From Streptomyces achromogenes (lineage in GTDB: Bacteria > Actinomycetota > Actinomycetes > Streptomycetales > Streptomycetaceae): 64,000 bases of DNA. Below, piece after piece: positions 1 through 64,000 of the stretch; position 1 is the stretch's first letter, and each line of letters starts with the position of its first letter. The notes under the pieces were generated by a model. The model was given only the letters and a program-made list of their open reading frames with translations, was not told where the DNA came from and ran no database searches. The position numbers were made by a program, and so were the translations under genes. The DNA is taken from assembly GCF_030816715.1 (NCBI RefSeq), contig NZ_JAUSYH010000001.1:2666001-2730000 (forward strand). Reading direction: 5' to 3'.

Positions 1-5
1 GCTCC

Positions 6-806
6 ATGACCACCGCCACCTCCCGCCGCAGCGAACGGCGGGTCAGTCCCGTCTTCCTGGGGATCCTGGCCGTCACCGCGGTCACCGGCTGGGCCACCTG
101 GTCCGGGTTCGCCGAGCGGCCGGGTGTGGCGGTGTTCCTGTTCGTGACGGCGGCGTGGATCGTGTCGCTGTGTCTGCACGAGTACGCGCACGCCCGCACC
201 GCTCTGCACAGCGGGGACATCTCGGTCGGCGCGAAGGGGTACCTGACGCTCAACCCGCTGAAGTACACGCACGCCCTGCTCAGCATCGTGCTGCCGGTCA
301 TCTTCGTGATCATGGGCGGGATCGGACTGCCGGGCGGCGCCGTCTTCATCGAGCGCGGGCGGATCCGCGGGCGGTGGCGGCACAGCCTGATCTCGGCGGC
401 GGGGCCGCTGACCAACGTGCTGTTCGCGGTGGTGTGCACGGCGCCGTTCTGGCTGGACGCGCTGGACGGGGTGCCGGCCGACTTCCGGTACGCGCTCGGT
501 TTCCTCGCCCTGCTCCAGGTCACGGCGGCGATCCTGAACTTCCTGCCGGTGCCCGGGCTGGACGGCTACGGGGTGATCGAGCCCTGGCTGTCGTACAACG
601 TGAAGCGGCAGGTGGAGCCGTTCGCGCCGTTCGGGCTGCTGTTCGTGTTCGCACTGCTGTGGGTGCCGGCGGTGAACGGCGTGTTCTTCGACATGGTCGA
701 CGCGGTACTGCGCGCTCTCGGGATCAGCGACTTCGACACGTACTGCGGTCAGTCGCTGTACCGCTTCTGGGAGGGCACGAACGAATACTGCGCGGTCAGC
801 CCGTGA
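6..806 (+). CDS. Site-2 protease family membrane metalloprotease (M50)
   Basis: Predicted 266-residue polytopic membrane zinc protease of the M50/site-2 family, which cleaves transmembrane substrates within the bilayer. The zinc-binding HEXXH is seen as HEYAH at residues 58-62, inside a hydrophobic segment. The second family motif, NxxPxPxLDG, appears as NFLPVPGLDG near residue 180 and supplies the third metal ligand. Several hydrophobic stretches fit 5-6 membrane passes. No PDZ domain is visible, so it belongs to the compact class. The ATG start lies only 6 bases into the window, so its promoter is not visible. Its stop overlaps the 3' end of the convergent gene by 11 bases. The substrate is unknown. 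Confidence 0.9.
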   Translation: MTTATSRRSERRVSPVFLGILAVTAVTGWATWSGFAERPGVAVFLFVTAAWIVSLCLHEYAHARTALHSGDISVGAKGYLTLNPLKYTHALLSIVLPVIFVIMGGIGLPGGAVFIERGRIRGRWRHSLISAAGPLTNVLFAVVCTAPFWLDALDGVPADFRYALGFLALLQVTAAILNFLPVPGLDGYGVIEPWLSYNVKRQVEPFAPFGLLFVFALLWVPAVNGVFFDMVDAVLRALGISDFDTYCGQSLYRFWEGTNEYCAVSP

Positions 807-1014
807 CGTCGGCGTCGGCCGGCCGGCGGACCTTGCCGCGCTTCAGGTAGTACCAGGTCATGTTGGACGACAGGCCCGCGAGCAGCACCCAGACGATGCC
901 CAGGAAGCTGCCCTGGACGAAGGAGACGACCGCCGCGGCCACGGCGAGCACGCAGACGACGAGGCTGTAGAGGGCGAGCCGCCGGGCCGGGCGGGGCGGG
1001 GGAAGGGGGGACAT
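796..1014 (-). CDS. Small two-helix membrane protein
   Basis: A 72-residue protein of unknown function. The N-terminus is proline/arginine rich. Two hydrophobic segments follow at about residues 13-30 and 35-52, then a basic C-terminal tail (YYLKRGKVRR). It is probably a small integral inner-membrane protein. An AGGAGAA ribosome site sits about 8 bases before the ATG, which fixes the start. It is convergent with the site-2 protease and overlaps its stop. Confidence 0.75.
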   Translation of the reverse strand: MSPLPPPRPARRLALYSLVVCVLAVAAAVVSFVQGSFLGIVWVLLAGLSSNMTWYYLKRGKVRRPADADVTG

Positions 1015-1077
1015 GGGGGCGGTTCTCCTGTCGGGGGGACACTGCCGGGGTGGCTCCGACCAGTGTCCCCCATGCGC

Positions 1078-1806
1078 TCATACGTCCGTGACGCGCAGCC
1101 CGGCGTGGGCCTTGTAGCGGCGGTTGACCGAGATCAGGTTGGCGACCAGGGACTCCACCTGGTGGGCGCCTCGCAGCCGGCCCGCGAAGACGCCGCGCAT
1201 GCCGGGGATGCGGCCGGCCAGCGCCTGCACGATCTCGACGTCCGCCCGCTCCTCGCCCAGCACCATCACGTCGGTGTCGATCTCGTCGATCTCCGGGTCC
1301 TGGAGAAGGACCGCCGACAGGTGGTGGAACGCGGCGGCGACCCGGGAGTCCGGCAGCAGGGCGGCGGCCTGCTCGGCGGCGCTGCCCTCCTCCGGCTTGA
1401 GCGCGTAGGCGCCCTTCTTGTCGAAGCCGAGCGGGTTGACGCAGTCGACGACGAGCTTGCCGGCGAGTTCCTCGCGCAGGGACTCCAGCGTCTTGCCGTG
1501 GCCGTCCCACGGGACGGCGACGATGACGATGTCGCTGCGCCGCGCGGTCTCGGCGTTGTCGGCGCCCTCGACGCCGTGGCCGAGCTCCTCGGCCGCGGCC
1601 AGGGCGCGGTCGGCGGCGCGCGAGCCGATGATCACCTTCTGGCCGGCCTTGGCGAGCCGGTAGGCGAGGCCCTTGCCCTGCGGCCCGGTGCCGCCGAGCA
1701 CGCCGACGACCAGTCCGGAGACGTCGGGGAGGTCCCACGGGTCCTTCGCGGGCGCCTTCGCCGGCGCGCCCGCGGAGGCGTTTCGTGCACTGTCGGTAGA
1801 GGTCAT
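1078..1806 (-). CDS. npdG: F420H2:NADP+ oxidoreductase (NADPH-dependent F420 reductase)
   Basis: A 242-residue protein that moves hydride between NADP(H) and the deazaflavin cofactor F420, linking the F420 pool to NADPH. The N-terminal Rossmann motif GGTGPQG is at residues 38-44, followed by the NADP-phosphate-binding segment IIGSRAADRA. Length and motif order match Fno/NpdG. It has a Lys/Ala/Pro-rich N-terminal extension of about 30 residues. There is no ribosome site. A -10-like TAAAGT lies 7 bases before the ATG, so the mRNA is probably leaderless. The F420-type LLM oxidoreductase at 58.4 kb is a possible consumer of reduced F420. Confidence 0.9.
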   Translation of the reverse strand: MTSTDSARNASAGAPAKAPAKDPWDLPDVSGLVVGVLGGTGPQGKGLAYRLAKAGQKVIIGSRAADRALAAAEELGHGVEGADNAETARRSDIVIVAVPWDGHGKTLESLREELAGKLVVDCVNPLGFDKKGAYALKPEEGSAAEQAAALLPDSRVAAAFHHLSAVLLQDPEIDEIDTDVMVLGEERADVEIVQALAGRIPGMRGVFAGRLRGAHQVESLVANLISVNRRYKAHAGLRVTDV

Positions 1807-1812
1807 GGGCCG

Positions 1813-1818
1813 ACTTTA
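1813..1818 (-). promoter_or_regulatory. -10 box of npdG, leaderless spacing
   Basis: On the minus strand TAAAGT fits the actinobacterial TANNNT -10 element. Its last base is 7 nt from the A of the start codon, and no Shine-Dalgarno sequence lies between. This is the spacing expected if transcription starts at the ATG. Confidence 0.5.
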
Positions 1819-1908
1819 CGTGGGGGTGCGCGGCGGTCTTCCCCAGGTCGGGTGAACGCGGGGCGATCGCCGGCCGGCGGTGGCCGTACTACGACAGCAT
1901 GCGGCGGC

Positions 1909-2511
1909 ATGGACGCCGTACGGGTCGCACTGCTGCGTGAGGTGCTCGCCGGGACCGAGTGGCTGGGGGCCACCCGGCGGTTCGCCGCGGTGCTGCGGGG
2001 GTCGGTGGTGTCGCACGGGGGCGGGCTGCTGCTGGTCGGCTCGGCCCGCTACGAGCCCTGGCATCTGACGGCGCATCTGGTGGACGAGGCGGCGTGGTCG
2101 GGCACTCCGGAGCTGGCGCCGACGCTGGTGCGCCACCACCCCCGCCCGTCGGACCCGGCGCATCTGGCGGTCGGCCTGGGCCGGATCGAGGCGGCGCGGC
2201 GCGGTGAGACGCTGCTGGTGGCGACGCCGGCGGGGGACGCGCCGTTGCTGGAGCGGGTGTCGGACGCCCGGCGGGCCGGGGTGACGATCCTGGCGCTCGG
2301 CGTCGGCGTCGGCGAGGCGGAGCTGACGGCCCTGGCGCACGAGACGCTGGCCGTCCCGGACGGCTCCGCGCTGGACCTGGACACGGTGCAGCACCTGGTG
2401 AGCGCGGCGGCCGGCGAGACGCTGCCGCCGGCCCGCGGGCGCCGACGGCTGCGCGACCGGCTCTCCCACCTCGCCGACCGCCTGACGGCGCCGCCCCCTC
2501 CCGCCTGGTGA
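1909..2511 (+). CDS. Conserved hypothetical protein, 200 aa
   Basis: Soluble, Ala/Leu/Arg-rich protein of 200 residues with no membrane segment or signal peptide. I do not recognise the family. Alternating strand-like and helix-like segments (GLLLVGS, GVTILALGVGVGEAELTALA) suggest an alpha/beta fold. The ATG at 1909 begins MDAVRVALLREVLAG; the frame is open further upstream but those codons overlap the divergent npdG promoter. It is divergent from npdG and co-directional with the MFS gene that follows. A hairpin between the two suggests separate transcription. Confidence 0.7.
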   Translation: MDAVRVALLREVLAGTEWLGATRRFAAVLRGSVVSHGGGLLLVGSARYEPWHLTAHLVDEAAWSGTPELAPTLVRHHPRPSDPAHLAVGLGRIEAARRGETLLVATPAGDAPLLERVSDARRAGVTILALGVGVGEAELTALAHETLAVPDGSALDLDTVQHLVSAAAGETLPPARGRRRLRDRLSHLADRLTAPPPPAW

Positions 2512-2518
2512 CCGCCCC

Positions 2519-2550
2519 GCCGGAGAAATGCGGTTGCCGCTCTCTCCGGC
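2519..2550 (+). terminator. Hairpin after the 200-aa hypothetical gene
   Basis: Inverted repeat GCCGGAGA / TCTCCGGC separated by 16 nt that can themselves pair (GCGG/CCGC). It lies 8 bases after the stop codon and before the next start. No T-tract follows, as is usual in Streptomyces. Confidence 0.5.
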
Positions 2551-2571
2551 GACGGCCGAGCATGGCCCCTC

Positions 2572-3906
2572 GTGACCGACGACGAAGCCCTGACCGCTGC
2601 CCCTCCCCCGCCCTCCGGTCTGCGTGCGCTGCTTCCCGACCTCGCCCCCTGGCGGGCGTCCACGGACTTCCGGCGGCTGTGGGTGTCGGGGACGATCTCC
2701 GGGTTCGGGACCTTCCTCACCTTCGTGGCTCTGCCGGTGCAGGTGAAGGAGCTGACCGGGTCGGCCGCCGCGGTCGGCGCGATCGGGGCCGTGGAGCTGG
2801 TGCCGCTCGTGGTGTTCGGGCTGTACGGGGGCGCGCTCGCGGACGCCTGGGACAAGCGGCGGCTCATCGTGTGGACCGAGGCGGGGCAGGGGCTGCTCAG
2901 CGCGGTGCTGCTGGTCAACGCGGTACTGCCGGGCCCGGCGCTCTGGCCGCTGTATGTCGTCGCGGCTCTCTCCTCGGCTCTCGTCTCCGTCCAGCGGCCC
3001 GCGCTGGACTCGTTGTGGCCGCGGATCGTCGCCCATGAGCATCTGACGGCGGCCGCCTCGCTGAACGCGCTGCGGTGGACCGTGGGCGGGGTGGCCGGAC
3101 CGGCCCTCGCCGGCGTCGTCGTCGCGTACGCCGGGCTCGGCTGGGCCTACGCCGTCGACCTGCTGACCTTCGTGGTGTCGGTCGCCCTCATGGTGGGCAT
3201 CGCCGCGTCCCCGGCCTCCCACGAGGCGGCCCGTCCCTCGCTGAGGGCCATCGCGGAGGGCGCCCGGTACGCCTGGGGCCGCAAGGAGCTGCTCGGCACG
3301 TACGCGGTCGATCTCGCCGCGATGACCCTCGCGATGCCGCTCGCCGTGCTGCCGTTCCTCGCGGACGAGCTGCACGCCGAGTGGTCGCTGGGCCTGATGT
3401 ACGCGTCCGTCCCGGCGGGGGCGCTGCTGGTGAGCCTGACCAGCGGCTGGACGTCACGGGTGCACCGGCACGGCCGGGTGGTGGCGCTGTCGGCCGCGTT
3501 GTGGGGCGGGGCGATCGCCCTCGCGGGGCTCGTCGGCAACGTGTGGCTGGTGCTGCTGTGCCTGACGTTCGCGGGCGGCTTCGACATGGTCAGCGGCATC
3601 TTCCGGGGGGCCATGTGGAACCAGACGATCCCGGACGAGCTGCGCGGGCGGCTCGCCGGGATCGAGCTGCTGTCCTACTCGGTGGGGCCGACGGTCGGCC
3701 AGCTGCGCGGCGGCGGCGTCGCGGCCTGGCTGGGGGTGCGGACCTCGGTCTGGTCGGGCGGTCTGCTGTGTGTGGGCGCGGTGGGGCTGCTGGCGGTGTG
3801 CCTGCCGGGGCTGATGACGTACGACGCCCGGACGAACGAGCACGCGGTGCGGCTGCGCGCGCGGCGCGCCGCCACCGCGCCCTCGTCGGCGCCGGACGGC
3901 GGCTGA
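2572..3906 (+). CDS. MFS transporter
   Basis: A 444-residue major facilitator with about 12 hydrophobic segments, of the single-polypeptide exporter type resembling the enterobactin exporter/MFS_3 family (motif RRLWVSGTISGFGTFLTFVA near the N-terminus and GALADAWDKRRL in the 2-3 loop). It probably exports a small molecule; the substrate is unknown. The GTG start follows directly after the intergenic hairpin. Its last codons form one arm of a 36-bp perfect palindrome shared with the convergent gene, so both proteins end in APDGG. Confidence 0.85.
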   Translation: MTDDEALTAAPPPPSGLRALLPDLAPWRASTDFRRLWVSGTISGFGTFLTFVALPVQVKELTGSAAAVGAIGAVELVPLVVFGLYGGALADAWDKRRLIVWTEAGQGLLSAVLLVNAVLPGPALWPLYVVAALSSALVSVQRPALDSLWPRIVAHEHLTAAASLNALRWTVGGVAGPALAGVVVAYAGLGWAYAVDLLTFVVSVALMVGIAASPASHEAARPSLRAIAEGARYAWGRKELLGTYAVDLAAMTLAMPLAVLPFLADELHAEWSLGLMYASVPAGALLVSLTSGWTSRVHRHGRVVALSAALWGGAIALAGLVGNVWLVLLCLTFAGGFDMVSGIFRGAMWNQTIPDELRGRLAGIELLSYSVGPTVGQLRGGGVAAWLGVRTSVWSGGLLCVGAVGLLAVCLPGLMTYDARTNEHAVRLRARRAATAPSSAPDGG

Positions 3907-3924
3907 TCAGCCGCCGTCCGGCGC
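3889..3924. terminator. 36-bp perfect palindrome, bidirectional terminator inside two stop regions
   Basis: Two 18-base arms (3889-3906 and 3907-3924) are exact reverse complements with no spacer. The left arm carries the end and TGA stop of the MFS gene. The right arm carries the end and TGA stop of the convergent 77-aa gene. The two stop codons abut at 3906/3907. Given its position and GC-rich stem, it should act as a terminator for both directions. Confidence 0.8.
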
Positions 3925-4140
3925 GCCGCCCTTGGGGGCGTCGTGCCACTTGGGGTCGTTCTCCCACTCGAGGTTGCGCTCGCGGGCGGTCTCCATCGCG
4001 TGCTCGGCCTCCCCACGGGTGGCGTAGGGACCGAAGCGGTCCTTGCCCGGGCAGTCGGGACCCTCTTCGACCTTCTTGTGCTCCAGGCAGTAGTACCACT
4101 CGCCCGGCTTGCCGGCGGTCCGCTTCTTGAACAGGGGCAT
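3907..4140 (-). CDS. Small hypothetical protein, SPOR-like sequence
   Basis: A 77-residue protein beginning [27 protein letters not shown] placed 6 bases before this ATG makes it a better start than the ATG 8 codons upstream. It is hydrophilic, with cysteines in WYYCLEHK and DCPGKDR and the segment [20 protein letters not shown], typical of short conserved actinobacterial proteins found near map. Function unknown. It is divergent from map. Confidence 0.8.
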
Positions 4141-4184
4141 GACGGCTCCTCTCGCCATCGTCATGTTCCCCCATGCCCGCTCGT

Positions 4185-4190
4185 TAGACT
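4185..4190 (+). promoter_or_regulatory. -10 box of map, leaderless spacing
   Basis: TAGACT matches TANNNT. Its last base is 8 nt before the ATG of map and there is no ribosome-binding site between, so transcription probably starts at or next to the start codon. Confidence 0.55.
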
Positions 4191-4197
4191 CACTGGC

Positions 4198-5055
4198 ATG
4201 TCTGGCCAGTCACTGCTCGTCCCAGGCGAGCTGTCCCCCATCCGTTCGGTGCCCGGAAACATCCGCCGGCCCGAGTACGTCGGCAAGCCCGCGCCGACGC
4301 CGTACACCGGGCCGGAGGTGCAGACGCCGGAGACGATCGAGGCGATGCGCCGGGCCGGCCGGATCGCCGCGCAGGCGATGGCGGAGGCGGCGAAGCTGAT
4401 CTCACCGGGCGTCACCACCGACGAGCTGGACAGGGTCGCGCACGAGTACATGTGCGATCACGGCGCCTACCCGTCGACCCTCGGTTACCGCGGCTTCCCG
4501 AAGTCCCTGTGCACGAGCGTGAACGAGGTGATCTGCCACGGCATCCCGGACTCGACGGTGCTGCGGGACGGCGACATCGTCAACCTGGACGTGACGGCGT
4601 ACATCGGCGGGGTGCACGGCGACAACAACGCCACGTACCTGGTCGGGGACGTGGACGAGGAGTCGCGGCTGCTGGTGGACCGGACCCGGGAGTCCCTGGA
4701 GCGGGCGATCAAGGCGGTCAGGCCCGGCCGGCAGATCAACATCATCGGGCGGGTCATCGAGTCGTACGCGAAGCGGTTCGGGTACGGGGTGGTGCGGGAC
4801 TTCACCGGCCACGGGATCAACTCGTCGTTCCACTCCGGGCTGATCGTCCCGCACTACGACAGTCCGCACGCGACGACGGTCATCCAGCCCGGGATGACGT
4901 TCACGATCGAGCCGATGCTGACGCTCGGCACCCACGAGTACGACATGTGGGACGACGGCTGGACCGTGGTGACCAAGGACCGCAGGCGGACGGCCCAGTT
5001 CGAGCACACGCTCGTCGTGACGGACACCGGCGCGGAGATCCTGACGCTGCCGTAG
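4198..5055 (+). CDS. map: Type I methionyl aminopeptidase
   Basis: A 285-residue cytosolic dimetal peptidase that removes the initiator methionine from new proteins. The family signature is complete: [22 protein letters not shown] (positions about 4480-4550), metal ligands in NLDVTAY and HGDNN, the catalytic His in GHGINSSFH, and Glu ligands in FTIEPM and AQFEHT. The N-terminal extension of about 40 residues includes [13 protein letters not shown], characteristic of actinobacterial MetAP1c. A perfect terminator follows at 5103-5150. Confidence 0.95.
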
Positions 5056-5102
5056 TCGGACGCCGGGCGCGGGGCGCGGGATGCCGGGCGCCGGAAGCCG
5101 GT

Positions 5103-5150
5103 ACGCCGAACGGGCCCCCTCGCTGTTCCGCGAGGGGGCCCGTTCGGCGT
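5103..5150. terminator. Perfect 20-bp stem terminator between map and a convergent gene
   Basis: Arms 5103-5122 and 5131-5150 are exact reverse complements around an 8-nt loop. It lies 47 bases after the map stop and 36 before the end of the convergent secreted-protein gene, so it serves both. Confidence 0.85.
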
Positions 5151-5185
5151 GTCCGTCGGCTCGGGGCGTGTCAGGTCGGGTCGGG

Positions 5186-5392
5186 TCAGAAGCGGTCGCA
5201 GTGCTTGCCGGCCCAGAAGATGTCGGCCGAGACCGTGTCCACCGCGCCGATGTAGGGGCTGCAGACGCCCTTGTCCCCGCCGAAGTGGTGGTGGTGCTCG
5301 CGGGGACCCTCGTCGGCGGTGGCGGTCGTCGCGCCGGCGGCGGCGAGGGCGATGCCCAGGACGGTGGCGGCGAGGGCTGAACGGATGCGCAT
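5186..5392 (-). CDS. Small secreted protein
   Basis: A 68-residue precursor starting MRIRSALAATVLGIALAA, a Sec signal peptide ending near TATA-DE. The mature part of about 43 residues has a REHHHH histidine run and two cysteines (GVCSPY, GKHCDRF), which could form one disulfide. AGAGGAAC lies just before the ATG at 5392. The frame is open further upstream but without a signal peptide. It is hydrophilic and not chaplin-like. Function unknown; the His cluster could bind metal (inference). Confidence 0.75.
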   Translation of the reverse strand: MRIRSALAATVLGIALAAAGATTATADEGPREHHHHFGGDKGVCSPYIGAVDTVSADIFWAGKHCDRF

Positions 5393-5497
5393 GGTGTTCC
5401 TCTCACGGGGCTGAGCGGTCTCGCCCAGTGGTCCCCGTTCGCCTCCGCGCGCACACGCCACACCACCCGTACGGACGCCGACGCACCGCCCGAGGGC

Positions 5498-6142
5498 TCA
5501 ACGCTCGAGGAACACCCGCCCGCCGATCTCCACCCAGCCGTACGGCTGGGGGGCCGTGAGGATCTGGGAGCCCGCGCCCTGGGTGATGTTCAGGGCTCGG
5601 CCGAGGCGCTCGGTGAGCAGCAGCGCCGCGGCGCCCGTCGCCTCGTCCTCCTCGATGCCGTCGTCCCGGCCGGGGAAGCCGCGGGCGCGGATCCGGCCCG
5701 CGGGCTCGTCCTCCCAGGCCCACGCGTAGATCCACTCGCCCTTCGGCGGCACCGGCAGGTCGTCGACCTCGGCGGCGGTGGCGTACTGGCGCAGGGTGCG
5801 CGGCGGGGCCCACTCGGCGCGGGCCTCGATCCAGGTGAACTCCCCGTCCTGGCGGGCGCCGACGACCCCGGCGGGGGTGACGAGCTCGGGGACGTCGAGC
5901 AGCCAGCCGGCGCCCACGCACGGGTGGCCCGCGAACGGCAGCCGCATGGTGGGGGTGTAGATGTCGATGACGCCGCGCTCGGGGTCGTCGACGAACACGG
6001 TCTCGCTGAAGCCGAGTTTGGCCGCGAGCTCCTGACGGTCCTCGCGTTCGGGCAGCACCGAGCCTTCACGCACCACGCCCAGTTCGTTGCCGTAGCCGCC
6101 GTTCGGCGCGCAGAAGACGCGGAGCACGTCGTAATCAGTCAC
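5498..6142 (-). CDS. PhzF-family epimerase/isomerase-like protein
   Basis: A 214-residue member of the PhzF family (diaminopimelate-epimerase fold). It shows the N-terminal strand with GGYGNELGVV, the conserved LGFSETVFV segment with the family glutamate, and the signature FAGHPCVGAGWLL at about residues 70-82. A second-domain GDEATG-like signature appears as EDEATGAAALLLTERLG near residue 170. It is shorter than typical PhzF proteins (260-300 residues), with a compressed middle. Substrate unknown. Start is GTG. It is divergent from the efe operon. Confidence 0.85.
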   Translation of the reverse strand: MTDYDVLRVFCAPNGGYGNELGVVREGSVLPEREDRQELAAKLGFSETVFVDDPERGVIDIYTPTMRLPFAGHPCVGAGWLLDVPELVTPAGVVGARQDGEFTWIEARAEWAPPRTLRQYATAAEVDDLPVPPKGEWIYAWAWEDEPAGRIRARGFPGRDDGIEEDEATGAAALLLTERLGRALNITQGAGSQILTAPQPYGWVEIGGRVFLER

Positions 6143-6328
6143 CGGGGAATTGAAGCACTGCCGGCAGCGGCGAACGTGCGGTCCCGGCGGCCGGGAAAAC
6201 GGAATCTTTGAATCTCCTTTGACTTTCCCTTGACGTCTGTTTTGGGAGTTCGTGATCCGCTCGTGCTCTTACAGCGTCTATGAGAGCTGAATCACGGCCC
6301 GGACGGGTATTACGCAGGTAAGCCTTGG

Positions 6329-6347
6329 ATAAGTTAGGCGAGCCTCA
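6329..6347 (+). promoter_or_regulatory. Iron box (DmdR/IdeR-type) upstream of efeO
   Basis: The 19 bases ATAAGTTAGGCGAGCCTCA match the DmdR/IdeR consensus TTAGGTTAGGCTAACCTAA at 14 positions. The site overlaps a possible -10 (TAAGTT, 6330-6335) about 70 bases before the efeO start. The family is an iron-loaded DtxR-type repressor, so the efe operon should be repressed when iron is plentiful. Confidence 0.7.
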
Positions 6348-6400
6348 CCAATCCGTGTGAGCCCTGTCACGTGATTTTTCAGCCACCGCTGGGAGCCCGA

Positions 6401-7540
6401 ATGCGAGCCGCCCGACACTCCGTCGTCACCGCCGTCGCCATGGCGACGGCCCTGACCGCCGTCACGGCCTGCACCTCGAAAAGCGGGGACGAGGACGGCG
6501 AGCGGGTCATCGCGGTCACCGCCACCGACTCCAAGTGCGAGACCTCCAAGAAGGAGATCTCCGCCGGCCACGTCGAGCTCGCCATCGAGAACAAGGGCTC
6601 CAAGGTCACCGAGGTCTACATCCTCTTCCCGGACGACCGGGTCGTCAGCGAGCGCGAGAACATCGGCCCCGGCACCAAGCAGCGGGTCACCGCCGAGGTG
6701 AAGGCCGGTACCTACGAGATCGCGTGCAAGCCGGGCATGAAGGGCGACGGCATCCGCCAGGACCTCAAGGTCACCGGCGGCTCCGCGGCCAAGCGCGATC
6801 CCCGGCTGGACAAGGCGGTGGCCGCCTACCGCTCCTACGCGCAGGCCCAGGCCGACGAGACGCTGCCCAAGGTCGCGACCTTCGTCGCGGCGGTCAAGGC
6901 CGGCGACCTCGAGGCCGCGAAGAAGGCCTACGCGCCCTCCCGCATCGGCTGGGAGCGCACCGAGCCGGTCGCGGAGTCCTTCGGCGACATCGACCCGAAG
7001 GTCGACGTCCGCGCCGACGGCCTGGAGGCCGGCCAGAAGTGGACCGGCTGGCACCGGCTGGAGAAGGCCCTCTGGCAGGACAAGAAGATCGGCGCCGAGG
7101 AGAAGACCCTCGCCGACCAGCTGGTCACCGACCTGACCGACTGGCAGAAGCGGGTCGGCAAGGCCGAGATCACCCCGACCTCCATGGCCAACGGCGCCAA
7201 GGAACTCCTCGACGAGGTCGCCACCGGCAAGGTCACCGGCGAGGAGGAGCGCTACTCGCACACCGACCTCGTCGACTTCAAGGCCAACGTCGAGGGCGCG
7301 CAGCAGTCGTACGAGCTGCTGAAGCCGGTCGCCAAGGAGAACGACCCGGCCCTGGTCACCGAGCTGGACAAGCAGTTCGCCGCGCTGAACGCGCTGCTGG
7401 ACGCCTACCGGCCGAACGCCACGTCCTACGAGTTCACCGCGTACGACAAGGTCGGCGCCGCCGACCGCAAGAAGCTGTCGGACGGGGTCAACGCACTCGC
7501 GGAGCCCCTGTCCAAGCTCGCCGCCGCCGTCGCCAAGTAA
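6401..7540 (+). CDS. efeO: EfeO-type iron-uptake lipoprotein (cupredoxin + M75 domains)
   Basis: A 379-residue extracytoplasmic component of the EfeUOB iron importer. The ATG at 6401 has GGGAG upstream and gives a lipoprotein signal ending in the lipobox VTAC; an in-frame codon 30 bases upstream is less likely. The N-terminal cupredoxin-like domain (about residues 25-125) precedes the imelysin/M75 domain, whose conserved metal-site motif HxxE is seen in GWHRLEKALW. The role is binding and delivering iron to the EfeU permease. First gene of the operon, 26 bases before efeB. Confidence 0.93.
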   Translation: MRAARHSVVTAVAMATALTAVTACTSKSGDEDGERVIAVTATDSKCETSKKEISAGHVELAIENKGSKVTEVYILFPDDRVVSERENIGPGTKQRVTAEVKAGTYEIACKPGMKGDGIRQDLKVTGGSAAKRDPRLDKAVAAYRSYAQAQADETLPKVATFVAAVKAGDLEAAKKAYAPSRIGWERTEPVAESFGDIDPKVDVRADGLEAGQKWTGWHRLEKALWQDKKIGAEEKTLADQLVTDLTDWQKRVGKAEITPTSMANGAKELLDEVATGKVTGEEERYSHTDLVDFKANVEGAQQSYELLKPVAKENDPALVTELDKQFAALNALLDAYRPNATSYEFTAYDKVGAADRKKLSDGVNALAEPLSKLAAAVAK

Positions 7541-7566
7541 CCGAACAGCATCCGAGGGGCCAGGAC

Positions 7567-8820
7567 ATGACGGAGTCGGACAACCAGGGCGCCAGCCCGT
7601 CGCGACGGTCGCTGATCGGCTGGGGCGGGGCCGGGCTCGCGCTCGGCGCCGCCGCGGCGGGCGGCGCGGTCGCGATGACCCGCACCGGCAACGACGTCGA
7701 CCCGGTGGCCGCCGACGCGGGCGCCGCGGTCGACTTCCACGGCGCGTACCAGGCGGGCATCGCCACGCCCGTACAGGACCGGCTGCACTTCGCCGCGTTC
7801 GACGTGACGACCACGGACCGCGCCGAGTTCGTGCGGCTGCTGAAGGACTGGACCGAGGCCGCCCGCCGGATGACGGCCGGGAAGGCGGTCGGCGAGGGCG
7901 CGTTCGGCGGCCTTCCCGAGGCGCCGCCGGACGACACCGGCGAGGCGCTGGGCCTCAAGCCGTCCCGGCTGACGCTGACGGTCGGCTTCGGCCCCTCCCT
8001 GTTCACGAAGTTCGACCTCGCCGCCCGGCGGCCGGACGCCCTCGTCGACCTGCCCGCCTTCGCCGGGGACGCGCTCGACGCGGCCCGCAGCAACGGCGAC
8101 CTGTGCGTCCAGGCCTGCGCGGACGATCCGCAGGTCGCCGTGCACGCGATCCGCAACCTGGCCCGCATCGGCATGGGCAAGGTCGTCATCCGCTGGTCGC
8201 AGCTCGGCTTCGGCAAGACCTCCTCCACCACACCGGACGCGCAGACCCCGCGCAACCTGATGGGCTTCAAGGACGGCACCCGCAACATCGCGGGCACCGA
8301 GACCGACCGGCTGAAGAAGTTCGTGTGGGTCGGCGAGAAGGACGGTCCCGACTGGATGACGGGCGGCTCCTACCTCGTCGCCCGGCGCATCCGCATGCAC
8401 ATCGAGACCTGGGACCGCACCTCGCTGCAGGAGCAGGAGGACATCTTCGGCCGCGACAAGGGCGAAGGCGCTCCGGTGGGCAAGGCGAAGGAACACGACG
8501 AGCCGTTCCTGAAGGCGATGAAGCCCGACGCGCACGTCCGGCTCGCGCACCCCGACTCCAACCAGGGGTCGACGATCCTGCGCCGCGGCTACTCCTTCAC
8601 CGACGGCACCGACGGTCTGGGCCGGCTGGAGGCGGGGCTGTTCTTCCTCGCCTACATGCGCGACGTGAGCAACGGATTCGTCCGCATCCAGCGCCACCTG
8701 GCGACCGACGCGCTCAACGAGTACATCCAGCATGTGGGTTCGGCCGTCTTCGCCGTCCCGCCGGGCGTCCGCGACAAGGACGACTGGTGGGGCCGGACGC
8801 TGTTCTCCAAGGAGGCGTAG
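7567..8820 (+). CDS. efeB: Deferrochelatase / DyP-type heme peroxidase EfeB
   Basis: A 417-residue exported heme peroxidase of the DyP family, partner of EfeU and EfeO. The twin-arginine signal SRRSLIGW is followed by an Ala/Gly-rich hydrophobic stretch, so it folds before export. The DyP hallmark GxxDG appears as GFKDGTRN near residue 233 (distal Asp), with the heme-ligand His region after it and GYSFTDG near residue 340. It may oxidise Fe(II) or release iron from heme (family knowledge). The stop is 3 bases from the efeU start, indicating tight coupling. Confidence 0.94.
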   Translation: MTESDNQGASPSRRSLIGWGGAGLALGAAAAGGAVAMTRTGNDVDPVAADAGAAVDFHGAYQAGIATPVQDRLHFAAFDVTTTDRAEFVRLLKDWTEAARRMTAGKAVGEGAFGGLPEAPPDDTGEALGLKPSRLTLTVGFGPSLFTKFDLAARRPDALVDLPAFAGDALDAARSNGDLCVQACADDPQVAVHAIRNLARIGMGKVVIRWSQLGFGKTSSTTPDAQTPRNLMGFKDGTRNIAGTETDRLKKFVWVGEKDGPDWMTGGSYLVARRIRMHIETWDRTSLQEQEDIFGRDKGEGAPVGKAKEHDEPFLKAMKPDAHVRLAHPDSNQGSTILRRGYSFTDGTDGLGRLEAGLFFLAYMRDVSNGFVRIQRHLATDALNEYIQHVGSAVFAVPPGVRDKDDWWGRTLFSKEA

Positions 8821-8823
8821 CGC

Positions 8824-9717
8824 GTGTTCTCCAACTACCTGATCGGACTGCGCGAGGGCCTGGAGGCCAGCCTCGTCGTCTGCATCCTCATCGCCTACCT
8901 GGTGAAGACCGGGCGGCGCGACGCGCTGAAGCCGGTGTGGGCCGGCGTCGCCGTCGCGGTGCTCATCGCGATGGGCTTCGGCTTCGTCCTCGAATTCGGC
9001 TCGCAGGAGCTGACGTTCAAGGCGCAGGAGGCGCTCGGCGGCTCCCTGTCGATCGTCGCGGTCGCGCTGGTGACGTGGATGGTGTTCTGGATGCGGCGCA
9101 CCGCCCGGCACCTGAAGGCGGAGCTGCACGGCAAGCTGGACGCGGCCCTCGCCATGGGCACCGGCGCGCTGGTCGCCACCGCGTTCCTCGCGGTCGGCCG
9201 GGAGGGCCTGGAGACGGCCCTGTTCGTGTGGACGTCCGTGCACGCGGCCGGCGACGGCACCCCGCGCCCGCTGATCGGCGCGGCGCTGGGCCTCGCGACG
9301 GCCGTCCTGCTCGGCTGGCTGTTCTACCGCGGGGCGCTGCGGATCAACCTGGCGAAGTTCTTCACCTGGACGGGCGGCATGCTCGTCGTGGTGGCCGCCG
9401 GCGTCCTCGCGTACGGCGTCCACGACCTCCAGGAGGCCGACTGGGTTCCGGGCCTGACGGAGAAAGCCTTCGACGTCAGCGACACGATCCCGCCCGACAG
9501 CTGGTACGGGACGCTGCTGAAGGGCGTGTTCAACTTCCAGCCCGATCCGACGGTCGTCCAGGTCACGGTGTGGCTGCTCTACCTGATCCCGACGCTCGCG
9601 CTGTTCCTCGCCCCGGTAGGGTTCGCCTCCGGGAAGGGGAGGGTGAAGTCACCTGATGAGCAGGGAACGCAGCCTGAGGACCGAAGCTCCGAGCAGGCGC
9701 AGGCCCCGAAGGCGTGA
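8824..9717 (+). CDS. efeU: FTR1-family ferrous/ferric iron permease EfeU
   Basis: A 297-residue integral membrane permease with about seven hydrophobic helices. Both family REGLE iron-binding motifs are present: residues 10-14 (LREGLEASLVV) and about 126-130 (GREGLETALFVW). GTG start. The hydrophilic C-terminal tail, rich in Pro/Glu/Gln, overlaps the next gene by 62 bases. It imports the iron delivered by EfeO and EfeB. Confidence 0.94.
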   Translation: MFSNYLIGLREGLEASLVVCILIAYLVKTGRRDALKPVWAGVAVAVLIAMGFGFVLEFGSQELTFKAQEALGGSLSIVAVALVTWMVFWMRRTARHLKAELHGKLDAALAMGTGALVATAFLAVGREGLETALFVWTSVHAAGDGTPRPLIGAALGLATAVLLGWLFYRGALRINLAKFFTWTGGMLVVVAAGVLAYGVHDLQEADWVPGLTEKAFDVSDTIPPDSWYGTLLKGVFNFQPDPTVVQVTVWLLYLIPTLALFLAPVGFASGKGRVKSPDEQGTQPEDRSSEQAQAPKA

Positions 9718-10678
9718 CCGGTACGCGCTGACCGCGGCCTCGCTCACCGCCGTCTCGCTCCTGGCGAGCGGCTGCGTGGTGGTCCACGGGGAGCGCGAGG
9801 TGCTCCCGGGCGCCACGGCGAAGGAGGCCGCGCGGGCGGTCGACCGGTTCACGTCCGCGTACAACGAGGCGGACGCGGCGTACGACGCCTCCCTGGACGC
9901 GGAGTACACCACCGGCGCCCTCCGGGCCATCGACGCGGCGCGCCTGAAGGCGGGACGCGCCAACCATCCGGACGGCAACCCCGAGCACAAGCCGCTGGTG
10001 CTGTCGGACGTGTCGTACACGATCCCCGAGAAGGCGGGCTGGCCGCGCTGGTTCGTCGCCGACGCCAAGGGCAACAAGGGCGGTGACGCGCGCTGGCTGC
10101 TGGTGTTCACCCGCGACGCGCTGTCGCAGCCGTGGCGGGCGACGTACCTGACGCTGGTGGCGCCGGGCTCGCTGCCGAAGTTCGAGAAGGACGAGGACGG
10201 TTGGGCGCAGGCGGTGCCGGCCGACACCTCCCGGCTGGCGCTCGCGCCCGAGGACCTGAGCCAGGACTACACCGAGTACCTGCGGACCGGCGGGGGCGCG
10301 TTCGCGGACGGCGCGTACACCAGCGCGCTGCGCGCCACGCGCGCGAAGAACGCCAGCCGGCCGGGGCTCGCGACGCAGTACATCGACGAGCAGCTCACCG
10401 AGGGCGACTACGCGCCGCTGGCGCTGCGCACCGCGGACGGCGGGGCGCTGGTGTTCTTCACCACGCACCACTACGTGAAGCAGACGGCCGCGACGGGCGC
10501 CGCCGTGCCCACCCCGAACCAGAACGTGCGGGCGCTGACGACGGGTGAGATCAAGCAGTCGCTGACGATGGAGTTCGTCGCCAACGAGGTCGCGCTGGCC
10601 CCCGCGAAGGGTTCCGCCGGGGGGAAGGTGTCGCTGCTCAGCCGACTCGAGGGGCTGACCACGGCGAAGGGCGAGTGA
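9656..10678 (+). CDS. Lipoprotein of unknown function at the end of the efe operon
   Basis: A 340-residue predicted lipoprotein. An Arg-rich n-region of about 22 residues, a hydrophobic stretch and the lipobox LASGC (Cys40) give the membrane anchor. The mature domain is soluble and has no motif I recognise; it contains VNRFTSAYNEAD-like helices (VDRFTSAYNEADAAYD), resembling NTF2-type fold lipoproteins of Streptomyces. No good alternative start exists downstream. It overlaps efeU by 62 bases, which suggests co-transcription. A direct role in iron uptake is only an inference from position. Confidence 0.78.
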   Translation: MSRERSLRTEAPSRRRPRRRDRYALTAASLTAVSLLASGCVVVHGEREVLPGATAKEAARAVDRFTSAYNEADAAYDASLDAEYTTGALRAIDAARLKAGRANHPDGNPEHKPLVLSDVSYTIPEKAGWPRWFVADAKGNKGGDARWLLVFTRDALSQPWRATYLTLVAPGSLPKFEKDEDGWAQAVPADTSRLALAPEDLSQDYTEYLRTGGGAFADGAYTSALRATRAKNASRPGLATQYIDEQLTEGDYAPLALRTADGGALVFFTTHHYVKQTAATGAAVPTPNQNVRALTTGEIKQSLTMEFVANEVALAPAKGSAGGKVSLLSRLEGLTTAKGE

Positions 10679-10750
10679 CGCCCCGCCGCACGGCGCGGAC
10701 GAGGAGGCGGGACAGGGACGGGCCCGGCGACGGGTCCGGGGCCCGGGCGC

Positions 10751-11488
10751 TCAGCGGTGCAGGGGCCAGGCGCCGGCGCTGTGGTCCGGGCTCTCGCCGG
10801 CGTGGCGGGCGCACGCGTCGGTGAGGATCTCCAGGAGCGTGAGCGGGTCGGGCAGCGGGTGCTCGGGACCGCGCAGCCAGTGCACGCTCTGGTCGTCGTC
10901 GCCGGGGAGCCGGGCGGGCGGCACGAGGACGTAGGAGCCCCGGCAGTGCCAGCGCAGGCCGGGGTGCTCGTCCATGGTCTCGGGGTGGCAGTCCAGCTCA
11001 CAGGGCCACCACTCGTCCTCGTCCTCGGGGGTGCCGCGGGTGAGGGTGAAGAAGAGCAGCCGTCCGTCGTCGCTGACGGCGACCGGGCCGACCTCGACGC
11101 CGGCGACCAGCAGCCGCTCGAGGGCCGCCCGGCCGGCTTCCACGGGCACGTCGAGGACGTCGTGCGTCATGCCGGTGGCGGTGATGAAGTTGGCCTGCGG
11201 CTGATGGCGGGCCCAGCGCTCGATCTGGGCGCGGTCGGTGGTGGACTGCGTCTGCCAGGCGAACGACACCGGGTGCCTGGCCGGGGTCGGACAGCCGACG
11301 CGGTCGCAGGAGCAGCCGTAGCCGGGGGCCGGATGCGCGGCGGGCGCGAGCGGGAGACCCGCTCCGGCGGCGGCCAGCAGCAGGGCTTCACGGCCGCCTT
11401 CGCCCGCGGCTTCCGTCGGGCCGCTCGTGCGCAGCCACTCCGAGAGTTTGCCCCACAGGCCGGTCCGGCCGCCGAACTCCGCGCTCAT
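10751..11488 (-). CDS. Bifunctional primase/polymerase N-terminal-domain-like protein
   Basis: A 245-residue protein starting MSAEFGGRTGLWGK, with GAGGGGAC placed before the ATG. The body carries features of the primase/polymerase (Prim-Pol) N-terminal domain: CSCDRVGCPTPARHP early (a CxC..C pattern), SFAWQTQSTTD, and QANFITATGMTHDVLDVP. A C-terminal segment RWHCRGSYVLVPPARLPG follows. These are stand-alone proteins in Streptomyces with no helicase domain; a role in DNA replication or repair is unproven. The frame is open for another 91 codons upstream, but those have no coding character. Confidence 0.75.
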   Translation of the reverse strand: MSAEFGGRTGLWGKLSEWLRTSGPTEAAGEGGREALLLAAAGAGLPLAPAAHPAPGYGCSCDRVGCPTPARHPVSFAWQTQSTTDRAQIERWARHQPQANFITATGMTHDVLDVPVEAGRAALERLLVAGVEVGPVAVSDDGRLLFFTLTRGTPEDEDEWWPCELDCHPETMDEHPGLRWHCRGSYVLVPPARLPGDDDQSVHWLRGPEHPLPDPLTLLEILTDACARHAGESPDHSAGAWPLHR

Positions 11489-11618
11489 CTGTCCCCTCGC
11501 CTCGCTGTGGTGCGGACAGCATGCCTCATGGTCCCACCATCCTGCGCATCGGGGGGCCGGAGCCATGAATCGGGGCAGGTGGGACGGGTGGGGCCAGAGT
11601 GACCCATGTGGTGTCGGC

Positions 11619-12251
11619 TCACCGTGGGGCGAGGCCGTGCAGGGCGTAGTCGACGAGGGTGTCGGTGTACTCGTAGGAGATCGGGCCGGTGTACTGCAGC
11701 CAGCGCTGGGCGAGCGGCGAGACGAAGAACTCGAGAGCGATGCGCGGGTCGACGTCGGCACGGACCTGACCGGCCTCCTGAGCGGCGCGCAGCCGGTCCG
11801 CGTAGAGCTGGAGGGACGGCTCCAGGAGCTTCGCCGTGAACGCGCGGCCGACCTGTTCGTCGACCACGCCCTCGGCGGCCAGGGCGCGGGAGGGCGCCTC
11901 GAACCTGGGGTCCAAGAGCTGGTCGACGGTGGCCCGCAGCACGGCCTTGAGGTCGGCGGCGAGATCGCCGGTGTCGGGGATGGCGTACGGCTCGTGCTCC
12001 GCCGCCCCCGCGTCCCGCGCCGCCTGTTCGCCGAGGTCGAGGAAGGCCTCCAGCAGGACGTCGGCCTTCGAACCCCACCAGCGGTAGATGGTCTGCTTGC
12101 CGACGCCGGCCCGGGCGGCGATGCCCTCGATGGTGGTCTTCGGATAGCCGACCTCCACGACGAGGGCGAGGGCGGCGTCGTAGATCGCGAGCCGTGACCG
12201 TTCGCTGCGGCGGGCGGTGTCGGGGGCCGGCTTTGCGGGCTGGGTGACCAT
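11619..12251 (-). CDS. TetR-family transcriptional regulator
   Basis: A 210-residue TetR repressor. The N-terminal helix-turn-helix reads IEGIAARAGVGKQTIYRWWGSK (about residues 42-63), with the classic TIYRWWGSK recognition helix. The C-terminal ligand domain carries a TetR_C-like run (LEFFVSPLAQRWLQYTG). A perfect 7-1-7 palindrome sits in its own promoter, so it is probably autorepressing. The -10 box TACCGT lies 7 bases before the ATG. Targets may include the divergent or neighbouring oxidoreductase gene (inference). Confidence 0.88.
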   Translation of the reverse strand: MVTQPAKPAPDTARRSERSRLAIYDAALALVVEVGYPKTTIEGIAARAGVGKQTIYRWWGSKADVLLEAFLDLGEQAARDAGAAEHEPYAIPDTGDLAADLKAVLRATVDQLLDPRFEAPSRALAAEGVVDEQVGRAFTAKLLEPSLQLYADRLRAAQEAGQVRADVDPRIALEFFVSPLAQRWLQYTGPISYEYTDTLVDYALHGLAPR

Positions 12252-12257
12252 GCTCCG

Positions 12258-12288
12258 ACGGTACCAAGCGGGTGAGACGGCCCGTCTC
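12258..12288 (-). promoter_or_regulatory. TetR promoter with 15-bp operator
   Basis: On the minus strand the -10 TACCGT occupies 12263-12258, 7 nt before the ATG. The palindrome GAGACGG-C-CCGTCTC (12274-12288) covers the -35 to -20 region. A dimer bound there would block polymerase, the usual arrangement for TetR autoregulation. Confidence 0.7.
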
Positions 12289-12385
12289 GGTAACCGTGTC
12301 GGGCGAAGGCGCCCCCGTGGGTGTTCAGGCGGCTCGGCGCGTGGTCGCGGTTGCTCGGCGGGTGGTCCGGCTGCCCGTCGCGTGG

Positions 12386-13387
12386 TCAGGCGTCCTCGCC
12401 GGGGTAGCGCACCCCGATCTGCTCCCGGACGGCGTCCAGGGTCCGCATGACGGCGAGGCTGCCGTCGAGGGGGACGAGCGGGGACTCGGTCTCGCCGGCC
12501 CGCAGGGCGCGCATGACCTCGCGGGCCTCGTGCCGGAACGTGGTGCGCGGTCCGTCGGCCGGGTCGGCGGCGAACTCCTCGGGGTCGTGCCCGGCGCGGT
12601 GCAGGACGATCCGGTCGGGGTGGAAGAAGCCGGCCGGGACGTCGATGCGGCCGCGCGAGCCGGTCACCGAGGCGGTGGTGCCGGTGCCGCCGGAGACGGA
12701 GCAGTGCAGTGCGGCGAGCGCACCGGAGTCCCAGGACAGGGCCAGCGCCGTCTGGAGGTCGACGCCCTCGGCGGACAGGACCGCCCGGGCGGCGATGCCC
12801 GACGGCTCGCCGAGCAGCAGGTGGGCGAAGGAGACCGGGTAGACGCCGAGGTCGAGGAGCGCGCCGCCGCCCTGGGCGGGGTCGCGCAGCCGGTGCGAGG
12901 GCGGGAAGGGCCCCTCGAGGCCGAAGTCGGCCTGCACGGTGCGGACGTCGCCGATCGCACCGTCGTCCACGAGGGCCTTGAGACGGCGGATGACCGGGTT
13001 GCAGTACATCCACATGGCCTCCATGAGGAAGCGGCCGCCCGACCTGGCCAGCCCCACGAGTTCCTCGGCCTCGCGCACGTTCAGCGTGAACGCCTTCTCG
13101 CACAGCACGTTCCGCCCGGCCTCCAGGCAGAGTCCGGCGGCGACGCGGTGGGCGGCGTGCGGGGTGGCCACGTAGACGACGTCGATGTCCTCGTCGGCGG
13201 CGAGAGCGGCCCAGTCGCCGTACGCGCGGGGTATGCCGAACCGGTCGGCGAACGCCTTCGCGGACGCCTCGGTGCGTGAGGCGACGGCCACGACCTCGGC
13301 GTCGGGCAGGTCGATCAGGTCCGCGGTGAACGCGGCGGCGATCCCGCCGGTCGCCAGGATTCCCCACCGCACCGTGTCCGTCGTCAT
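12386..13387 (-). CDS. Gfo/Idh/MocA-family NAD(P)-dependent oxidoreductase
   Basis: A 333-residue soluble dehydrogenase. The N-terminal Rossmann fold begins VRWGILATGGIAAAF. The family EKP-like motif appears as CEKAFTLN near residue 97, with Lys as candidate catalytic residue. The C-terminal alpha/beta domain holds GGGALLDLGVYPVSFA, the conserved D-x-G-x-Y-x-x-x-x region. Substrates are usually sugars, inositols or dihydrodiols; this one is unassigned. A TATGCT hexamer about 50 bases upstream could be its -10. It is divergent from the MFS gene at 13475. Confidence 0.88.
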   Translation of the reverse strand: MTTDTVRWGILATGGIAAAFTADLIDLPDAEVVAVASRTEASAKAFADRFGIPRAYGDWAALAADEDIDVVYVATPHAAHRVAAGLCLEAGRNVLCEKAFTLNVREAEELVGLARSGGRFLMEAMWMYCNPVIRRLKALVDDGAIGDVRTVQADFGLEGPFPPSHRLRDPAQGGGALLDLGVYPVSFAHLLLGEPSGIAARAVLSAEGVDLQTALALSWDSGALAALHCSVSGGTGTTASVTGSRGRIDVPAGFFHPDRIVLHRAGHDPEEFAADPADGPRTTFRHEAREVMRALRAGETESPLVPLDGSLAVMRTLDAVREQIGVRYPGEDA

Positions 13388-13474
13388 ACCGCGCCCCGCC
13401 CTCGTGCCGTCCCAGCAGTGTGTTCGAGCTGAGAGCATAGGTGGCCGAGACGTCGGAGAGGGAGGGGCGACCGT

Positions 13475-14764
13475 ATGCCGGAGGGTGGGGCCGTGCACCG
13501 GGTGCCGGACACAGCCGTGGCGCCGTCGGTGCGGGAGCGACGCCGGACCGGACTGCTCGTCACTCTCGTCCTGGGCGGTCTGACGGCCACTCCCCCGCTG
13601 TCCATGGACATGTACCTCCCGGCACTGCCGGGGGTCACCCGCCAGTTGCACGCGTCCGCCGCGACCGTGCAGCTCACGCTGACGGCGTGCCTGGCCGGCA
13701 TGGCTCTGGGGCAGCTGGTGGTGGGGCCGATGAGCGACCGGTGGGGGCGCCGGCGTCCGCTGCTCGCCGGACTCGCGGTGTACGTCGTGGCGACCGTGCT
13801 GTGCGCGCTGGCGCCGACCGTGGAGGCGCTGGTCGGGTTCCGGCTGGTGCAGGGGCTCGCGGGCGCGGCCGGAATCGTGATCGCGCGGGCCGTGGTGCGT
13901 GATCTGTACGACGGCGTGACGATGGCCCGCTTCTTCTCCACCCTGATGCTGATTTCCGGGGTCGCCCCGGTGGTGGCGCCGCTGATCGGCGCGCAGATCC
14001 TGCGGGGCACGGACTGGCGGGGGGTGTTCGTGCTGCTCGCGGCGGTGGGGCTGCTGCTGGCCGTGGTCGTGTGGACCAGGCTGCCGGAGACGCTGCCCGC
14101 CGCCGAGCGGCACGGGGGCGGGGTCGGCGACGCGCTGCGCTCCATGCGCCGGCTCCTGTCCGACCCGCCCTTCACGGGCTACCTGCTCACGGGCGCCTTC
14201 GCCTTCGCCGCCCTGTTCGCGTACATCTCCGCCTCGCCGTTCGTGGTCCAGGAGATCTACGGCGCCTCCCCGCAGACGTTCGGTCTGCTGTTCGGCGCGA
14301 ACTCGGTCGGGCTGGTGCTGGTCGGCCAGGTCAACGGCAAGGTGCTGGTGGGGCGGGTGCGGCTGGACCGGGTGCTGGCCGTCGGGCTGGCGACGGTGAC
14401 GGTGGCCGCGGCCGCCCTGCTGCTCCTGACGACCGGTGTGTTCGGCGAGGCCGGGCTGGCCCCGGTGGCCGTCGCGCTGTTCGTGCTGATGTCCGCGATG
14501 GGCGTCACCCTGCCCAACGCCCAGACGCTCGCGCTGCTGCGCGTGCGGCACTCCGCCGGTTCCGCCTCGGCGCTGCTGGGCACGTCGTCCTTCCTCGTCG
14601 GCGCGATCGCGTCCCCGCTCGTCGGCGTCGCCGGCGAGCACACCGCCGTCCCGATGGCCGTCGTCCAGCTGACGGCCGTACTGGCGGCGGCGGCCTGTTT
14701 CCTGGTGATGTGCCGCCCCTGGCGTTCGAGAGCGGAAGATTCGAGAGCGGGAGAAGAGAGCTGA
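13475..14764 (+). CDS. Bcr/CflA-family MFS drug efflux transporter
   Basis: A 429-residue 12-helix exporter. TM1 contains MDMYLPALPGVTRQL, typical of the Bcr/CflA subfamily, and the 2-3 loop has the MFS signature GPMSDRWGRRRPL. GGGAGGGG precedes the ATG. It probably expels drugs such as bicyclomycin or chloramphenicol analogues. Its TGA overlaps the next gene, with CTGA at 14761, suggesting translational coupling. Confidence 0.9.
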   Translation: MPEGGAVHRVPDTAVAPSVRERRRTGLLVTLVLGGLTATPPLSMDMYLPALPGVTRQLHASAATVQLTLTACLAGMALGQLVVGPMSDRWGRRRPLLAGLAVYVVATVLCALAPTVEALVGFRLVQGLAGAAGIVIARAVVRDLYDGVTMARFFSTLMLISGVAPVVAPLIGAQILRGTDWRGVFVLLAAVGLLLAVVVWTRLPETLPAAERHGGGVGDALRSMRRLLSDPPFTGYLLTGAFAFAALFAYISASPFVVQEIYGASPQTFGLLFGANSVGLVLVGQVNGKVLVGRVRLDRVLAVGLATVTVAAAALLLLTTGVFGEAGLAPVAVALFVLMSAMGVTLPNAQTLALLRVRHSAGSASALLGTSSFLVGAIASPLVGVAGEHTAVPMAVVQLTAVLAAAACFLVMCRPWRSRAEDSRAGEES

Positions 14765-15885
14765 GCACCCCGAGACTGCGCGTCGACACACCGGAACGGG
14801 CCGGGCTCGACCCCGAGGAGACCCGGCTGCTCGTCCGCGACGTCGTGGACCTCACCGTCGGTGACCCCCCGTGGGCGGCGGGCGCCGTGGTGGTCGCCGG
14901 GCGCGGCCCGGTGATCGCGGTGCGCGAGGCCGCGGGCTGGGCGGTGCGGTACTCGGGCTACGATCCGGCGGCCGACGCGGGCGTGGAACTGCCCGCCGGG
15001 GAGCGGGTGCCGATGACCGTCGGCACACCCTTCGACCTGGCGTCCCTCACCAAGCTGTTCACGTCGGTCGCGGCGGTGCAGCAGATCGAGCGCGGCACCC
15101 TCGGCATCGACGCGCTCGTCGGCGCCTATCTGCCGGACTTCCGCGGGGCCGCCGAGCACGGCGTCACCGTCCGCCGACTGCTCACCCACACCTCGGGGCT
15201 CCGCCCCGAGCTGCCCCTGTACGACTGCGCCGGCGACGCGGAACGGATGGCGCTGCTGCGCGCGGAGGCGCCGTCCGGGGAGCCGGGCGAGTACCTGTAC
15301 TCCGACCTGAACATGCTGCTGCTCCAGCAGCTCCTCGAGCGGCTGACCGGCCGCACGCTCGACGTCCTCGTGCACGAGGGGATCACCCGTCCGCTGGGGA
15401 TGACCGCGACCGGGTTCGGCCCGTGCCCCGGCGCGGCGGCCACCGAGGACCAGCGGCGGCCGTGGGCCCGGGCGGACCGCGGGATGCTGCGGGGTGTCGT
15501 GCACGACGAGAACGCGTGGGCGCTGGGCGGGGTGGCCGGTCACGCGGGGCTGTTCTCGACCGGTGACGATCTGGCGGTGTTCTGCCGGACGCTGCTGGCC
15601 GGCGGCTCGTACGGGACCGCCCGCATCCTCGGCCCCGACTTCGTGGAGTTGCTGCTGACGGCGCCGGGGCTGGGGTTCGCGGTGGACCAGCCGTGGTTCA
15701 TGGGCGAGCTGGCGGGCGAGGGCGCGGCCGGCCACACCGGGTTCACGGGAACGTCCCTGGTGCTGGACCCGGCGACGGACACGTTCGTGGTGCTGCTGGC
15801 CAACACGGTGCACCCGGTACGCCGGACACCGGACAGCTCACCGCGGGCGCTGGCGGGGACGCGGATGGCGACGGCGGTGCGGTAG
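14710..15885 (+). CDS. Beta-lactamase-family serine hydrolase
   Basis: Serine hydrolase of the class C beta-lactamase/D-peptidase fold. The nucleophile motif SxxK is SLTK in FDLASLTKLFTS, the second motif YxN-like is YSDLN, and HTG appears near the C-terminus in GHTGFTG. No signal peptide is visible, so it is probably cytosolic, like esterase EstB-type members. The given start is a GTG at 14710. Better in context is a CTG at 14761 with GGGAGAAGAG just upstream and a 4-base CTGA overlap with the MFS stop. It forms a pair with the efflux gene. Confidence 0.87.
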   Translation: MPPLAFESGRFESGRRELSTPRLRVDTPERAGLDPEETRLLVRDVVDLTVGDPPWAAGAVVVAGRGPVIAVREAAGWAVRYSGYDPAADAGVELPAGERVPMTVGTPFDLASLTKLFTSVAAVQQIERGTLGIDALVGAYLPDFRGAAEHGVTVRRLLTHTSGLRPELPLYDCAGDAERMALLRAEAPSGEPGEYLYSDLNMLLLQQLLERLTGRTLDVLVHEGITRPLGMTATGFGPCPGAAATEDQRRPWARADRGMLRGVVHDENAWALGGVAGHAGLFSTGDDLAVFCRTLLAGGSYGTARILGPDFVELLLTAPGLGFAVDQPWFMGELAGEGAAGHTGFTGTSLVLDPATDTFVVLLANTVHPVRRTPDSSPRALAGTRMATAVR

Positions 15886-15909
15886 GGGTGCCTCAGGCGT
15901 GCGTTTTCA

Positions 15910-15980
15910 GCCCGTCCGGCGTTTGAGGACGAGGCCCCTTCAGGGCCGAAGCGGGGGTCCGGGGGGCAGCCCCCGAAGAG
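15910..15980 (+). repeat. Streptomyces-type intergenic repeat with hairpins
   Basis: The segment contains CAGCCCGTCCGGCGTTTGAG, then a GGCCC-TTCA-GGGCC hairpin, then GGGGGTCCGGGGGGCAGCCCCC-type dyad symmetry. I recognise this combination as a repeated intergenic element common across Streptomyces genomes, usually at gene ends. It probably terminates the serine hydrolase transcript. Confidence 0.65.
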
Positions 15981-16002
15981 GGCGGCACCAGCACCGGTGC
16001 CC

Positions 16003-16008
16003 CATAAT
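16003..16008 (+). promoter_or_regulatory. -10 box of the Rsm22-like gene, leaderless spacing
   Basis: CATAAT, last base 7 nt before the GTG at 16015, no Shine-Dalgarno in between. It chooses the 16015 GTG over the in-frame GTG at 15997, which would lie upstream of the transcript. Confidence 0.5.
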
Positions 16009-16014
16009 CGCCGG

Positions 16015-17004
16015 GTGAACGTCTCCGTACCCGCCGCCGAAACCCTCCGCACCGCCCTCGGAGAACTCCTCGACGGGCTGCCTCCCCGACAGGCCGCGCA
16101 GGCCGTCGAGCGGCTCATCGCCAGCTACCGGGGCGCCACCCCCACCGACGCGCCCATCCTGCGCGACCGCGCGGACGTGGCGGCCTACGCGGCGTACCGG
16201 ATGCCGGCGACCTTCGAGGCGGTGTGCTCGGCGCTGGAGGCGTTCGCGGACGCGGTCCCGCGGTGGAGGCCGGGCAGCCATGTGGACGTCGGCGGCGGCA
16301 CCGGCGCCGCGACCTGGGCGGTGAGCGCGGTCTGGGAGGGCACGCGCCCGGTGACCGTCCTCGACTGGGCAGAGCCCGCGCTGGCCCTCGGCCGTGAGAT
16401 CGCCGCCGCCAACCCGGCGCTGGCGGACGCCCGTTGGCAGCGCGGCCGGATCGGCTCGACGCTCGCCCTGGACCCGGCGGACCTGGTCACCGTCTCCTAC
16501 GTCCTCAACGAACTGCCCGCCGCGGACCGCGCCGCCCTCGTCGACGCCGCCGCGTCGGCCGCGCAGGCCGTGGTGATCGTCGAACCGGGCACCCCCGACG
16601 GCTACGCCCGCGTGATCGAGGCCCGTGACCGGCTGATCGGCGCCGGTTTCCGGGTGGCCGCGCCCTGCCCGCACAGCGCGGCCTGCCCGATCGTCCCCGG
16701 CACGGACTGGTGCCACTTCTCGGCGCGGGTCAGCCGCTCCTCCCTGCACCGACAGGTCAAGGGCGGCTCACTGCCGTACGAGGACGAGAAGTTCAGCTAT
16801 GTGGCGGCCGCCCGCTTCCCCGTCTCCCCGGCCCCTTCCCGCGTCGTCCGCCGCCCTCAGATCCGCAAGGGCCAGGTACTCCTCGACCTGTGCGAGACCG
16901 AGGAGCGGCTGAGCCGCACGACGGTGACGAAGAGGCATGGGGACCTCTACCGGGCCGCCCGGGACGCGGACTGGGGGGACGTCTGGCCGCCGGCCGGCGA
17001 GTGA
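16015..17004 (+). CDS. Rsm22-like small-subunit rRNA methyltransferase family protein
   Basis: A 329-residue protein of the Rsm22 family (SAM-dependent methyltransferase fold). Motif I is [13 protein letters not shown] at about residue 85. The conserved cysteine segment [21 protein letters not shown] follows the Rossmann core and could hold an Fe-S cluster or zinc, as reported for eukaryotic mitochondrial members. The C-terminal half has [11 protein letters not shown] and [15 protein letters not shown]. Mitochondrial members support ribosome assembly; bacterial function is unsettled. It is probably translated from a leaderless mRNA. Confidence 0.85.
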
Positions 17005-17105
17005 GTGCGGGGCGGCCGGCGTCCGGAGCGCCCCGGCGTCGGGTGTCCGCGCCGGCTCCAGGTGTCGCGGTGCCGCCGCGGGCGTCTCCCGTACGCTGCG
17101 GGGCC

Positions 17106-17864
17106 ATGGACGCGAAGAACACGAGGATCGCGGTGGTGACCGGCGCGGGCTCCGGCGTCGGGCGGGCGGTGGCCGGCGAACTGCTGCGTGCGGGCTGGTC
17201 GGTGGCGTTGGCGGGACGGCGCGCCGAAGCCCTGGAGGAGACGGCCGCGCTGACGCCGCGGGGCACGGGTCTCACCGTACGGACGGACGTCTCGCGCCCG
17301 CAGGACGTGACGGCCCTCTTCGCCGCCGTGCGCGAGCGGTTCGGGCGGCTGGACCTGCTGTTCAACAACGCGGGCACGTTCGGTCCGGGCGGTGTGCCGT
17401 TCGAGGACCTGCCGTACGAGGCCTGGCGGCACGTCGTGGACACCAACCTCAACGGGGCGTTCCTGTGCGCGCAGGCGGCGTACCGGCAGATGAAGGAGCA
17501 GCGTCCGCAGGGCGGCCGGATCATCAACAACGGCTCGGTCTCGGCGCACACGCCGCGTCCGCTGTCCGCGCCGTACACGGCGACCAAGCACGCCCTCACC
17601 GGCCTGACCAAGTCCCTCTCGCTGGACGGCCGGGCCTACGGCATCGCCGTCGGGCAGATCGACATCGGCAACGCGGCGACGGAGATGACGGCGCGGATGC
17701 AGACGGGCGCGTTGCAGGCGAACGGCGAGATCGCGCCCGAGCCGGTGATGGACGTCGCCGACGTGGCCCGCACGGTGCGGCACATGGCGGAGCTGCCGCT
17801 GGAGGCCAACGTGCAGTTCGCGACGGTGCTCGCGACGGCGATGCCCTACGTGGGGCGGGGCTGA
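17106..17864 (+). CDS. Short-chain dehydrogenase/reductase
   Basis: A 252-residue classical SDR. Cofactor motif TGxxxGxG is TGAGSGVG at residues 15-22, NNAG is present ([10 protein letters not shown]), and catalytic residues are Ser in [12 protein letters not shown], with YTATK (YxxxK). The Arg after the second strand (AGRRAE) suggests NADP(H). Substrate not predictable. A TACGCT hexamer ends 9 bases before the ATG, so the leader is very short. Confidence 0.9.
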
Positions 17865-18145
17865 ACGGCGCCCTGACGCCGTCCCACGGATCGTCAACTC
17901 CTCAACCTGCACAATCGGAATTCCTCGGTCCGCACCATTGCGGCCGGTGGCAGACCTATGCTCAAATCTTCTGCACGGAAACTTCACACTTGGCGCACGA
18001 GAGTTCCGCGCCGAAGGACCGAACGATCGAAGGACCGAAGAGCCATCCCGAGGGGGGAGGGCAGCCGTCCCATGGCACCGGGTGGGGGTGGACCTCGCCG
18101 GGACCGCGAGGTACGCACCGGCGCCGTGGGACGGCTGCCACACCG
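17865..18145. other. Intergenic region between convergent genes
   Basis: 281 bases between the SDR stop and the carboxypeptidase stop. The left half is less GC-rich than its surroundings (around 17920-18000) and has TATGCT (17955), a possible -10. No convincing gene was found; long frames across it lack coding bias. The right half holds a large hairpin listed separately. Confidence 0.5.
18060..18139. terminator. Long stem-loop between convergent genes
   Basis: Arms 18060-18076 and 18123-18139 pair at 16 of 17 positions, and an inner ACCTCGC/GCGAGGT pair (18092-18098, 18105-18111) closes a second stem. It sits just beyond the carboxypeptidase stop and would act as terminator for that gene and for readthrough from the SDR. 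Confidence 0.6.
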
Positions 18146-19405
18146 TCAACTGTCCGGCGGGGCCTGCCGGGTGCGCCGTCTGCGCAGCGCGTACGCCCCG
18201 CCCGCCGCGATCGCCACCGCCCCCCCGGCCCCGCCGAGCATCCCCCAGCCGTTCGGCCCGCCGTCCGCCGACGAAGCCTGCCGCACCCCTGGATACGGCG
18301 GTGCCGCCGCGGCCGTCGCCTTCTTCCCGCCCTCGCTCAACGCCTCGACCAGCGTCCCCACGGGCCGTGCCGAACTCCCCTGCGCGAAGCCCCAGTCGAG
18401 CAGTGCGGCCGTCTCCTCGTAGACGGCGTTGTGGCCGCTCTCGGGATGCAGCACGGTGACGATCAGCGTGCGGCCGGCCCGGGTCGCGGCGCCGGCGAAG
18501 GTGTTGCCCGCGTTGCTGGTGAAGCCGTTCTTCACGCCGATCAGACCCGGGTACGGCGTCACCCCGGAGGAGCCCGACAGCAGCCGGTCGGTGTTCTCGA
18601 TCACGCGGGTCCGCCCGCCTTCGTCCGGGAAGCGGGCGGTCCTGGTGGCGCAGTAGGCGCGGAAGCCGGCGTCGCGCAGGCCGTGCCGGGCGAACAGGGC
18701 GAGGTCGTAGGCGGAGGACAACTGACCCGGCTGGTCGTACCCGTCGGGGCTGACGACGCGGGTGTCCAGCGCCTGGAGGTCGGCCGCCCTCGCCTGCATC
18801 TCGGCGACCGTCTTCGCGACCCCGCCGTTCATGCGGGCGAGCACCTGCACGGCGTCGTTGCCCGAGCGCAGGAAGACGCCCAGCCACAGCTGTTCGACGG
18901 TGTACGTGACGCCGGCCCGGACACCGACGAGGCTGGAGCCGGACGGCACGCCGGCCAGGTCCGCGTCGGTCACGGTGCGCCGCTCGGTGCGCGCGAACCT
19001 GTCCAGCAGGGTGTCCGCGAACAGCATCTTCAGCGTGGACGCGGGCGCGAGGCGCAGGTGCGCGCGGTACGCGGCGAGCACCTCGCCGCTGTCGTGGTCG
19101 GCGACCAGCCAGGCGCGGGCGGTCAGCTTCCTCGGCAGTGCGGCGGCGCCCGCGCCGGCCTGGATGCCGCCGGCGGCCAGCCGGGCCCCGCCGACCACAC
19201 CGTGCGCCGCCGCGGCGGCCGGCGCGGCAAGGAGCGGCGCGGCGGCGAGGGGCGCGGCGGCCGCTGCCGCCAGCAGGGAACGCCGGGAGAGGGTCGCGGC
19301 CGACGGCGAGGCTGACGGCTGGTGCGGGGACTGCTGCGCGGGCTGGTGCTGCGGAGGCTGGTGCGGGGAGGGGCCCGAGAATGCGTGCACTGCGGGACCG
19401 TACAC
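18146..19405 (-). CDS. D-alanyl-D-alanine carboxypeptidase (penicillin-binding protein)
   Basis: A 419-residue precursor of a low-molecular-mass PBP that trims the terminal D-Ala of peptidoglycan. Features in order: a Pro/Gln/His-rich N-terminal segment, a twin-arginine-like SRRSLLAAAAAAP signal, SxxK as STLK in PASTLKMLF, SxN as SGN in LRSGNDAVQVLA, and KxG as KNG in GVKNGFTSNAG. A C-terminal membrane helix with RRRR follows (AIAAGGAYALRRRR), so it is anchored and faces outward. GTG start; an in-frame GTG 5 codons later is possible. The start lies within a perfect inverted repeat. Confidence 0.88.
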   Translation of the reverse strand: MYGPAVHAFSGPSPHQPPQHQPAQQSPHQPSASPSAATLSRRSLLAAAAAAPLAAAPLLAAPAAAAAHGVVGGARLAAGGIQAGAGAAALPRKLTARAWLVADHDSGEVLAAYRAHLRLAPASTLKMLFADTLLDRFARTERRTVTDADLAGVPSGSSLVGVRAGVTYTVEQLWLGVFLRSGNDAVQVLARMNGGVAKTVAEMQARAADLQALDTRVVSPDGYDQPGQLSSAYDLALFARHGLRDAGFRAYCATRTARFPDEGGRTRVIENTDRLLSGSSGVTPYPGLIGVKNGFTSNAGNTFAGAATRAGRTLIVTVLHPESGHNAVYEETAALLDWGFAQGSSARPVGTLVEALSEGGKKATAAAAPPYPGVRQASSADGGPNGWGMLGGAGGAVAIAAGGAYALRRRRTRQAPPDS

Positions 19406-19413
19406 GCATTCTC
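19377..19413. promoter_or_regulatory. 11-bp inverted repeat over the carboxypeptidase start
   Basis: GAGAATGCGTG (19377-19387) and CACGCATTCTC (19403-19413) are exact reverse complements with a 15-base spacer. The GTG start codon lies in the right arm. It could be an operator or an mRNA hairpin hiding the start. Confidence 0.6.
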
Positions 19414-19477
19414 AGTCGTATTCGTCCTTCGGATCCTTCGGATCCTTCGCCCAGGGTGACGCGAGAACTCCCGCGTC

Positions 19478-19804
19478 CTACGCCTGACCCGTCTCGAACC
19501 GGGAGATGCGGCCGTCGTCCGCGACGACGAAGCTCCACCGGGTCCGCATCTCGCCCCAGGTGTCGTTGCGGTAGTCGGCCACGAGGGCCCGGCCGCCGTC
19601 CGACTCCCTGGTGACGTCCAGGTGCCCGTGGGAGGAGAAGATCTCCCGGTCGGCCCACTCACCGAGGTCGCGGTCGGAGCCGTCGTCCGACATGGTCGCG
19701 TCGGGCGTGAGGAGGCGGCGGAAGGCCTCCTCGTCGTGGGCGTTGACCGCGGCGACGAAGGCCCGGACCGCCGGGTCGCTGAGTCTGTCGATCTGAATCG
19801 CCAT
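19478..19804 (-). CDS. NTF2-like (SnoaL-type) protein
   Basis: A 108-residue protein with the pattern of a nuclear-transport-factor-2-like fold: DPAVRAFVAAVNAHDEEAFRRLLTPDATMSDDG at the N-terminus, then strands with RWSFVVADDGRISRFE. Such folds bind small ligands or act as cyclases/isomerases; no catalytic residues can be assigned. MAIQID was chosen as the start because GAGGGTGG lies before it. Divergent from the DoxX gene. Confidence 0.8.
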   Translation of the reverse strand: MAIQIDRLSDPAVRAFVAAVNAHDEEAFRRLLTPDATMSDDGSDRDLGEWADREIFSSHGHLDVTRESDGGRALVADYRNDTWGEMRTRWSFVVADDGRISRFETGQA

Positions 19805-19944
19805 GTGGGCCACCCTCACACCGCGGTCCGCGCCCCGCCACCCGAACGGCGTGCAGGACGGGCCGGACGGGTGTGAGAGGTGCGACGGTGGAAACGCGTG
19901 GGGGTGTTCCTGTCGTTGTTCCCGCTGCCTTTCAGGGAGTCACC

Positions 19945-20490
19945 GTGACCTGTTACGACCGACGTGATCTCGGCCTGCTGCTGCTCCGGCTGGGCACCGG
20001 CGGAGTGCTGGCGGCCCACGGCGCGCAGAAGCTGTTCGGCTGGTTCGGCGGACACGGCCTGGAGGGGACCGGCCAGTTCATGGAGTCCGTCGGCTACGCC
20101 CCGGGCAAGGCGAGCGCCACCGCGGCGGGCCTGGCGGAGGCCGGCGGCGGCACGCTGCTGGCGCTGGGCCTCGCCACCCCGGCGGCCGGCGCCGCGGCCG
20201 CGGGCGCTATGGCGGGCGCGTCCGCCGTCCACACGCCCAACGGCTTCTTCGCGGCGAGCGGCGGCTACGAGCACGCCGCCTCCCTGGGCCTGGCCGCCGC
20301 GGGCCTCGCCGTCACCGGCCCCGGCCGGCTCTCCCTCGACCACGCCCTCGGGCACACCGTCGACCGCAGCTGGATGGTCCCGACCGCGCTCGGCGTGACG
20401 GCGGCGGTCACGGCGGTGGTCGTGGGCCTGCGCAACCAGCGGCTGCGCAAGCGGGAGGAGGGCGAGCAGGAGGCCCTGTTCGAGGACTAG
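19945..20490 (+). CDS. DoxX-family membrane protein
   Basis: A 181-residue membrane protein with four hydrophobic helices. The DoxX signature is seen in LGLLLLRLGTGGVLAAHGAQKLFGWFGG near the N-terminus. The GTG at 19945 has AGGGAG upstream and starts just before the first helix; the frame is open 24 codons earlier without coding signal. DoxX proteins are linked to redox and thiol stress complexes in actinobacteria; the partner here is unknown. Confidence 0.85.
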   Translation: MTCYDRRDLGLLLLRLGTGGVLAAHGAQKLFGWFGGHGLEGTGQFMESVGYAPGKASATAAGLAEAGGGTLLALGLATPAAGAAAAGAMAGASAVHTPNGFFAASGGYEHAASLGLAAAGLAVTGPGRLSLDHALGHTVDRSWMVPTALGVTAAVTAVVVGLRNQRLRKREEGEQEALFED

Positions 20491-20535
20491 GACGCCTCGG
20501 CACGGGCGCCGGCCGCGGCTTGAGAGGCTGCGCCC

Positions 20536-21159
20536 ATGAACACCGACCCGCTGCCCCGGCCCCAGCCCGGGTCCTCGACCCCGCCCGACCCCGGCTCTTC
20601 GCCTCCGCCCCACCCCGCCTCCCCGCCCGACCCCGGCTCTTCGCCTACGCCCGACCCCGCCTCCCCGCCCGACCCCGGGTCCTCGCCTCCGCCCGACCCC
20701 GCCTCCCCGCCCGACCCCGGGTCCTCGACCCCGCGGACCGGCGACCCGGCCGAACTCTGGGCCACCGTCGACGCCCTCCGTGCCTGGCTGGACGCCGGGC
20801 GCGTGCACGACGGCCTCGACGGACTGCTGCTGCGCGTACTGAAGCTGTCGGAGGAGGTCGGTGAGGTCGCCCAGGCGGTCATCGGCGCGACCGGGCAGAA
20901 CCCGCGCAAGGGCGTCACCCACACCTGGGACGACGTCCGGAGTGAGCTGTGCGACGTGATCATCACGGCGCTGGTCGCCCTGCGCACCCTGACGCCGGAC
21001 GCGCAGGAGGTGTTCGCGGCACATCTGGCGCGGGTGGCGGAACGGTCCCTCGGCGGCGCGGGCGAGCCCCGGGACGAAGGCCGAACTCCGTTCACGGAAC
21101 CGTCCGCCCTCGTATCGCGTACCTCTGTACGATCACCGCACGCGAAGCGGGGGCGCTGA
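20536..21159 (+). CDS. MazG-like nucleotide pyrophosphohydrolase with proline-rich N-terminal repeats
   Basis: A 207-residue protein. Residues 10-68 are tandem copies of a PPDPGSSP-like unit, a disordered proline-rich arm. The rest matches the MazG-like all-alpha NTP pyrophosphohydrolase fold: LLLRVLKLSEEVGEVAQAVIGATGQNP (the ExxE metal site in KLSEEVGE) and ELCDVIITALVALRTL (the second acidic ExxD-type site). MazG enzymes hydrolyse nucleoside triphosphates, often as house-cleaning. The repeat arm is unusual and probably variable between strains. Confidence 0.85.
   Translation: MNTDPLPRPQPGSSTPPDPGSSPPPHPASPPDPGSSPTPDPASPPDPGSSPPPDPASPPDPGSSTPRTGDPAELWATVDALRAWLDAGRVHDGLDGLLLRVLKLSEEVGEVAQAVIGATGQNPRKGVTHTWDDVRSELCDVIITALVALRTLTPDAQEVFAAHLARVAERSLGGAGEPRDEGRTPFTEPSALVSRTSVRSPHAKRGR
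20571..20745 (+). repeat. Coding tandem repeat (CCGCCCGACCCCG-based) in the MazG-like gene
   Basis: About five imperfect units of roughly 33-39 bases, each containing CCCGCCCGACCCC followed by GG(C/G)TC(T/C)TCG(C/A)C. They encode alternating PPDPGSSP / PPDPASP segments. Unit divergence is low, as expected of a slippage-prone tract. Confidence 0.75.
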
Positions 21160-21248
21160 GGCGGAGGGGCGGGCATGGACGACAACACAGGCAGACGCAG
21201 GTCGACTTGGCTGAGAGCCACGGCGTCGGCGGCCGCGGGGGTGAGGCG

Positions 21249-23348
21249 GTGTCCGGGTACGGTCCGCTGTCGGAGGCCGGGGTACGGCTGCTCGGCGCGC
21301 GGCTGGCCGAGGCGCTGGGCGAGGTGCACCGGGCGGGACTGGTGCACCGGGACCTGAAGCCGGGCAATGTGCTGATCGCCCACGACGGGCCCCGTCTCAT
21401 CGACTTCGGCATCGCCCGCGCCCCGGAGGACACGGCGCTCACCGCGACCGGCCTGGTGGTCGGCACCCCCGGCTATCTCTCGCCCGAGCAGGCCACGGGA
21501 CCCGGTGGCGATGCCATCGGGCCGGCGAGCGACGTGTTCTCCCTCGGCTGCGTCCTGGCGTTCGCGGCGACCGGCCGTGCGCCGTTCGGCAGCGGAGCGG
21601 TGGACGCCCTGCTGTACCGGGCGGCGCACGATCCGGCGGACCTGGACGGGATCCCGGCGGCGCTGCGCGAAGTGGTGGAAGCCTGCCTGGAGAAGGACCC
21701 GGCCAGGCGTCCGGACGCCGCGGAGCTGGTGCGGCGGTTGACGGCCGAGGGCGGGCCGCAGAGCGGGCCGCGGGACGAATCCGACAGCGACCCACAGGAC
21801 GGACCCCAGGGTGACCCGCGGATCGCACTGCAGAGGGCACCCCAGGAAGAGCAGAAGGTCGAGCCGCAAGACGAGCCGCAGGACGAGCGGGCGTCCGGAT
21901 GGCTGCCCGAGCCGGTCACCCGGCTGATCGCCGAGCGGTCGGCCGCCGCGCTCGCCCTGCCGGACATCGAGCACACCCAGGTCACCGCGTCCTCCCCGGC
22001 ACGGTCCGGCGCGGGATCGGAAACCCCGCCGGACACCGCTTCCGACGTACAGGACACACCCCCAGACCAGGCCTCCGACGGGCAGGCGGCCGGGCAGCCC
22101 GACCCGCAGAACGCCCGCCCGCCCGGCCGACGCCGCTTCCTGCTGCTCGCCGGCACTGCCGCGGCGGTCGCGGCGGGCGCCGGCGGCACGGCCTGGTGGG
22201 CGACGACCCGGGACGACGACGCGAAGGGCGCCACGCCCGCCGCCGCACGGCGGCCCGTGCACACCCTCGCACTGCACGGCGACCTCAGCGGCCCGCATCA
22301 GGCGACGGGCCGGGCGCAGGAGCGCGGACTGCGGCTGGCCGTCGCGGAGTTCAACGCGCGCGGCGACGCCCCGTTCACCGTGAAGGTCCGGGCCGTCGAC
22401 GACAAGGGCGACCCGGCGACCTCGACCCGGCTCGCCGCGGAACTCGCGGCCGACCCATCGGTCCTCGCCGTGGTCGGTCCCACCACCGACGCCACGGCGC
22501 AGGCGGCGCTCGGGAAGTACGCCGCCCGGGGGCTGCCTGCCGTCGCCGTGTCCCCCGGCAGCATGAGCCTCGTCATCCAGGGTTTCAGCTCGTTCCTGCT
22601 CGGTCGGCTGCCCGACTCGGTGCTCGCCCTGTACATGAGCAACTACCTTCGCGGCACCGGCCGTTCGCGCAAGGTCGGCCTCGTCGTCGACCGTCCGGCC
22701 GGTAACTACGGGACGGACCTCGCCACGTCCCTCAGCACGCAGCTCAACAACGCGCAGCTGCCCGCCGTGCCGGAGGTGGTCAGCGCGATGCGCGACGACT
22801 TCGGCAACGTGGTGGACGCGGTGCTCTCGGCCGGCGCCGACTCCGTGTTCTTCGCCGGACTGCCCGACCGGGGCGCACTGATCGCCGCGGCTTTGCGGCA
22901 ACGGTCCTTCCAGGGTGCGCGGGTGTCGGGCCCGGCACTGCTCGACGCCCGGTTCCTGACCACTGCTCAGCAGGACGCCGAGGGCTGGGCGATGGTGGCT
23001 CCGGTCATCGACGCGACCCGCAAGCCCGAGGCGGCGAAGTTCGCGGCCGCCTACCGCGAGCGCTTCAAGGAGGCGCCGCCCCGGTACGCGGCGGAGTCCT
23101 ACGACGTGAGCGGGATGCTGCTGAAGGCCCTGTCCGGGCTGCCGGCGAAGAGCCGCACCCGCAAGAACCTCCACGAAGCCGTGCTGACGGGGAAGTACCA
23201 GGGCATCACCAAGCAGTTCGCCTTCGATCTGACCAACCCCCAGTTGGCCAGGTCCGGCCTGATGGCCGTCGACGGCACCGGCGGCTTCCTCTGGCGGGTC
23301 GAGAAGGGCGCCTTCGTGTACGGCGGCCCCGCGCCGCTCGTCGTCTGA
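21249..23348 (+). CDS. Kinase/ABC-type substrate-binding receptor, N-lobe missing (probable pseudogene or pseudokinase)
   Basis: First of two tandem paralogues. Reading from a GTG at 21249, the protein begins inside the kinase domain just before LVHRDLKPGN (catalytic loop), LIDFGIARA (DFG) and LSPEQ. The glycine loop and VAIK lysine, present in the downstream copy, are absent. After a Pro/Asp/Gln-rich linker come an RRRFLLLAGTAA transmembrane segment and an extracellular Leu/Ile/Val-type periplasmic-binding domain to the end. The well-placed ATG with GGAGGGG at 21175 is in another frame and dies after 60 codons. This suggests a deletion plus frameshift at the 5' end. The rest is open and conserved. 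Confidence 0.75.
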   Translation: MSGYGPLSEAGVRLLGARLAEALGEVHRAGLVHRDLKPGNVLIAHDGPRLIDFGIARAPEDTALTATGLVVGTPGYLSPEQATGPGGDAIGPASDVFSLGCVLAFAATGRAPFGSGAVDALLYRAAHDPADLDGIPAALREVVEACLEKDPARRPDAAELVRRLTAEGGPQSGPRDESDSDPQDGPQGDPRIALQRAPQEEQKVEPQDEPQDERASGWLPEPVTRLIAERSAAALALPDIEHTQVTASSPARSGAGSETPPDTASDVQDTPPDQASDGQAAGQPDPQNARPPGRRRFLLLAGTAAAVAAGAGGTAWWATTRDDDAKGATPAAARRPVHTLALHGDLSGPHQATGRAQERGLRLAVAEFNARGDAPFTVKVRAVDDKGDPATSTRLAAELAADPSVLAVVGPTTDATAQAALGKYAARGLPAVAVSPGSMSLVIQGFSSFLLGRLPDSVLALYMSNYLRGTGRSRKVGLVVDRPAGNYGTDLATSLSTQLNNAQLPAVPEVVSAMRDDFGNVVDAVLSAGADSVFFAGLPDRGALIAAALRQRSFQGARVSGPALLDARFLTTAQQDAEGWAMVAPVIDATRKPEAAKFAAAYRERFKEAPPRYAAESYDVSGMLLKALSGLPAKSRTRKNLHEAVLTGKYQGITKQFAFDLTNPQLARSGLMAVDGTGGFLWRVEKGAFVYGGPAPLVV

Positions 23349-25558
23349 TGGAGCCGCTGCGCACCGGCGACCCGTCCCGGCTCGGCCGCTACCGACTGCT
23401 GCGGCGGCTGGGCGCCGGCGGCATGGGCGTCGTCTTCCTGGCCCGTGCGCCGGGCGGGGCGATCGCCGCGGTCAAGACGGTGCGGGCCGCGTACGCGGAG
23501 GAACCGGGATTCCGGGCCCGGTTCCGCCGCGAGGCGCAGGCCGCCCGGCAGGTCCACAGCCCCTGGGTGGTGCCGCTGCTGGACGCCGACGCCGACGCGG
23601 AGACGCCGTGGCTGGCGACCTCGTACGTGCCGGGCCCGTCGCTCTCCGAGACGGTGGAGGTCTTCGGGCCGCTGTCGGTCACCTCCGTGCGGGTGCTCGG
23701 GATCCGGCTCGCCGAAGCCCTCGACGCGGTCCACGCGGCGGGACTCGTGCACCGCGACGTGAAGCCGGGCAACGTCCTGCTGGCCCCGGACGGGCCGCGG
23801 CTCATCGACTTCGGCATCGCCCGCGCCCCGGAGGCCACGGCGCTCACCTCCAGCGGCGTCATCGTGGGCTCGCCCGGCTTCCTCTCACCCGAGCAGGCAC
23901 GGGCGCGCGGCGGGGAGATCGGCCCGCCCAGCGACGTGTTCTCGCTGGCGTGCGTGCTCGCGTTCGCCGCGACCGGGGTACGGCCCTTCGGCGACGGCGG
24001 GGCTGCGGGCGTGCTGCTGCGCACGGTCTACGAGGAGCCGGACCCGGCCGCGTTCCCGGACGCCCTGGCGCCCCTGCTGACATCCTGCCTGCACAAGGAC
24101 CCGGCCGCCCGCCCCGACCTCGCCCGCCTGCGAGCGGAACTCGAGGCGGGCGTCGGCCCCGGGCCGGGCGGCACGGCGGGGTGGCTGCCCGAGCCGGTCG
24201 CCCGCCTGATCAGCGACCGGTCCGCCGCCGTGCTCGCCCTCGACGCCGTCGAGCCGACCCAAATGTCCGCGCCGGCGAGCACGGTGTCCCCGGACGCCCC
24301 GACGATGACAGCCGTCAGAGCCGCACCGTCCGTCGCACCCGGCATCCGCCGTCGCAGCTTCCTGCGCCTCGGATCGACGGCCGGGGTCCTCGCGGCCGGT
24401 GGCGGCGGAGCCTGGTGGTGGAGCACCCGCAGCGGTACGCCGACGACGCCGACGCCCGTGGCGAGCGCGCGTCCCGAACTGGTCGTCGCGTTCCAGGGCG
24501 ACCTGACCGGACCCGCGAAGGACAGCGGGAACGCCCAGCTCAACGGCGCCCGGCTGGCCGTCGAGCAGATCAACGCCCAGAGCGGCCGTCCCCTTCGTCT
24601 GAAGCTGGTCCCGTACGACGACGGCGGCGACCCGGCCCGGGCCGCGAGCCTGGCCGGGCGGCTGGTGAAGGACGCCGGCGTCCTCGCGGTGGTGGGGCCC
24701 ACCACCGACGCGTGCTTCCTGCGCACCGAGGCCGCGTACACCAAGGCGACGATGCCGGTGGTCACCGTCTCGGTGGACGTCAGTCTCGACGGCAGGTCCT
24801 TCGGCTACGACCAGTTCCGCTCCCACGCGGCGCTGCACGTCGAGAGGACGCTCCTCGCCGCCCCCTGCGTCCGCTACCTCAGCAACCACGTCGACGCGCG
24901 CAAGGTGTTCCTGGTGGACGACCGAGCGCAGGGCGACACCGCCTGGAAGCTGTGCGACCTGGCCCAGAAGGGACTGCGGAGCGCAGGTCGGCAGGCGACG
25001 CTGACCAGCGTCCCCGCCGGGAAAATCGATTACAGGGCGCTGGCCGCGTCGGTGCTGTCCGCGGGCGCGGACGCGGTCGTGTGCACGGGCGACCCGGCGC
25101 GGACCGCGGGACTGGCCTCCGCCCTGAAGGCGGCCCGATTCACCGGCACCTGCATGGCCACGGAACAGGCCTTCGGCCCCGGATTCCTCGCCGCCGCCGG
25201 GGCGGCCGCGACCGGCTGGATCTTCGCGACCTCCTTCGTCGACCCCACGGTCCGCCCGTCCGCCCGCGCCTTCGCCGCCGCCTACCGCACCCGGTTCGGC
25301 GCCGCCCCCGGCTGGTACGCGGCCGAGGCCTACGACGCCGTGATGTTCCTGGCGGCGGTCTGCGCACAGGACGGCACGGCTCTGAGGGAGCGCGGCGCGA
25401 TCGCCCACCGGCTGCCCGAGGTCAAGCACACCGGGATCACCCGCACCGTCAAGTACAGCCAGGGGAACGGCTACAACAACGACGCGATGTTCCTCTACGA
25501 GGTCGCCGACGGCACGTTCCACTACCTCGGCCAGTACAAGGAGGCGGCGGTGTCGTGA
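23348..25558 (+). CDS. Receptor-like Ser/Thr protein kinase fused to an ABC-type substrate-binding domain
   Basis: A 736-residue one-piece sensor kinase. Cytosolic kinase domain (about residues 13-270): glycine loop LGAGGMGVVF, VKTV lysine, HRDVKPGN catalytic loop, DFG in LIDFGIARA, SPEQ. A short linker leads to RRRSFLRLGSTAGVLAAGGGGAWWW, the membrane segment. The outer domain (about 375-736) is a type-1 periplasmic-binding fold of the branched-chain amino acid type (VVAFQGDLTGP, VVGPTTDA, GWYAAEAYDAV). A ligand outside probably controls phosphorylation inside. The ATG overlaps the upstream stop by one base (TGATG), so translation is coupled. Two amino-acid permeases follow nearby. Confidence 0.9.
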   Translation: MEPLRTGDPSRLGRYRLLRRLGAGGMGVVFLARAPGGAIAAVKTVRAAYAEEPGFRARFRREAQAARQVHSPWVVPLLDADADAETPWLATSYVPGPSLSETVEVFGPLSVTSVRVLGIRLAEALDAVHAAGLVHRDVKPGNVLLAPDGPRLIDFGIARAPEATALTSSGVIVGSPGFLSPEQARARGGEIGPPSDVFSLACVLAFAATGVRPFGDGGAAGVLLRTVYEEPDPAAFPDALAPLLTSCLHKDPAARPDLARLRAELEAGVGPGPGGTAGWLPEPVARLISDRSAAVLALDAVEPTQMSAPASTVSPDAPTMTAVRAAPSVAPGIRRRSFLRLGSTAGVLAAGGGGAWWWSTRSGTPTTPTPVASARPELVVAFQGDLTGPAKDSGNAQLNGARLAVEQINAQSGRPLRLKLVPYDDGGDPARAASLAGRLVKDAGVLAVVGPTTDACFLRTEAAYTKATMPVVTVSVDVSLDGRSFGYDQFRSHAALHVERTLLAAPCVRYLSNHVDARKVFLVDDRAQGDTAWKLCDLAQKGLRSAGRQATLTSVPAGKIDYRALAASVLSAGADAVVCTGDPARTAGLASALKAARFTGTCMATEQAFGPGFLAAAGAAATGWIFATSFVDPTVRPSARAFAAAYRTRFGAAPGWYAAEAYDAVMFLAAVCAQDGTALRERGAIAHRLPEVKHTGITRTVKYSQGNGYNNDAMFLYEVADGTFHYLGQYKEAAVS

Positions 25559-25618
25559 ACCGGGGAGTGCCCTCACCCCCCACCGGCCCGGACGAGGGGG
25601 CGGCCGTCGACGCGTCGC

Positions 25619-27091
25619 TCACTCCGCGTCGGCGACGACCGAGCCGACCCGGTCGGCAAGGCCCGGATCACGTCGGACCAGGAGCGTCGCGTAGCAGACG
25701 GCCGCGACGAGGGTGCCCAGAGCCGCGTACGGGAACCAGCTGTACGGGGCGGGCTGTCCCGGCTTGGCGAGATAGTACAGCGGGACCAGTACGGCAAGGG
25801 CGCCGGCCGCGGGCAGCACCACATGCCGCACGATCCGGAACTCCTGCGGACGGTACCTGCGGTAGTACAGCGGCAGCGCGATGTTGGACGCGAGGTAGAC
25901 CAGCAGGATCAGGATGGCGCCCAGGCTCGACGACTCGGCGAAGAACACCACCGGGTTCATCTGACCGCCGTCGGCTCCGAGCACATGCCCCAGACCCCAG
26001 CCGACGATGATCAGCAGCGCGGTCGCGGCGAAGGTGACGATCGCGTTGTTCGGCGTACGGCGCGTGGGGTGCACATAGCCGAAGAAGGACGGCAAGAGCC
26101 CCTCACGTCCGGCGTTGAACACCAGCCTGGCCTGGGAGTTGATGCCCGCGATCAGCACGCCGAGGGTGGAGGTCAGGCCGCCGACGTAGGCGAGGAGGGC
26201 GAGCGCCCCCAGCGTGTGCTGGGCGACGTCGATGAAGGGGATCCGGGAGTCTCCGAGCCGCTGCACGTCGTAGCCGAAACCGGTGACCGTGGCGTAGGAG
26301 AAGAGGATGTAGCTCACCGTCATGATCGCGACGGAGGAGAACACGGCGCGGCCGACGTTGCGCCGCGGGTTCTCCGTCTCCTCGGCCAGTGCCGCCGAGT
26401 TCTCCCAGCCGATGAACAGGTACACCGCCAGCGGGAAACCCGCCGCGAGGCCCCTGACGCCGTGGGTGAGGTGGGAGGGCAGGAACGGAGCGACGGAGAG
26501 GTCGCCCCGGTGCTCGAAGAGTGCTGCGACCGAGACCACGACCAGGACGAGCATCTCGACGCCGAAGAAGTAACCGGCCCACTTGGTGGACACCACGATC
26601 CCGCGCAGCATCAGCACCACCGACAGGCCGGTCAGCAGCACCGTCCAGATGATCCACGGCAGGTCGACGCCGGTGTAGTGGTTCAGGGTGATCTGCATGA
26701 ACCCGCCGGAGATCGCGATGACGGAGGCCATCGCGATGATGTAGCCGAGTCCCGCGAGCAGCGCCGTGGTCACGGCGCTGACCGGGCCGAAGGTCTTGCC
26801 GACGAAGGTGGTGAAGCTGCCCGCCGAGGGGTGCGCCCGGGAGAACTCGGCCAGCGTGTTGCCGAACAGCGCGACCGCCGCGCCCGCCGCCATGATGGTC
26901 AGCGGGGAGGCCACTCCCGCCGTGGTGGCGAGGAAGGCGAAGCCGAAGAAGAAGCTCATGGCCGGGCCGACGTTGGCCATCGTGGCCGCGGCGATGTCCG
27001 CCATGCCGAGGACGCCGCCGCGCAGGCGCTGGGGCGTGCCGTCGGCGCGTCCCGACGTCGGCGGCGGCCCGGCGGATCCGGACTCGGTCAT
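25619..27091 (-). CDS. APC-family amino-acid permease
   Basis: A 490-residue transporter with about 12 membrane helices. The amino-acid/polyamine/organocation pattern is seen in LGMADIAAATMANVGPAMSFFFGF (TM1 region) and GWENSAALAEETENPRRNVGRAV in the loop after TM6. It probably imports an amino acid or amine; specificity unknown. It lies downstream of the GntR regulator gene on the same strand, separated by repeated sequence, and ends convergently with the kinase gene. Confidence 0.9.
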   Translation of the reverse strand: MTESGSAGPPPTSGRADGTPQRLRGGVLGMADIAAATMANVGPAMSFFFGFAFLATTAGVASPLTIMAAGAAVALFGNTLAEFSRAHPSAGSFTTFVGKTFGPVSAVTTALLAGLGYIIAMASVIAISGGFMQITLNHYTGVDLPWIIWTVLLTGLSVVLMLRGIVVSTKWAGYFFGVEMLVLVVVSVAALFEHRGDLSVAPFLPSHLTHGVRGLAAGFPLAVYLFIGWENSAALAEETENPRRNVGRAVFSSVAIMTVSYILFSYATVTGFGYDVQRLGDSRIPFIDVAQHTLGALALLAYVGGLTSTLGVLIAGINSQARLVFNAGREGLLPSFFGYVHPTRRTPNNAIVTFAATALLIIVGWGLGHVLGADGGQMNPVVFFAESSSLGAILILLVYLASNIALPLYYRRYRPQEFRIVRHVVLPAAGALAVLVPLYYLAKPGQPAPYSWFPYAALGTLVAAVCYATLLVRRDPGLADRVGSVVADAE

Positions 27092-27112
27092 GACGGCAAC
27101 TCCCTTCCGAGA

Positions 27113-27250
27113 GGTCGGTTCGGTTCGGCTCTGCGGGTTCAGTTCGGTTCGGCTTTTTGGGGGGTCAGTTCGGTTCGGCTTTGGGGCTCAGTTCGGTTCG
27201 GCGCTGCGGGACGGGTTCGGTTCGGCTCCGAGAGCCCGGTCCGGTTCGGC
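27113..27250 (+). repeat. Six imperfect copies of a GTTCGGTTCGGCT repeat
   Basis: Units of about 22-26 bases with the core GTTCGGTTCGGC begin near 27113, 27140, 27166, 27189, 27213 and 27235. They fill the gap between the permease start and the GntR gene and extend into the GntR coding end, where they encode the AEPN tail. Confidence 0.8.
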
Positions 27251-27934
27251 GTGCCGGTGCGCCTTCACCGCTCGTACCGCCGGGTCCATCGCGCCGCGGC
27301 CGAGTTCGTCGAGCAGGTCCAGGTGGCAGCGGTTGCGGGCCCGTACGACCGCGGGGTCCGGCGCGGGCCCCAGCAGGCACTGCTTGCCGAGCAGGTCGGC
27401 GGCGAACTCCCTGATCCCGGCGCCGCCGAGGGTCTCCGCGAGGTCGAGGTGGAAGCGGGTCTCCAGTTCGAGCAGCCGGGCCGGGTCGTCGGCCAGGTTC
27501 ATCTCCTCGACCAGCGCCCGCAGCCCGTCGAGCCGGCTGTCGGTCAGCTCGCCCGCGGTGTGCGCGACGAGCCCGCATTCGAGCAGCAGATGGAAGGAGT
27601 CCAGGGCGGCCGCCTCGTCGGCGTCGTACATCACGGCGACGACCGCGTCCCAGTCGGCGGCGACGAAGGTCCCGCCGGCCCGGCCCCGACGGCGGTCGAG
27701 CAGGCCGTCCTGGCACATGACCTCCAGCGCGCGTCGCACGGTGATCTCACTGATCCCGAGCTCCTCGGCGAGGACCCCCGCGTCCGGCAGCCGGTCCCCC
27801 GGCGAGACGGACCGCAGCCGCACCCGCAGAGCGATCCGGGACCGGACGAGCTCCGCTCCTGTGGGACCCCGGCCGGCCAGGACGCGTGTGTCCCAGCCGC
27901 TGTAGGGGCCGAACTTGCCCGGTGCATTCACCAC
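27188..27934 (-). CDS. GntR-family regulator (FadR/FCD subfamily)
   Basis: A 248-residue repressor. The N-terminal winged helix has VLAEELGISEITVRRALEVMCQDGLLDRRRGRAGGTFV (recognition helix EITVRRAL). The C-terminal all-helical FCD domain contains FHLDLAETLGGA and ARNRCHLDLLDELGRG with His candidates for metal or ligand binding. The last 15 or so residues (AEPNPSRSAEPN) come from an invading tandem repeat. It probably controls the adjacent permeases. A matching palindrome lies in the divergent promoter region. Confidence 0.88.
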   Translation of the reverse strand: MVNAPGKFGPYSGWDTRVLAGRGPTGAELVRSRIALRVRLRSVSPGDRLPDAGVLAEELGISEITVRRALEVMCQDGLLDRRRGRAGGTFVAADWDAVVAVMYDADEAAALDSFHLLLECGLVAHTAGELTDSRLDGLRALVEEMNLADDPARLLELETRFHLDLAETLGGAGIREFAADLLGKQCLLGPAPDPAVVRARNRCHLDLLDELGRGAMDPAVRAVKAHRHAEPDRALGAEPNPSRSAEPN

Positions 27935-28040
27935 GGCGCCACCTTAACGGCCTGGCGAGCGGGGTCACGGTGTGGTCCACAGAGGCTCCCGGAAGAGACG
28001 GTTCCGCGCTGGCACGAAAAATAGAGCAAGGTGAACAGTT

Positions 28041-28055
28041 AAACAAGTCTTGTTT
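28041..28055. promoter_or_regulatory. Palindrome AAACAAG-T-CTTGTTT, likely GntR operator
   Basis: A perfect 7-1-7 palindrome in the 186-base divergent region between the GntR gene and the second permease. The region is AT-rich for this genome. FCD-type GntR proteins bind short dyads containing TTGT/ACAA. The location fits control of both genes. A T-run overlaps its right arm. Confidence 0.55.
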
Positions 28056-28120
28056 TTTTCGATCGCACTGAACTAATTTCCAGACGCTCCTGGTCCGTCC
28101 TCCCTGTCCGTCCTCCCTCC

Positions 28121-29599
28121 ATGGATGTCGAGATGACCACAACCGTCCCCAAAACCCCTCCCGCGGAGTCCGGCGAGCCCGGTGGCTCCGACGGCTCCGG
28201 CGGCCTCCAGGCCGGACTCAAGAACCGCCACCTGTCGATGATCGCGATCGGCGGTGTCATCGGCGCCGGGCTGTTCGTCGGCTCCGGCTCCGGCATCGCC
28301 GCCGCCGGCCCCGGCATCCTCGTCTCGTACGCGCTCGTCGGCGTCCTCGTCGTCCTCGTGATGCGCATGCTCGGCGAGATGGCCGCGGCCAACCCCACCT
28401 CGGGTTCGTTCTCCGCCTACGCGGACCGCGCGCTGGGCCGCTGGGCCGGCTTCACCATCGGCTGGCTGTACTGGTTCTTCTGGGTCGTGGTGCTCGCCGT
28501 CGAGGCGACCGCCGGGGCGAAGATCCTGGCCGGCTGGGTCCCCGCGGTGCCGCAGTGGGGCTGGGCCCTGATCGTCATGATCGTCCTGACCGCCACCAAC
28601 CTGGTCTCGGTCAGCTCCTACGGCGAGTTCGAGTTCTGGTTCGCCGGCATCAAGGTCGTCGCCATCGCCGCGTTCATCGCGCTCGGCGGCCTGGCGATCT
28701 TCGGACTGCTGCCCGGCTCCGACCACCCGGCGAGCGGTTTCTCCAACCTCACCGCACACGGCGGCTTCCTCCCCAACGGCCCCGGCGCGATCCTCACCGG
28801 CGTCCTGATGGTCGTCTTCTCCTTCATGGGCAGCGAGATCGTCACCCTGGCCGCGGGCGAGACCGCCGACCCGCGGGCCGCCGTCACCAAGGCCACCAAC
28901 AGCGTGATCTGGCGGATCGCGGTGTTCTACCTGGGCTCGATCCTGATCGTGGTGTCGCTGCTGCGCTGGAACGACCCGGCGATCCTGAAGGACGGCTCGT
29001 ACGTCGCCGCCCTCAGCTCCATCGGCATCCCGCACGCCGCCCAGATCATGAACACCATCGTGCTGACGTCGGTGCTGTCCTGCCTCAACTCGGGCCTGTA
29101 CACCGCCTCGCGCATGGCCTTCTCGCTCGGTCGCCGAAGCGACGCCCCGGCCGCCTTCGGACAGACCACGGGCCGCGGCGTGCCGCGCGCAGCCATCCTG
29201 GCCTCAGTCGTCTTCGGGTTCGTCGCCGTCGCCTTCAACTACCTCTGGCCCGACACGGTCTTCCAGTTCCTGCTCAACGCCTCCGGCGCGATCGCCCTGT
29301 TCGTCTGGCTGGTGATCTGCTTCTCCCAGCTGCGGATGCGCAAGATCATCGAGCGGGAGTCACCGGAGAAGCTGGTCGTCCGGATGTGGCTCTACCCCTA
29401 CCTGACCTGGGCGACCATCGCCCTGATCACCTTCGTCCTCGGCTACATGCTCACCGACACGGCCGACGGCGGCGGCCGCGACCAGGTGGTCCTGTCCACG
29501 GCGGTGGCCGCGGGCGTGGTGGTCTTCGCGGTGGTACGCGGCCGCCTGTCGGCGAAGACCAGGGCACGGGAATCCGCCGACACGGCTCCCCTGTCCTGA
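28121..29599 (+). CDS. Amino-acid permease (GABA permease/AnsP-like)
   Basis: A 492-residue APC-superfamily transporter of the amino-acid transporter (AAT) type. TM1 signature: LSMIAIGGVIGAGLFVGSG; conserved GSFSAYADRALGRWAGFTIGWLYWFFWVVVLAVEATAGA in TM3; FSFMGSEIVTLAAGE in TM6. About 12 helices with a short hydrophilic N-terminus. The second ATG (28133) is an equally possible start. Resembles GabP/AnsP, which import GABA or asparagine with protons. Divergent from the GntR regulator. Confidence 0.92.
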   Translation: MDVEMTTTVPKTPPAESGEPGGSDGSGGLQAGLKNRHLSMIAIGGVIGAGLFVGSGSGIAAAGPGILVSYALVGVLVVLVMRMLGEMAAANPTSGSFSAYADRALGRWAGFTIGWLYWFFWVVVLAVEATAGAKILAGWVPAVPQWGWALIVMIVLTATNLVSVSSYGEFEFWFAGIKVVAIAAFIALGGLAIFGLLPGSDHPASGFSNLTAHGGFLPNGPGAILTGVLMVVFSFMGSEIVTLAAGETADPRAAVTKATNSVIWRIAVFYLGSILIVVSLLRWNDPAILKDGSYVAALSSIGIPHAAQIMNTIVLTSVLSCLNSGLYTASRMAFSLGRRSDAPAAFGQTTGRGVPRAAILASVVFGFVAVAFNYLWPDTVFQFLLNASGAIALFVWLVICFSQLRMRKIIERESPEKLVVRMWLYPYLTWATIALITFVLGYMLTDTADGGGRDQVVLSTAVAAGVVVFAVVRGRLSAKTRARESADTAPLS

Positions 29600-29610
29600 C
29601 ACACTGGACA

Positions 29611-29664
29611 CCGCACCCGCACCCGCACCCGCACCCGCACCCGCACCCGCACCCGCACCCGCAC
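29611..29664 (+). repeat. Hexanucleotide tandem repeat CCGCAC x9
   Basis: Nine perfect head-to-tail copies of CCGCAC 11 bases after the permease stop. It is a simple-sequence tract likely to vary in length between strains. Confidence 0.9.
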
Positions 29665-29693
29665 ACCGACACCGGGACTCGTCCCGTCTGGTT

Positions 29694-29730
29694 CAGGCCC
29701 TCGCCGGACTGCCGTCCTGCCGAGGGCCTG
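29694..29730 (+). terminator. 10-bp stem terminator after the permease gene
   Basis: CAGGCCCTCG (29694-29703) and CGAGGGCCTG (29721-29730) are perfect complements with a 17-nt loop. It is the first strong hairpin after the permease stop. Confidence 0.65.
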
Positions 29731-29741
29731 CTCCGTCTGTG

Positions 29742-29879
29742 GTGAACGGTCGCCCTCAGGACGGCGTCAGGCACTCGCCGCGGTACGACGGCGGACCGTA
29801 CGGGCAGACCGACGACGCCCAGGCCTACGGGCGCGGGTCCACGAACGACCTGAACGACGCGAGGGACGCACTGCGCTGA
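29742..29879 (+). CDS. Small hypothetical protein, 45 aa, coupled to the next gene
   Basis: A short frame from GTG 29742 encoding a hydrophilic peptide rich in Asp, Gly, Arg and Tyr (PRYDGGPYGQTDDAQAYG). Its TGA overlaps the ATG of the following membrane protein by one base (TGATG), which argues that it is translated. No family recognised. It could also be the tail of a lost longer gene, since it lies at the border of a decayed region. Confidence 0.4.
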   Translation: MNGRPQDGVRHSPRYDGGPYGQTDDAQAYGRGSTNDLNDARDALR

Positions 29880-30190
29880 TGACCGCCCCTTCCCCCGAGG
29901 ACGACGACCGCGGCAGCCTCCGCCTGGTCCTCGCCGTCCCCCTCACCCTGCTCACCCTCATCGCCGCGTACTTCTGCTGGACGGCGCTGACCATCACGCC
30001 GTCCGGCACCTGGGACGACGACGCGTACGCCGGAATCGTCCTGTCCTGCGTCCTCACCCTCGCGGCAGCCGGCTCCGCGGCGGCCCTGTGGCTGTCGCCG
30101 TCGGTGCGAAGGACCATGCCGTGGTGGTGGCTGCTCCCTGCCCTGCTGCTGGGCACGGTTGCGGGCGCGCGGTGGGCGGTGGGCGGTTAG
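29879..30190 (+). CDS. Small membrane protein, 103 aa
   Basis: Acidic N-terminus (SPEDDDRGS) followed by three hydrophobic segments (LVLAVPLTLLTLIAAYF, IVLSCVLTLAAAGSAAALWL, PWWWLLPALLLGTVAGA). Unknown function. The start overlaps the stop of the 45-codon frame. It is the last intact gene before the decayed segment. Confidence 0.7.
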   Translation: MTAPSPEDDDRGSLRLVLAVPLTLLTLIAAYFCWTALTITPSGTWDDDAYAGIVLSCVLTLAAAGSAAALWLSPSVRRTMPWWWLLPALLLGTVAGARWAVGG

Positions 30191-30247
30191 AGGCCGGTCA
30201 CAGGTCGGCCCGGCGACTTTCCGATGCAGCCGTCGTACTGAAAGCGC

Positions 30248-30297
30248 GACGGCACGTTCCACCACGTCGCCGGTACATGGAGGCGACGGTTTCCTGA
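30248..30297 (+). pseudogene. 3' remnant of a third kinase/substrate-binding receptor gene
   Basis: The DNA aligns with the last 16 codons of the receptor kinase ending at 25558. With one base restored it reads D-G-T-F-H-H-V-A-x-Y-M-E-A-T-V-S-stop, against D-G-T-F-H-Y-L-G-Q-Y-K-E-A-A-V-S-stop in the intact gene. Nothing upstream continues the match. So a further paralogue was deleted here, leaving only its tail. Confidence 0.6.
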
Positions 30298-30423
30298 ACG
30301 ACGCGGTCCGTCGTCAGGTTGGTCGCCCACCACAAGGGGCCGCGCATCAGAAGGCACACCCGTGCGATAGAACTGGTGGTCAGTTGCTCGTGTTCACGGG
30401 CCTGTTCACCGGGCCGGACGGAG

Positions 30424-30965
30424 ATGAGCGTGGGACTGCCGCTGGACCTGAAGGTCATGGCCGAGGGCATGACCAAGGCGTCCATGGGAATGGTGGGCAC
30501 GGTCATGGTAGGCACGCGGGACACCGCTATCGCCCTCTTCCACGAACTCGACCGGCAGCATGGCATGGCCGGGGACGACGACGCCGGGCGGGCGTTCGCG
30601 GCGGTGTACAAGTCGGCCGCCTCCACCACACTCGAAGTGGGCTTCAGCGCCTCGTCGAGGCGAAACACGTCCGCGACCCGGACTGCGCGAAGCGCAGCTT
30701 TCGCAGTATCGAGCGGGTCAACGAGACACTGGCAAAGCCCGTGAAGGTGGATGACAAAGGGAATCCGAAGTGGGACCCGCTGATCGACGGCATGTACCGA
30801 AGTGACGAGTCGGAGCTGCGCAGATACAAGAGCGCGATGGCCAACCCGGCGAACTCGGAGATCCGCGGCCTTGAGATCGTGACCAACGGCAAGGACAACG
30901 CGGCCTACTGGGAGTCGATGATCGCCATGAACGACGTCACCGGTTCCGCACGGTACGTGCCCTGA
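30424..30965 (+). pseudogene. Broken polymorphic toxin: conserved N-terminus joined out of frame to a REase-fold toxin domain
   Basis: From ATG 30424 about 70 codons (DLKVMAEGMTKASMGMVGTVMVG... KSAASTTLE) match the N-terminal region typical of large Streptomyces secreted toxins. At about 30645-30660 homology jumps to a shifted frame reading LVEAKHVRDPDCAKRSFRS...ELRRYKSAMANP...GLEIVTNGKDNAAYWESM. This is a C-terminal restriction-endonuclease-fold toxin domain with its E-x-K core. The several-hundred-residue middle is missing and the junction is out of frame. The putative immunity gene follows 15 bases later. Confidence 0.75.
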
Positions 30966-30980
30966 GAGTGAAGGACTTCT

Positions 30981-31433
30981 GTGGCAGTCGAGCACACCTT
31001 GCGGTCGAACTTCGTCTTCGCGCCTCCCGAGGACACTCCAGCCGCATGGCAGGCGAGTCTGGGGACGTTCAGGGACGCGCTGGAGCAGGCGTTCCCCGAT
31101 GCCTTTCCGGAGACGAACACCTCCGGCCTCCGGGATGTGCCTGTCCTGGACTTCGAGATCGAGGTGGCGCCGGAGGTCTTCGTCACGGGTACGGCTGCCA
31201 TGCCGACTCTGGACTACGCCCACGTCAGCATCATCGACGTGACCGCCGACACGGCCGCCTTGTTCGCCCACTGGCTCCGCGACTCGTACGTTCCGTCCCC
31301 GGCGAGTGTGCGATTCCTGAGCAGCTTCGTGATGGAGAACGGTGACGAGACACCCTGGGCGGTCCCGTCGACGGGCGACGCCTCGGAGATCGCGACTGTA
31401 CTGCGCAGCCACCTGGCCGCAGCCGGCCCTTGA
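30981..31433 (+). CDS. Putative immunity protein for the broken toxin
   Basis: An intact 150-residue acidic cytosolic protein from a GTG start, directly after the toxin domain on the same strand. Size, acidity (many Asp/Glu, no membrane segment) and position are those of immunity proteins in polymorphic toxin loci. I do not recognise the immunity family by sequence. Its last codons overlap the start of helicase-like sequence, so the 3' end is at a deletion junction and may not be native. It may be kept to protect against toxin made by neighbouring strains (inference). Confidence 0.65.
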   Translation: MAVEHTLRSNFVFAPPEDTPAAWQASLGTFRDALEQAFPDAFPETNTSGLRDVPVLDFEIEVAPEVFVTGTAAMPTLDYAHVSIIDVTADTAALFAHWLRDSYVPSPASVRFLSSFVMENGDETPWAVPSTGDASEIATVLRSHLAAAGP

Positions 31434-32106
31434 CGGACTTTCCGGCGACAGCGGCTGGGATGCGGAGTTCCTCCATGACGAGTGGACGCAGGTCATCCTC
31501 GGACAGGCCGTCGGCACCCGCACTGACTACTTCCGGGCCCGCCGGGCCGGACGCGGCAAGAACATCGTCCGGGCGGAAAGGGCCGGCATCTGGCAGCTCT
31601 CCGAACCCTTCTCGCAGCGTCTGGACCGGCTCGGACGCCAGACGTGGGATCAGGTCGCCGAACGCGCCGCCCGTCTGGCAGTCGGAACGTGAGGCGAACG
31701 CCGCGCACATCCTGGCCTGGGACGCCCATCCGGACGAACGGATCGCGCACGAGCAGATTGCCATCTGTGTCCCCACCAACCGCATGGCGAGCGAACTGGG
31801 AAGCACGTTGGGGGAACACGGCATCCGAGCCTTGGAGATCGGCGCCGACGGTGCCCGGGGCGAGCCCGGGATCCACATCGGGACCATGTTCCGTTTCAAG
31901 GGGCTGGAGTACCAGCGCATGATCATCGCCGGAGTCAGCGACGGCCTGGTCCCTCGCGAGCAGGTCAACCAGCTCCGCCAGGCGGACCCTGCCCGCTACC
32001 GCAGGGAGGAACAGCGGGCGCGTTCCCGGCGACCCGGGCACGGGACAGTCTCGACATCTTCTGGCACGGCAATCCGAGGCCGTTCCTGCAACTTCTTCTC
32101 GCCTGA
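31428..32106 (+). pseudogene. Decayed UvrD/Rep-type helicase, C-terminal part in three frames
   Basis: Fragment 1 (31428-31692) reads DGLSGDSGWDAEFLHDEW, GKNIVRAERAGIWQL, TWDQVAERAARL. After a frame change near 31680 fragment 2 reads EREANAAHILAWDA, IAICVPTNRMASELG, and GIHIGTMFRFKGLEYQRMI (superfamily-1 motif V-like). After another break near 32015 fragment 3 reads ATRARDSLDIFWHGNP (motif VI) to a TGA. The ATP-binding half is absent. Break positions fit small deletions, so this is a relic. Confidence 0.75.
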
Positions 32107-32403
32107 GGAGACACCTCGTGTGGCATATTCGGCAATTCACGGTCGTGGATCTTGTGGGGCGTGGGGCCGAGAGCTCCTGGCTGCGATCATCTTTCGTGGC
32201 CACTCGGACTGCGCTGAGCAGCAGTCCCCTCGTCCTGGGCTTCCGGGGGCCGACGGCCACCGCCGCTTGGGGGAGTGCTCCAAGGCCCGACGGCTGGGCG
32301 GAACTGCCCCCTTGTGCTGAACAGGCCGGGCCCTCTTCGCCCTCAGCCCTTCGACCTGAGCAAAAGGACCCTGACCCTCTACTTAGCCGACCAGAAGCCC
32401 TGA
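32107..32403. other. Non-coding stretch between helicase relic and rnpB
   Basis: 297 bases with mixed, unbiased codon positions. Short frames starting near 32118 run antisense through rnpB and have no coding character. A CTTTTGCTC tract read on the minus strand (about 32350) could help end the rnpB transcript. Nothing else seen. Confidence 0.45.
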
Positions 32404-32815
32404 GCGGCAGACGAGTCGGGCTGTACGCCGGGTTCTGTGCCGAGGCCTCTCGCGAGGGCCTCGGTGACGGCCATCCATCTAGGGCCGACGTTGCCGTCGG
32501 CCTCGTGCGGTCTACCCGCGGACTCGGGCGGGCAGCCCTCGAACGTCCGCGCAGAAACACCAAGGTGTTTCCTTTTGACCTTGCTCCGGGTGGGGTTTAC
32601 CTAGCTGCCCAGGTCGCCCTGGGCACTGGTGGTCTCTTACACCACCGTTTCACCCTTACCGGGAACCGAGGTCCCCGGCGGTCTGTTTTCTGTGGCACTG
32701 TCCCGCGGGTCACCCCGGGTGGCCGTTAGCCATCACCCTGCCCTGTGGAGCCCGGACGTTCCTCGGGAAGCCCCGTAAGGGACTCCACGCGGCCGTCCGC
32801 CCGGCTCGTCTGCCG
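32404..32815 (-). ncRNA. rnpB: RNase P RNA (type A)
   Basis: Read on the minus strand, the ends GGCAGACGAG and CTCGTCTGCC pair perfectly as helix P1. Conserved blocks follow in order: GAGGAACGTCCGGGCTCC then CAGGGCAGGGTGATGGCTAA near the 5' side, GGTAAGGGTGAAACGGTGG, GTAAGAGACCACC, GGTAAACCCCACC, and AGAACCCGGCGTACAG near the 3' end. These are hallmark bacterial RNase P RNA sequences. It is the ribozyme that matures tRNA 5' ends. A -10 box TAACAT lies 7 bases upstream of the predicted 5' end, inside the EamA gene. Confidence 0.95.
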
Positions 32816-33712
32816 TGTCGACCATGTTACCGGGCGAGAGTCGCGCTTCGGTCCCGCAGCCGTCGCCAGGACGGAGCCCGCGAGGATCAGGGTGAAGGCC
32901 GCCACGATCGTCGCCGTCAGGGGCTCGTCCAGGAACAGGGCGCCCGCCGCGACCGCGACCGCGGGATTGACGTACGTGATGACCGTGGCGCGCGTCGGGC
33001 CCGCCTCCTTGATCAGTTCCATGAAGGCGACGAAGGCGACGGCCGTGCAGACCACGCCCAGGGCCGCGAGAGCCGACAGGACGGCGGTGGAGGGCAGCTC
33101 CGTGGGGCGGGTGGCGACGGCGGCCGGGGCGTAGACCAGGGCCGCCAGAGCCAGACAGGGGGCCGTGAGGTGGAGGGAGGGGACGTCCTTGAGGTGGCGG
33201 GCGGCTATCAGGGGCGCCGTCGCGTAGCCGACGACCGTCAGCAGGACCTCGGCCAGCGAGCGGGCGTCTCCGCCGGTCAGATGCGGCACGGTGAGGACGG
33301 CTACGCCGGTCAGGCCCAGCGCGAGGCCGGCGGTCCGGCGTGCGCCCAGTTGTTCCGTGTCGCCGAAGAAACGGGCCAGGGTGACGCCGACGATGGGGAC
33401 GCCCGCGATCAGCAGGCCCGCCGTCGAGCTGGACAGGTGCCGTTCCGCGTCGGTGAGGGTGAACCAGGGGCCGATGATCTCGATGATCGCGAAGGCCAGC
33501 ATGGGCTTCCAGTGCGTCCGCACGGTGCCGGTCAGCCCGCGTTGGCGCAGGGCGAAGGGGAGTAGGAGGGCCGCGCCGACGGCGCATCGGGTGAACACGA
33601 CCACGGACGGGGACAGGCCGTCCTCGCCGTCCACCGCCACCTTGATCAACAGGTAGGGGATCCCCCACACGACTCCCATCAGGGAGAACAGGAACCAGCC
33701 GCGAGCAGTCAT
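32726..33712 (-). CDS. EamA/DMT-family transporter
   Basis: A 328-residue membrane protein with ten hydrophobic segments in two EamA repeats; LDEPLTATIVAAFTLILAGSVLA closes the second. The family exports metabolites or amino acids; substrate unknown. The last 30 residues (after AAGPKRDSRPV) are hydrophilic and are encoded by the DNA of the rnpB 5' region, a same-strand overlap of 90 bases. The regulator gene of the AraC family lies 24 bases upstream, probably in one operon. Confidence 0.88.
   Translation of the reverse strand: MTARGWFLFSLMGVVWGIPYLLIKVAVDGEDGLSPSVVVFTRCAVGAALLLPFALRQRGLTGTVRTHWKPMLAFAIIEIIGPWFTLTDAERHLSSSTAGLLIAGVPIVGVTLARFFGDTEQLGARRTAGLALGLTGVAVLTVPHLTGGDARSLAEVLLTVVGYATAPLIAARHLKDVPSLHLTAPCLALAALVYAPAAVATRPTELPSTAVLSALAALGVVCTAVAFVAFMELIKEAGPTRATVITYVNPAVAVAAGALFLDEPLTATIVAAFTLILAGSVLATAAGPKRDSRPVTWSTRQTSRADGRVESLTGLPEERPGSTGQGDG
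32824..32829 (-). promoter_or_regulatory. -10 box of rnpB inside the EamA coding sequence
   Basis: TAACAT on the minus strand, with the next expected start point at about 32817, agreeing within 3 bases with the 5' end inferred from helix P1. No clear -35 element seen. Confidence 0.55.
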
Positions 33713-33736
33713 GGCAGGAGTCTCGGCCGGGTCCGC

Positions 33737-34558
33737 TCAGACGTCTTGAACGCTGTTGCGGTAGGCCGCTGGGGTCACGCCCAGGACGCGGCGGAACCAG
33801 CGGGTGAGATGGGCCTGGTCGGCGAAGCCGACCAGGGCGGCGACCTCGGCCGGGCGCAGGCCCGATTCCAGCAGGGCTCGCGCCCGGGTCACCCGGTACT
33901 GGGCGAGCCAGGCGTATGGCGGGATCCCGGTCGTCGTGCGGAAGGCGCGCAGGAGTTGGTAGCGGGACAGGCCCAGCTCGGCGGCGAGGTCGGCGAGCGA
34001 GGGCGGGGCGAGCAGCTCGTCGGTGAGGCGGGTGCGGACGGCGCGGGTGATGTGCTCGGCCCCGGGGATCATGTCGCACACCGGGCGGGCCGTGGAGTGC
34101 CGTCGGGCCAGGGCCGTCAGCAGCCACGGGAGCCGGGACTCGGCCTCCAGCGGGTCGGGGCGGACGGTCAGCTCGGTGTGGGCGCGGCGCAGCGCTGCGG
34201 CGAGCTCGGGATCGTCCACCAGGGGCTCGCGGAAGTGCGGCGTGCCGCCGAGGACGCCGTCGGTGAGGAGGCCGGGGACCGCGTACAGGGCGCGGTAGGC
34301 GTAGCCGCCGGTGGTGGCGCCGGGGCCTCCCGTGTGGGTCTCACCCGGGTCGAGGACGACGATGGAGCCGGGGCCGGTGCGGATGTGGCCGCCGCGGTAG
34401 GCGATGATCTCCGCCCCCTCCACGCACACGCCGACCGTGAACTCCTCGTGTGCGTGGGGCGCGTAGACGTGCTGCTGGAAGCGGGCGGTGAGCAGGTCCA
34501 GGGACGGCCCGCAGCGGCCCAGCCTGGCTCTGGTCCACCACGCCTGTTCACGGCCCAT
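33737..34558 (-). CDS. AraC-family transcriptional regulator
   Basis: A 273-residue regulator. The N-terminal cupin-like sensor shows HAHEEFTVGVCVEG and PGSIVVLDPGETHTG. The C-terminal double helix-turn-helix is complete: LADLAAELGLSRYQLLRAFRTTTGIPPYAWL and AALVGFADQAHLTRWFRRVLGVTPAAYR, the second being the AraC signature. It most likely activates the EamA transporter gene 24 bases downstream; such pairs are common. Confidence 0.92.
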   Translation of the reverse strand: MGREQAWWTRARLGRCGPSLDLLTARFQQHVYAPHAHEEFTVGVCVEGAEIIAYRGGHIRTGPGSIVVLDPGETHTGGPGATTGGYAYRALYAVPGLLTDGVLGGTPHFREPLVDDPELAAALRRAHTELTVRPDPLEAESRLPWLLTALARRHSTARPVCDMIPGAEHITRAVRTRLTDELLAPPSLADLAAELGLSRYQLLRAFRTTTGIPPYAWLAQYRVTRARALLESGLRPAEVAALVGFADQAHLTRWFRRVLGVTPAAYRNSVQDV

Positions 34559-34588
34559 CCGACGCCCCCTGCCCAGTCCTGCCCGCTC

Positions 34589-35110
34589 CTACTGCTGCAA
34601 CGCCCGCAGGCCGCGTTTCCATGCCGCAGGGAGGTCGGCGTCGTCCGGAAAGCGGCCGTGGATCTCCAGGACCACCATGCCGTGGGCGAAGGCCCAGATC
34701 GCGCGGGCCAGGTCCAGGTCGCCTTCGCACGCCAGCAGCAGGGGCATCGCGGCCCGGTCCTCCAGGCCGGCGGGCAGGGCCTCGCGCGGCAGCGGGCGTT
34801 CCGTGGCCAGGCAGTAGAGGTGGGGGTGGGCGAGCGCGTACGTGCGGTACGCCTGTGCCAGCGCGAGCAGCGAGCCCGGCTCACGCGTCTGGGCGGCCTC
34901 CAGGGCCTCCGCCGACTCCTGCAGCATCTGCGCGACCAGTTCGACCTCGACCGCGTATTTGTCGGGGAAGTGCTTGTAGAGCGAGGGCGCCTTGATGCCC
35001 AGGTGGTCGGCGAGCGCGCGCATGGTGAGCGCGGCGGGCCCGGCCTCCTCCAGGAGGGTCCGGGCGGCCGCCGCGATCTCGCGGGCGCGGGGCGTGAGCC
35101 GCTCAGTCAC
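34589..35110 (-). CDS. TetR-family regulator
   Basis: A 173-residue repressor. The helix-turn-helix is TMRALADHLGIKAPSLYKHFPDK (residues about 28-50). The C-terminal TetR_C-like domain has YRTYALAHPHLYCLATERPLP and AFAHGMVVLEIHGRFP. GTG start overlapping the upstream gene by 8 bases, so it is the second gene of an operon whose promoter carries a doubled 17-bp palindrome, the probable self-operator. Confidence 0.9.
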   Translation of the reverse strand: MTERLTPRAREIAAAARTLLEEAGPAALTMRALADHLGIKAPSLYKHFPDKYAVEVELVAQMLQESAEALEAAQTREPGSLLALAQAYRTYALAHPHLYCLATERPLPREALPAGLEDRAAMPLLLACEGDLDLARAIWAFAHGMVVLEIHGRFPDDADLPAAWKRGLRALQQ

Positions 35111-35546
35111 GCTGGAAGCCCTCCTTGGTGCGCAGTCCGTAGCCGAAGGCGCGATCGTACGAGATGTGCGCGAGCCAGCCGCACAGCGCCGCGAACAGCG
35201 GAGGCCAGGCCGGGAACGGCCCGAACGTGTAGAGGACCATCAGGGCGAGCGGGACGACGGCGCGGTGCATCGCGTTGTAGTACGGGACCGCCCGGGGCGG
35301 GAGCTGTCCTTTCGCCATGCGGGGCGCGGCGTCGAGGCCGACCAGGAACGCGAGGTCCGGCACGATCAGGAAGGCGAAGGCGAGACCACCCGCGAGCCAG
35401 CCGTGGTTCATGGCCTCCAGGATCGCGAACGCCGACCAGAACAGGGCGCTCGCCAGCCAGGCCGCGCGGCGGACGCCACGCAAGCCGGAGCCCGTGCGCG
35501 GGTTGGCGGTCGTACCGGTGCGCGTGCTGGTGGTGGCCGTGCTCAT
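35103..35546 (-). CDS. DUF4260-like membrane protein
   Basis: A 147-residue protein with about four hydrophobic helices (LASALFWSAFAILEAMNHG, GGLAFAFLIVPDLAFLVGL, YNAMHRAVVPLALMVLYTFGP, ALCGWLAHISYDRAFGYGL). The pattern LPDLAFL...YN..H...P and H..YDRA.GYGLK matches the DUF4260 family. Function unknown. It is the first gene of the operon with the TetR regulator, and its expression should respond to the same ligand. Confidence 0.85.
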   Translation of the reverse strand: MSTATTSTRTGTTANPRTGSGLRGVRRAAWLASALFWSAFAILEAMNHGWLAGGLAFAFLIVPDLAFLVGLDAAPRMAKGQLPPRAVPYYNAMHRAVVPLALMVLYTFGPFPAWPPLFAALCGWLAHISYDRAFGYGLRTKEGFQRD

Positions 35547-35598
35547 CGTCTGCCTCCTGGAAGTCGTCGACTGCGGTCTCGGCGGTGCGGCCCATTCC

Positions 35599-35655
35599 GG
35601 CTAATGCTGTTAGCCCGACAGGGCCGACCCTACGGCTAACGCTGTTAGCCGTCAA
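35599..35655 (-). promoter_or_regulatory. Promoter with twin 17-bp TetR operators
   Basis: On the minus strand TTGACG (35655-35650) and TAGGGT (35632-35627) are separated by exactly 17 bases, an excellent vegetative promoter. The palindrome GGCTAACGCTGTTAGCC (35634-35650) fills the spacer. A second copy, GGCTAATGCTGTTAGCC (35599-35615), lies just past the start point. One base differs between copies; their centres are 35 bases apart. Confidence 0.8.
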
Positions 35656-35816
35656 GGGTGAGCGCCTCGGCGCGCTCCGGCACGGAATCCGGGCGGTGGC
35701 GACACAGACCGAGCGGGCGGCCCGACCGGAGCCGAACCGGACCCCCGAGCGGGGCGGAGGTCGCCGTGCGGCACGCCGTACGCTGTGCTGCTGAGTTCGA
35801 TGTGAGGAGATGTCCC

Positions 35817-36599
35817 GTGCTGGTCCTGCTGCCGCCCTCCGAAGGCAAGGCGTCCTCCGGACGCGGTGCCCCGCTCAAGCCGGAGGCCCTCTCGCTGCCG
35901 GGGCTGGGCGCGGCCCGTGAGGCCGTACTCGACGAGCTGATCGAGCTGTGCGAGGCCGACGAGGAGAAGGCGCGCGAGGTGCTCGGACTGAGCGAGGGGC
36001 TGCGCGGCGAGATCGCGAAGAACACACGGCTGCGGACGGCGGGTGCGCGCCCGGCCGGGGAGATCTACACCGGCGTCCTGTACGACTCCCTCGGGCTCGC
36101 CTCGCTCGACGCGGCGGCGAAGCGGCGCGCGGCCAGGTCGCTGCTCGTCTTCTCGGGGCTCTGGGGCGCGGTCCGGGTGACGGACCGGATTCCGTCGTAC
36201 CGGTGCTCCATGGGCGTGAAGCTGCCGGGCCTCGGGGCGCTGGGCGCGCACTGGCGTGCGCCGATGGCCTCCGTGCTGCCCGAGGCCGCCGGGGACGGCC
36301 TGGTGCTGGACCTGCGCTCGGCGGCGTACGCGGCGGCTTGGAAGCCGAAGGGCGAGGTCGCGGCGCGGACGGCGAGCGTTCGGGTGCTGCACGCGCCGAC
36401 GCGGAAGGTCGTCAGCCACTTTAACAAGGCGACGAAGGGGCGGATCGTACGGAGCCTGCTGACGGCGGGAATCGCCCCGAAGGGCCCGGCGGAGCTGGTG
36501 GAAGCCCTGCGGGACCTCGGATACGTGGTCGAGGAGCAGGCCCTGGCCCGAGCGGGCGCGGCCCGGACGCTGGACGTCCTGGTGGACGACGTGCACTGA
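35817..36599 (+). CDS. yaaA: Peroxide stress protein YaaA family
   Basis: A 260-residue cytosolic protein with the YaaA/DUF328 landmarks: LVLLPPSEGKA at the N-terminus, RSLLVFSGLWGAVRVTDRIPSYRCSMG in the middle, KVVSHFNKATKGRIVRSLL late. YaaA limits free iron and oxidative damage in E. coli; actinobacterial members are assumed similar. GTG start with TGAGGAGA upstream. A TACGCT at about 35769 may be its -10. Confidence 0.9.
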   Translation: MLVLLPPSEGKASSGRGAPLKPEALSLPGLGAAREAVLDELIELCEADEEKAREVLGLSEGLRGEIAKNTRLRTAGARPAGEIYTGVLYDSLGLASLDAAAKRRAARSLLVFSGLWGAVRVTDRIPSYRCSMGVKLPGLGALGAHWRAPMASVLPEAAGDGLVLDLRSAAYAAAWKPKGEVAARTASVRVLHAPTRKVVSHFNKATKGRIVRSLLTAGIAPKGPAELVEALRDLGYVVEEQALARAGAARTLDVLVDDVH

Positions 36600-36662
36600 C
36601 GACGCGGCGCGGCACGGCGCAGCCCGACACGACGCGGCACACTCGCCCGCCCCCGCCGTCCC

Positions 36663-36716
<54 letters not shown>

Positions 36717-36729
36717 ACATCTACGCGTT

Positions 36730-36761
36730 GCAGCATGCGCAATGACCTTTGTGCATGCTGC
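36730..36761. promoter_or_regulatory. Inverted repeat upstream of eda, operator candidate
   Basis: GCAGCATGCGCAA (36730-36742) and TTGTGCATGCTGC (36749-36761) pair at 12 of 13 positions around 6 bases. It ends 23 bases before the eda start. Size and dyad symmetry suit a sugar-acid responsive repressor such as IclR or GntR type, but the regulator is unidentified. Confidence 0.5.
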
Positions 36762-36784
36762 ATGCCGCGAGCAGGATGAGGCGC

Positions 36785-37537
36785 ATGACCTCGCCTGCGC
36801 CTTCCGCTGTGCCCTCCGCTGCGACTGCCTCGGTACTGGATCTGACCCCGGCCCCCGTCGTGCCCGTCGTGGTGGTCGAGGACGCCGCCGACGCTGCGCC
36901 GCTGGCTCGGGCACTGGTGGCCGGCGGGCTGCCCGCCATCGAGGTGACCTTGCGGACGCCGGCCGCGCTCGACGCGATCAGGGAGATCTCCGGGGCGGTG
37001 CCGGAGGCCGTCGTCGGGGCGGGCACGGTGATCACGCCGGAGCAGGTGACGGCGTGCGGGGCGGCCGGGGCCCGGTTCCTGGTGAGCCCCGGCTGGACGG
37101 ACGTCCTGCTGACGGCGCTGCTCGCGTCCGGGCTGCCCTTTCTGCCCGGGGTGTCGACGACGTCGGAGGTCGTGGCGCTGCTGGAGCGGGGCGTGCGGGA
37201 GATGAAGTTCTTCCCGGCGGAGGCGGCCGGCGGCGCCGCATACCTGAGCTCGCTCGCTGGTCCGCTGCCGCAGGCCCGGTTCTGCCCGACGGGCGGCATC
37301 GGCCCGAAGAACGCGCTCGGCTACCTCGCGCTGCCCAACGTCTGCTGCGTGGGCGGGAGTTGGATGGTCCCGGCGGACGCGGTCGCGGACCGGGACTGGC
37401 CTCGGATCGAGTCGCTCGCCCGGACCGCGTCAGCCCTGAGGACCGCGTCAGCTCTCAGGACCGCGTCAGCTCCCGGGGCCTCGTCCGCGCCGAGGACCGC
37501 GTCCGCGCTCAGGGCCGAAGGTGGGACGTGTCGTTGA
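36785..37537 (+). CDS. eda: KDPG/KHG aldolase (Entner-Doudoroff aldolase)
   Basis: A 250-residue class I aldolase cleaving 2-keto-3-deoxy-6-phosphogluconate to pyruvate and glyceraldehyde 3-phosphate. Motifs: PVVVVEDAADA, GLPAIEVTLRTP (catalytic Glu), VGAGTV, and KFFPAEAAGG carrying the Schiff-base Lys, then FCPTGGIGPKN. The tail of about 35 residues repeats RTASAL / RTASAP and is encoded by tandem GGACCGCGTCAGCTC-like units, an addition not seen in standard aldolases. Start chosen at ATG 36785 (AGGA 8 bases before); ATG 36776 is possible. It ends 29 bases inside the convergent gene. Confidence 0.9.
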   Translation: MTSPAPSAVPSAATASVLDLTPAPVVPVVVVEDAADAAPLARALVAGGLPAIEVTLRTPAALDAIREISGAVPEAVVGAGTVITPEQVTACGAAGARFLVSPGWTDVLLTALLASGLPFLPGVSTTSEVVALLERGVREMKFFPAEAAGGAAYLSSLAGPLPQARFCPTGGIGPKNALGYLALPNVCCVGGSWMVPADAVADRDWPRIESLARTASALRTASALRTASAPGASSAPRTASALRAEGGTCR

Positions 37538-38891
37538 AGAGCCGGACGCTCGCGTTCCCGTCCGCGTAGTAGGCCACGGCCGACAGCGAGGCCGCCGACA
37601 GTTCCATGCGGAAGAGGGACTCCGGCGGTGCGCCCAGGGCTAGCCGCACGAGGGTTTTGATCGGGGTCACATGGGTGACCAGCAGGACCGTGCGGCCCGC
37701 GTACGCGGCGACCAGCCGGTCGCGGGCTGCGGCGATCCGGACGGCGGTGGCCGCGAAGCTCTCGCCGCCGCCGGTCGGCTCGGCCTCCGGGTCGGCGAGC
37801 CAGGCGTTCAGGTCGTCGGGGTGACGTTCGCGGACCTCGCCGAAGGTCAGCCCCTCCCAGGCGCCGAAGTCCGTCTCGATCAGCCCGTCCTCGACGGTGA
37901 CCTCCAGGCCGAGGCGGGCGGCCACGATGCCGGCCGTCTCACGGGTACGGGCCAGCGGGGAGGCGAGGATGTGCTGGACGGTGCCGCGCCGGGCGAGCGC
38001 GGCGGCGACCCGCTCGGCCTGTCCCCTGCCGACGTCGGAGAGCGAGGGATCGGTGCCGCCGCTGCCGGAGAACCGCTTCTGCGGAGTCAGCGGCGTCTCA
38101 CCGTGCCGCAGCAGCACGAAGGTCGCGGGCGCCCCGAGATCGGGAGCGGCGCCCCAGCCGACGGTCGGGGCAGCGGCGGGGGCGGAGGTTGCGGCTCCTG
38201 CGGTGGACAGGGCGACCGCGCGGCCGGCGCGCACGTCGTCGCCGGTGTTGGCACCGGGCTTCGCAACGGCTTCCGCGACGGTTCTTTCCGCTCCGCCGGG
38301 CAGCGATGCTTCCGCAGCCCCTCCCGTAGTTCTTTCCGCTGCCGCCCGGGAAAGGGCCTCGCGGGCCTTCGCCGCGCCCGCGACGGCGTCGCCGGGGGGA
38401 CCGGACGGCTCGGGGGCGGACGGGGCGCCGGCGGACCGGGCGTCGAGCGCGGCTCGGGACGCGCCCTCGTTCCACTGCTCGCCCCGCTTGCCCGCGTCCA
38501 TCGCCTCGTTCGCGAGGCGGTCGGCGTGCTTGTTCTGCTCGCGCGGGATCCACTCGTAGGTGACCTGCCCGGGCGGAAGCACCCGGGCCGCCTCCGCCGC
38601 GAGCGGCTTCATGTCGGGATGCTTGATCTTCCAGCGGCCCGACATCTGCTCGACGACCAGCTTGGAGTCCATGCGGACGCGCACCCTGGCCGAGGGGTCG
38701 AGTTCGCGGGCGGCGCGCAGTCCGGCCAGCAGCCCCCGGTACTCGGCCACGTTGTTGGTGGCGACGCCGATGAACTCGGCCCGCTCGGCGAGGGTCTCCC
38801 CCGTCGTCGCGTCGATCACCACACTGCCGTAGCCCGCGGGCCCCGGGTTGCCCCGCGACCCCCCGTCGGCCTCGACGATGAACTCCCGCAC
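37509..38891 (-). CDS. Bifunctional RNase H / acid phosphatase
   Basis: A 460-residue fusion as in mycobacterial Rv2228c. The N-terminal RNase HI-like domain (1-135) has DGGSRGNPGPAGYG, NNVAEYRGLLAGL, MDSKLVVEQM and IPREQNKHADRLANEAMD, giving the Asp-Glu-Asp-Asp site. A low-complexity Ala/Gly linker of about 110 residues follows. The C-terminal histidine phosphatase domain starts LLRHGETPLTPQKRFSG (RHG) and ends THVTPIKTLV with the second His; related domains act on alpha-ribazole phosphate. Third gene of the Nif3 operon, 19 bases after the zinc-ribbon gene. GTG start. Confidence 0.93.
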   Translation of the reverse strand: MREFIVEADGGSRGNPGPAGYGSVVIDATTGETLAERAEFIGVATNNVAEYRGLLAGLRAARELDPSARVRVRMDSKLVVEQMSGRWKIKHPDMKPLAAEAARVLPPGQVTYEWIPREQNKHADRLANEAMDAGKRGEQWNEGASRAALDARSAGAPSAPEPSGPPGDAVAGAAKAREALSRAAAERTTGGAAEASLPGGAERTVAEAVAKPGANTGDDVRAGRAVALSTAGAATSAPAAAPTVGWGAAPDLGAPATFVLLRHGETPLTPQKRFSGSGGTDPSLSDVGRGQAERVAAALARRGTVQHILASPLARTRETAGIVAARLGLEVTVEDGLIETDFGAWEGLTFGEVRERHPDDLNAWLADPEAEPTGGGESFAATAVRIAAARDRLVAAYAGRTVLLVTHVTPIKTLVRLALGAPPESLFRMELSAASLSAVAYYADGNASVRLFNDTSHLRP

Positions 38892-38910
38892 GATGCAGGC
38901 CCCTTACCGG

Positions 38911-39654
38911 TTACAGCCCCGACTCGGACGTGCGCACGAGGATGCGACGGCAGTTCTCGCACCGTACGACCGTGTCGGGCGCGGCCGAGCGGATCTCGTT
39001 GATGTCGGTGATGGCCAGCTCCTGGCGGCAGCCCTGGCAGGTGCGCTGGTGGAGCCTGGCCGCGCCGATGCCGCCCTGCTGCTCCCGCAGCTTGTCGTAG
39101 AGCTTGAGCAGGTCGGCCGGCAGGGAGGCGGCGACGACCTCGCGCTCCTTGGTGACGGTGGCGGCCTCGCCGTCGAGCTCCTCGAAGGAGGCGTTCCGGC
39201 GCGCGGTGGCGTCGTCGATCTTCCCCTGCACGGAGCCGACCCGTTCGGTCAGCTCGGCGACCCGCTCTTGGGCGCTCTCGCGGCGCTCCATGATCTCCAG
39301 GACGACGTCCTCGAGGTCGCCCTGGCGCTTGGCGAGGGAGACGATCTCCCGCTGCAGGTTCTCGAGGTCCTTCGGGGAGGTGACGGCGCCGGAGTCCAGT
39401 CGCTGCTGGTCACGGGTGGCGCGCTGGCGCACCTGGTCGACGTCCTGCTCGGCCTTGGTCTGCTCGCGGGCGGTGTCGCTCTCCTCGGTCTGGGCGGCCA
39501 CGAGGAGGTCGCGCAGCTGGGTGAGGTCCTTGGTCAGCGACTCGATCTCGGCGTGCTCGGGCAGGGACCTGCGCTTGTGCGCGAGTTGCTGCAGACGGAC
39601 GTCGAGGCCCTGGACGTCGAGGAGTCGGATCTGGTCGGCGGGCGCGGCGTTCAG
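38911..39654 (-). CDS. C4-type zinc-ribbon coiled-coil protein, CTG start
   Basis: A 247-residue protein. Long coiled coil from about residue 10 to 180 (heptads of Leu/Arg/Glu), then a zinc ribbon with CQGC and CENC near the C-terminus. The conserved N-terminus (L/M)NAAPADQIRLLDVQGLDVRL can only start at CTG 39654: a stop precedes it in frame and there is no ATG, GTG or TTG before it. The CTG overlaps the Nif3 stop as CTGA, with GGGAG 7 bases upstream. A shorter form from GTG 39501 would cut the coiled coil. Function unknown, probably nucleic-acid related (inference). Confidence 0.85.
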   Translation of the reverse strand: MNAAPADQIRLLDVQGLDVRLQQLAHKRRSLPEHAEIESLTKDLTQLRDLLVAAQTEESDTAREQTKAEQDVDQVRQRATRDQQRLDSGAVTSPKDLENLQREIVSLAKRQGDLEDVVLEIMERRESAQERVAELTERVGSVQGKIDDATARRNASFEELDGEAATVTKEREVVAASLPADLLKLYDKLREQQGGIGAARLHQRTCQGCRQELAITDINEIRSAAPDTVVRCENCRRILVRTSESGL

Positions 39655-40508
39655 TTGGGGGCTCCCATTGAGCTAGAGGTGGCGGTGGACGCCGCGTGGG
39701 CGGTCCAGGGGTCGGTGACCGTGCGGGAGACGTGGACCCGCAGGTCCCATCCCCTCCGGTCGGAGATCTCGTCGAGCTGGGCGGCGGCCAGCTCGCACCA
39801 GGGCCACTCGGTGGCCCAGTGCGCCGCGTCGAGCAGCGCGAGAGGACTGTGGGCGCGGGCCTCGGAGACGGGGTGGTGGCGCAGGTCCGCGGTGAGGAAG
39901 GCGTCGACACCGGCGGCCCGGACCTGCTCGAAGAGGCTGTCCCCGGAGCCGCCGCTGACGGCGACGGTCCGTACGAGCGCCTCCGGATCGCCCGCCACCC
40001 GGATGCCCTGCGCGGTGGCGGGCAGCCGTTCCGCGGCCCGGGCGGCGAGTTCACGGACGGTGAGCGGGTGGTCGAGCTCGCAGACGCGGCCGAGGCCCCG
40101 GCGGCCTTCGCCGTCGCTCGGATCCGGCACGAGGGGGCCGACGACCCGCAGGCCGAGCGCGCCGGCGAGGGCGTCGCTCACCCCGGGATCGGCGCTGTCG
40201 GCGTTGGTGTGCGCGACGTGCAGGGCGATGTCGTTCTTGATGAGGGTGTGCACGACGCGGCCCTTGAACGTGGAGGCCGCGACGGTGGTCGTCCCGCGCA
40301 GATACAGCGGGTGGTGGGTGACGAGCAGGCCCGCGCCGAGTTTCACGGCCTCCTCGACGATCTCCTGGACGGGATCGACGGCGAAGAGGACCCGGAAGAC
40401 CTCCTGGTCGGGATCGCCCACGACGGTGCCGACCGCGTCCCAGGACTCGGCCCGCTCGGAGGGCCACAGATCGTCCAGCGCGGCGATGACTTCAGACAGA
40501 CGGGGCAC
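39651..40508 (-). CDS. Nif3-like dinuclear metal-centre protein
   Basis: A 285-residue member of the Nif3/YbgI family, a toroidal hexamer with a two-metal site. Metal-site motifs: THHPLYLRG with paired His near residue 70 and HVAHTNADSADPGVSDALA near residue 105, with a late TADLRHHP. Earlier members were proposed as GTP cyclohydrolase-like; the true role is unclear. GTG 40508 is chosen because a TAGCCT -10 lies 8 bases before it, while the open frame beyond lacks coding character. First gene of a three-gene operon. Confidence 0.9.
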   Translation of the reverse strand: MPRLSEVIAALDDLWPSERAESWDAVGTVVGDPDQEVFRVLFAVDPVQEIVEEAVKLGAGLLVTHHPLYLRGTTTVAASTFKGRVVHTLIKNDIALHVAHTNADSADPGVSDALAGALGLRVVGPLVPDPSDGEGRRGLGRVCELDHPLTVRELAARAAERLPATAQGIRVAGDPEALVRTVAVSGGSGDSLFEQVRAAGVDAFLTADLRHHPVSEARAHSPLALLDAAHWATEWPWCELAAAQLDEISDRRGWDLRVHVSRTVTDPWTAHAASTATSSSMGAPN

Positions 40509-40515
40509 GAACGAA

Positions 40516-40521
40516 AGGCTA
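40516..40521 (-). promoter_or_regulatory. -10 box of the Nif3 operon, leaderless spacing
   Basis: TAGCCT on the minus strand, last base 8 nt before the GTG start, with no Shine-Dalgarno sequence. It marks the promoter of Nif3, zinc-ribbon and RNase H/phosphatase genes. Confidence 0.55.
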
Positions 40522-40684
40522 CCTGGCCGTTCTGCGGGGAGATACCGCCGCCTCGGCATGCACACGCCTTACCCGACCCTCAGCAGAATCGCTTCTGCAC
40601 CACTCTTACGAGGGAAGAAGAGCGCCCGTGGGTCCCACGCCCGTGCGTGCGAAAACTAGCTTCGTCGCCGGAGGTGGCGGAACG

Positions 40685-42523
40685 ATGACGATGCCGGCCT
40701 GTGCGATCGAGCCCACCGCGGCGGACGGGGAGGACCGGGAGGACCCGGAAGAAGAAGCGGACCCGGGGGACGGGGAGGGCCCCGGGACCGGGGAGCGCCC
40801 GGAGCTCCTGAAGGCTCCCGAGCTGTCGCCGCCCCCGGGTCCGATGCAACCCTCGGAGCCGGTGCAGCCCTCGGAGCCGGTGCAGCCCTGGGAGCCGTTG
40901 CAGCCCCCGGAGCTGTCACAGCCGCCGGAGCCGTTGCAGCCCCCGGGTCCGATGCAACCCTCGGAGCCGGTGCAGCCCTGGGAGCCGTTGCAGCCCCCGG
41001 AGCTGTTGGCGGCTCCGGAGTTCCCGGGGGCACCGGAGGGCCGTGTCGCCGACCGCACGCCGTATGCCGCCGGGCCCTCCGAGTCCGCGGGGCGCCGTAC
41101 GGCGTCCCTGGACGTCGCGTCGGCGACACCCGTGCGGCACGTGACACCGCCCGCGAACGCCATGGCGGGGCGCGTGACGGCGTCCGGGGCGCGCGTGATC
41201 ACGGCGGTGGCCGCCGGGACCACAACCCCCATGCACACGCACCACACCCAGCCCAGGCACCACACACAGCCCACCCAGCACATGGCGGCAGCACCGGCCG
41301 ACGGTTACGGCGCCACACCCCCCGCTTCCTGTGTGCTGACCGCGAACGGCGCCTACGCCGCACGTCTCGCCCGGGACGGCGACTCGCTGTTCCCCGAGCG
41401 CTGGACCCTGGACGGCCCCGAGCCGTACGCCGTGCCGCTGCCCGGCAACCAGCCGGAGGAGCCCGGCACGGAGGTCCAGCCGATGGCCGACGGCCGGGTG
41501 CTGATCCGGCGGCCGACCGACGGACGGCACGCGTTCTCCCTGCTGTATCCGACCGGACCCGGCACCGGAGAGCTGCCGCTGGGTGCCGTCGAGTGCCCGG
41601 ACGACGGAGTCGAGCTGCGTCTGCTCCCGCCGGCCCCCTGCGGAGAGCGTGCGTACGCCCTCGCCGTCGGCCCCTGGACGACGGCCGTGTGGCTGGTCGC
41701 GGGCGGCGTCTTCGGCCCCGAGCACGTGGCCGAGATCCCCGGCCGGTGCTCCGGCGGCGTGTGGCTGGACCGCACCGGCCGCATGCTCGCGCTGGACCGT
41801 GAGGCCGGCGGGCGGACCAAGGCCGTCGTGATGGACCTGGAGCGCGGCGGTGAGATGTCGCCGCTGCTGCAGATCTCCGCCGACAGCGACGACCGTCTGC
41901 TGCTCGCCGACCCGGACAGCGGACTGCTGCTGATCAGCTCCGACGCCGCTTCGCCGGGAGAGCCACGGCTGGGCTGGGGGGTCGTGGGCAGCACGCTGCC
42001 GGTCCGCTTCCCGGAGTCCCTGCGGCTGCCCGGCCTCGCGATGACGCCCTTCGCGATCCAGCCGGGTCAGGCCCTCCTGCCGGAGGCCTGCGCGGTGGCG
42101 CTGCGCATCGACGGCCCCTTCGGCGCCTGGGTGGGCGTCTGGCGTCCCACGGAACGCCGGCTGCACCAACTGGCCGCGCCCGAAGGCTGGCTGACGGGCA
42201 GTGGACTGTGGACGCCGGACGGCGTGCTGCGGCTGCCGTACACCACGGCGGCGGAACCGTGCGGGGTGGCGCCCCTGACGGCTCCGGCCGCGGCCTCACC
42301 CGCAACCGCACCCGCAACCGCACCCGAGACCGCACCCGAGACCGCGCCCGAGACCGCGCCCGACTGGACACCGCCTGAGGCCGTTCCGTACTGGGCGTCC
42401 TCGTACGAGGCGGCGGCGTCCGGTGGGGTGGCGTCCGGCGGGAGTCCGTCGGAGCCGGCGCCGGTCGCCGCCCGTCCCGTGCCCCTGCAACAGGCGCCGC
42501 TCGGCCGACTTGTAACGAAGTAG
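40685..42523 (+). CDS. Repeat-rich hypothetical protein, possibly beta-propeller
   Basis: A 612-residue protein. The ATG 40685 has GGAGGTGG before it and a TAGCTT -10 at about 40655; an upstream in-frame GTG (40628) precedes that -10. Residues about 45-115 are Pro/Gln/Glu repeats (QPSEPVQPWEPLQPPEL). A linker with His-rich TPMHTHHTQPRHHTQP follows. The conserved part (from about residue 215) has regular strand-rich repeats with GRVLIRRP, GGVWLDRTGRMLALD, DDRLLLADPDSGLLLIS, suggesting a propeller. The tail has TAPET repeats. No signal peptide; function unknown. Some annotators might start at the His-rich linker. Confidence 0.7.
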   Translation: MTMPACAIEPTAADGEDREDPEEEADPGDGEGPGTGERPELLKAPELSPPPGPMQPSEPVQPSEPVQPWEPLQPPELSQPPEPLQPPGPMQPSEPVQPWEPLQPPELLAAPEFPGAPEGRVADRTPYAAGPSESAGRRTASLDVASATPVRHVTPPANAMAGRVTASGARVITAVAAGTTTPMHTHHTQPRHHTQPTQHMAAAPADGYGATPPASCVLTANGAYAARLARDGDSLFPERWTLDGPEPYAVPLPGNQPEEPGTEVQPMADGRVLIRRPTDGRHAFSLLYPTGPGTGELPLGAVECPDDGVELRLLPPAPCGERAYALAVGPWTTAVWLVAGGVFGPEHVAEIPGRCSGGVWLDRTGRMLALDREAGGRTKAVVMDLERGGEMSPLLQISADSDDRLLLADPDSGLLLISSDAASPGEPRLGWGVVGSTLPVRFPESLRLPGLAMTPFAIQPGQALLPEACAVALRIDGPFGAWVGVWRPTERRLHQLAAPEGWLTGSGLWTPDGVLRLPYTTAAEPCGVAPLTAPAAASPATAPATAPETAPETAPETAPDWTPPEAVPYWASSYEAAASGGVASGGSPSEPAPVAARPVPLQQAPLGRLVTK

Positions 42524-42617
42524 CGGCGGTTGGCGTGGCCGCCTGGATTCGCCCCGCGGTGTGCCGGATAAAATCACCCGGCTGTAAAAGATCATGTTGA
42601 CGGGGTGAATTCTTCCG

Positions 42618-42788
42618 ATGAGCGACACAAGCACCATGCAGGCGCCGGCCGCCGACTTCCAGGAGACGGCCGGAAACGGCCGCCACCGGGGCCCGGTCTC
42701 GGCCCACGAGGCCGACTCGGCCCCTCACGGCAGGCATCGCAGGCCGGCCGAGAACAGGGCCGACGACACGTCCGAAGCGGCTGCCTGA
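42618..42788 (+). CDS. Small hydrophilic hypothetical protein, 56 aa
   Basis: A short frame from ATG 42618 (MSDTSTMQAPAADFQETAG) with high G/C at third positions, ending 10 bases before a strong terminator. It is His, Arg, Ala and Asp rich and probably disordered. The upstream 90 bases are AT-rich for this genome and have a GCCGG...CCGGC hairpin, consistent with a separate promoter. Function unknown. Confidence 0.6.
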   Translation: MSDTSTMQAPAADFQETAGNGRHRGPVSAHEADSAPHGRHRRPAENRADDTSEAAA

Positions 42789-42797
42789 CAGTACGCC

Positions 42798-42835
42798 GCA
42801 GGGGCCCGGCCGTCCACGGACGGCCGGGCCCCTGC
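42798..42835. terminator. Perfect 18-bp stem terminator
   Basis: Arms 42798-42815 and 42818-42835 are exact complements. It lies after the 56-codon gene and before the end of the SDR gene on the other strand, so it can serve both directions. Confidence 0.85.
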
Positions 42836-42938
42836 GCATGTCGTCGGCGCTCAGGCCCGCCCCGGACATCCGCGGGCACCCCCTGGCACCCCCGGGCATC
42901 CCTTGAGCGTCCCTTGGACGTCGTGCGTACCGCTTTCT

Positions 42939-43907
42939 CTACGTGGCCGGCTGACCGCGTCGCAGGCCCAGCACCTCGGCCGCCGCGAAGGTCTCGCCGT
43001 CCGGCCGGTCCGCGTAGTACCCGCCGAGGACGGCGTCCAGCTCGTCGAAGCTGAACGCGTCCTGCTTGCTGTCGAACTTCGCCGCCACCCTGGGCCGTTC
43101 GACGACCGCCACGACGCCCCCGTGCACGACGAGCAACTGCCCGTTGATCCGCGCGGCGGCCGGTGACGCCAGGTAGCCGACGAGCGGCGCGACATGCTCG
43201 GGGGCGAGCGGGTCGAGCCCGTCGGCCGGCTGCTCGAACCCGGCGAAGACGTCCGCCGTCATCCGGGTGCGGGCACGCGGGCAGATCGCGTTGGCGGTCA
43301 CGCCGTACTTGGCGAGCGCGAGGGCCGTGGAGGTCGTCAGGCCGACGATCCCGCCCTTCGCCGCCGCGTAGTTGGGCTGCCCCGCGGAGCCGGCCAGGAA
43401 CGCCTCCGACGAGGTGTTCACGATCCGCCCGTACACCGGGGCGCCTGCCGCCTTGGAACGCTCGCGCCAGTGCGCGGCGGCGAAGCGGGTGGTGTTGAAG
43501 TGGCCTTTGAGGTGGACCCGGATCACCGAGTCCCACTCCTCCTCCGCCATGGAGAAGACCATGCGGTCGCGCAGGATGCCCGCGTTGTTGACGACGACGT
43601 CCAACGTGCCGAACTCGGCGATCGCCGCGTCGACGAGCTCGCGGGCCTGCCGGAAGTCGGACACGTCCCCGGTGTGGGCGAGCGCGGCGCCGCCCGCGGC
43701 CCGGATCTCCGCCGCGACCTCCTGCGCCGGCCCTGCCGACGCCTCGCCGGAGCCGTCACGGCCGGGCTGTCCGTAGTCGTTGACGACGACGGCCGCGCCC
43801 AGCCGGGCCAGTTCCAGCGCCTCGGCGCGCCCGAGCCCGCGCCCGGCGCCCGTGACGATGGCGGTCAGCCCCTCGAGCGGCAGGGGCAGTGGCGATGACA
43901 GTGACAT
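42939..43907 (-). CDS. SDR-family 3-hydroxyacyl-CoA/steroid dehydrogenase (Hsd4A-like)
   Basis: A 322-residue SDR longer than classical members and similar in layout to the steroid-pathway enzyme Hsd4A and MFE-2-type dehydrogenases. TGAGRGLG at residues 19-26, VVVNDYG after strand two, VVNNAGILRD, catalytic Ser in VNTSSEAFLAG and YAAAK (YxxxK). The C-terminal 50 residues (FDSKQDAFSFDELDAVLGG) are an extension typical of this group. It probably oxidises a 3-hydroxyacyl-CoA in beta-oxidation of a side chain. It follows the alcohol dehydrogenase gene by 15 bases. Confidence 0.85.
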   Translation of the reverse strand: MSLSSPLPLPLEGLTAIVTGAGRGLGRAEALELARLGAAVVVNDYGQPGRDGSGEASAGPAQEVAAEIRAAGGAALAHTGDVSDFRQARELVDAAIAEFGTLDVVVNNAGILRDRMVFSMAEEEWDSVIRVHLKGHFNTTRFAAAHWRERSKAAGAPVYGRIVNTSSEAFLAGSAGQPNYAAAKGGIVGLTTSTALALAKYGVTANAICPRARTRMTADVFAGFEQPADGLDPLAPEHVAPLVGYLASPAAARINGQLLVVHGGVVAVVERPRVAAKFDSKQDAFSFDELDAVLGGYYADRPDGETFAAAEVLGLRRGQPAT

Positions 43908-43922
43908 CCGGACGACCGCCCC

Positions 43923-44999
43923 TCAGATCTCTATGCACGTACGGAGCGCCGCACCGGTGCGCATCTGGTCCAGTGCCTCGTTGATCTCGGTGAGCGCCAC
44001 ACGGTGGGTGATCAGGCCCTCGAGGTCGATGCGGCCGGCCCGCCACAGGGCGATCGTCCGCTCGTAGGAGCGCAGGACGTCGCCGCCGCCGTACATCGAG
44101 GGCAGGATCCGCTTCTCGTCGAAGAACAGCTCGAACATGTTGAGCTGGAGGAAGTCGTCCAGTGCGCCCGCGCCGACGACGACGAGGGTGCCGCCGCGCC
44201 GGGTGTTCTCGTAGGCGGTGCGGGCGGTGGCGGAGCGGCCGACGACCTCGAAGACGTAGTCGAACCCCTCCCCGCCGGTGACCAGTTGCTTCGTCCCGGG
44301 CAGCTCGTCCGGCGAGACGGCCTTCGTGGCGCCGAACCGCAGGGCGGCCTCCCGGCGTGCGGCGACCGGGTCGACGGCGACGATTTCGGCGGCGCCCTTG
44401 AGCCGCGCGCCCTGGATCGCGGAGACGCCGACGCCTCCGCAGCCGATGACCGCGACCGACGAACCGGCTTCCACGTCGGCCGTGTTGAGGGCGGCGCCCA
44501 GTCCCGTGGTCACCCCGCACCCGATGAGGGCGGCGATGTCGAAGGGGACGTCGTCGGGAATCGGGACCGCGCAGCCGGCGTCCACCACGACCTCCTCGGC
44601 GAAGGTCCCGGTGCCGGCGAAACCGAACACGTCGCCGCCCGGGCGGCGGAAGTTGGGGGTGCCGGCGTTCATGAAACCGGCCAGGCACAGCTCGGTCTGG
44701 CCGCGCTTGCAGGCGGGGCAGGCGCCGCAGGCCGGCAGCCAGCAGACCACGACCCGGTCGCCGGGCTTCACCCGGGTGACGCCCTCGCCGACCTCCAGCA
44801 CTTCGCCCGCGCCCTCGTGGCCGGGTACGAAGGGCGCGGGCTGGGGAAGCACCCCGCCCATCGCGGACAGGTCCGAGTGGCACAGCCCGGTGGCCCGCAC
44901 CCGGATCCTGACCCGCCCGGGTCCGAAGCCCACGGCCTCGACGTCGTCGTGGACCTCCAGCTTGTCCTGGCCGATCTCGTGCAGTACGGCTGCGCGCAT
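43923..44999 (-). CDS. Zinc-dependent alcohol dehydrogenase
   Basis: A 358-residue medium-chain dehydrogenase. Catalytic zinc ligands: Cys in ATGLCHSDLSA and GHEGAGEV (GHE). The structural zinc lobe CGACPACKRGQTELC has four Cys. The Rossmann motif is GCGGVGVSAIQGA, and the downstream FEVVGRSATAR fits NAD(H). It belongs to the MDR group III-like class (FrmA/AdhD-like) and may use steroid or acyl alcohols. Middle gene of the MaoC-ADH-SDR run. Confidence 0.9.
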   Translation of the reverse strand: MRAAVLHEIGQDKLEVHDDVEAVGFGPGRVRIRVRATGLCHSDLSAMGGVLPQPAPFVPGHEGAGEVLEVGEGVTRVKPGDRVVVCWLPACGACPACKRGQTELCLAGFMNAGTPNFRRPGGDVFGFAGTGTFAEEVVVDAGCAVPIPDDVPFDIAALIGCGVTTGLGAALNTADVEAGSSVAVIGCGGVGVSAIQGARLKGAAEIVAVDPVAARREAALRFGATKAVSPDELPGTKQLVTGGEGFDYVFEVVGRSATARTAYENTRRGGTLVVVGAGALDDFLQLNMFELFFDEKRILPSMYGGGDVLRSYERTIALWRAGRIDLEGLITHRVALTEINEALDQMRTGAALRTCIEI

Positions 45000-45056
45000 G
45001 GTGCGGCTCCCCTCGGACCCCTGACGGGCGGTGCTCTGTCGGGCGGTTTTCTGACG

Positions 45057-45153
45057 GGCGGTTCCCCGGATGTGCGACGGACGGTTTCCCCTGATGTGCG
45101 ACGGGCGGTTTCCCCTGATGTGCGACGGGCGGTTCCCGGATGTGCGGATGGCG
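45057..45153 (-). repeat. 24-bp tandem repeats between MaoC and alcohol dehydrogenase genes
   Basis: About four units of a 24-base repeat, core CGGTTTCCCCTGATGTGCGAC, with the outer copies diverged. They lie in the 199-base gap between the MaoC stop and the ADH start. No gene is seen in the gap; the repeats could separate expression of the two genes. Confidence 0.75.
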
Positions 45154-45198
45154 GGTGCGTTGCTGTGCGGAGGGCCGGTCTCCCTGCCGGACGGGGGG

Positions 45199-46056
45199 CT
45201 AGGAGTGCTGGACGACGGTGTCGGCGAGGACCGGCGCGTCGTCCCGCTCGACCGCGCTCACGGCCGCCCGCACCTCGCCCGCCCCGCGCCACATTTGGAT
45301 GCGCAGGGTCTCTCCGGGGTACACCACTCCCGCGAACCGCGTGGCGTACGAGCGGACCCGGCCGACGTCGCCGTCGAGCAGGGTGTCGACGACCGCCTTC
45401 AGCGTGACGCCGTAGGTGCACAGGCCGTGCAGGATGGGCCGGTCGAACCCGGCGAGCTTCGCGAACTCGGGGTCGGCGTGCAGCGGGTTGTAGTCGCCGG
45501 AGAGCCGGTAGAGGAGCGCCTGGTCCTCGCGCAGGGCCCGCTCGACCGTCCTGTCGGCTTCGCCGGCGGGCGGCTCGAGCCGGCCGGACGGGCCGCGGTC
45601 CCCGCCCCAGCCGCCCTCGCCGCGGACGAAGATCTGGGCGTCGTTGGTCCACAGGGGCCCGTCCGCGTCGGCGGCCTCGGTGCGCATGACGAGGACGGCG
45701 GCGCTGCCCTTGTCGTAGACGGCGGCGATGCGTCCGGTGGCGGTGGCCCGGCCCTCGGCGGGGATGGCCCGGTGGATCTCCAGGCGCTGGCCGCCGTGCA
45801 GGACCCGGGCGAGGTCGACCTCGACGCCGGGCATGGACAGCGAGCTGATCACGCCGGGCGAGCCGGAGCCCGCGACGGTGGCGAAGCTCGGCAGGACGTG
45901 CAGCCGGGATTCCAGCGTGTAGCGCAGTTCGTCGGGGTCGTTGGCCGGAACGCCCGCGCCGATGCCGAGGTGGTACAGCTGGACGTCTCGGCGGTCCCAG
46001 GCGATCTCGCCGGTCCGGGGTTCGGCGGCGAGCGCCTTGGCTGCGTCGATGGGCAT
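45199..46056 (-). CDS. MaoC-family 2-enoyl-CoA hydratase (Hsd4B-like)
   Basis: A 285-residue double hot-dog hydratase. The N-terminal hot-dog lacks catalytic residues. The C-terminal one has the hydratase-2 signature LSGDYNPLHADPEFAKLAGFDRPILHGLCTYG with catalytic Asp and His. Length (285) and domain order match hydratases of bile acid/cholesterol side-chain and peroxisomal beta-oxidation. It pairs with the SDR: hydration then oxidation of enoyl-CoA. A site fitting the KstR operator consensus lies 226 bases upstream. Confidence 0.88.
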   Translation of the reverse strand: MPIDAAKALAAEPRTGEIAWDRRDVQLYHLGIGAGVPANDPDELRYTLESRLHVLPSFATVAGSGSPGVISSLSMPGVEVDLARVLHGGQRLEIHRAIPAEGRATATGRIAAVYDKGSAAVLVMRTEAADADGPLWTNDAQIFVRGEGGWGGDRGPSGRLEPPAGEADRTVERALREDQALLYRLSGDYNPLHADPEFAKLAGFDRPILHGLCTYGVTLKAVVDTLLDGDVGRVRSYATRFAGVVYPGETLRIQMWRGAGEVRAAVSAVERDDAPVLADTVVQHS

Positions 46057-46121
46057 GGAGCTCCTGATCGTTCGGATCCGTCTTGGTCATCGGATCGGAT
46101 CGCATCTGGTCGCGTCGGATC

Positions 46122-46175
46122 GGTCCTGATCAATCGAGTCAGCCCTAGATCGCTCAGGGCTGATCGATCAGGACC
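46122..46175. terminator. Large bulged hairpin upstream of the MaoC gene
   Basis: Left 46122-46134 pairs with 46163-46175, and CAGCCCT (46140-46146) with AGGGCTG (46156-46162), leaving a 5-base bulge. It sits in the leader between the KstR box and the MaoC start. It could attenuate transcription or be a degenerate terminator. Confidence 0.45.
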
Positions 46176-46281
46176 GGGCCGGTTCGATCGCGTCGTTCGG
46201 AGACCTCGGCACGGCCGTCCGCACCGATCGGCCGCACCGAGGTCGTCACGGGGCCGCGGAACCCGCCCGAGCGAGCAGATC

Positions 46282-46295
46282 TAGAACGCGTTCCA
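46282..46295 (-). promoter_or_regulatory. KstR-type operator TAGAACGCGTTCCA
   Basis: Exact match to the KstR consensus TNNAACNNGTTNNA, within a near-perfect 16-base palindrome (46281-46296, 14 of 16 symmetric). It is 226 bases upstream of the MaoC start. It shares 11 of 14 bases with the site before the KstR-like gene at 63324. Confidence 0.65.
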
Positions 46296-46343
46296 GCGCG
46301 GCGACCCCCTGTATAGCCCAGGCCTCCGGAGTTGTGAAGACAC

Positions 46344-46358
46344 CTGACGGTATGTCAG
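46344..46358 (-). promoter_or_regulatory. Palindrome CTGAC-N5-GTCAG
   Basis: On the minus strand the site reads TCTGACATACCGTCAGG. The promoter of the F420 oxidoreductase at 58.3 kb has TCTGACACACCGTCAGG, differing in one base. Two near-identical 17-base sites far apart suggest one regulator. Confidence 0.65.
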
Positions 46359-46559
46359 ATGCGACGGCCGGTGCACCGGGCGCGAGCCCCCGTCCGCTCG
46401 AGCTCCCGGCCGGTCGGGCACGGCGACCGATGACATTTGTCCCGCACGGGTCCGTACATCCGGCTCTGCCGCCGACGGCCCCGGAAACGTAGCGTCGACG
46501 ACAGACCCGCACCGGCACGACGGGCGGACCACGGAAACGACGAACCGGGGGACACCACC

Positions 46560-48095
46560 ATGACGAGATCACCGGCACAGTGGCGGCGACGCACACTCGC
46601 CCGCCGGACGGCGACCCGGCGCTCGGCGCCGGGGACGGGGACGGGGACGGGGCGCGAGCGGCAACAGCGCCGGAGGGAGGACGAGAACCGCCACCACGCG
46701 CAGCAGAAGGCCGCCCGCACGGCCGGGCAGGTCTCCGAGGACCCCGGTCCGCCACCCAACGGCTTCTCCCTGCTGCCCTGGCTGCTGATGGGGATGGGTG
46801 CGCTCTCCCACCTCTTCCAGGGCGAGACGCCCAACCCGTGGATCGGCGGCCTCGGGCTGCTGACGTTCAACTCCCTGTACATCTACGTCGCCTTCCGCGC
46901 CTTCGCGAAGGAGACCCGCGACGCGGTGTCCACGCGCGTGGCGCTGGTCCTGCTGGGCCTCGTGACCTGCGCACTCGCCCTCGGCTACGGCGGCAACTGG
47001 CTCCTCTTCTTCCCGCTGCTGGGCCTCGCGACGGGCGCGGTCCTGCGCGGGGCCCCTCTGCGCGGTCTCGGCATCGCCGTGGCCGTCCTGGCGGGTACGG
47101 TCTCCTCCGTCCACGACGGCTGGGGCGCGCTCACCATCGCCTACGCCACCTGGATCTCGACGATGGTCACGGCCGCGATCCTCTCCCTCTCCGAGGCGGT
47201 GCGGGAGCTGCGCGCCGCCCGCGAGGAGCTGGCCCGGCGCGCGGTGGAGGAGGAGCGGCTGCGGTTCTCCCGTGACCTGCACGATCTGCTCGGCCACACC
47301 CTCTCCGTGATCGTGGTGAAGTCGGAGGCGGCCCGACGGCTGGCGCCGCGCGACATGGACGCGGCGCTCTCCCAGGTCACGGACATCGAGGCGGTCGGGC
47401 GGCAGGCGCTGACCGAGATCCGCGAGGCGGTCACCGGCTACCGCGAGGGCAGTCTGGCCACCGAGCTGGAGCGGGCCCGCTCGGCTCTGTCGGCGGCGGG
47501 CGTCGAACCGACGGTGAACCGTTCCGGGCCGCCGCCGGAGCCGCAGACCGCGGCGCTGCTGGGCTGGGTGGTGCGCGAGACGGTCACCAACGTCATCCGG
47601 CACAGCGAGGCCACCCGGTGTGCGATCACGGTGTCCGGCACCCCGGACCGGGTCCGGCTGACGGTGACGGACGACGGGGTCGGCCTCGGCGAGGACGAGG
47701 ACGTCGAGGACTGCTGCGCACGCGGCGGCACCGGACTGACCGGTCTGCGCGAGCGTCTGGCGGCGGCGGGCGGCTCGCTGACGGCGGACCGGGGACCGAA
47801 CGGCGGCTTCCGCGTCGCGGCGGAGCTGCCGGCGGACCCCAGAGTGGACGCGGACGCCAGGGTCGTCGCCTGCGCCAGGATCGTCGAGGACGGCGGGGCG
47901 GACGCGGACGCCGACGGGAACGCGGACAGCCGGGCGGACGCGGACGCGGGCGGGAACGCGGCGGGGGCAGTGTCCGACGAGGGCGCCAGGGGCGGCGGAG
48001 GCGCGAGAGACGAGGAGGGCGTGCGGTCCTCCCTCCGGCCGGAGTCCCCGCACGGGGCGCGGTCCGCGGTCGGCGGCCCTAATCTTGGGCCGTGA
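46560..48095 (+). CDS. Sensor histidine kinase (DesK/NarL-partner type)
   Basis: A 511-residue kinase. An Arg-rich N-terminus precedes four to five membrane helices (about residues 70-205). The HisKA_3 domain has RFSRDLHDLLGHTLSVIVVKSEAARRL with the phospho-accepting His. The ATPase domain has VVRETVTNVIRHSEA (N box), TDDGVGLG and GGTGLTGLRERLAAAGG (G boxes). A C-terminal tail of about 85 residues is low-complexity (DADADGNADSRADADA) and not normal for the family. Paired with the response regulator that starts 4 bases before its stop (GTGA). Confidence 0.92.
   Translation: MTRSPAQWRRRTLARRTATRRSAPGTGTGTGRERQQRRREDENRHHAQQKAARTAGQVSEDPGPPPNGFSLLPWLLMGMGALSHLFQGETPNPWIGGLGLLTFNSLYIYVAFRAFAKETRDAVSTRVALVLLGLVTCALALGYGGNWLLFFPLLGLATGAVLRGAPLRGLGIAVAVLAGTVSSVHDGWGALTIAYATWISTMVTAAILSLSEAVRELRAAREELARRAVEEERLRFSRDLHDLLGHTLSVIVVKSEAARRLAPRDMDAALSQVTDIEAVGRQALTEIREAVTGYREGSLATELERARSALSAAGVEPTVNRSGPPPEPQTAALLGWVVRETVTNVIRHSEATRCAITVSGTPDRVRLTVTDDGVGLGEDEDVEDCCARGGTGLTGLRERLAAAGGSLTADRGPNGGFRVAAELPADPRVDADARVVACARIVEDGGADADADGNADSRADADAGGNAAGAVSDEGARGGGGARDEEGVRSSLRPESPHGARSAVGGPNLGP
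48080..48085 (+). promoter_or_regulatory. -10 box of the response regulator, inside the kinase gene
   Basis: TAATCT, last base 7 nt before the GTG at 48092. It could give an extra leaderless transcript of the regulator, independent of kinase expression. Confidence 0.5.
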
Positions 48096-48757
48096 CCGAG
48101 ATGCCGGGTGGGCCCGTGAACGAGATGCCCCGTGACCGCCGCCCCGCCAAGTGCATCCGGGTGCTGCTCGCCGAGGACCAGGGCATGATGCGCGGGGCGC
48201 TGGCACTGCTGCTGGGGCTGGAGGCCGACATCGAGGTGGTCGCCCAGGTCGGCGCGGGCGACCGGATCGTGGAGGCGGCCCTGCTCCACCGCCCGGACGT
48301 CGCCCTCCTCGACATCGAGCTGCCCGGCATCAGCGGCCTGGACGCCGCCGCCGAGCTGCGCGAGCAGACGCCCGACTGCCGGGTGCTGATCCTGACCACG
48401 TTCGGGCGGCCCGGCTATCTGCGCCGCGCCATGGAGGCCGGGGCCGCCGGGTTCCTGGTCAAGGACGGCCCGGTGGAGGAGCTGGCGGAGGCGATCCGCC
48501 GGGTGCTGGCGGGCGAGACGGTCGTGGACCCGGCGCTCGCCGCGGCCGCGCTGGGCGCCGGCCCGAACCCGCTCACCGCCCGCGAGCGCGACGTCCTGAA
48601 CGCGTCGGTCGACGGTGCGACGGTCGCCGACATCGCGGGCAGGCTGCACCTCTCGGAGTCCACGGTCCGCAACTACCTCTCCTCCGCCATCGGCAAGACG
48701 GGCGCCCGCAATCGCATGGAGGCCATGCGCGAGGCCCGGCAACAGGGGTGGCTGTAG
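48092..48757 (+). CDS. LuxR/NarL-family response regulator
   Basis: A 221-residue regulator. The receiver domain has LLAEDQGMMRGAL (acidic pocket), LLDIELPG (phospho-Asp), ILTTF and LVKDGP (Lys). The C-terminal GerE-type helix-turn-helix reads LTARERDVLNASVDGATVADIAGRLHLSESTVRNYLSSAIGKTGARNR. It is controlled by the preceding kinase and may bind the GACATTTGTC dyad before the kinase gene (inference). Targets beyond this are not visible. Confidence 0.93.
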   Translation: MTEMPGGPVNEMPRDRRPAKCIRVLLAEDQGMMRGALALLLGLEADIEVVAQVGAGDRIVEAALLHRPDVALLDIELPGISGLDAAAELREQTPDCRVLILTTFGRPGYLRRAMEAGAAGFLVKDGPVEELAEAIRRVLAGETVVDPALAAAALGAGPNPLTARERDVLNASVDGATVADIAGRLHLSESTVRNYLSSAIGKTGARNRMEAMREARQQGWL

Positions 48758-48775
48758 GGTCCGGGCCGCCGCTGG

Positions 48776-48781
48776 CATAGT
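48776..48781 (+). promoter_or_regulatory. -10 box of the secreted-protein gene, leaderless spacing
   Basis: CATAGT, last base 7 nt before the ATG at 48788, no Shine-Dalgarno motif. It lies 18 bases after the response-regulator stop. Confidence 0.5.
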
Positions 48782-48787
48782 GCCCGC

Positions 48788-50368
48788 ATGTCGTTACCGA
48801 TACGGATTCCCAGGCGTGCGGCCGGGCAGGCGGCGGTTGTCGCGGCGGTGTTCACCACGGCTGTGTTCACCTCCGGGGTCACGCCCGCCGTCACCCCGGC
48901 GGTCGTGCCGGCCGTCGCGCCCGCCATCGCGCCCGCGGTCGTGTCTGCCGATGCGCCCGCGGCCGTGCCGGAGGCGGTCGCGGACGAAGGGTCCGGCCGG
49001 GTCGCGATGCGGTTCGAGACCGTGGAGACCTACGTCATGTACAGCGCCGACGAAGGGGCCGGGGCCTCGAACGACGGCTTCGTCGTCCCGGTCTACGTCC
49101 AGGCGAGCAAGGGCGGCGAACCGGCCCGCAACGTCAGGGTCGTGGTCGACGCGTCGGGGCTGGCGGGAGTCGCCCGGGTCGGTGACACGCACATGTGCGA
49201 GGCCGAGGGTCCGGTCTTCACGTGCGTGTACGGCGATCTGCAGAACGGCGACGGCGAGAGCTACTCCCCCCTCTCCCTCCGCGGCGTGGACGGCGTCGAG
49301 CCGGGCGACAGCGGGACGGTGACGTACACCGCGACCGCCGACAACGCGCCCGCCGTCACCGGCACCACCCGGATGACCGTCGGCGGTCCGAGGCTTTCCG
49401 CGCCCGGGCAGGAGAAGAACGTGAGCGGGCTGGCTCCGGGGAAGTCCGCGCACGTGACGCCACGCCTGGCCAACCACACCCGTTTCCCGGCGAATCAGGG
49501 CGTCGCCCTCAAGGTCGACGCGTCGGAGGGACTGACGCTCAGCGCGCTGCACAGCAACTGTTTCTACGCGGGGTCCGCGCCCACCTCCGCATGGTGCACG
49601 TTCCCGACGAAGGCCGCGCCGGGTGCCGCCTACGCGGCCGACGCCCCGCTGGTCTACACGGTCACCGGGCCCAGGACGCTGACCGGCGAGGTGACCTACA
49701 CCTGGTCGTCCGCCCCGTCGCGCCCCGCCGGTCACCCGGTGCGGGGCGTCGGCCCCCCGCTCGGCCTGGTCCGCACCCCCGCCCGGGGCATCGGCGACGG
49801 CCAGGGCAGGGTCGCCGTGACCACCGACGTCCAGGTCGACTACCGTCCCGTCACCGCGACCGTCCGGGGCCGCGTCGGTGACACGGTGCACGTCCGGCTG
49901 GGGCTGGAGGACCTCGGCCCGGGCCGGATGACGGGCGACGAGGAGCCGGGCCGTTTCGAGGTGGTCCCGCCCGAGGGCACCACGGTCACCTCCGTGCCGT
50001 TTCGCTTCGAGGAGGACGGCGGGAAGTGGGCCTGCGACCGGCCGGAGAAGCCCGGCGGTGCGTTCGTCTGCGAGATCGGCCGCGACCAGTTCTACGAGGT
50101 GCGGCACGAAGGGGGCACGACCGCCATCGACTTCCACATCCGTATCGACCGGCAGGTCGCGGGCGCGCGGGGCACCATCCGCACGGTCAACCCGTACGAC
50201 CGCACCCCGGCCAACGACGTAGCCGTCATCCCGCTCGACGCCTCGCCCGCCCCGCCGTACCGGTACGCCTGGGCCTGGGCCGCGGGCGCCCTGGCCGTCG
50301 TCCTCCTGGCCGTCGTCCTCCTGGCCGTCGTGCGGCTCCGTCGCCGCCGACGGGCCGCACCGTCCTGA
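48788..50368 (+). CDS. Secreted, membrane-anchored repeat protein (DUF11-like)
   Basis: A 526-residue protein. N-terminal signal peptide, then an Ala/Pro/Val repeat stretch (AVTPAVVPAVAPAIAP). The extracellular part has Ig-like strand patterns similar to DUF11/CARDB repeats (NVRVVVDASGL, GTVTYTATADNAPAV) and four cysteines in pairs. The C-terminus has a transmembrane helix (AWAAGALAVVLLAVVLLAVV, partly built from repeated LAVVL units) and a basic RLRRRRR tail. It faces outward from the membrane. Possibly a surface or adhesion protein; unknown. Not a sortase substrate (no LPxTG seen). Confidence 0.75.
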   Translation: MSLPIRIPRRAAGQAAVVAAVFTTAVFTSGVTPAVTPAVVPAVAPAIAPAVVSADAPAAVPEAVADEGSGRVAMRFETVETYVMYSADEGAGASNDGFVVPVYVQASKGGEPARNVRVVVDASGLAGVARVGDTHMCEAEGPVFTCVYGDLQNGDGESYSPLSLRGVDGVEPGDSGTVTYTATADNAPAVTGTTRMTVGGPRLSAPGQEKNVSGLAPGKSAHVTPRLANHTRFPANQGVALKVDASEGLTLSALHSNCFYAGSAPTSAWCTFPTKAAPGAAYAADAPLVYTVTGPRTLTGEVTYTWSSAPSRPAGHPVRGVGPPLGLVRTPARGIGDGQGRVAVTTDVQVDYRPVTATVRGRVGDTVHVRLGLEDLGPGRMTGDEEPGRFEVVPPEGTTVTSVPFRFEEDGGKWACDRPEKPGGAFVCEIGRDQFYEVRHEGGTTAIDFHIRIDRQVAGARGTIRTVNPYDRTPANDVAVIPLDASPAPPYRYAWAWAAGALAVVLLAVVLLAVVRLRRRRRAAPS

Positions 50369-50435
50369 ACACGGTTGCCGCGCACCCGCGCCCCCCGTGT
50401 GCGCCCCGCGTGCCTGGCGGGCCCGCGCCGGGTCC

Positions 50436-51086
50436 TCAGATTCCCGCGCCGGTCCGTCGCAGCACCCGCAGCGAGCCGGTGTCCGAGACCTCCGTGAAGG
50501 CCCCGGACGCCAGGGCGCGCAGGTAGACGCGGTAGGGGGCCTGACCGGTGAACTCGTCGACCGGGTCGGGGAAGACGTCGTGGATGACGAGGAGCCCGCC
50601 CTCCGCGACGTGCGGCGCCCAGCCCTCGTAGTCGGAGCCGGCGTGCTCGTCGGTGTGACCGCCGTCGACGAAGACCAGGCCGAGGGGCGTGTTCCAGAAC
50701 GCGGCGATCTGCGGCGACCGTCCGACGAGCGCGACGACGTGCTCCTCCAGACCGGCCCGGTGCAGGGTGCGGCGGAAGGCGGGCAGCGTGTCCATGAGAC
50801 CGATCTCGGGGTCGACGGTCTCCGGGTCGTGGTACTCCCAGCCGGGCTGCTGCTCCTCGCTCCCCCGGTGGTGGTCGAGGGTGAGGGCGCTGACGCCGGT
50901 CCGGCGGGCCGCGTCCGCGAGCAGGATCGCGGAGCGCCCGCAGTACGTGCCGATCTCCAGCAGCGGCATCCCGAGCGTCCCCGCCTCGACGGCGGCGGCG
51001 TACAGCGCGAGCCCCTCGTCGACCGGCATGAACCCCTTCGCCGCCTCGAACGCGGCCAGGATCTCGGGCTGGGGCACCGCGGGCAT
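50436..51086 (-). CDS. Class I SAM-dependent methyltransferase
   Basis: A 216-residue protein. Motif I is LLEIGTYCGRSAILLADAA near residue 45, DHH(R) follows the second strand, and LGLVFVDGGHTDEHAGSDYEGW forms the post-motif region. The GHTDEH pattern fits the Methyltransf_24/cephalosporin-hydroxylase-like group. Substrate unknown. The ATG 51086 has GGAAGG upstream; the frame is open for 13 more codons. Confidence 0.85.
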   Translation of the reverse strand: MPAVPQPEILAAFEAAKGFMPVDEGLALYAAAVEAGTLGMPLLEIGTYCGRSAILLADAARRTGVSALTLDHHRGSEEQQPGWEYHDPETVDPEIGLMDTLPAFRRTLHRAGLEEHVVALVGRSPQIAAFWNTPLGLVFVDGGHTDEHAGSDYEGWAPHVAEGGLLVIHDVFPDPVDEFTGQAPYRVYLRALASGAFTEVSDTGSLRVLRRTGAGI

Positions 51087-51268
51087 GGGGGTCCTTCCGA
51101 CGGACGAACGAACGAGCCCGCCCATGCTGCCCCACCCTGGGCGACGCCGGTGACAGGGGGTGCGGAAACGGCGGTAGGGCGCTGCGGCCGCACCCCCCGT
51201 CGACTGCCGACGGGGGGTGCGGAGGGGGCGTGCGCCGGAGCGCCGCCGCCCGGGAGGGGGCGTGGCGG

Positions 51269-53011
51269 TCAGGCCGTGACGGTCTCGGCCGGGAGGGCCA
51301 GGTCCAGGTCCACCGGGCGGGCGTCGCCCGCGTGGGTGGCGGAGCTCGCCAGGGGGCCGTGGCCCACGGCCTTCGCGGCGAGAACGTAGGGCCCCTGGGC
51401 CGGGACGGCGAGGGCGTAGCTGCCGTCCGGCTCCGAGAGGGTCGCGCCCGCCTGACGGCCGCGGCGGTCGATGAGGGTGACCCTGGCGCGGGCGACGGGG
51501 ACGCCGTGGGCGTCCAGCACCCGGCCGCGGAAGCCCCGCAGGGCCTCCTCGGCGCGCGCCGGCACGGCGTCCTCCTCGCTGCTGGCGCGCAGCCGCAGGG
51601 CGTCCGAGGGGCGCTGCTGCCGGGGCAGGAACAGCGCGAGGACCAGGCCGATCGCGACGGCGGCGGTGGCGATCAGGAAGGAGACGCGGAAGCCGTGCAT
51701 GGTCGGCACGGCGACGCCGCCGACGTCGTTCGCGGTGTTGGCGAGCACCATGCCGATGACGGCGCTGGACACCGACGTCCCGATGGACCGCATGAGGGTG
51801 TTGAGGCCGTTGGCCGCGCCGGTCTCGGAGGCCGGGACCGCGCCGACGATCAGCGCGGGCAGCGAGGAGTAGGCGAGGCCGATGCCCGCCCCGAGGACGA
51901 CCGCGATGACGAGGCTCTGCCAGGCGGCGCTCATCAGGCCGAGGCCGGCGCCGTAGCCGATCGCGATGATCAGCATGCCGAGGATCAGGGTGACCTTGGG
52001 GCCGTACCTGGCGGACAGACGGGCGTAGACGGGCGCGGTGACCATCATCGTCAGGCCGAGCGGTGCGACGAGCAGGCCGGCGACGACCATCGACTGACCG
52101 AGGCCGTAGCCGGTGGCCTTCGGCAGCTGGAGCAGCTGCGGCAGAACCAGGGAGACGACGTAGAACGAGACGCCGACCATGATCGAGGCCAGGTTGGTGA
52201 AGAGGACGGCCGGGCGGGCCGTGGTGCGCAGGTCCACCAGCGGGGCCTTCACGCGCAGCTCCATGACGCCCCACAGGACGAGGACGACGGCCGCGGCGGC
52301 GAACAGGCCGAGGGTGGTGCCGGAGGTCCAGCCCCAGTCGCTGCCCTTGGTGATGGGCAGCAGGAACAGGACGAGGCCGGCGGAGAGGCCGATCGCTCCG
52401 AGGACGTCGAAGGTGCCTTCCGCGCGCGCCGGGGACTCGGGGACGACGAGGAGGGTGAGGGCGATGGCGAGCGCGCCGAGGCCGGCGGCGCCGTAGAAGA
52501 GGGCGTGCCAGTCGGCGTGCTGGGCGACCAGGGCCGCGAGGGGGAGGGCGAGGCCGCCGCCGACGCCGATCGAGGAGCTCATCAGGGCCATGGCCGAGCC
52601 GAGCTTCTCGCGCGGCAGCATGTCCCGCATCAGGCCGATGCCGAGCGGGATCGCGCCCATGGCGAAGCCCTGGAGGGTGCGGCCGGCGATCATCGTGATC
52701 AGGTCGCTGGTGAGCGCGCTGACCAGGGCGCCGACGACCATGACGGCGAGGCTGGCGATGAGCAGACGGCGCTTGCCGTACAGGTCGCCGAGGCGGCCCA
52801 TGATCGGGGTGGCCACGGCGCCGGAGAGCAGGGTGGAGGTCAGGACCCAGGTGGCGTTGCTGGGCGAGGTGCCCAGCAGCTGGGGAAGGTCTTTGATGAC
52901 CGGGACGAGCAGGGTCTGCATGACCGCGACCACGATGCCCGCGAAGGCGAGGACCGGGACCACGGCTCCGCTCGCTTCGCGGGTGGGCCGGTCCGTCGTC
53001 GTGTGCGTCAT
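51269..53011 (-). CDS. MFS exporter fused to a carboxypeptidase-regulatory-like domain
   Basis: A 580-residue protein. Residues 1-480 are a DHA2-type (about 14-helix) drug exporter: MGRLGDLYGKRRLL in the 2-3 loop and GRTLQGFAMGAIPLGIGLMRD near motif C. After LALFLPRQQRP comes a hydrophilic linker, then about 80 residues reading FRGRVLDAHGVPVARARVTLIDRRGRQAGATLSEPDGSYALAVPAQGPYVLAAKA. This is the CarboxypepD_reg/CNA-B-like beta sandwich. Its function in a transporter is unknown. Start ATG 53011, GGAGG upstream. Divergent from the second MFS gene. Confidence 0.88.
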   Translation of the reverse strand: MTHTTTDRPTREASGAVVPVLAFAGIVVAVMQTLLVPVIKDLPQLLGTSPSNATWVLTSTLLSGAVATPIMGRLGDLYGKRRLLIASLAVMVVGALVSALTSDLITMIAGRTLQGFAMGAIPLGIGLMRDMLPREKLGSAMALMSSSIGVGGGLALPLAALVAQHADWHALFYGAAGLGALAIALTLLVVPESPARAEGTFDVLGAIGLSAGLVLFLLPITKGSDWGWTSGTTLGLFAAAAVVLVLWGVMELRVKAPLVDLRTTARPAVLFTNLASIMVGVSFYVVSLVLPQLLQLPKATGYGLGQSMVVAGLLVAPLGLTMMVTAPVYARLSARYGPKVTLILGMLIIAIGYGAGLGLMSAAWQSLVIAVVLGAGIGLAYSSLPALIVGAVPASETGAANGLNTLMRSIGTSVSSAVIGMVLANTANDVGGVAVPTMHGFRVSFLIATAAVAIGLVLALFLPRQQRPSDALRLRASSEEDAVPARAEEALRGFRGRVLDAHGVPVARARVTLIDRRGRQAGATLSEPDGSYALAVPAQGPYVLAAKAVGHGPLASSATHAGDARPVDLDLALPAETVTA

Positions 53012-53338
53012 GAGGGGGTGCCTCCGGGCGGTGGTTCGGCGATTACATGGGAGCTGAACCTGTATGCACGGGCAACTATTCCGATGCTTCGGCGTACTAA
53101 CGAATTCTTTATCTTCTCTTGACCCCGGCACCACGTCCGCCCCACTTCCCCCTCCTCTTCCCCTCCCCTCCTCTCCCTCCCCCTCCCCTTCCTCTTCCTC
53201 TCCCTCCGGGCGTTCCCCTTCCTCTCCCTCCGGGCGGCGTCCGCCCTCGACTCCGACCTGCGTCCGCCCTCGACTCCGACTCGCGTCCGTGGACCTAGGT
53301 CGAAAAACCGATGCAAGGGGCACAACCCGGTTGAGACC
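53012..53338. other. Divergent promoter region of two MFS genes
   Basis: 327 bases. Near the left gene TGTATGCACGGGCAACTA (53061-53078) partly matches a MarR-type dyad. A long pyrimidine tract fills the middle (listed separately). Near the right gene are palindromes GACCTAGGTC (53292-53301) and CAACCCGGTTG (53323-53333), the latter 5 bases before the ATG. No coding sequence seen. Confidence 0.55.
53145..53207 (+). repeat. 63-nt uninterrupted pyrimidine tract
   Basis: Sixty-three consecutive C/T bases, extended by a further pyrimidine block to about 53231 after a GGGCG interruption. Homopurine-homopyrimidine runs of this length can form triplex DNA and are rare in coding DNA. Confidence 0.85.
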
Positions 53339-54772
53339 ATGACGCCCATGCTGGAGACCGCTGCCACCGCCCGCGCCCGGAGATCCCCTCGCACCGCTCC
53401 CCCCGCCTGGCTGCTCGTGGCGCTCGCCTGCGCCGGACAGTTCCTCGTCGTGCTCGACGTGTCCGTGGTCAACGTGGCCCTGCCGTCGATGCGGGCGGAC
53501 CTCGGCATGACCTCCTCCGGGCTGCAGTGGGTGGTGAACGCCTACTCCATGGCCTTCGCCGGGTTCATGCTGCTCGGCGGCCGGGCCGGCGACCTGTACG
53601 GGCGCAAGCGGATGTTCCTCACCGGGCTCTCCCTGTTCACCCTGGCCTCGCTGGCCGGCGGCCTGGCGCAGAGCGGCTGGCAGCTGCTGCTCGCCCGGGC
53701 CGTCCAGGGGCTCGGCGCCGCGGTGCTGGCCCCGGCCACCCTGACGATCGTCACCGCCGCCGTGCCCGAGGGCGCCGCGCGGGCGCGGGCCATCGCGACC
53801 TGGACGGCGGTCGGCGCGGGCGGCGGGGCCGCGGGGGGACTCGTCGGCGGGGGGCTCGTCGACCTGCTGTCCTGGCGCTGGGTGCTGCTGATCAACGTGC
53901 CGGTCGGCGTGCTGGTGCTGGCCGGCTCGCTGCGCCGGCTCGCCGAGAGCCGGACCGGGGACGGACGACGCCTGGACCTGCCGGGCGCGCTGCTGGTCAC
54001 GGCCGGCCTCGCCACCCTGGCCTACGGCATCTCGCGGACCGAGTCCGAGGGATGGACCGCGTCGGCCGCCCTCGTGCCGCTGGCCGCCGGGCTCGCCCTG
54101 GTCGCGCTGTTCCTCGTGGTCGAGGCCCGGACGGCGGCCCCGCTGATGCCGCTCGGCCTGTTCCGGCTGCGGACGGTGTCCGCGGCGAACGCGGCCATGT
54201 TCGTGAACGGCTCGGCCATGTTCTCGATGTGGTTCTTCCTGACCCTGTACCTGCAGAACGCGCTGGGCTACACCCCGCTGGAAGCGGGGCTGGCGCTGGT
54301 GCCCAGCTCCCTGGCCATCGTCGTCGGCTCCAAACTCGCCCCCCGGCTGATGCGCGTCGCCGGCGCCCGCACCGTGGCCGTGCTGGGCACGCTGCTGGCG
54401 GCGACCGGGTTCGGCTGGCAGTCGACGATGCGGATGGACGACGGGTACGTCACCGGGATCATGCTGCCGGGCGTGCTGATGATGCTGGGCGGCGGCCTGG
54501 GCTCGACCCCGCTCGCCTCGCTGGCCACGTCCGGCGCCGGGCCGGGCGAGGCCGGGCTGGTGTCCGGCCTGGTCAACACCTCCCGCACGATGGGCGGCTC
54601 GCTGGGCCTGGCGGTGCTGTCGGCGCTGGCCGCCTCCCGCACCGCGGGCCGCGGCACCCCGCAGGCGCTGACCGAGGGGTACGCCCTGGCGTTCCGCGCG
54701 GGCGCGGGGGTGCTGCTGGCGGGGGCGGCGCTGATGCTGCTGTGGCTGCCGCGGAGAATCCCGGCCCGCTGA
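53339..54772 (+). CDS. DHA2-family (EmrB/QacA-type) MFS drug exporter
   Basis: A 477-residue 14-helix exporter. TM1 has LVALACAGQFLVVLDVSVVNVALPSM, the DHA2 motif D1 with its Asp. The 2-3 loop is GGRAGDLYGRKRM. Motif C-like VGAGGGAAGGLVGGGLVDLLSWRWVLLINVPVG follows. Highly typical of antibiotic exporters. Its own promoter region has two short palindromes, so a local repressor not encoded next to it may control it. Confidence 0.92.
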   Translation: MTPMLETAATARARRSPRTAPPAWLLVALACAGQFLVVLDVSVVNVALPSMRADLGMTSSGLQWVVNAYSMAFAGFMLLGGRAGDLYGRKRMFLTGLSLFTLASLAGGLAQSGWQLLLARAVQGLGAAVLAPATLTIVTAAVPEGAARARAIATWTAVGAGGGAAGGLVGGGLVDLLSWRWVLLINVPVGVLVLAGSLRRLAESRTGDGRRLDLPGALLVTAGLATLAYGISRTESEGWTASAALVPLAAGLALVALFLVVEARTAAPLMPLGLFRLRTVSAANAAMFVNGSAMFSMWFFLTLYLQNALGYTPLEAGLALVPSSLAIVVGSKLAPRLMRVAGARTVAVLGTLLAATGFGWQSTMRMDDGYVTGIMLPGVLMMLGGGLGSTPLASLATSGAGPGEAGLVSGLVNTSRTMGGSLGLAVLSALAASRTAGRGTPQALTEGYALAFRAGAGVLLAGAALMLLWLPRRIPAR

Positions 54773-54823
54773 GGCAACGATCCGGGCCTCTCGTGGCCTC
54801 CTTTGAACATCTAGGAGGTGCCC

Positions 54824-55366
54824 ATGGGGGATCGGGAACAGGACGGGGACACGGAGTTCCAGGCATTCGTCGTCGGCCGCTGGCCACGGCTGATGCGCAC
54901 GGCGTTTCTCCTCACCGGGGAGCAGCACGCCGCCGAGGACCTGGTCCAGTCGACGCTGGAACAGGTCTACGTCGCCTGGCGCAGAGTCCGCGCGGCGGAC
55001 GAGCCGGAGGCGTACGTACGGCGCGTGATGGTCAACGCGCACGCCCGCAGGCACCGCAAGAAGCTCCGCGAACTGCTCGCCCCGAGGGACGACGGACCGG
55101 GTCTCGCCCACGAGACCCCGGCCCCCGGCGACCTGATCGCGCGGGCCGACGACCGGCAGACCCTGCTGCGGGCGCTGGCCGCGCTGCCGCCACGGCAGCG
55201 GGCGGCGGTGGTGCTGCGCTACTGGGAGGACCTGACGGAGACGCAGACGGCCGAGGCGATGGGCTGTTCCGTGGGCACGGTGAAGAGCAACGCGGCCAAG
55301 GGGATCGCGAAGCTCCGCGCCATACCGGAACTGGCGGACGGCGTGATGTACGGAGGGCGGAAGTGA
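54824..55366 (+). CDS. SigE-family RNA polymerase sigma factor (ECF)
   Basis: A 180-residue sigma factor of the SigE subfamily common in Streptomyces. Region 2: FVVGRWPRLMRTAFLLTGEQHAAEDLVQSTLEQVYVAWRRV. Region 4: LAALPPRQRAAVVLRYWEDLTETQTAEAMGCSVGTVKSNAAKGIAKLR. The ATG 54824 is placed 5 bases after a perfect AGGAGG. Its stop shares a base with the next start (TGATG), so a membrane partner is co-translated. Regulation by that partner is likely but unproven. Confidence 0.92.
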   Translation: MGDREQDGDTEFQAFVVGRWPRLMRTAFLLTGEQHAAEDLVQSTLEQVYVAWRRVRAADEPEAYVRRVMVNAHARRHRKKLRELLAPRDDGPGLAHETPAPGDLIARADDRQTLLRALAALPPRQRAAVVLRYWEDLTETQTAEAMGCSVGTVKSNAAKGIAKLRAIPELADGVMYGGRK

Positions 55367-56193
55367 TGGGCGCGGACCGGGAGACGAACCACGACATGGC
55401 GGCACACGACATCGCCTTCCTGCTGGCCGACGCCGCGGACGAGGTGGAGATCGGCATAGCCCCCACCCAGGCCCTGATCCGCGGCGGCCGCCGGCGCAGA
55501 GCCCGCCGCTGGGCGGTCGCGGCGGCCACCGCCCTGGTGGTCGTCGGCTCGACGGGGGCGCTTGCGGTCACCGGGCTGCCGGGCGGTGACGGGGACCGGG
55601 CGACGCCCGCGGCGACGGAGCGGGTCACCGAGACGCCGACGCCGTTCCAGCCGGACAACCGGGTCACCCTCGCGAGCGGCACGGACGGCGGCCGGGAATG
55701 GCGGGTCACCCTCGACGTCTGGCCGGCGCCGATCGACGTTCAGGACGCCAGGGCCTCCATGAACGCGATGGCGGAGTACGACCAGTCCCCCGCGGGCGTG
55801 CGCACGCCCGCGGACCTGGTCGGCAAGAGCGCCTACTTCGTGCACCGCAGCACCGGTGAGGAGGCGACCGCCCGCACGGTGATGGTCCTGCACGGTCTGA
55901 CCGGGAAGGGCGACGCCCTCTCGGGCAGGAAGATCAACGCCCTCGCGTACCGGCTCGGCACCTACGCCGAGAAGTCCGACCGGCTGGTGATCGGCCAGGT
56001 GGCCAAGACCGCCCGACAGGTGACGTGCACCTGGAAGAACGGCACGAAGACCGTGATCAGCAGGGTCCCCGCGACCACCGGCGTGCGCGCCGACGTCCCG
56101 ACCGTCCGCACGGTCGACAGCTCCCCCTACAACTGGTTCGTCTGCCTGGCCCCCCGGGGCACCGCGTACGCGTCGGCGGAGGTGACGCGCTAG
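55366..56193 (+). CDS. Membrane protein partner of the sigma factor (putative anti-sigma-like)
   Basis: A 275-residue single-pass protein. A cytoplasmic N-terminus of about 50 residues (DIAFLLADAADEVEIGIAPTQALIRGGRRRRARR) precedes one membrane helix (WAVAAATALVVVGSTGALAV). The rest, about 200 residues, is extracellular with no motif recognised. The N-terminal block is the usual partner architecture in SigE-family operons. Translation is coupled to the sigma gene. Not a zinc anti-sigma (no HxxxCxxC). Confidence 0.78.
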   Translation: MGADRETNHDMAAHDIAFLLADAADEVEIGIAPTQALIRGGRRRRARRWAVAAATALVVVGSTGALAVTGLPGGDGDRATPAATERVTETPTPFQPDNRVTLASGTDGGREWRVTLDVWPAPIDVQDARASMNAMAEYDQSPAGVRTPADLVGKSAYFVHRSTGEEATARTVMVLHGLTGKGDALSGRKINALAYRLGTYAEKSDRLVIGQVAKTARQVTCTWKNGTKTVISRVPATTGVRADVPTVRTVDSSPYNWFVCLAPRGTAYASAEVTR

Positions 56194-56253
56194 TGCCGTG
56201 CCGGGCGGCGCGAGCCGGTGAACCTTTCCGGTCACGGCACCGGAGGGGGCGGT

Positions 56254-56259
56254 TAGGGT
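56254..56259 (+). promoter_or_regulatory. -10 box of the amidase gene, leaderless spacing
   Basis: TAGGGT, last base 8 nt before GTG 56267. It makes GTG 56267 the start, because the in-frame GTG at 56258 overlaps the hexamer. Confidence 0.5.
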
Positions 56260-56266
56260 GGCAGGC

Positions 56267-57247
56267 GTGTCGTACCCAGGCTCGCACTCCGACCCCTCCG
56301 ACCCCTCCGACCCCTCCGGGCCGTCCGGTTCCTTCGGCTCCCCGCAGCCCCGCCGTTCCCGCCTGCGGCGTCCGGTGACGGTGGGGCTGGCGTTGCTGGT
56401 GCCCGGGGCGCTGCTGGGCTGGCTGGCGTACGAGGCGCTGGGCGCGCCGGGGAGCGGGGGCGCAGGAGGCGGGGCGGCCGGAGCCGGTGCTTCCTCGAGC
56501 GCCGGCGCCACGGTCGGGGCCGGCGGGGACGCGAAGCCGAACACGCTCGCCGCGTCGCCGAGCCGGGCCGCCGCTCCCCTCGAGGGCAAGGTCGTCGTCA
56601 TCGACCCCGGGCACAACCCCGCCAACGCCGAGCACGCCTCCGAGATCAACCGCAAGGTTGACATCGGGACCAACTGGAAGGAATGCGACACCACGGGCAC
56701 GTCCACGAACGCCGGTTACAGCGAGGCGACGTTCACGCTGGACGTGGCGCACCGGCTGCGCGCCCTGCTCCAGGAGCAGGGCGCCACGGTGAAGCTGACG
56801 CAGGACGCGGACCGGCCGTTCGGCCCCTGCGTCGACGAGCGTGCCCGGATCGGCAACGCGGCGCACGCCGACGCGGTCGTCTCGATCCACGCGGACGGCG
56901 CCGGGGCCGGGCAGCGCGGCTTCCACGTGATCCTGCCGGGCTCGGTGCACAAGGGCCTGGCGGACAACCGGGCCGTCGTCGCCCCGTCGAAGGAGCTCGG
57001 AGAGCTGATCGCGGGCGACTTCGCCCGCTCCACGGGCACTTCGCCGTCCAACTACGTCGGCGACGGCACCGGTCTCGTCACGCGTGAGGACCTGGGCGGT
57101 CTCAATCTGTCAACGGTTCCCAAGGTGTTCATCGAGTGCGGCAACATGCGCGATACCAAGGACGCGGCACTGCTGACCAGCGGCGCCTGGCGGCAGAAGG
57201 CGGCGCAGGGGATGTCTGAGGGAATCGTGAGTTTCCTGCGCGGGTAG
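56267..57247 (+). CDS. N-acetylmuramoyl-L-alanine amidase (Amidase_3)
   Basis: A 326-residue cell-wall hydrolase cutting the muramic acid-L-Ala bond. A short N-terminal region with Ser-Asp-Pro repeats (SDPSDPSDPSGPSG) precedes a membrane anchor (VTVGLALLVPGALLGWLAYEA). The catalytic domain has zinc ligands in VVVIDPGHNP (His), YSEATFTLDVA (Glu) and VSIHADG (His), and the catalytic Glu in FIECGNMRD. It is therefore membrane-anchored and acts outside. Probably translated from a leaderless mRNA. Confidence 0.92.
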   Translation: MSYPGSHSDPSDPSDPSGPSGSFGSPQPRRSRLRRPVTVGLALLVPGALLGWLAYEALGAPGSGGAGGGAAGAGASSSAGATVGAGGDAKPNTLAASPSRAAAPLEGKVVVIDPGHNPANAEHASEINRKVDIGTNWKECDTTGTSTNAGYSEATFTLDVAHRLRALLQEQGATVKLTQDADRPFGPCVDERARIGNAAHADAVVSIHADGAGAGQRGFHVILPGSVHKGLADNRAVVAPSKELGELIAGDFARSTGTSPSNYVGDGTGLVTREDLGGLNLSTVPKVFIECGNMRDTKDAALLTSGAWRQKAAQGMSEGIVSFLRG

Positions 57248-57425
57248 TGATCAGGGCGCTGATCCCGGCGGACAGTGCGATCGTGCGGACGATAATGTCG
57301 TTCCTACGATGAGGGGCCACCCCCGCGCTTCACACCGGGGCCTGACGGCGACATGGTGACAGCGACGCCTCTACCGCTATGTGTATGCGTGTACCGACGA
57401 CGAGACGACTGACGAAGGACCTGAA

Positions 57426-58262
57426 GTGAATATCCGCTCCCTCACTCGAGGCGACGGCGTGGTGATCGGAGCAGCGGTATTGCTGTTCATCGCGTCGTTC
57501 CTGGACAACTACTCGATCGACGGGATCCCCGACAGCTACGATCTGCCGAACCTCTGGGGCAGCGGGCCGGTCCTGTTCAGCGTCGTCCTGGCGGGCCTGA
57601 TCGGCGCCGCGCTCGTGGTCGTCAGCCGGGCGCTTCCGCAGCCGCCGAAGGTCGCCGGCCTGGAACTCCGCCAGTTCGGCGTGGCTTTCACGGTCTTCGC
57701 CGCCTGGAGCGCGCTCGGCAACATCTTCGACCCGTCCGGTGGTTACGACAACGTCGGTGACAGCTCGAACAGCCCCGACGCCGGCGCGGGCCTGATCCTG
57801 GCCCTCGTCGCCACCCTGCTCCTCGCCGCTGTCGCTGTCGCCACCCCGCTCGTCCCGGCCCTGCAGGCCGCTCTCGTCCCGGCGCCCAGGCCGCAGGCCC
57901 CGCAGCCGTACGGCGCGCAGCCGCCCGCCGGTTACGGCTACCCGGGCGCGCAGCAGCCGTCGGCGTTCGGCGGTCAGCCGCAGGGGCAGCCCGGTCAGCC
58001 GGGCCAGCCGGGTCCGCAGTCGTTCGGCGGCGGTCAGCCGGCTCCGGCGCAGCCGTCCGGCGGGGACTTCTCGCCGTTCTGGTTCGCCGTGCCGGTGCCG
58101 CGTCCGCTGTACGCGGAGGACGGCGCGCCGACGCCGATCGCCGAACTGGCCCCCGGCACCTGGTACCTGGCCGTCGAGCAGGGCGCCCAGGGCCTCGTCG
58201 CCCAGACGCAGGACGGCCGACGCGGCGTCCTGCGGGACTCGTCGGGCATCCAGCGCGGCTGA
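57426..58262 (+). CDS. Membrane protein with Gln/Pro-rich linker (DUF5336-like)
   Basis: A 278-residue protein. Four hydrophobic segments in the first 150 residues (VVIGAAVLLFIASFL, PVLFSVVLAGLIGAALVVV, LRQFGVAFTVFAAWSAL, GLILALVATLLLAAVAVATPL). A disordered linker of GQPGQPGQPGPQ-type repeats follows, then a small C-terminal domain (FWFAVPVPRPLYAEDGAPTPIAELAPGTWYLAVEQGAQGLVAQTQDG). That C-terminal part resembles domains that bind or present proline-rich partners; unproven. The GTG start has AAGGA upstream; a frame 15 codons earlier is open. Confidence 0.75.
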   Translation: MNIRSLTRGDGVVIGAAVLLFIASFLDNYSIDGIPDSYDLPNLWGSGPVLFSVVLAGLIGAALVVVSRALPQPPKVAGLELRQFGVAFTVFAAWSALGNIFDPSGGYDNVGDSSNSPDAGAGLILALVATLLLAAVAVATPLVPALQAALVPAPRPQAPQPYGAQPPAGYGYPGAQQPSAFGGQPQGQPGQPGQPGPQSFGGGQPAPAQPSGGDFSPFWFAVPVPRPLYAEDGAPTPIAELAPGTWYLAVEQGAQGLVAQTQDGRRGVLRDSSGIQRG

Positions 58263-58341
58263 GCCCCGCTCCGCACCACGGTGTGCACGGCCCCTCGCCC
58301 TTCCGGGCGGGGGGCCGTTGCCGTACAGTCGCCCTCTCTGT

Positions 58342-58356
58342 CTGACACACCGTCAG
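58342..58356 (+). promoter_or_regulatory. Palindrome CTGAC-N5-GTCAG before the F420 oxidoreductase
   Basis: TCTGACACACCGTCAGG ends at the ribosome-binding site (AGGAGG, 58355-58360), so a bound repressor would sit between promoter and start. It is nearly identical to the site at 46344-46358. Confidence 0.65.
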
Positions 58357-58365
58357 GAGGCGGGC

Positions 58366-59376
58366 ATGCGGCTCGGTCTGGCGCTCGGCTACTGGGGACG
58401 CGGCCCCTCCCCCGATCATGTGGAGCTGGCCCGCGAGGCGGAACGGCTCGGCTACGACTCCGTGTGGACGGCGGAGTCGTGGGGGTCGGACGTCTTCACC
58501 CCCCTCACCTGGATCGCCGCCCGGACGTCGACGATCAGGCTGGGCACCGCGGTCGCGCAGATGGCGGCCCGCTCCCCCACCACGACCGCGATGCACGCCC
58601 TGACCCTGGACCACCTCTCCGGCGGCCGGGTGATGCTCGGGCTCGGGCTGTCCGGCCCGCAGGTCGTCGAGGGCTGGTACGGCCGGCCGTTCCCGAAGTC
58701 GCCCCTGACGGCGACCCGGGAGTACGTGGACGTCGTGCGGCAGGTGCTGCGGCGGCAGGCTCCGGTGGAGCTCGACGGCCGCTTCCACGCGCACCCCTAC
58801 CGCGGCGCCGACGCGACGGGTCTCGGGCGGCCGTTGAAGTCCATCACCCATCCCCTCCGTGCCGACCTGCCGGTGCTGCTGGGCGCCGAGGGGCCGAAGA
58901 ACGTCGCCCAGACGGTCCGTATCGCCGACGGCTGGCTGCCGCTGTACTGGTCGCCGAATCGTCCGGACGCGTACGGGCCGGCGGTGGCGGAGCTGCCGGA
59001 GGGCTTCCGGGTGGCGCCGCTGGCCCGGGTCAAGGTCTGCGACGACGTCGGCGAGGGCCTGTTGGGCGTGAAGGCCATGCTCGGCTTCTACATCGGCGGC
59101 ATGGGCCACGCCACCCGCAACTTCCACGCCGACCTGATGGCGCGCATGGGCTACGAGGAGGAGGCCCGGCGTGTGCAGGAGCTGTTCCTGGCCGGCCGCC
59201 GCGAGGAGGCCGTGCTCGCCGTGCCGGACGCGTTCGCCGACGAGATCTCCCTCGTCGGCCCGCGCGAACGCATCGCCGAGCGGCTGGAGGTGTGGCGCAA
59301 GGGCCCGGTGACGGATCTGCTGGCGGTCGCACCGGACCCGACGACGCTGCGGGTGCTGGCGGAACTCAACTCCTGA
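58366..59376 (+). CDS. LLM-class F420-dependent oxidoreductase
   Basis: A 336-residue TIM-barrel flavin/F420 monooxygenase-like enzyme. LGLALGYWGRGPSPDHVELAREAERLGYDSVWTAESWGSDVFTPLTWIAARTSTIRLGTAVAQM is the family start. The cofactor region has LGLGLSGPQVVEGWYGRPF, and AEGPKNVAQTVRIADGWLP is characteristic. AGGAGG precedes the ATG. It could use F420H2 produced by the npdG enzyme. The palindrome in its promoter is shared with the MaoC operon, linking it to acyl or steroid metabolism (inference). Confidence 0.9.
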   Translation: MRLGLALGYWGRGPSPDHVELAREAERLGYDSVWTAESWGSDVFTPLTWIAARTSTIRLGTAVAQMAARSPTTTAMHALTLDHLSGGRVMLGLGLSGPQVVEGWYGRPFPKSPLTATREYVDVVRQVLRRQAPVELDGRFHAHPYRGADATGLGRPLKSITHPLRADLPVLLGAEGPKNVAQTVRIADGWLPLYWSPNRPDAYGPAVAELPEGFRVAPLARVKVCDDVGEGLLGVKAMLGFYIGGMGHATRNFHADLMARMGYEEEARRVQELFLAGRREEAVLAVPDAFADEISLVGPRERIAERLEVWRKGPVTDLLAVAPDPTTLRVLAELNS

Positions 59377-59440
59377 CGCGGCCGGTTCCGCGCCGCCCGG
59401 CCCGAGGTTTCATCCGGAATCGAACGGCAATCCGGAGAAC

Positions 59441-59731
59441 ATGTCTCGATATCGCAGTGGTTCCAACTCCGCCGGAACGGTCATCGCGGTGGTAGCGGAC
59501 GTCATGGCCGTCATCCTCGGCCTGTGGATCCTGATGTACCTGCTGGACGCCAACCGGGGCAACGACCTCGTCCAGTTCGTCCATCACGCCGCCAACTGGC
59601 TGGCCGGCTGGTCCCGTGACCTCTTCACGTTCGACGAGGCGTGGGCGAGGGTCGTGGCCGGCTACGGTCTGGCGGCGGTGGTGTACCTGTTCGTCGGCCA
59701 CGCCATCGCGAACCGCGTCCACCGCCACTGA
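59441..59731 (+). CDS. Small membrane protein, 96 aa
   Basis: Two hydrophobic helices (TVIAVVADVMAVILGLWILMYLL and VAGYGLAAVVYLFVGHAIA) separated by an amphipathic loop with NWLAGWSRDLF. Start ATG with GGAGAA upstream. Function unknown; short proteins of this kind are common in actinobacteria. Confidence 0.75.
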   Translation: MSRYRSGSNSAGTVIAVVADVMAVILGLWILMYLLDANRGNDLVQFVHHAANWLAGWSRDLFTFDEAWARVVAGYGLAAVVYLFVGHAIANRVHRH

Positions 59732-59810
59732 CGTCCCCGAGCGCGGTCCGCGCCGCCGATCCCCCAGGTGCGGCGGTCCCGCGCCTGAGGGCGGCGGTCC
59801 GTCCCCTCCC

Positions 59811-60881
59811 TCAGGCGCAGCAGTCCGCTTCGAGTCCCGCGGGAAGCTGCTCGCCGCCGAACACGGCGCAGGTGGCCTCGTGGCCGCCGAGGGCCGCGAC
59901 CGCGAGCAGCAGCGACCCCGCGGTCCAGGTGGTGAGTTCCCGGGGCCAGACCGCTTCGTCGTCGAAGACGAACCCGGTCCAGTACAGCCCGGAGTCCGCG
60001 TCCCGCAGGTGCTGGATGGACTGCAGGATCTCCAGCGCCCGGTCGGACTCGCCCATCGCCCACAGGGCGAGGGCGAGTTCGGCCGACTCTCCGCCCGTCA
60101 CCCACGGGTTGGGCACGACGCACCGCACGCCGAGGCCCGGCACCACGAACCGCTCCCACTCGGCCTCGATGCGGGACTTGGCCTCCGCGCCGGTCAGCGC
60201 GCCGCCCAGCACCGGGTAGTACCAGTCCATCGAGTAGCGGTCCTTGTCGAGGAACCGCTCGGGGTGCCGTCGTATCGCGTGGCGCAGCGCGCCGGCCGCC
60301 AACTCCCAGTCGGGCTGCGCCTCTTCGCGCTGGTCGGCGATGGCGAGCGCGCAGCGCAGCGCCTGGTGGATCGAGGAGGAGCCGGTGAGCAGCGCGTCGG
60401 CCGTGGGCGTGCCGTCGTCGTCGCGCCGCCAGCCGATCTGTCCGCCCGGCTGCTGGAGCCGCAGCACGTACTCGATCGCCGCGTACACGCTCGGCCACAT
60501 CCGGTCGAGGAAGGTGTCGTCCCCGGTGGAGAGGTAGTGGTGCCACACGCCGACCGCTACGTAGGCGACGAAGTTCGTCTCGCGCCCCCGGTCGGTGACG
60601 TCGTCGTGGGCGCCGTCGGCGTAGGCGGCGTACCAGGAGCCGTCGTCGTTCTGGTGCCGGGCCAGCCACGCGTAGGCGCGGGCGGCGGCCTCGTGCTCGC
60701 CCGCGGCGTCCAGGGCCATCGCGGCCTCGGTGTGGTCCCAGGGGTCGAGGTGGTGGCCCCTGAACCACGGGATGGCGCCGTCCTCCCGCTGCACGGCGAG
60801 GATGCCGGCGACGGTCGCGGCGGCCTGCCCTGCGGTGAGGACCCCGGGCAGGACCAGGTGTTCTGTCCGGGGAGTGGTCAC
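59811..60881 (-). CDS. Alpha/alpha-toroid (prenyltransferase or glucoamylase-like) protein
   Basis: A 356-residue protein with repeating helix pairs: AGILAVQREDGAIPWFRG, AYAWLARHQNDDGSWYAAY, YVLRLQQPGGQIGWRRDDDG. These QxxDGxW-like repeats are typical of the alpha/alpha toroid shared by squalene-hopene cyclases, prenyltransferases and GH15-type enzymes. No QW-DxDD motif of cyclases is visible, so a glycan or scaffold function is as likely. Last gene of the operon; its GTG overlaps the methyltransferase stop by 4 bases (GTGA). Confidence 0.8.
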   Translation of the reverse strand: MTTPRTEHLVLPGVLTAGQAAATVAGILAVQREDGAIPWFRGHHLDPWDHTEAAMALDAAGEHEAAARAYAWLARHQNDDGSWYAAYADGAHDDVTDRGRETNFVAYVAVGVWHHYLSTGDDTFLDRMWPSVYAAIEYVLRLQQPGGQIGWRRDDDGTPTADALLTGSSSIHQALRCALAIADQREEAQPDWELAAGALRHAIRRHPERFLDKDRYSMDWYYPVLGGALTGAEAKSRIEAEWERFVVPGLGVRCVVPNPWVTGGESAELALALWAMGESDRALEILQSIQHLRDADSGLYWTGFVFDDEAVWPRELTTWTAGSLLLAVAALGGHEATCAVFGGEQLPAGLEADCCA

Positions 60882-61612
60882 CGCGCGTCCACCGCGGGCA
60901 GGTGCGGCTTGGTCGCGTAGGCCACGAAGCTCTTGCCGATCAGCGGGTTGAGGGCCTGCTCGGCGACCCGGGTGGCCAGCGGCTTCTTCATGATGTCCCA
61001 GACCAGCAGCCTGTGGTACGCCCGCACGGGCAGCGCCTTGTCGTTGTCGACGCCGAACGCGCACTTCAGCCACCAGTACGGCGAGTGCAGCGCGTGGGCG
61101 TGGTGGGTGCCGTAGGGCTTGAGGCCGGCCTCGCGGATCTTCTCGAGGAGTTCGTCCGCCTTGTAGATGCGGATGTGGCCGCCCTCGACCTCGTGGTAGG
61201 CGTCGGAGAGGGTCCAGCAGACCTTCTCGGGCCCGTAGCGCGGGACGGTGATCGCGATGCGTCCGCCCGGCCTGAGCACCCGCACCATCTCGGCGAGGAC
61301 GCCCTTGTCGTCCGGGATGTGCTCCATGACCTCGGAGATGATCACGACGTCGAAGGACTCGTCGGGGAAGGGCAGCGCGAGCGCGTCGCCCTCCATGGCG
61401 GTGGCGGTGGCGCCCTCGGGGGCCTCGCCGGCCTCCTTCATCGCCGCGAACCACTTGGCGACCTCGCGGATCTCCTCGGCGTTCTGGTCGAGGGCCACGA
61501 CCTGCGCGCCGCGCCGGTAGCACTCGAAGGCGTGCCGCCCGGCCCCGCAGCCGAGGTCCAGGACTCGGTCGCCCGGGGCGAGCGGGAACCGGGAGAAGTC
61601 GACGGTCAGCAC
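60878..61612 (-). CDS. Class I SAM-dependent methyltransferase (UbiE-like)
   Basis: A 244-residue methyltransferase. Motif I: DRVLDLGCGAGRHAFECYRRGAQVVALDQN, with motif II Asp. EGDALALPFPDESFDVVIISEVMEHIPDDKGVLAEMVRVLRPGGRIAITVP gives motifs II and III. Start GTG 61612 overlaps the glycosyltransferase stop by 7 bases. Middle gene of the operon; it may methylate a glycoconjugate made by its neighbour (inference). Confidence 0.92.
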   Translation of the reverse strand: MLTVDFSRFPLAPGDRVLDLGCGAGRHAFECYRRGAQVVALDQNAEEIREVAKWFAAMKEAGEAPEGATATAMEGDALALPFPDESFDVVIISEVMEHIPDDKGVLAEMVRVLRPGGRIAITVPRYGPEKVCWTLSDAYHEVEGGHIRIYKADELLEKIREAGLKPYGTHHAHALHSPYWWLKCAFGVDNDKALPVRAYHRLLVWDIMKKPLATRVAEQALNPLIGKSFVAYATKPHLPAVDAR

Positions 61613-63081
61613 GTGGCCCTGCTTTCGCGATCGGATGCTTCGGATACGACGTCGGCCGTCGCCACGGCCTCGACGGTCTCTGCGGCCTCGGGGCTTCCGG
61701 CGGCCGCGGAGGCCGGGGAGGCGTCGGGGGTGTCGGTGACGCCGTGGGCGTCGAAGGCCGGGGCGACCCGTGCGCGGCCGCCGTCGGTTATCGCCTCGCG
61801 GTACCGGGCGACGGTCCCCTCGGCGGCCCGCGCCCAGGTGAACCGCTCCAGCACGCGTTGCCGTCCGGCCGTGCCGAGCCGGGCCCGCAGGGCGGGGTCG
61901 CCCAGCAGCCGGCCCAGGCCCGCGGCGAGTGCCCCCGCGTCGCCCGGCGGCACGGCCAGGCAGGTGTCGCCGTCGCGCCCGGCGACCTCGGGGATGGCCC
62001 CGCCGGTCGTGGCGAGCAGCGGGGTGCCGGTGGCCATGGCCTCGGCGGCCGGCAGAGAGAAGCCCTCGTACAGCGACGGCACGCAGGCGACCTCGGCGGA
62101 GCGCACCAGGTCGACGAGTTCGGCGTCGGAGATGCCTTTGACGAACTCGACGGAGCCTTCGAGGCCGTACCGCTCGATCGCCTGGGCGACCGGCCCCTCC
62201 TGCGGGCGCTTGCCGACGACGACGAGGTGGGCGTGCGGGTGCTCGGTGCGCACCTTGGCCAGCGCCTCGACGAGGAAGACCAGACCCTTGAGCGGGACGT
62301 CGGCGCTGGACGTCGTCACGATCCGGCCCGGCAGGACGGCCACGGACGGGTCCGGCGAGAACAGGTCGGTGTCGGCGCCGATGTGGACGACGTGGATGCG
62401 GTCGTCGTGCACGCCGAGGTGGTCGGCGATCTCCTGCCGGGAGGTGCCGGAGACGGTGAGCACGGAGGGCAGCCGGCGCGCCACGCGCTTCTGCATCCGG
62501 GTGAACGCGTACCAGCGGCGCACCGAGAGGCGTCGCCGTCGTCCGTCGGCGGCGTCCAGCTCCAACTGCCGGTCGACGGTGATGGGGTGGTGGATGGTGG
62601 TGACCAGCGGCGCGCCGACGTCGCCCAGCAGGCCGTAACCCAGGGTCTGGTTGTCGTGCACGACGTCGAACTCCCCGCGGCGGGCGCGCAGATGGCGGCG
62701 GGCGCGCAGGGAGAACGTCAGCGGCTCGGGGAACCCGCCGGTCCACATCGTCGCCACTTCCAGGGCGTCGATCCAGTCCCGGTACTCGCCCCGTCCGGGC
62801 GTGCGGAAGGGGTCCGGCTGGCGGTAGAGGTCGAGGCTGGGCAGTTCGGTGAGGGTGAGGCGGTCCTCGAGCCCCGGGTCGAGCACGGGGTAGGGCTGGG
62901 AGCCGATCACCTCGACGCTGTGCCCGAGGCGGGCGAGCTCCCTCGACAGATGCCGTACGTAGACGCCCTGGCCCCCGCAGAACGGGTTCCCCTTATAGGT
63001 GAGGAGTGCGATCTTGAGCGGTCGCTCGCCGTCGGAAGCACGGTCACGCCGGGACCCCGCCTGACTGGCCTCAGCGGTCAC
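61606..63081 (-). CDS. Family 4 glycosyltransferase
   Basis: A 491-residue GT-B fold enzyme. The acceptor half starts LLTYKGNPFCGGQGVYVRHLSRELARLGHSVEVIG. The donor half has GRIVTTSSADVPLKGL, VGKRPQEGP, and the signature VPSLYEGFSLPAAEAMATGTPLLATTGGAIPEV (ExxxxxxxE), typical of retaining GT4. The C-terminal 60 residues are Ala/Glu/Thr-rich and disordered. First gene of the three-gene operon, possibly making a cell-surface or secreted glycan. GTG start. Confidence 0.92.
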   Translation of the reverse strand: MTAEASQAGSRRDRASDGERPLKIALLTYKGNPFCGGQGVYVRHLSRELARLGHSVEVIGSQPYPVLDPGLEDRLTLTELPSLDLYRQPDPFRTPGRGEYRDWIDALEVATMWTGGFPEPLTFSLRARRHLRARRGEFDVVHDNQTLGYGLLGDVGAPLVTTIHHPITVDRQLELDAADGRRRRLSVRRWYAFTRMQKRVARRLPSVLTVSGTSRQEIADHLGVHDDRIHVVHIGADTDLFSPDPSVAVLPGRIVTTSSADVPLKGLVFLVEALAKVRTEHPHAHLVVVGKRPQEGPVAQAIERYGLEGSVEFVKGISDAELVDLVRSAEVACVPSLYEGFSLPAAEAMATGTPLLATTGGAIPEVAGRDGDTCLAVPPGDAGALAAGLGRLLGDPALRARLGTAGRQRVLERFTWARAAEGTVARYREAITDGGRARVAPAFDAHGVTDTPDASPASAAAGSPEAAETVEAVATADVVSEASDRESRATC

Positions 63082-63130
63082 TCCGGGCCCCCTTCTGCCT
63101 GCATTGTCCCGCGAGACTACGACGGGACGC

Positions 63131-63155
63131 TAATCTAGAACAAGTTTCAAACTTG
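63131..63155 (+). promoter_or_regulatory. KstR-type operator in its own promoter
   Basis: TAATCT (63131-63136) is a likely -10. TAGAACAAGTTTCA (63136-63149) matches TNNAACNNGTTNNA exactly. An overlapping perfect 7-1-7 palindrome CAAGTTT-C-AAACTTG covers 63141-63155. Binding would occlude the promoter. Confidence 0.65.
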
Positions 63156-63323
63156 ATCGTTCGGGAGGCTCTGAATCTACCGGCAGGTAGGAGCGCCGAG
63201 AGCAGTGGATCAGGTGATTCACGCCACGGCCGGCCCGGGTCGGCCGCTCCGCCCAGCCGCATGATCACCGCCCCCTCACCGACGGTCACCACGACCGTCA
63301 CGGAACGGACCGGAGCGGGACCC

Positions 63324-63953
63324 ATGTCTGCCGATGCCACCCCACCGCGCCCGGCGCACTCGCCTCTCACCGAGCGTCAGGAGGCGCGCCGTCGCCGCAT
63401 TCTGCACGCGAGCGCGCAGTTGGCCAGCCGGGGCGGCTTCGACGCGGTGCAGATGCGGGAGGTCGCCGAGTCCTCGCAGGTCGCCCTCGGCACGCTCTAC
63501 CGCTACTTCCCCTCCAAGGTGCATCTGCTGGTCGCCACGATGCAGGACCAGCTGGAGCACATGCACGGCACGCTGCGCAAGAAGCCCCCGACCGGCGAGA
63601 GCGCCGCGGATCGCGTCGCGGAAACACTGATGCGCGCCTTCCGCGCCCTGCAGCGCGAGCCGCATCTGGCGGACGCGATGGTCCGCGCGCTGACCTTCGC
63701 CGACCGCAGCGTGTCGCCGGAGGTGGACCAGGTGTCCCGGCAGACGACGGCGATCATCCTGGACTCGATGGGACTGACCGACCCCACACCCGAGCAGCTC
63801 TCCGCGGTCCGCGTCATCGAGCACACCTGGCACTCGGCGCTGATCACCTGGCTGTCCGGTCGCGCGTCCATCGCGCAGGTGCGCATCGACATCGAGACGG
63901 TGTGCCGGCTGATCGACGTGACCGACCCGAAGCCCCCCGGCGCGCACCCGTAG
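63324..63953 (+). CDS. kstR: TetR-family regulator, KstR-like
   Basis: A 209-residue regulator. The helix-turn-helix is FDAVQMREVAESSQVALGTLYRYFPSK, with the GTLYRYFPSK form typical of KstR. The C-terminal ligand domain has LADAMVRALTFADRS and IEHTWHSALITWLSGR, features of the cholesterol-catabolism repressor KstR, whose inducers are cholestenoyl-CoA-type acyl thioesters. The ATG 63324 has GGAGCGGG before it. KstR boxes occur upstream of it and before the MaoC-ADH-SDR genes. In Streptomyces the real ligand may be a non-steroid acyl-CoA (inference). The operon of glycosyltransferase genes is divergent. Confidence 0.85.
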   Translation: MSADATPPRPAHSPLTERQEARRRRILHASAQLASRGGFDAVQMREVAESSQVALGTLYRYFPSKVHLLVATMQDQLEHMHGTLRKKPPTGESAADRVAETLMRAFRALQREPHLADAMVRALTFADRSVSPEVDQVSRQTTAIILDSMGLTDPTPEQLSAVRVIEHTWHSALITWLSGRASIAQVRIDIETVCRLIDVTDPKPPGAHP

Positions 63954-64000
63954 CCGCCGGCCCCCGTAGCCGTCGGCCCGGGGGAGTCCGCGCGCACGCG

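Follow-up and report, generated by a model that had tools for sequence, protein, structure and literature searches.

A recent deletion in a conserved lipoprotein and receptor kinase operon of Streptomyces achromogenes

An ordinary recent deletion, affecting two genes, interrupts an operon of Streptomyces achromogenes whose ancestral form comprises three genes, namely those of a lipoprotein and two receptor kinases. The operon was studied within a stretch of 64,000 nucleotides (the window; coordinates refer to it unless a locus is named), which spans positions 2666001-2730000 of contig C1. According to the account that we favor, the ancestral operon would have encoded an exported lipoprotein followed by receptor kinases 1 and 2, with translation coupled by 1-nt overlaps. 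After the split from the relative G241, ∼1.08–1.09 kb would have been lost and codon 21 of the lipoprotein gene joined, out of frame, to approximately codon 100 of kinase 1, leaving no lipoprotein and a kinase 1 without its ATP-binding lobe. The junction would have created a strong ribosome-binding site before an internal GTG at 21249, from which a headless kinase 1 (C-lobe, linker, anchor and binding domain) would still be made, with ribosomes passed on to the start of kinase 2, which lacks a Shine-Dalgarno (SD) sequence. Kinase 2 would then be the sole working receptor remaining in this operon. We put the probability of the account of the deletion and the operon, taken as a whole, at about 0.72.

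Two receptor kinases in tandem

The first-pass annotation had described tandem paralogues that join a Ser/Thr kinase to a membrane segment and a ligand-binding domain, and Pfam bears this out: Pkinase and Peripla_BP_6 scored above cutoff in copy 1 and copy 2 alike, and in each copy a Hanks-type kinase and a periplasmic-binding domain are parts of a single polypeptide. The features of the pair are as follows:

21249..23348, plus strand: copy 1, a receptor of 699 aa with decapitated kinase, membrane anchor and binding domain (putative GTG start)
21264-21734, plus strand: Pkinase C-lobe of copy 1 (Pfam)
21755..22125 (limits approximate), plus strand: variable cytoplasmic linker of copy 1 with abundant D, P and Q repeats; its length and repeats vary among relatives, the length even among close ones
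22128..22193, plus strand: copy 1 membrane anchor, weakly hydrophobic, with its twin-arginine-like motif (RRRFLLLAGTAAAVAAGAGGTA; motif scan)
22269-23249, plus strand: Peripla_BP_6 of copy 1 (Pfam)
23346..23350, plus strand: TGATG, the one-base overlap of the copy 1 stop and copy 2 start as given by their coordinates (putative translational coupling)
23348..25558, plus strand: copy 2, a receptor of 736 aa with intact kinase, membrane anchor and binding domain (Pfam)
23390-24124, plus strand: Pkinase of copy 2 (Pfam)
24350..24418, plus strand: copy 2 membrane anchor with its twin-arginine-like motif, RRSFL (read from the sequence)
24485-25513, plus strand: Peripla_BP_6 of copy 2 (Pfam)

The match of copy 2 covers positions 1-255 of the Pkinase profile, and its catalytic domain is complete, whereas the match of copy 1 begins only at position 94 of 263. 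Since copy 1 lacks profile positions 1-93, the glycine loop and the catalytic lysine are missing, a loss that had already been noticed from the sequence alone. HRD and DFG are still present in copy 1, the N-lobe is entirely absent and the catalytic domain is incomplete; the protein is presumably catalytically dead, and kinase 2 is the copy that would signal. A structure model of copy 2, based on an 11-row alignment, was too poor for a fold search (mean pLDDT 54.0, pTM 0.37); the domains were assigned by Pfam. The NCBIfam model StpK7/MSMEG_1200 matched only the kinase part of copy 2 (127 bits versus a cutoff of 900).

The solved sequences nearest to the outer domains were of the LivJ type; 4gnr matched copy 1 at E=1.7e-19 and copy 2 at 9e-20. 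When copy 2 is aligned with the Escherichia coli leucine-binding protein (1usg), an Asp stands where that protein has Ser79, a ligand-contact residue, and Glu226, another such residue, is retained as Glu. Copy 1, read by eye, also shows an Asp in the corresponding stretch.

As regards the neighboring genes, two amino-acid permease genes adjoin the receptor pair (25619-27091, minus strand, and 28121-29599, plus strand), and a gene for a GntR/FCD regulator lies nearby (27188-27934, minus strand). This neighborhood (25619-29599) is collinear in the relatives G241, G125 and G391. On the other side, a small gene (20536-21159) without a Pfam match contains a 42-bp tandem repeat (20553-20734, 3.7 copies, 93% matches), which encodes the proline-rich N-terminal part of its product.

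Deletion of the kinase 1 head

The sequence around the start of copy 1 contains the following features:

21117..21174, plus strand: conserved operon leader and probable promoter region, near-identical in the window, G241, G125 and G391 and close in G122
21162-21169, plus strand: SD of the lipoprotein gene, CGGAGGGG, −10.0 kcal/mol, with 5-nt spacing to ATG 21175
21175..21238, plus strand: 5′ remnant of the lipoprotein gene (MDDNTGRRRSTWLRATASAAA, then cut), homologous to its first 21 codons in G241 and G125
21175..21357, plus strand: out-of-frame fusion open reading frame (ORF) of 60 aa, in the reading frame of ATG 21175
21237..21244, plus strand: SD-like GGGGGUGA across the junction, before GTG 21249, −13.5 kcal/mol
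21238..21239, no strand: deletion junction, from alignment to G241, G125 and G391

Alignment with the three nearest relatives located the lesion. At the junction, the window lacks 1,092 bp that are present in G241, 1,086 bp present in G125 and ∼1,080 bp present in G391; both flanks are collinear with these genomes except for a few indels, and the two joined segments align cleanly right to the junction. The join reads ...CGCGG plus GGG..., clear microhomology was not seen there, and position 21242, a T here and a C in the relatives, was changed independently. The extra DNA of the relatives is the remainder of the lipoprotein gene together with the N-terminus of kinase 1. Kinase 1 has lost codons 1 to ∼99, and GTG 21249 is its native codon 103.

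The same picture was obtained when positions 21100-23400 were used to search 392 genomes of the genus. Among the matches listed, the best were G241 (93%), G125 (92%) and G391 (84%), all of which begin at query base 140, that is, at window position 21239; upstream homology to these relatives stops at 21238-21241, beyond the ∼1.08–1.09 kb of extra DNA. A second search (21175-21800 against 60 genomes around G241) again placed the beginning of the G241 match at 21239, and only the G062 kinase began clearly earlier among the matches listed. The matches that began before the junction (G120, G062 and G199, among the matches listed) were fetched and proved to be full-length kinases. The same lesion was found neither among the matches listed from the 392 genomes nor in 14 fetched relatives, which were those best matching copy 1. 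Judged from these comparisons, the headless form is derived, through a deletion of ∼1.08–1.09 kb that is absent from the three nearest relatives, and the deletion is more recent than the split from G241 (dS between the window and G241 was 0.066 for copy 1 and 0.099 for copy 2). A second upstream difference, at ∼21066-21071, where G241, G125, G391 and G122 carry roughly 145-250 extra bases, was kept apart from the lesion because this stretch varies among relatives and the leader after it is intact.

In all 14 relatives the distance from the kinase 1 ATG to the HRD codon is exactly 402 nt (in three, a further ATG, GTG or TTG lies within 9 nt of this ATG). Thus, with a full-length start in every relative, the short form is not an effect of annotation. 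Another genome, MNU76, was left out of these 14 because an assembly error is likely: its kinase 1 has a full N-lobe, the frame breaks later, and the lipoprotein frame is unreadable. Among 170 distinct ORFs for HRD kinases in the collected loci, 163 passed a regular expression for the glycine loop and lysine, 3 were cut by the end of the locus and 4 were flagged, namely window copy 1 and the ORFs of L070, L093 and L100. The N-lobe is visible in the sequences of the latter three (in L070, Asp replaces the first loop glycine), which leaves window copy 1 as the sole headless kinase among the 167 that could be scored.

The ancestral operon

The first-pass annotation had pointed to a good ATG and SD at 21175 in the wrong frame. 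The SD is indeed strong and the ATG is out of the kinase frame, but the start is that of another gene. In G241 and G125, the counterpart of ATG 21175 is the first codon of a gene (286 and 284 codons, respectively) that encodes a lipobox and ends in TGATG at the kinase 1 start. ATG 21175 is therefore in the wrong frame because it belongs, with its SD, to the upstream lipoprotein gene, the remainder of which has been deleted, and the 60-aa fusion ORF probably specifies a nonsense peptide. The sole lipoprotein match in the own genome was partial and weak (E=0.0052, positions 2-73 of 261); hence no intact copy was found. The leader (21117..21174) contrasts with the variable stretch before it and probably contains the promoter. 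A consensus (sigma-70) scan of 20900-25900 returned no promoter or terminator, which is weak evidence in Streptomyces.

The order lipoprotein, kinase 1 and kinase 2 was observed in all of the 14 best-matching relatives. The lipoprotein stop overlaps the kinase 1 ATG by 1 nt in 14 of 14, the lipoprotein start being uncertain in several of them, and the kinase 1 stop overlaps the kinase 2 ATG by 1 nt in 12 of 14. A profile of seven lipoprotein sequences was then searched in 61 genomes (the own genome included, without a match), and 15 of them contained matches at E up to 1e-6. The 17 matches below 1e-40 came from 14 of the 36 further genomes of the genus, and the 24 genomes from outside it yielded no such match; in 17 of 17 a kinase gene directly follows the lipoprotein gene; two weak matches outside this set, G049 (3.9e-11) and contig C11 of G048 (6.3e-8), lie at loci where the regular expression found no kinase. 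With matches in 14 of 36 genomes, the operon is widespread in the genus, not universal.

The lipoprotein was characterized from intact homologues in relatives, one of which is the following:

L149:11411-12271, minus strand: lipoprotein gene of a relative, analyzed with its homologues; no Pfam family, model like the PknH sensor and TiME

A lipobox signal peptide is present (LLGGC in G241), in which G28 and C29 are invariant in all seven aligned sequences; apart from the lipobox, the same alignment contains two invariant cysteines. No Pfam family was found at E up to 10, and NCBIfam matches were far below cutoff, the best being StpX (1.6e-4) over the low-complexity residues 9-72. Among solved structures, too, the seven-sequence profile retrieved no related sequence (E up to 10).

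An AlphaFold model of the lipoprotein (mean pLDDT 65.6 and pTM 0.64, the five models ranging from 32.6 to 65.6) matched TiME (7cu9, Z 14.6; 7cu8, Z 14.5) and the PknH sensor (4esq: Z 14.2, rmsd 3.8, 171 residues aligned, 16% identity; Foldseek E=9.7e-05), with the next entry at Z 10.4. As read in G241, the predicted fold of the lipoprotein thus resembles those of the PknH sensor and TiME, although likeness in fold does not establish a common function. This sensor domain also occurs in the PknH-like lipoproteins LppH, LpqQ, LprH and LpqA, and two disulfides have been reported for PknH (PMC4118811). The likeness of the deleted lipoprotein to PknH and these lipoproteins lies in the modeled fold; in contrast to the PknH sensor, it has no Pfam match, low identity and two invariant cysteines rather than two disulfides, and it cannot be assigned to the PknH_C type by Pfam sequence match and two disulfides.

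Translation of the remnant and of kinase 2

The SD energy at GTG 21249 is −13.5 kcal/mol, as compared with −4.4 kcal/mol at the homologous codon in G241, G125 and G391, which makes expression from this codon, as raised in the first-pass annotation, plausible. An SD this strong precedes only 6 of 1929 ATG, GTG or TTG sites on the plus strand of the window (itself included), and it should be noted that it came to attention post hoc, from a handful of in-frame starts that include TTG 21207 with its weak SD (−3.8 kcal/mol). Across the 14 relatives, the mean SD energy is −9.65 kcal/mol for kinase 1 and −1.56 kcal/mol for kinase 2, compared with −3.99 kcal/mol at random window sites, and the strongest kinase 2 SDs (−5.0 and −8.4 kcal/mol) belong to the two genomes in which kinases 1 and 2 do not overlap. 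The copy 2 start in the window has no SD ahead of it.

Considering the strong SD at the junction and the lack of one before kinase 2, translation of the headless copy probably continues and would carry ribosomes to kinase 2; its main effect may be to keep kinase 2 translated. On the other hand, the 60-aa ORF, which has a strong SD of its own, overlaps GTG 21249 and may hinder initiation there. Taken alone, we regard translation of the remnant together with a coupling role as an even bet, which overlaps with the plain decay of the operon considered below.

Alternative explanations

If the operon were simply decaying, its front would be silenced, copy 1 would be an untranslated pseudogene and copy 2 would be poorly made or dead. 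Such decay would fit the joint loss of the lipoprotein and the kinase N-lobe, the deletion of the native kinase 1 start and SD, the entry of the strong 21175 start into a wrong-frame ORF and the missing SD of copy 2. We consider it possible but rather unlikely, given the 699 codons over which copy 1 is open and the strong SD before GTG 21249. The ratio of nonsynonymous to synonymous changes in copy 1 also speaks against decay, as it is 20:16 on the window branch and a matching 20:19 on the sister branch (Fisher P=0.82), although so few changes allow recent neutrality. The ratios for copy 2 were 21:26 and 28:31, respectively, and those of copies 1 and 2 on the window branch did not differ significantly (Fisher P=0.38, few changes). 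The substitutions thus indicate neither relaxation nor new constraint and, being few, do not distinguish a remnant that is retained from one that is decaying; too little time has passed since the deletion for selection to be visible. The first-pass annotation had proposed that copy 1 serves as a pseudokinase partner of copy 2. A functional partner or decoy, for example in heterodimers formed through the membrane and binding domains, would be in keeping with the intact anchor and binding domain of copy 1, the presence of the tandem pair in many relatives and the good SD ahead of GTG 21249. However, a pseudokinase keeps the two-lobed fold and loses catalytic residues, whereas copy 1 lacks the whole N-lobe; no other genome among the matches listed and the 14 relatives carried this lesion, and there was no sign of selection for a new role. 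This partnership is therefore possible but unsupported, and we judge it quite improbable.

An assembly or sequencing artefact, with the full operon really present, could be suspected because the lesion occurs in a single genome and the sequence at the junction is GC-rich and repetitive. It would be very improbable in a genome assembled as a single contig of 9.17 Mb, with completeness rated at 100% and contamination at 0%, with flanks collinear with the relatives and both segments aligned cleanly up to the junction. That the gene is naturally short, with orthologues sharing its start, has next to no chance of being true, as all 14 fetched relatives start full-length and copy 1 is the only headless kinase of the 167 scored. 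The first copy is thus decapitated, as the first-pass annotation had stated, by a deletion at 21238/21239 and was not born short.

A twin-arginine motif before the membrane anchor

Both copies carry a twin-arginine-like motif at the membrane anchor, and an 11-row alignment of orthologues of copy 2 has both arginines in every row. We compared kinase ORFs that extend for 500 residues or more beyond HRD, 42 with a binding domain like that of the window (33 loci from related genomes, hence not independent; window copy 1 included, window copy 2, which was cut, excluded) and 42 without. The pattern RR.[FLIVM][LVIM] before the membrane segment was found in 42 of 42 binding-domain kinases and 18 of 42 others, and the strict form RR.F[LVIM] in 32 and 3, respectively; shuffled segments gave 3.36 of 42 for the loose form and 0.34 of 42 for the strict form. 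Since 17 of the 42 other kinases have the loose pattern beside a membrane segment, only the strict form separates the groups clearly.

The anchor segment is weakly hydrophobic (mean hydropathy 1.47, in a comparison biased towards a difference because a fixed segment was taken in binding-domain kinases and the best segment in the others), and R or K follows it in 39 of 42. A twin-arginine motif, a weakly hydrophobic segment and then positive charge are thus found together, and the own genome has one TatC match (E=7.4e-66). Low hydrophobicity and positive charges after the segment have been described as marks of Tat-dependent internal segments (PMC5449189), and the pattern found here suggests that the binding-domain kinases may be inserted by Tat. 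The actinobacterial Rieske protein Sco2149 is similar in its internal twin-arginine motif, weakly hydrophobic segment and following positive charges; it differs in that two Sec-inserted segments come first, whereas the receptor kinases apparently have one segment behind a cytosolic kinase. The word kinase is absent from the main text of that paper (PMC5449189).

Relation to known receptors and implications

The one-piece binding-domain kinase is already in print. A kinase and a solute-binding domain in one chain were reported in 2005, with examples from S. coelicolor and Nostoc (PMC1262709), and another such receptor, MSMEG_1200, is described as conserved in several Mycobacterium and Streptomyces species, a further 260 cases being mentioned (PMC6069109). 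The receptors studied here share this architecture and differ in forming two tandem copies behind a lipoprotein gene. In the mycobacterial GlnH-GlnX-PknG system, an extracytoplasmic amino-acid-binding protein has been proposed to control a Ser/Thr kinase of the same operon (PMC6069109); there, three separate polypeptides serve as binding protein, membrane protein and kinase, whereas here a single one combines kinase, anchor and binding domain. In the open-access literature surveyed, we found neither a lipoprotein-kinase-kinase operon nor Tat signals of such kinases described, and the conserved three-gene receptor operon seems little described. It is conceivable, if doubtful, that the operon specifies an undescribed two-layer nutrient receptor, in which two kinases with Tat-exported folded LivJ-type domains would cooperate with a dedicated lipoprotein of PknH-sensor fold; the present strain would then be a natural mutant in which the junction start keeps the remaining receptor expressed, and a Tat signal anchor would sit behind a folded cytosolic kinase.

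The deletion itself is ordinary; it is the operon and the twin-arginine pattern that deserve further attention. If the twin-arginine motif works, signaling receptors would join the Tat-inserted membrane proteins, and the motif would explain how a domain can be exported from behind a folded kinase. Through the deletion, the locus becomes a unit open to experiment, comprising a lipoprotein and two receptor kinases inherited as a set, and the lipoprotein becomes a candidate partner of the binding-domain kinases.
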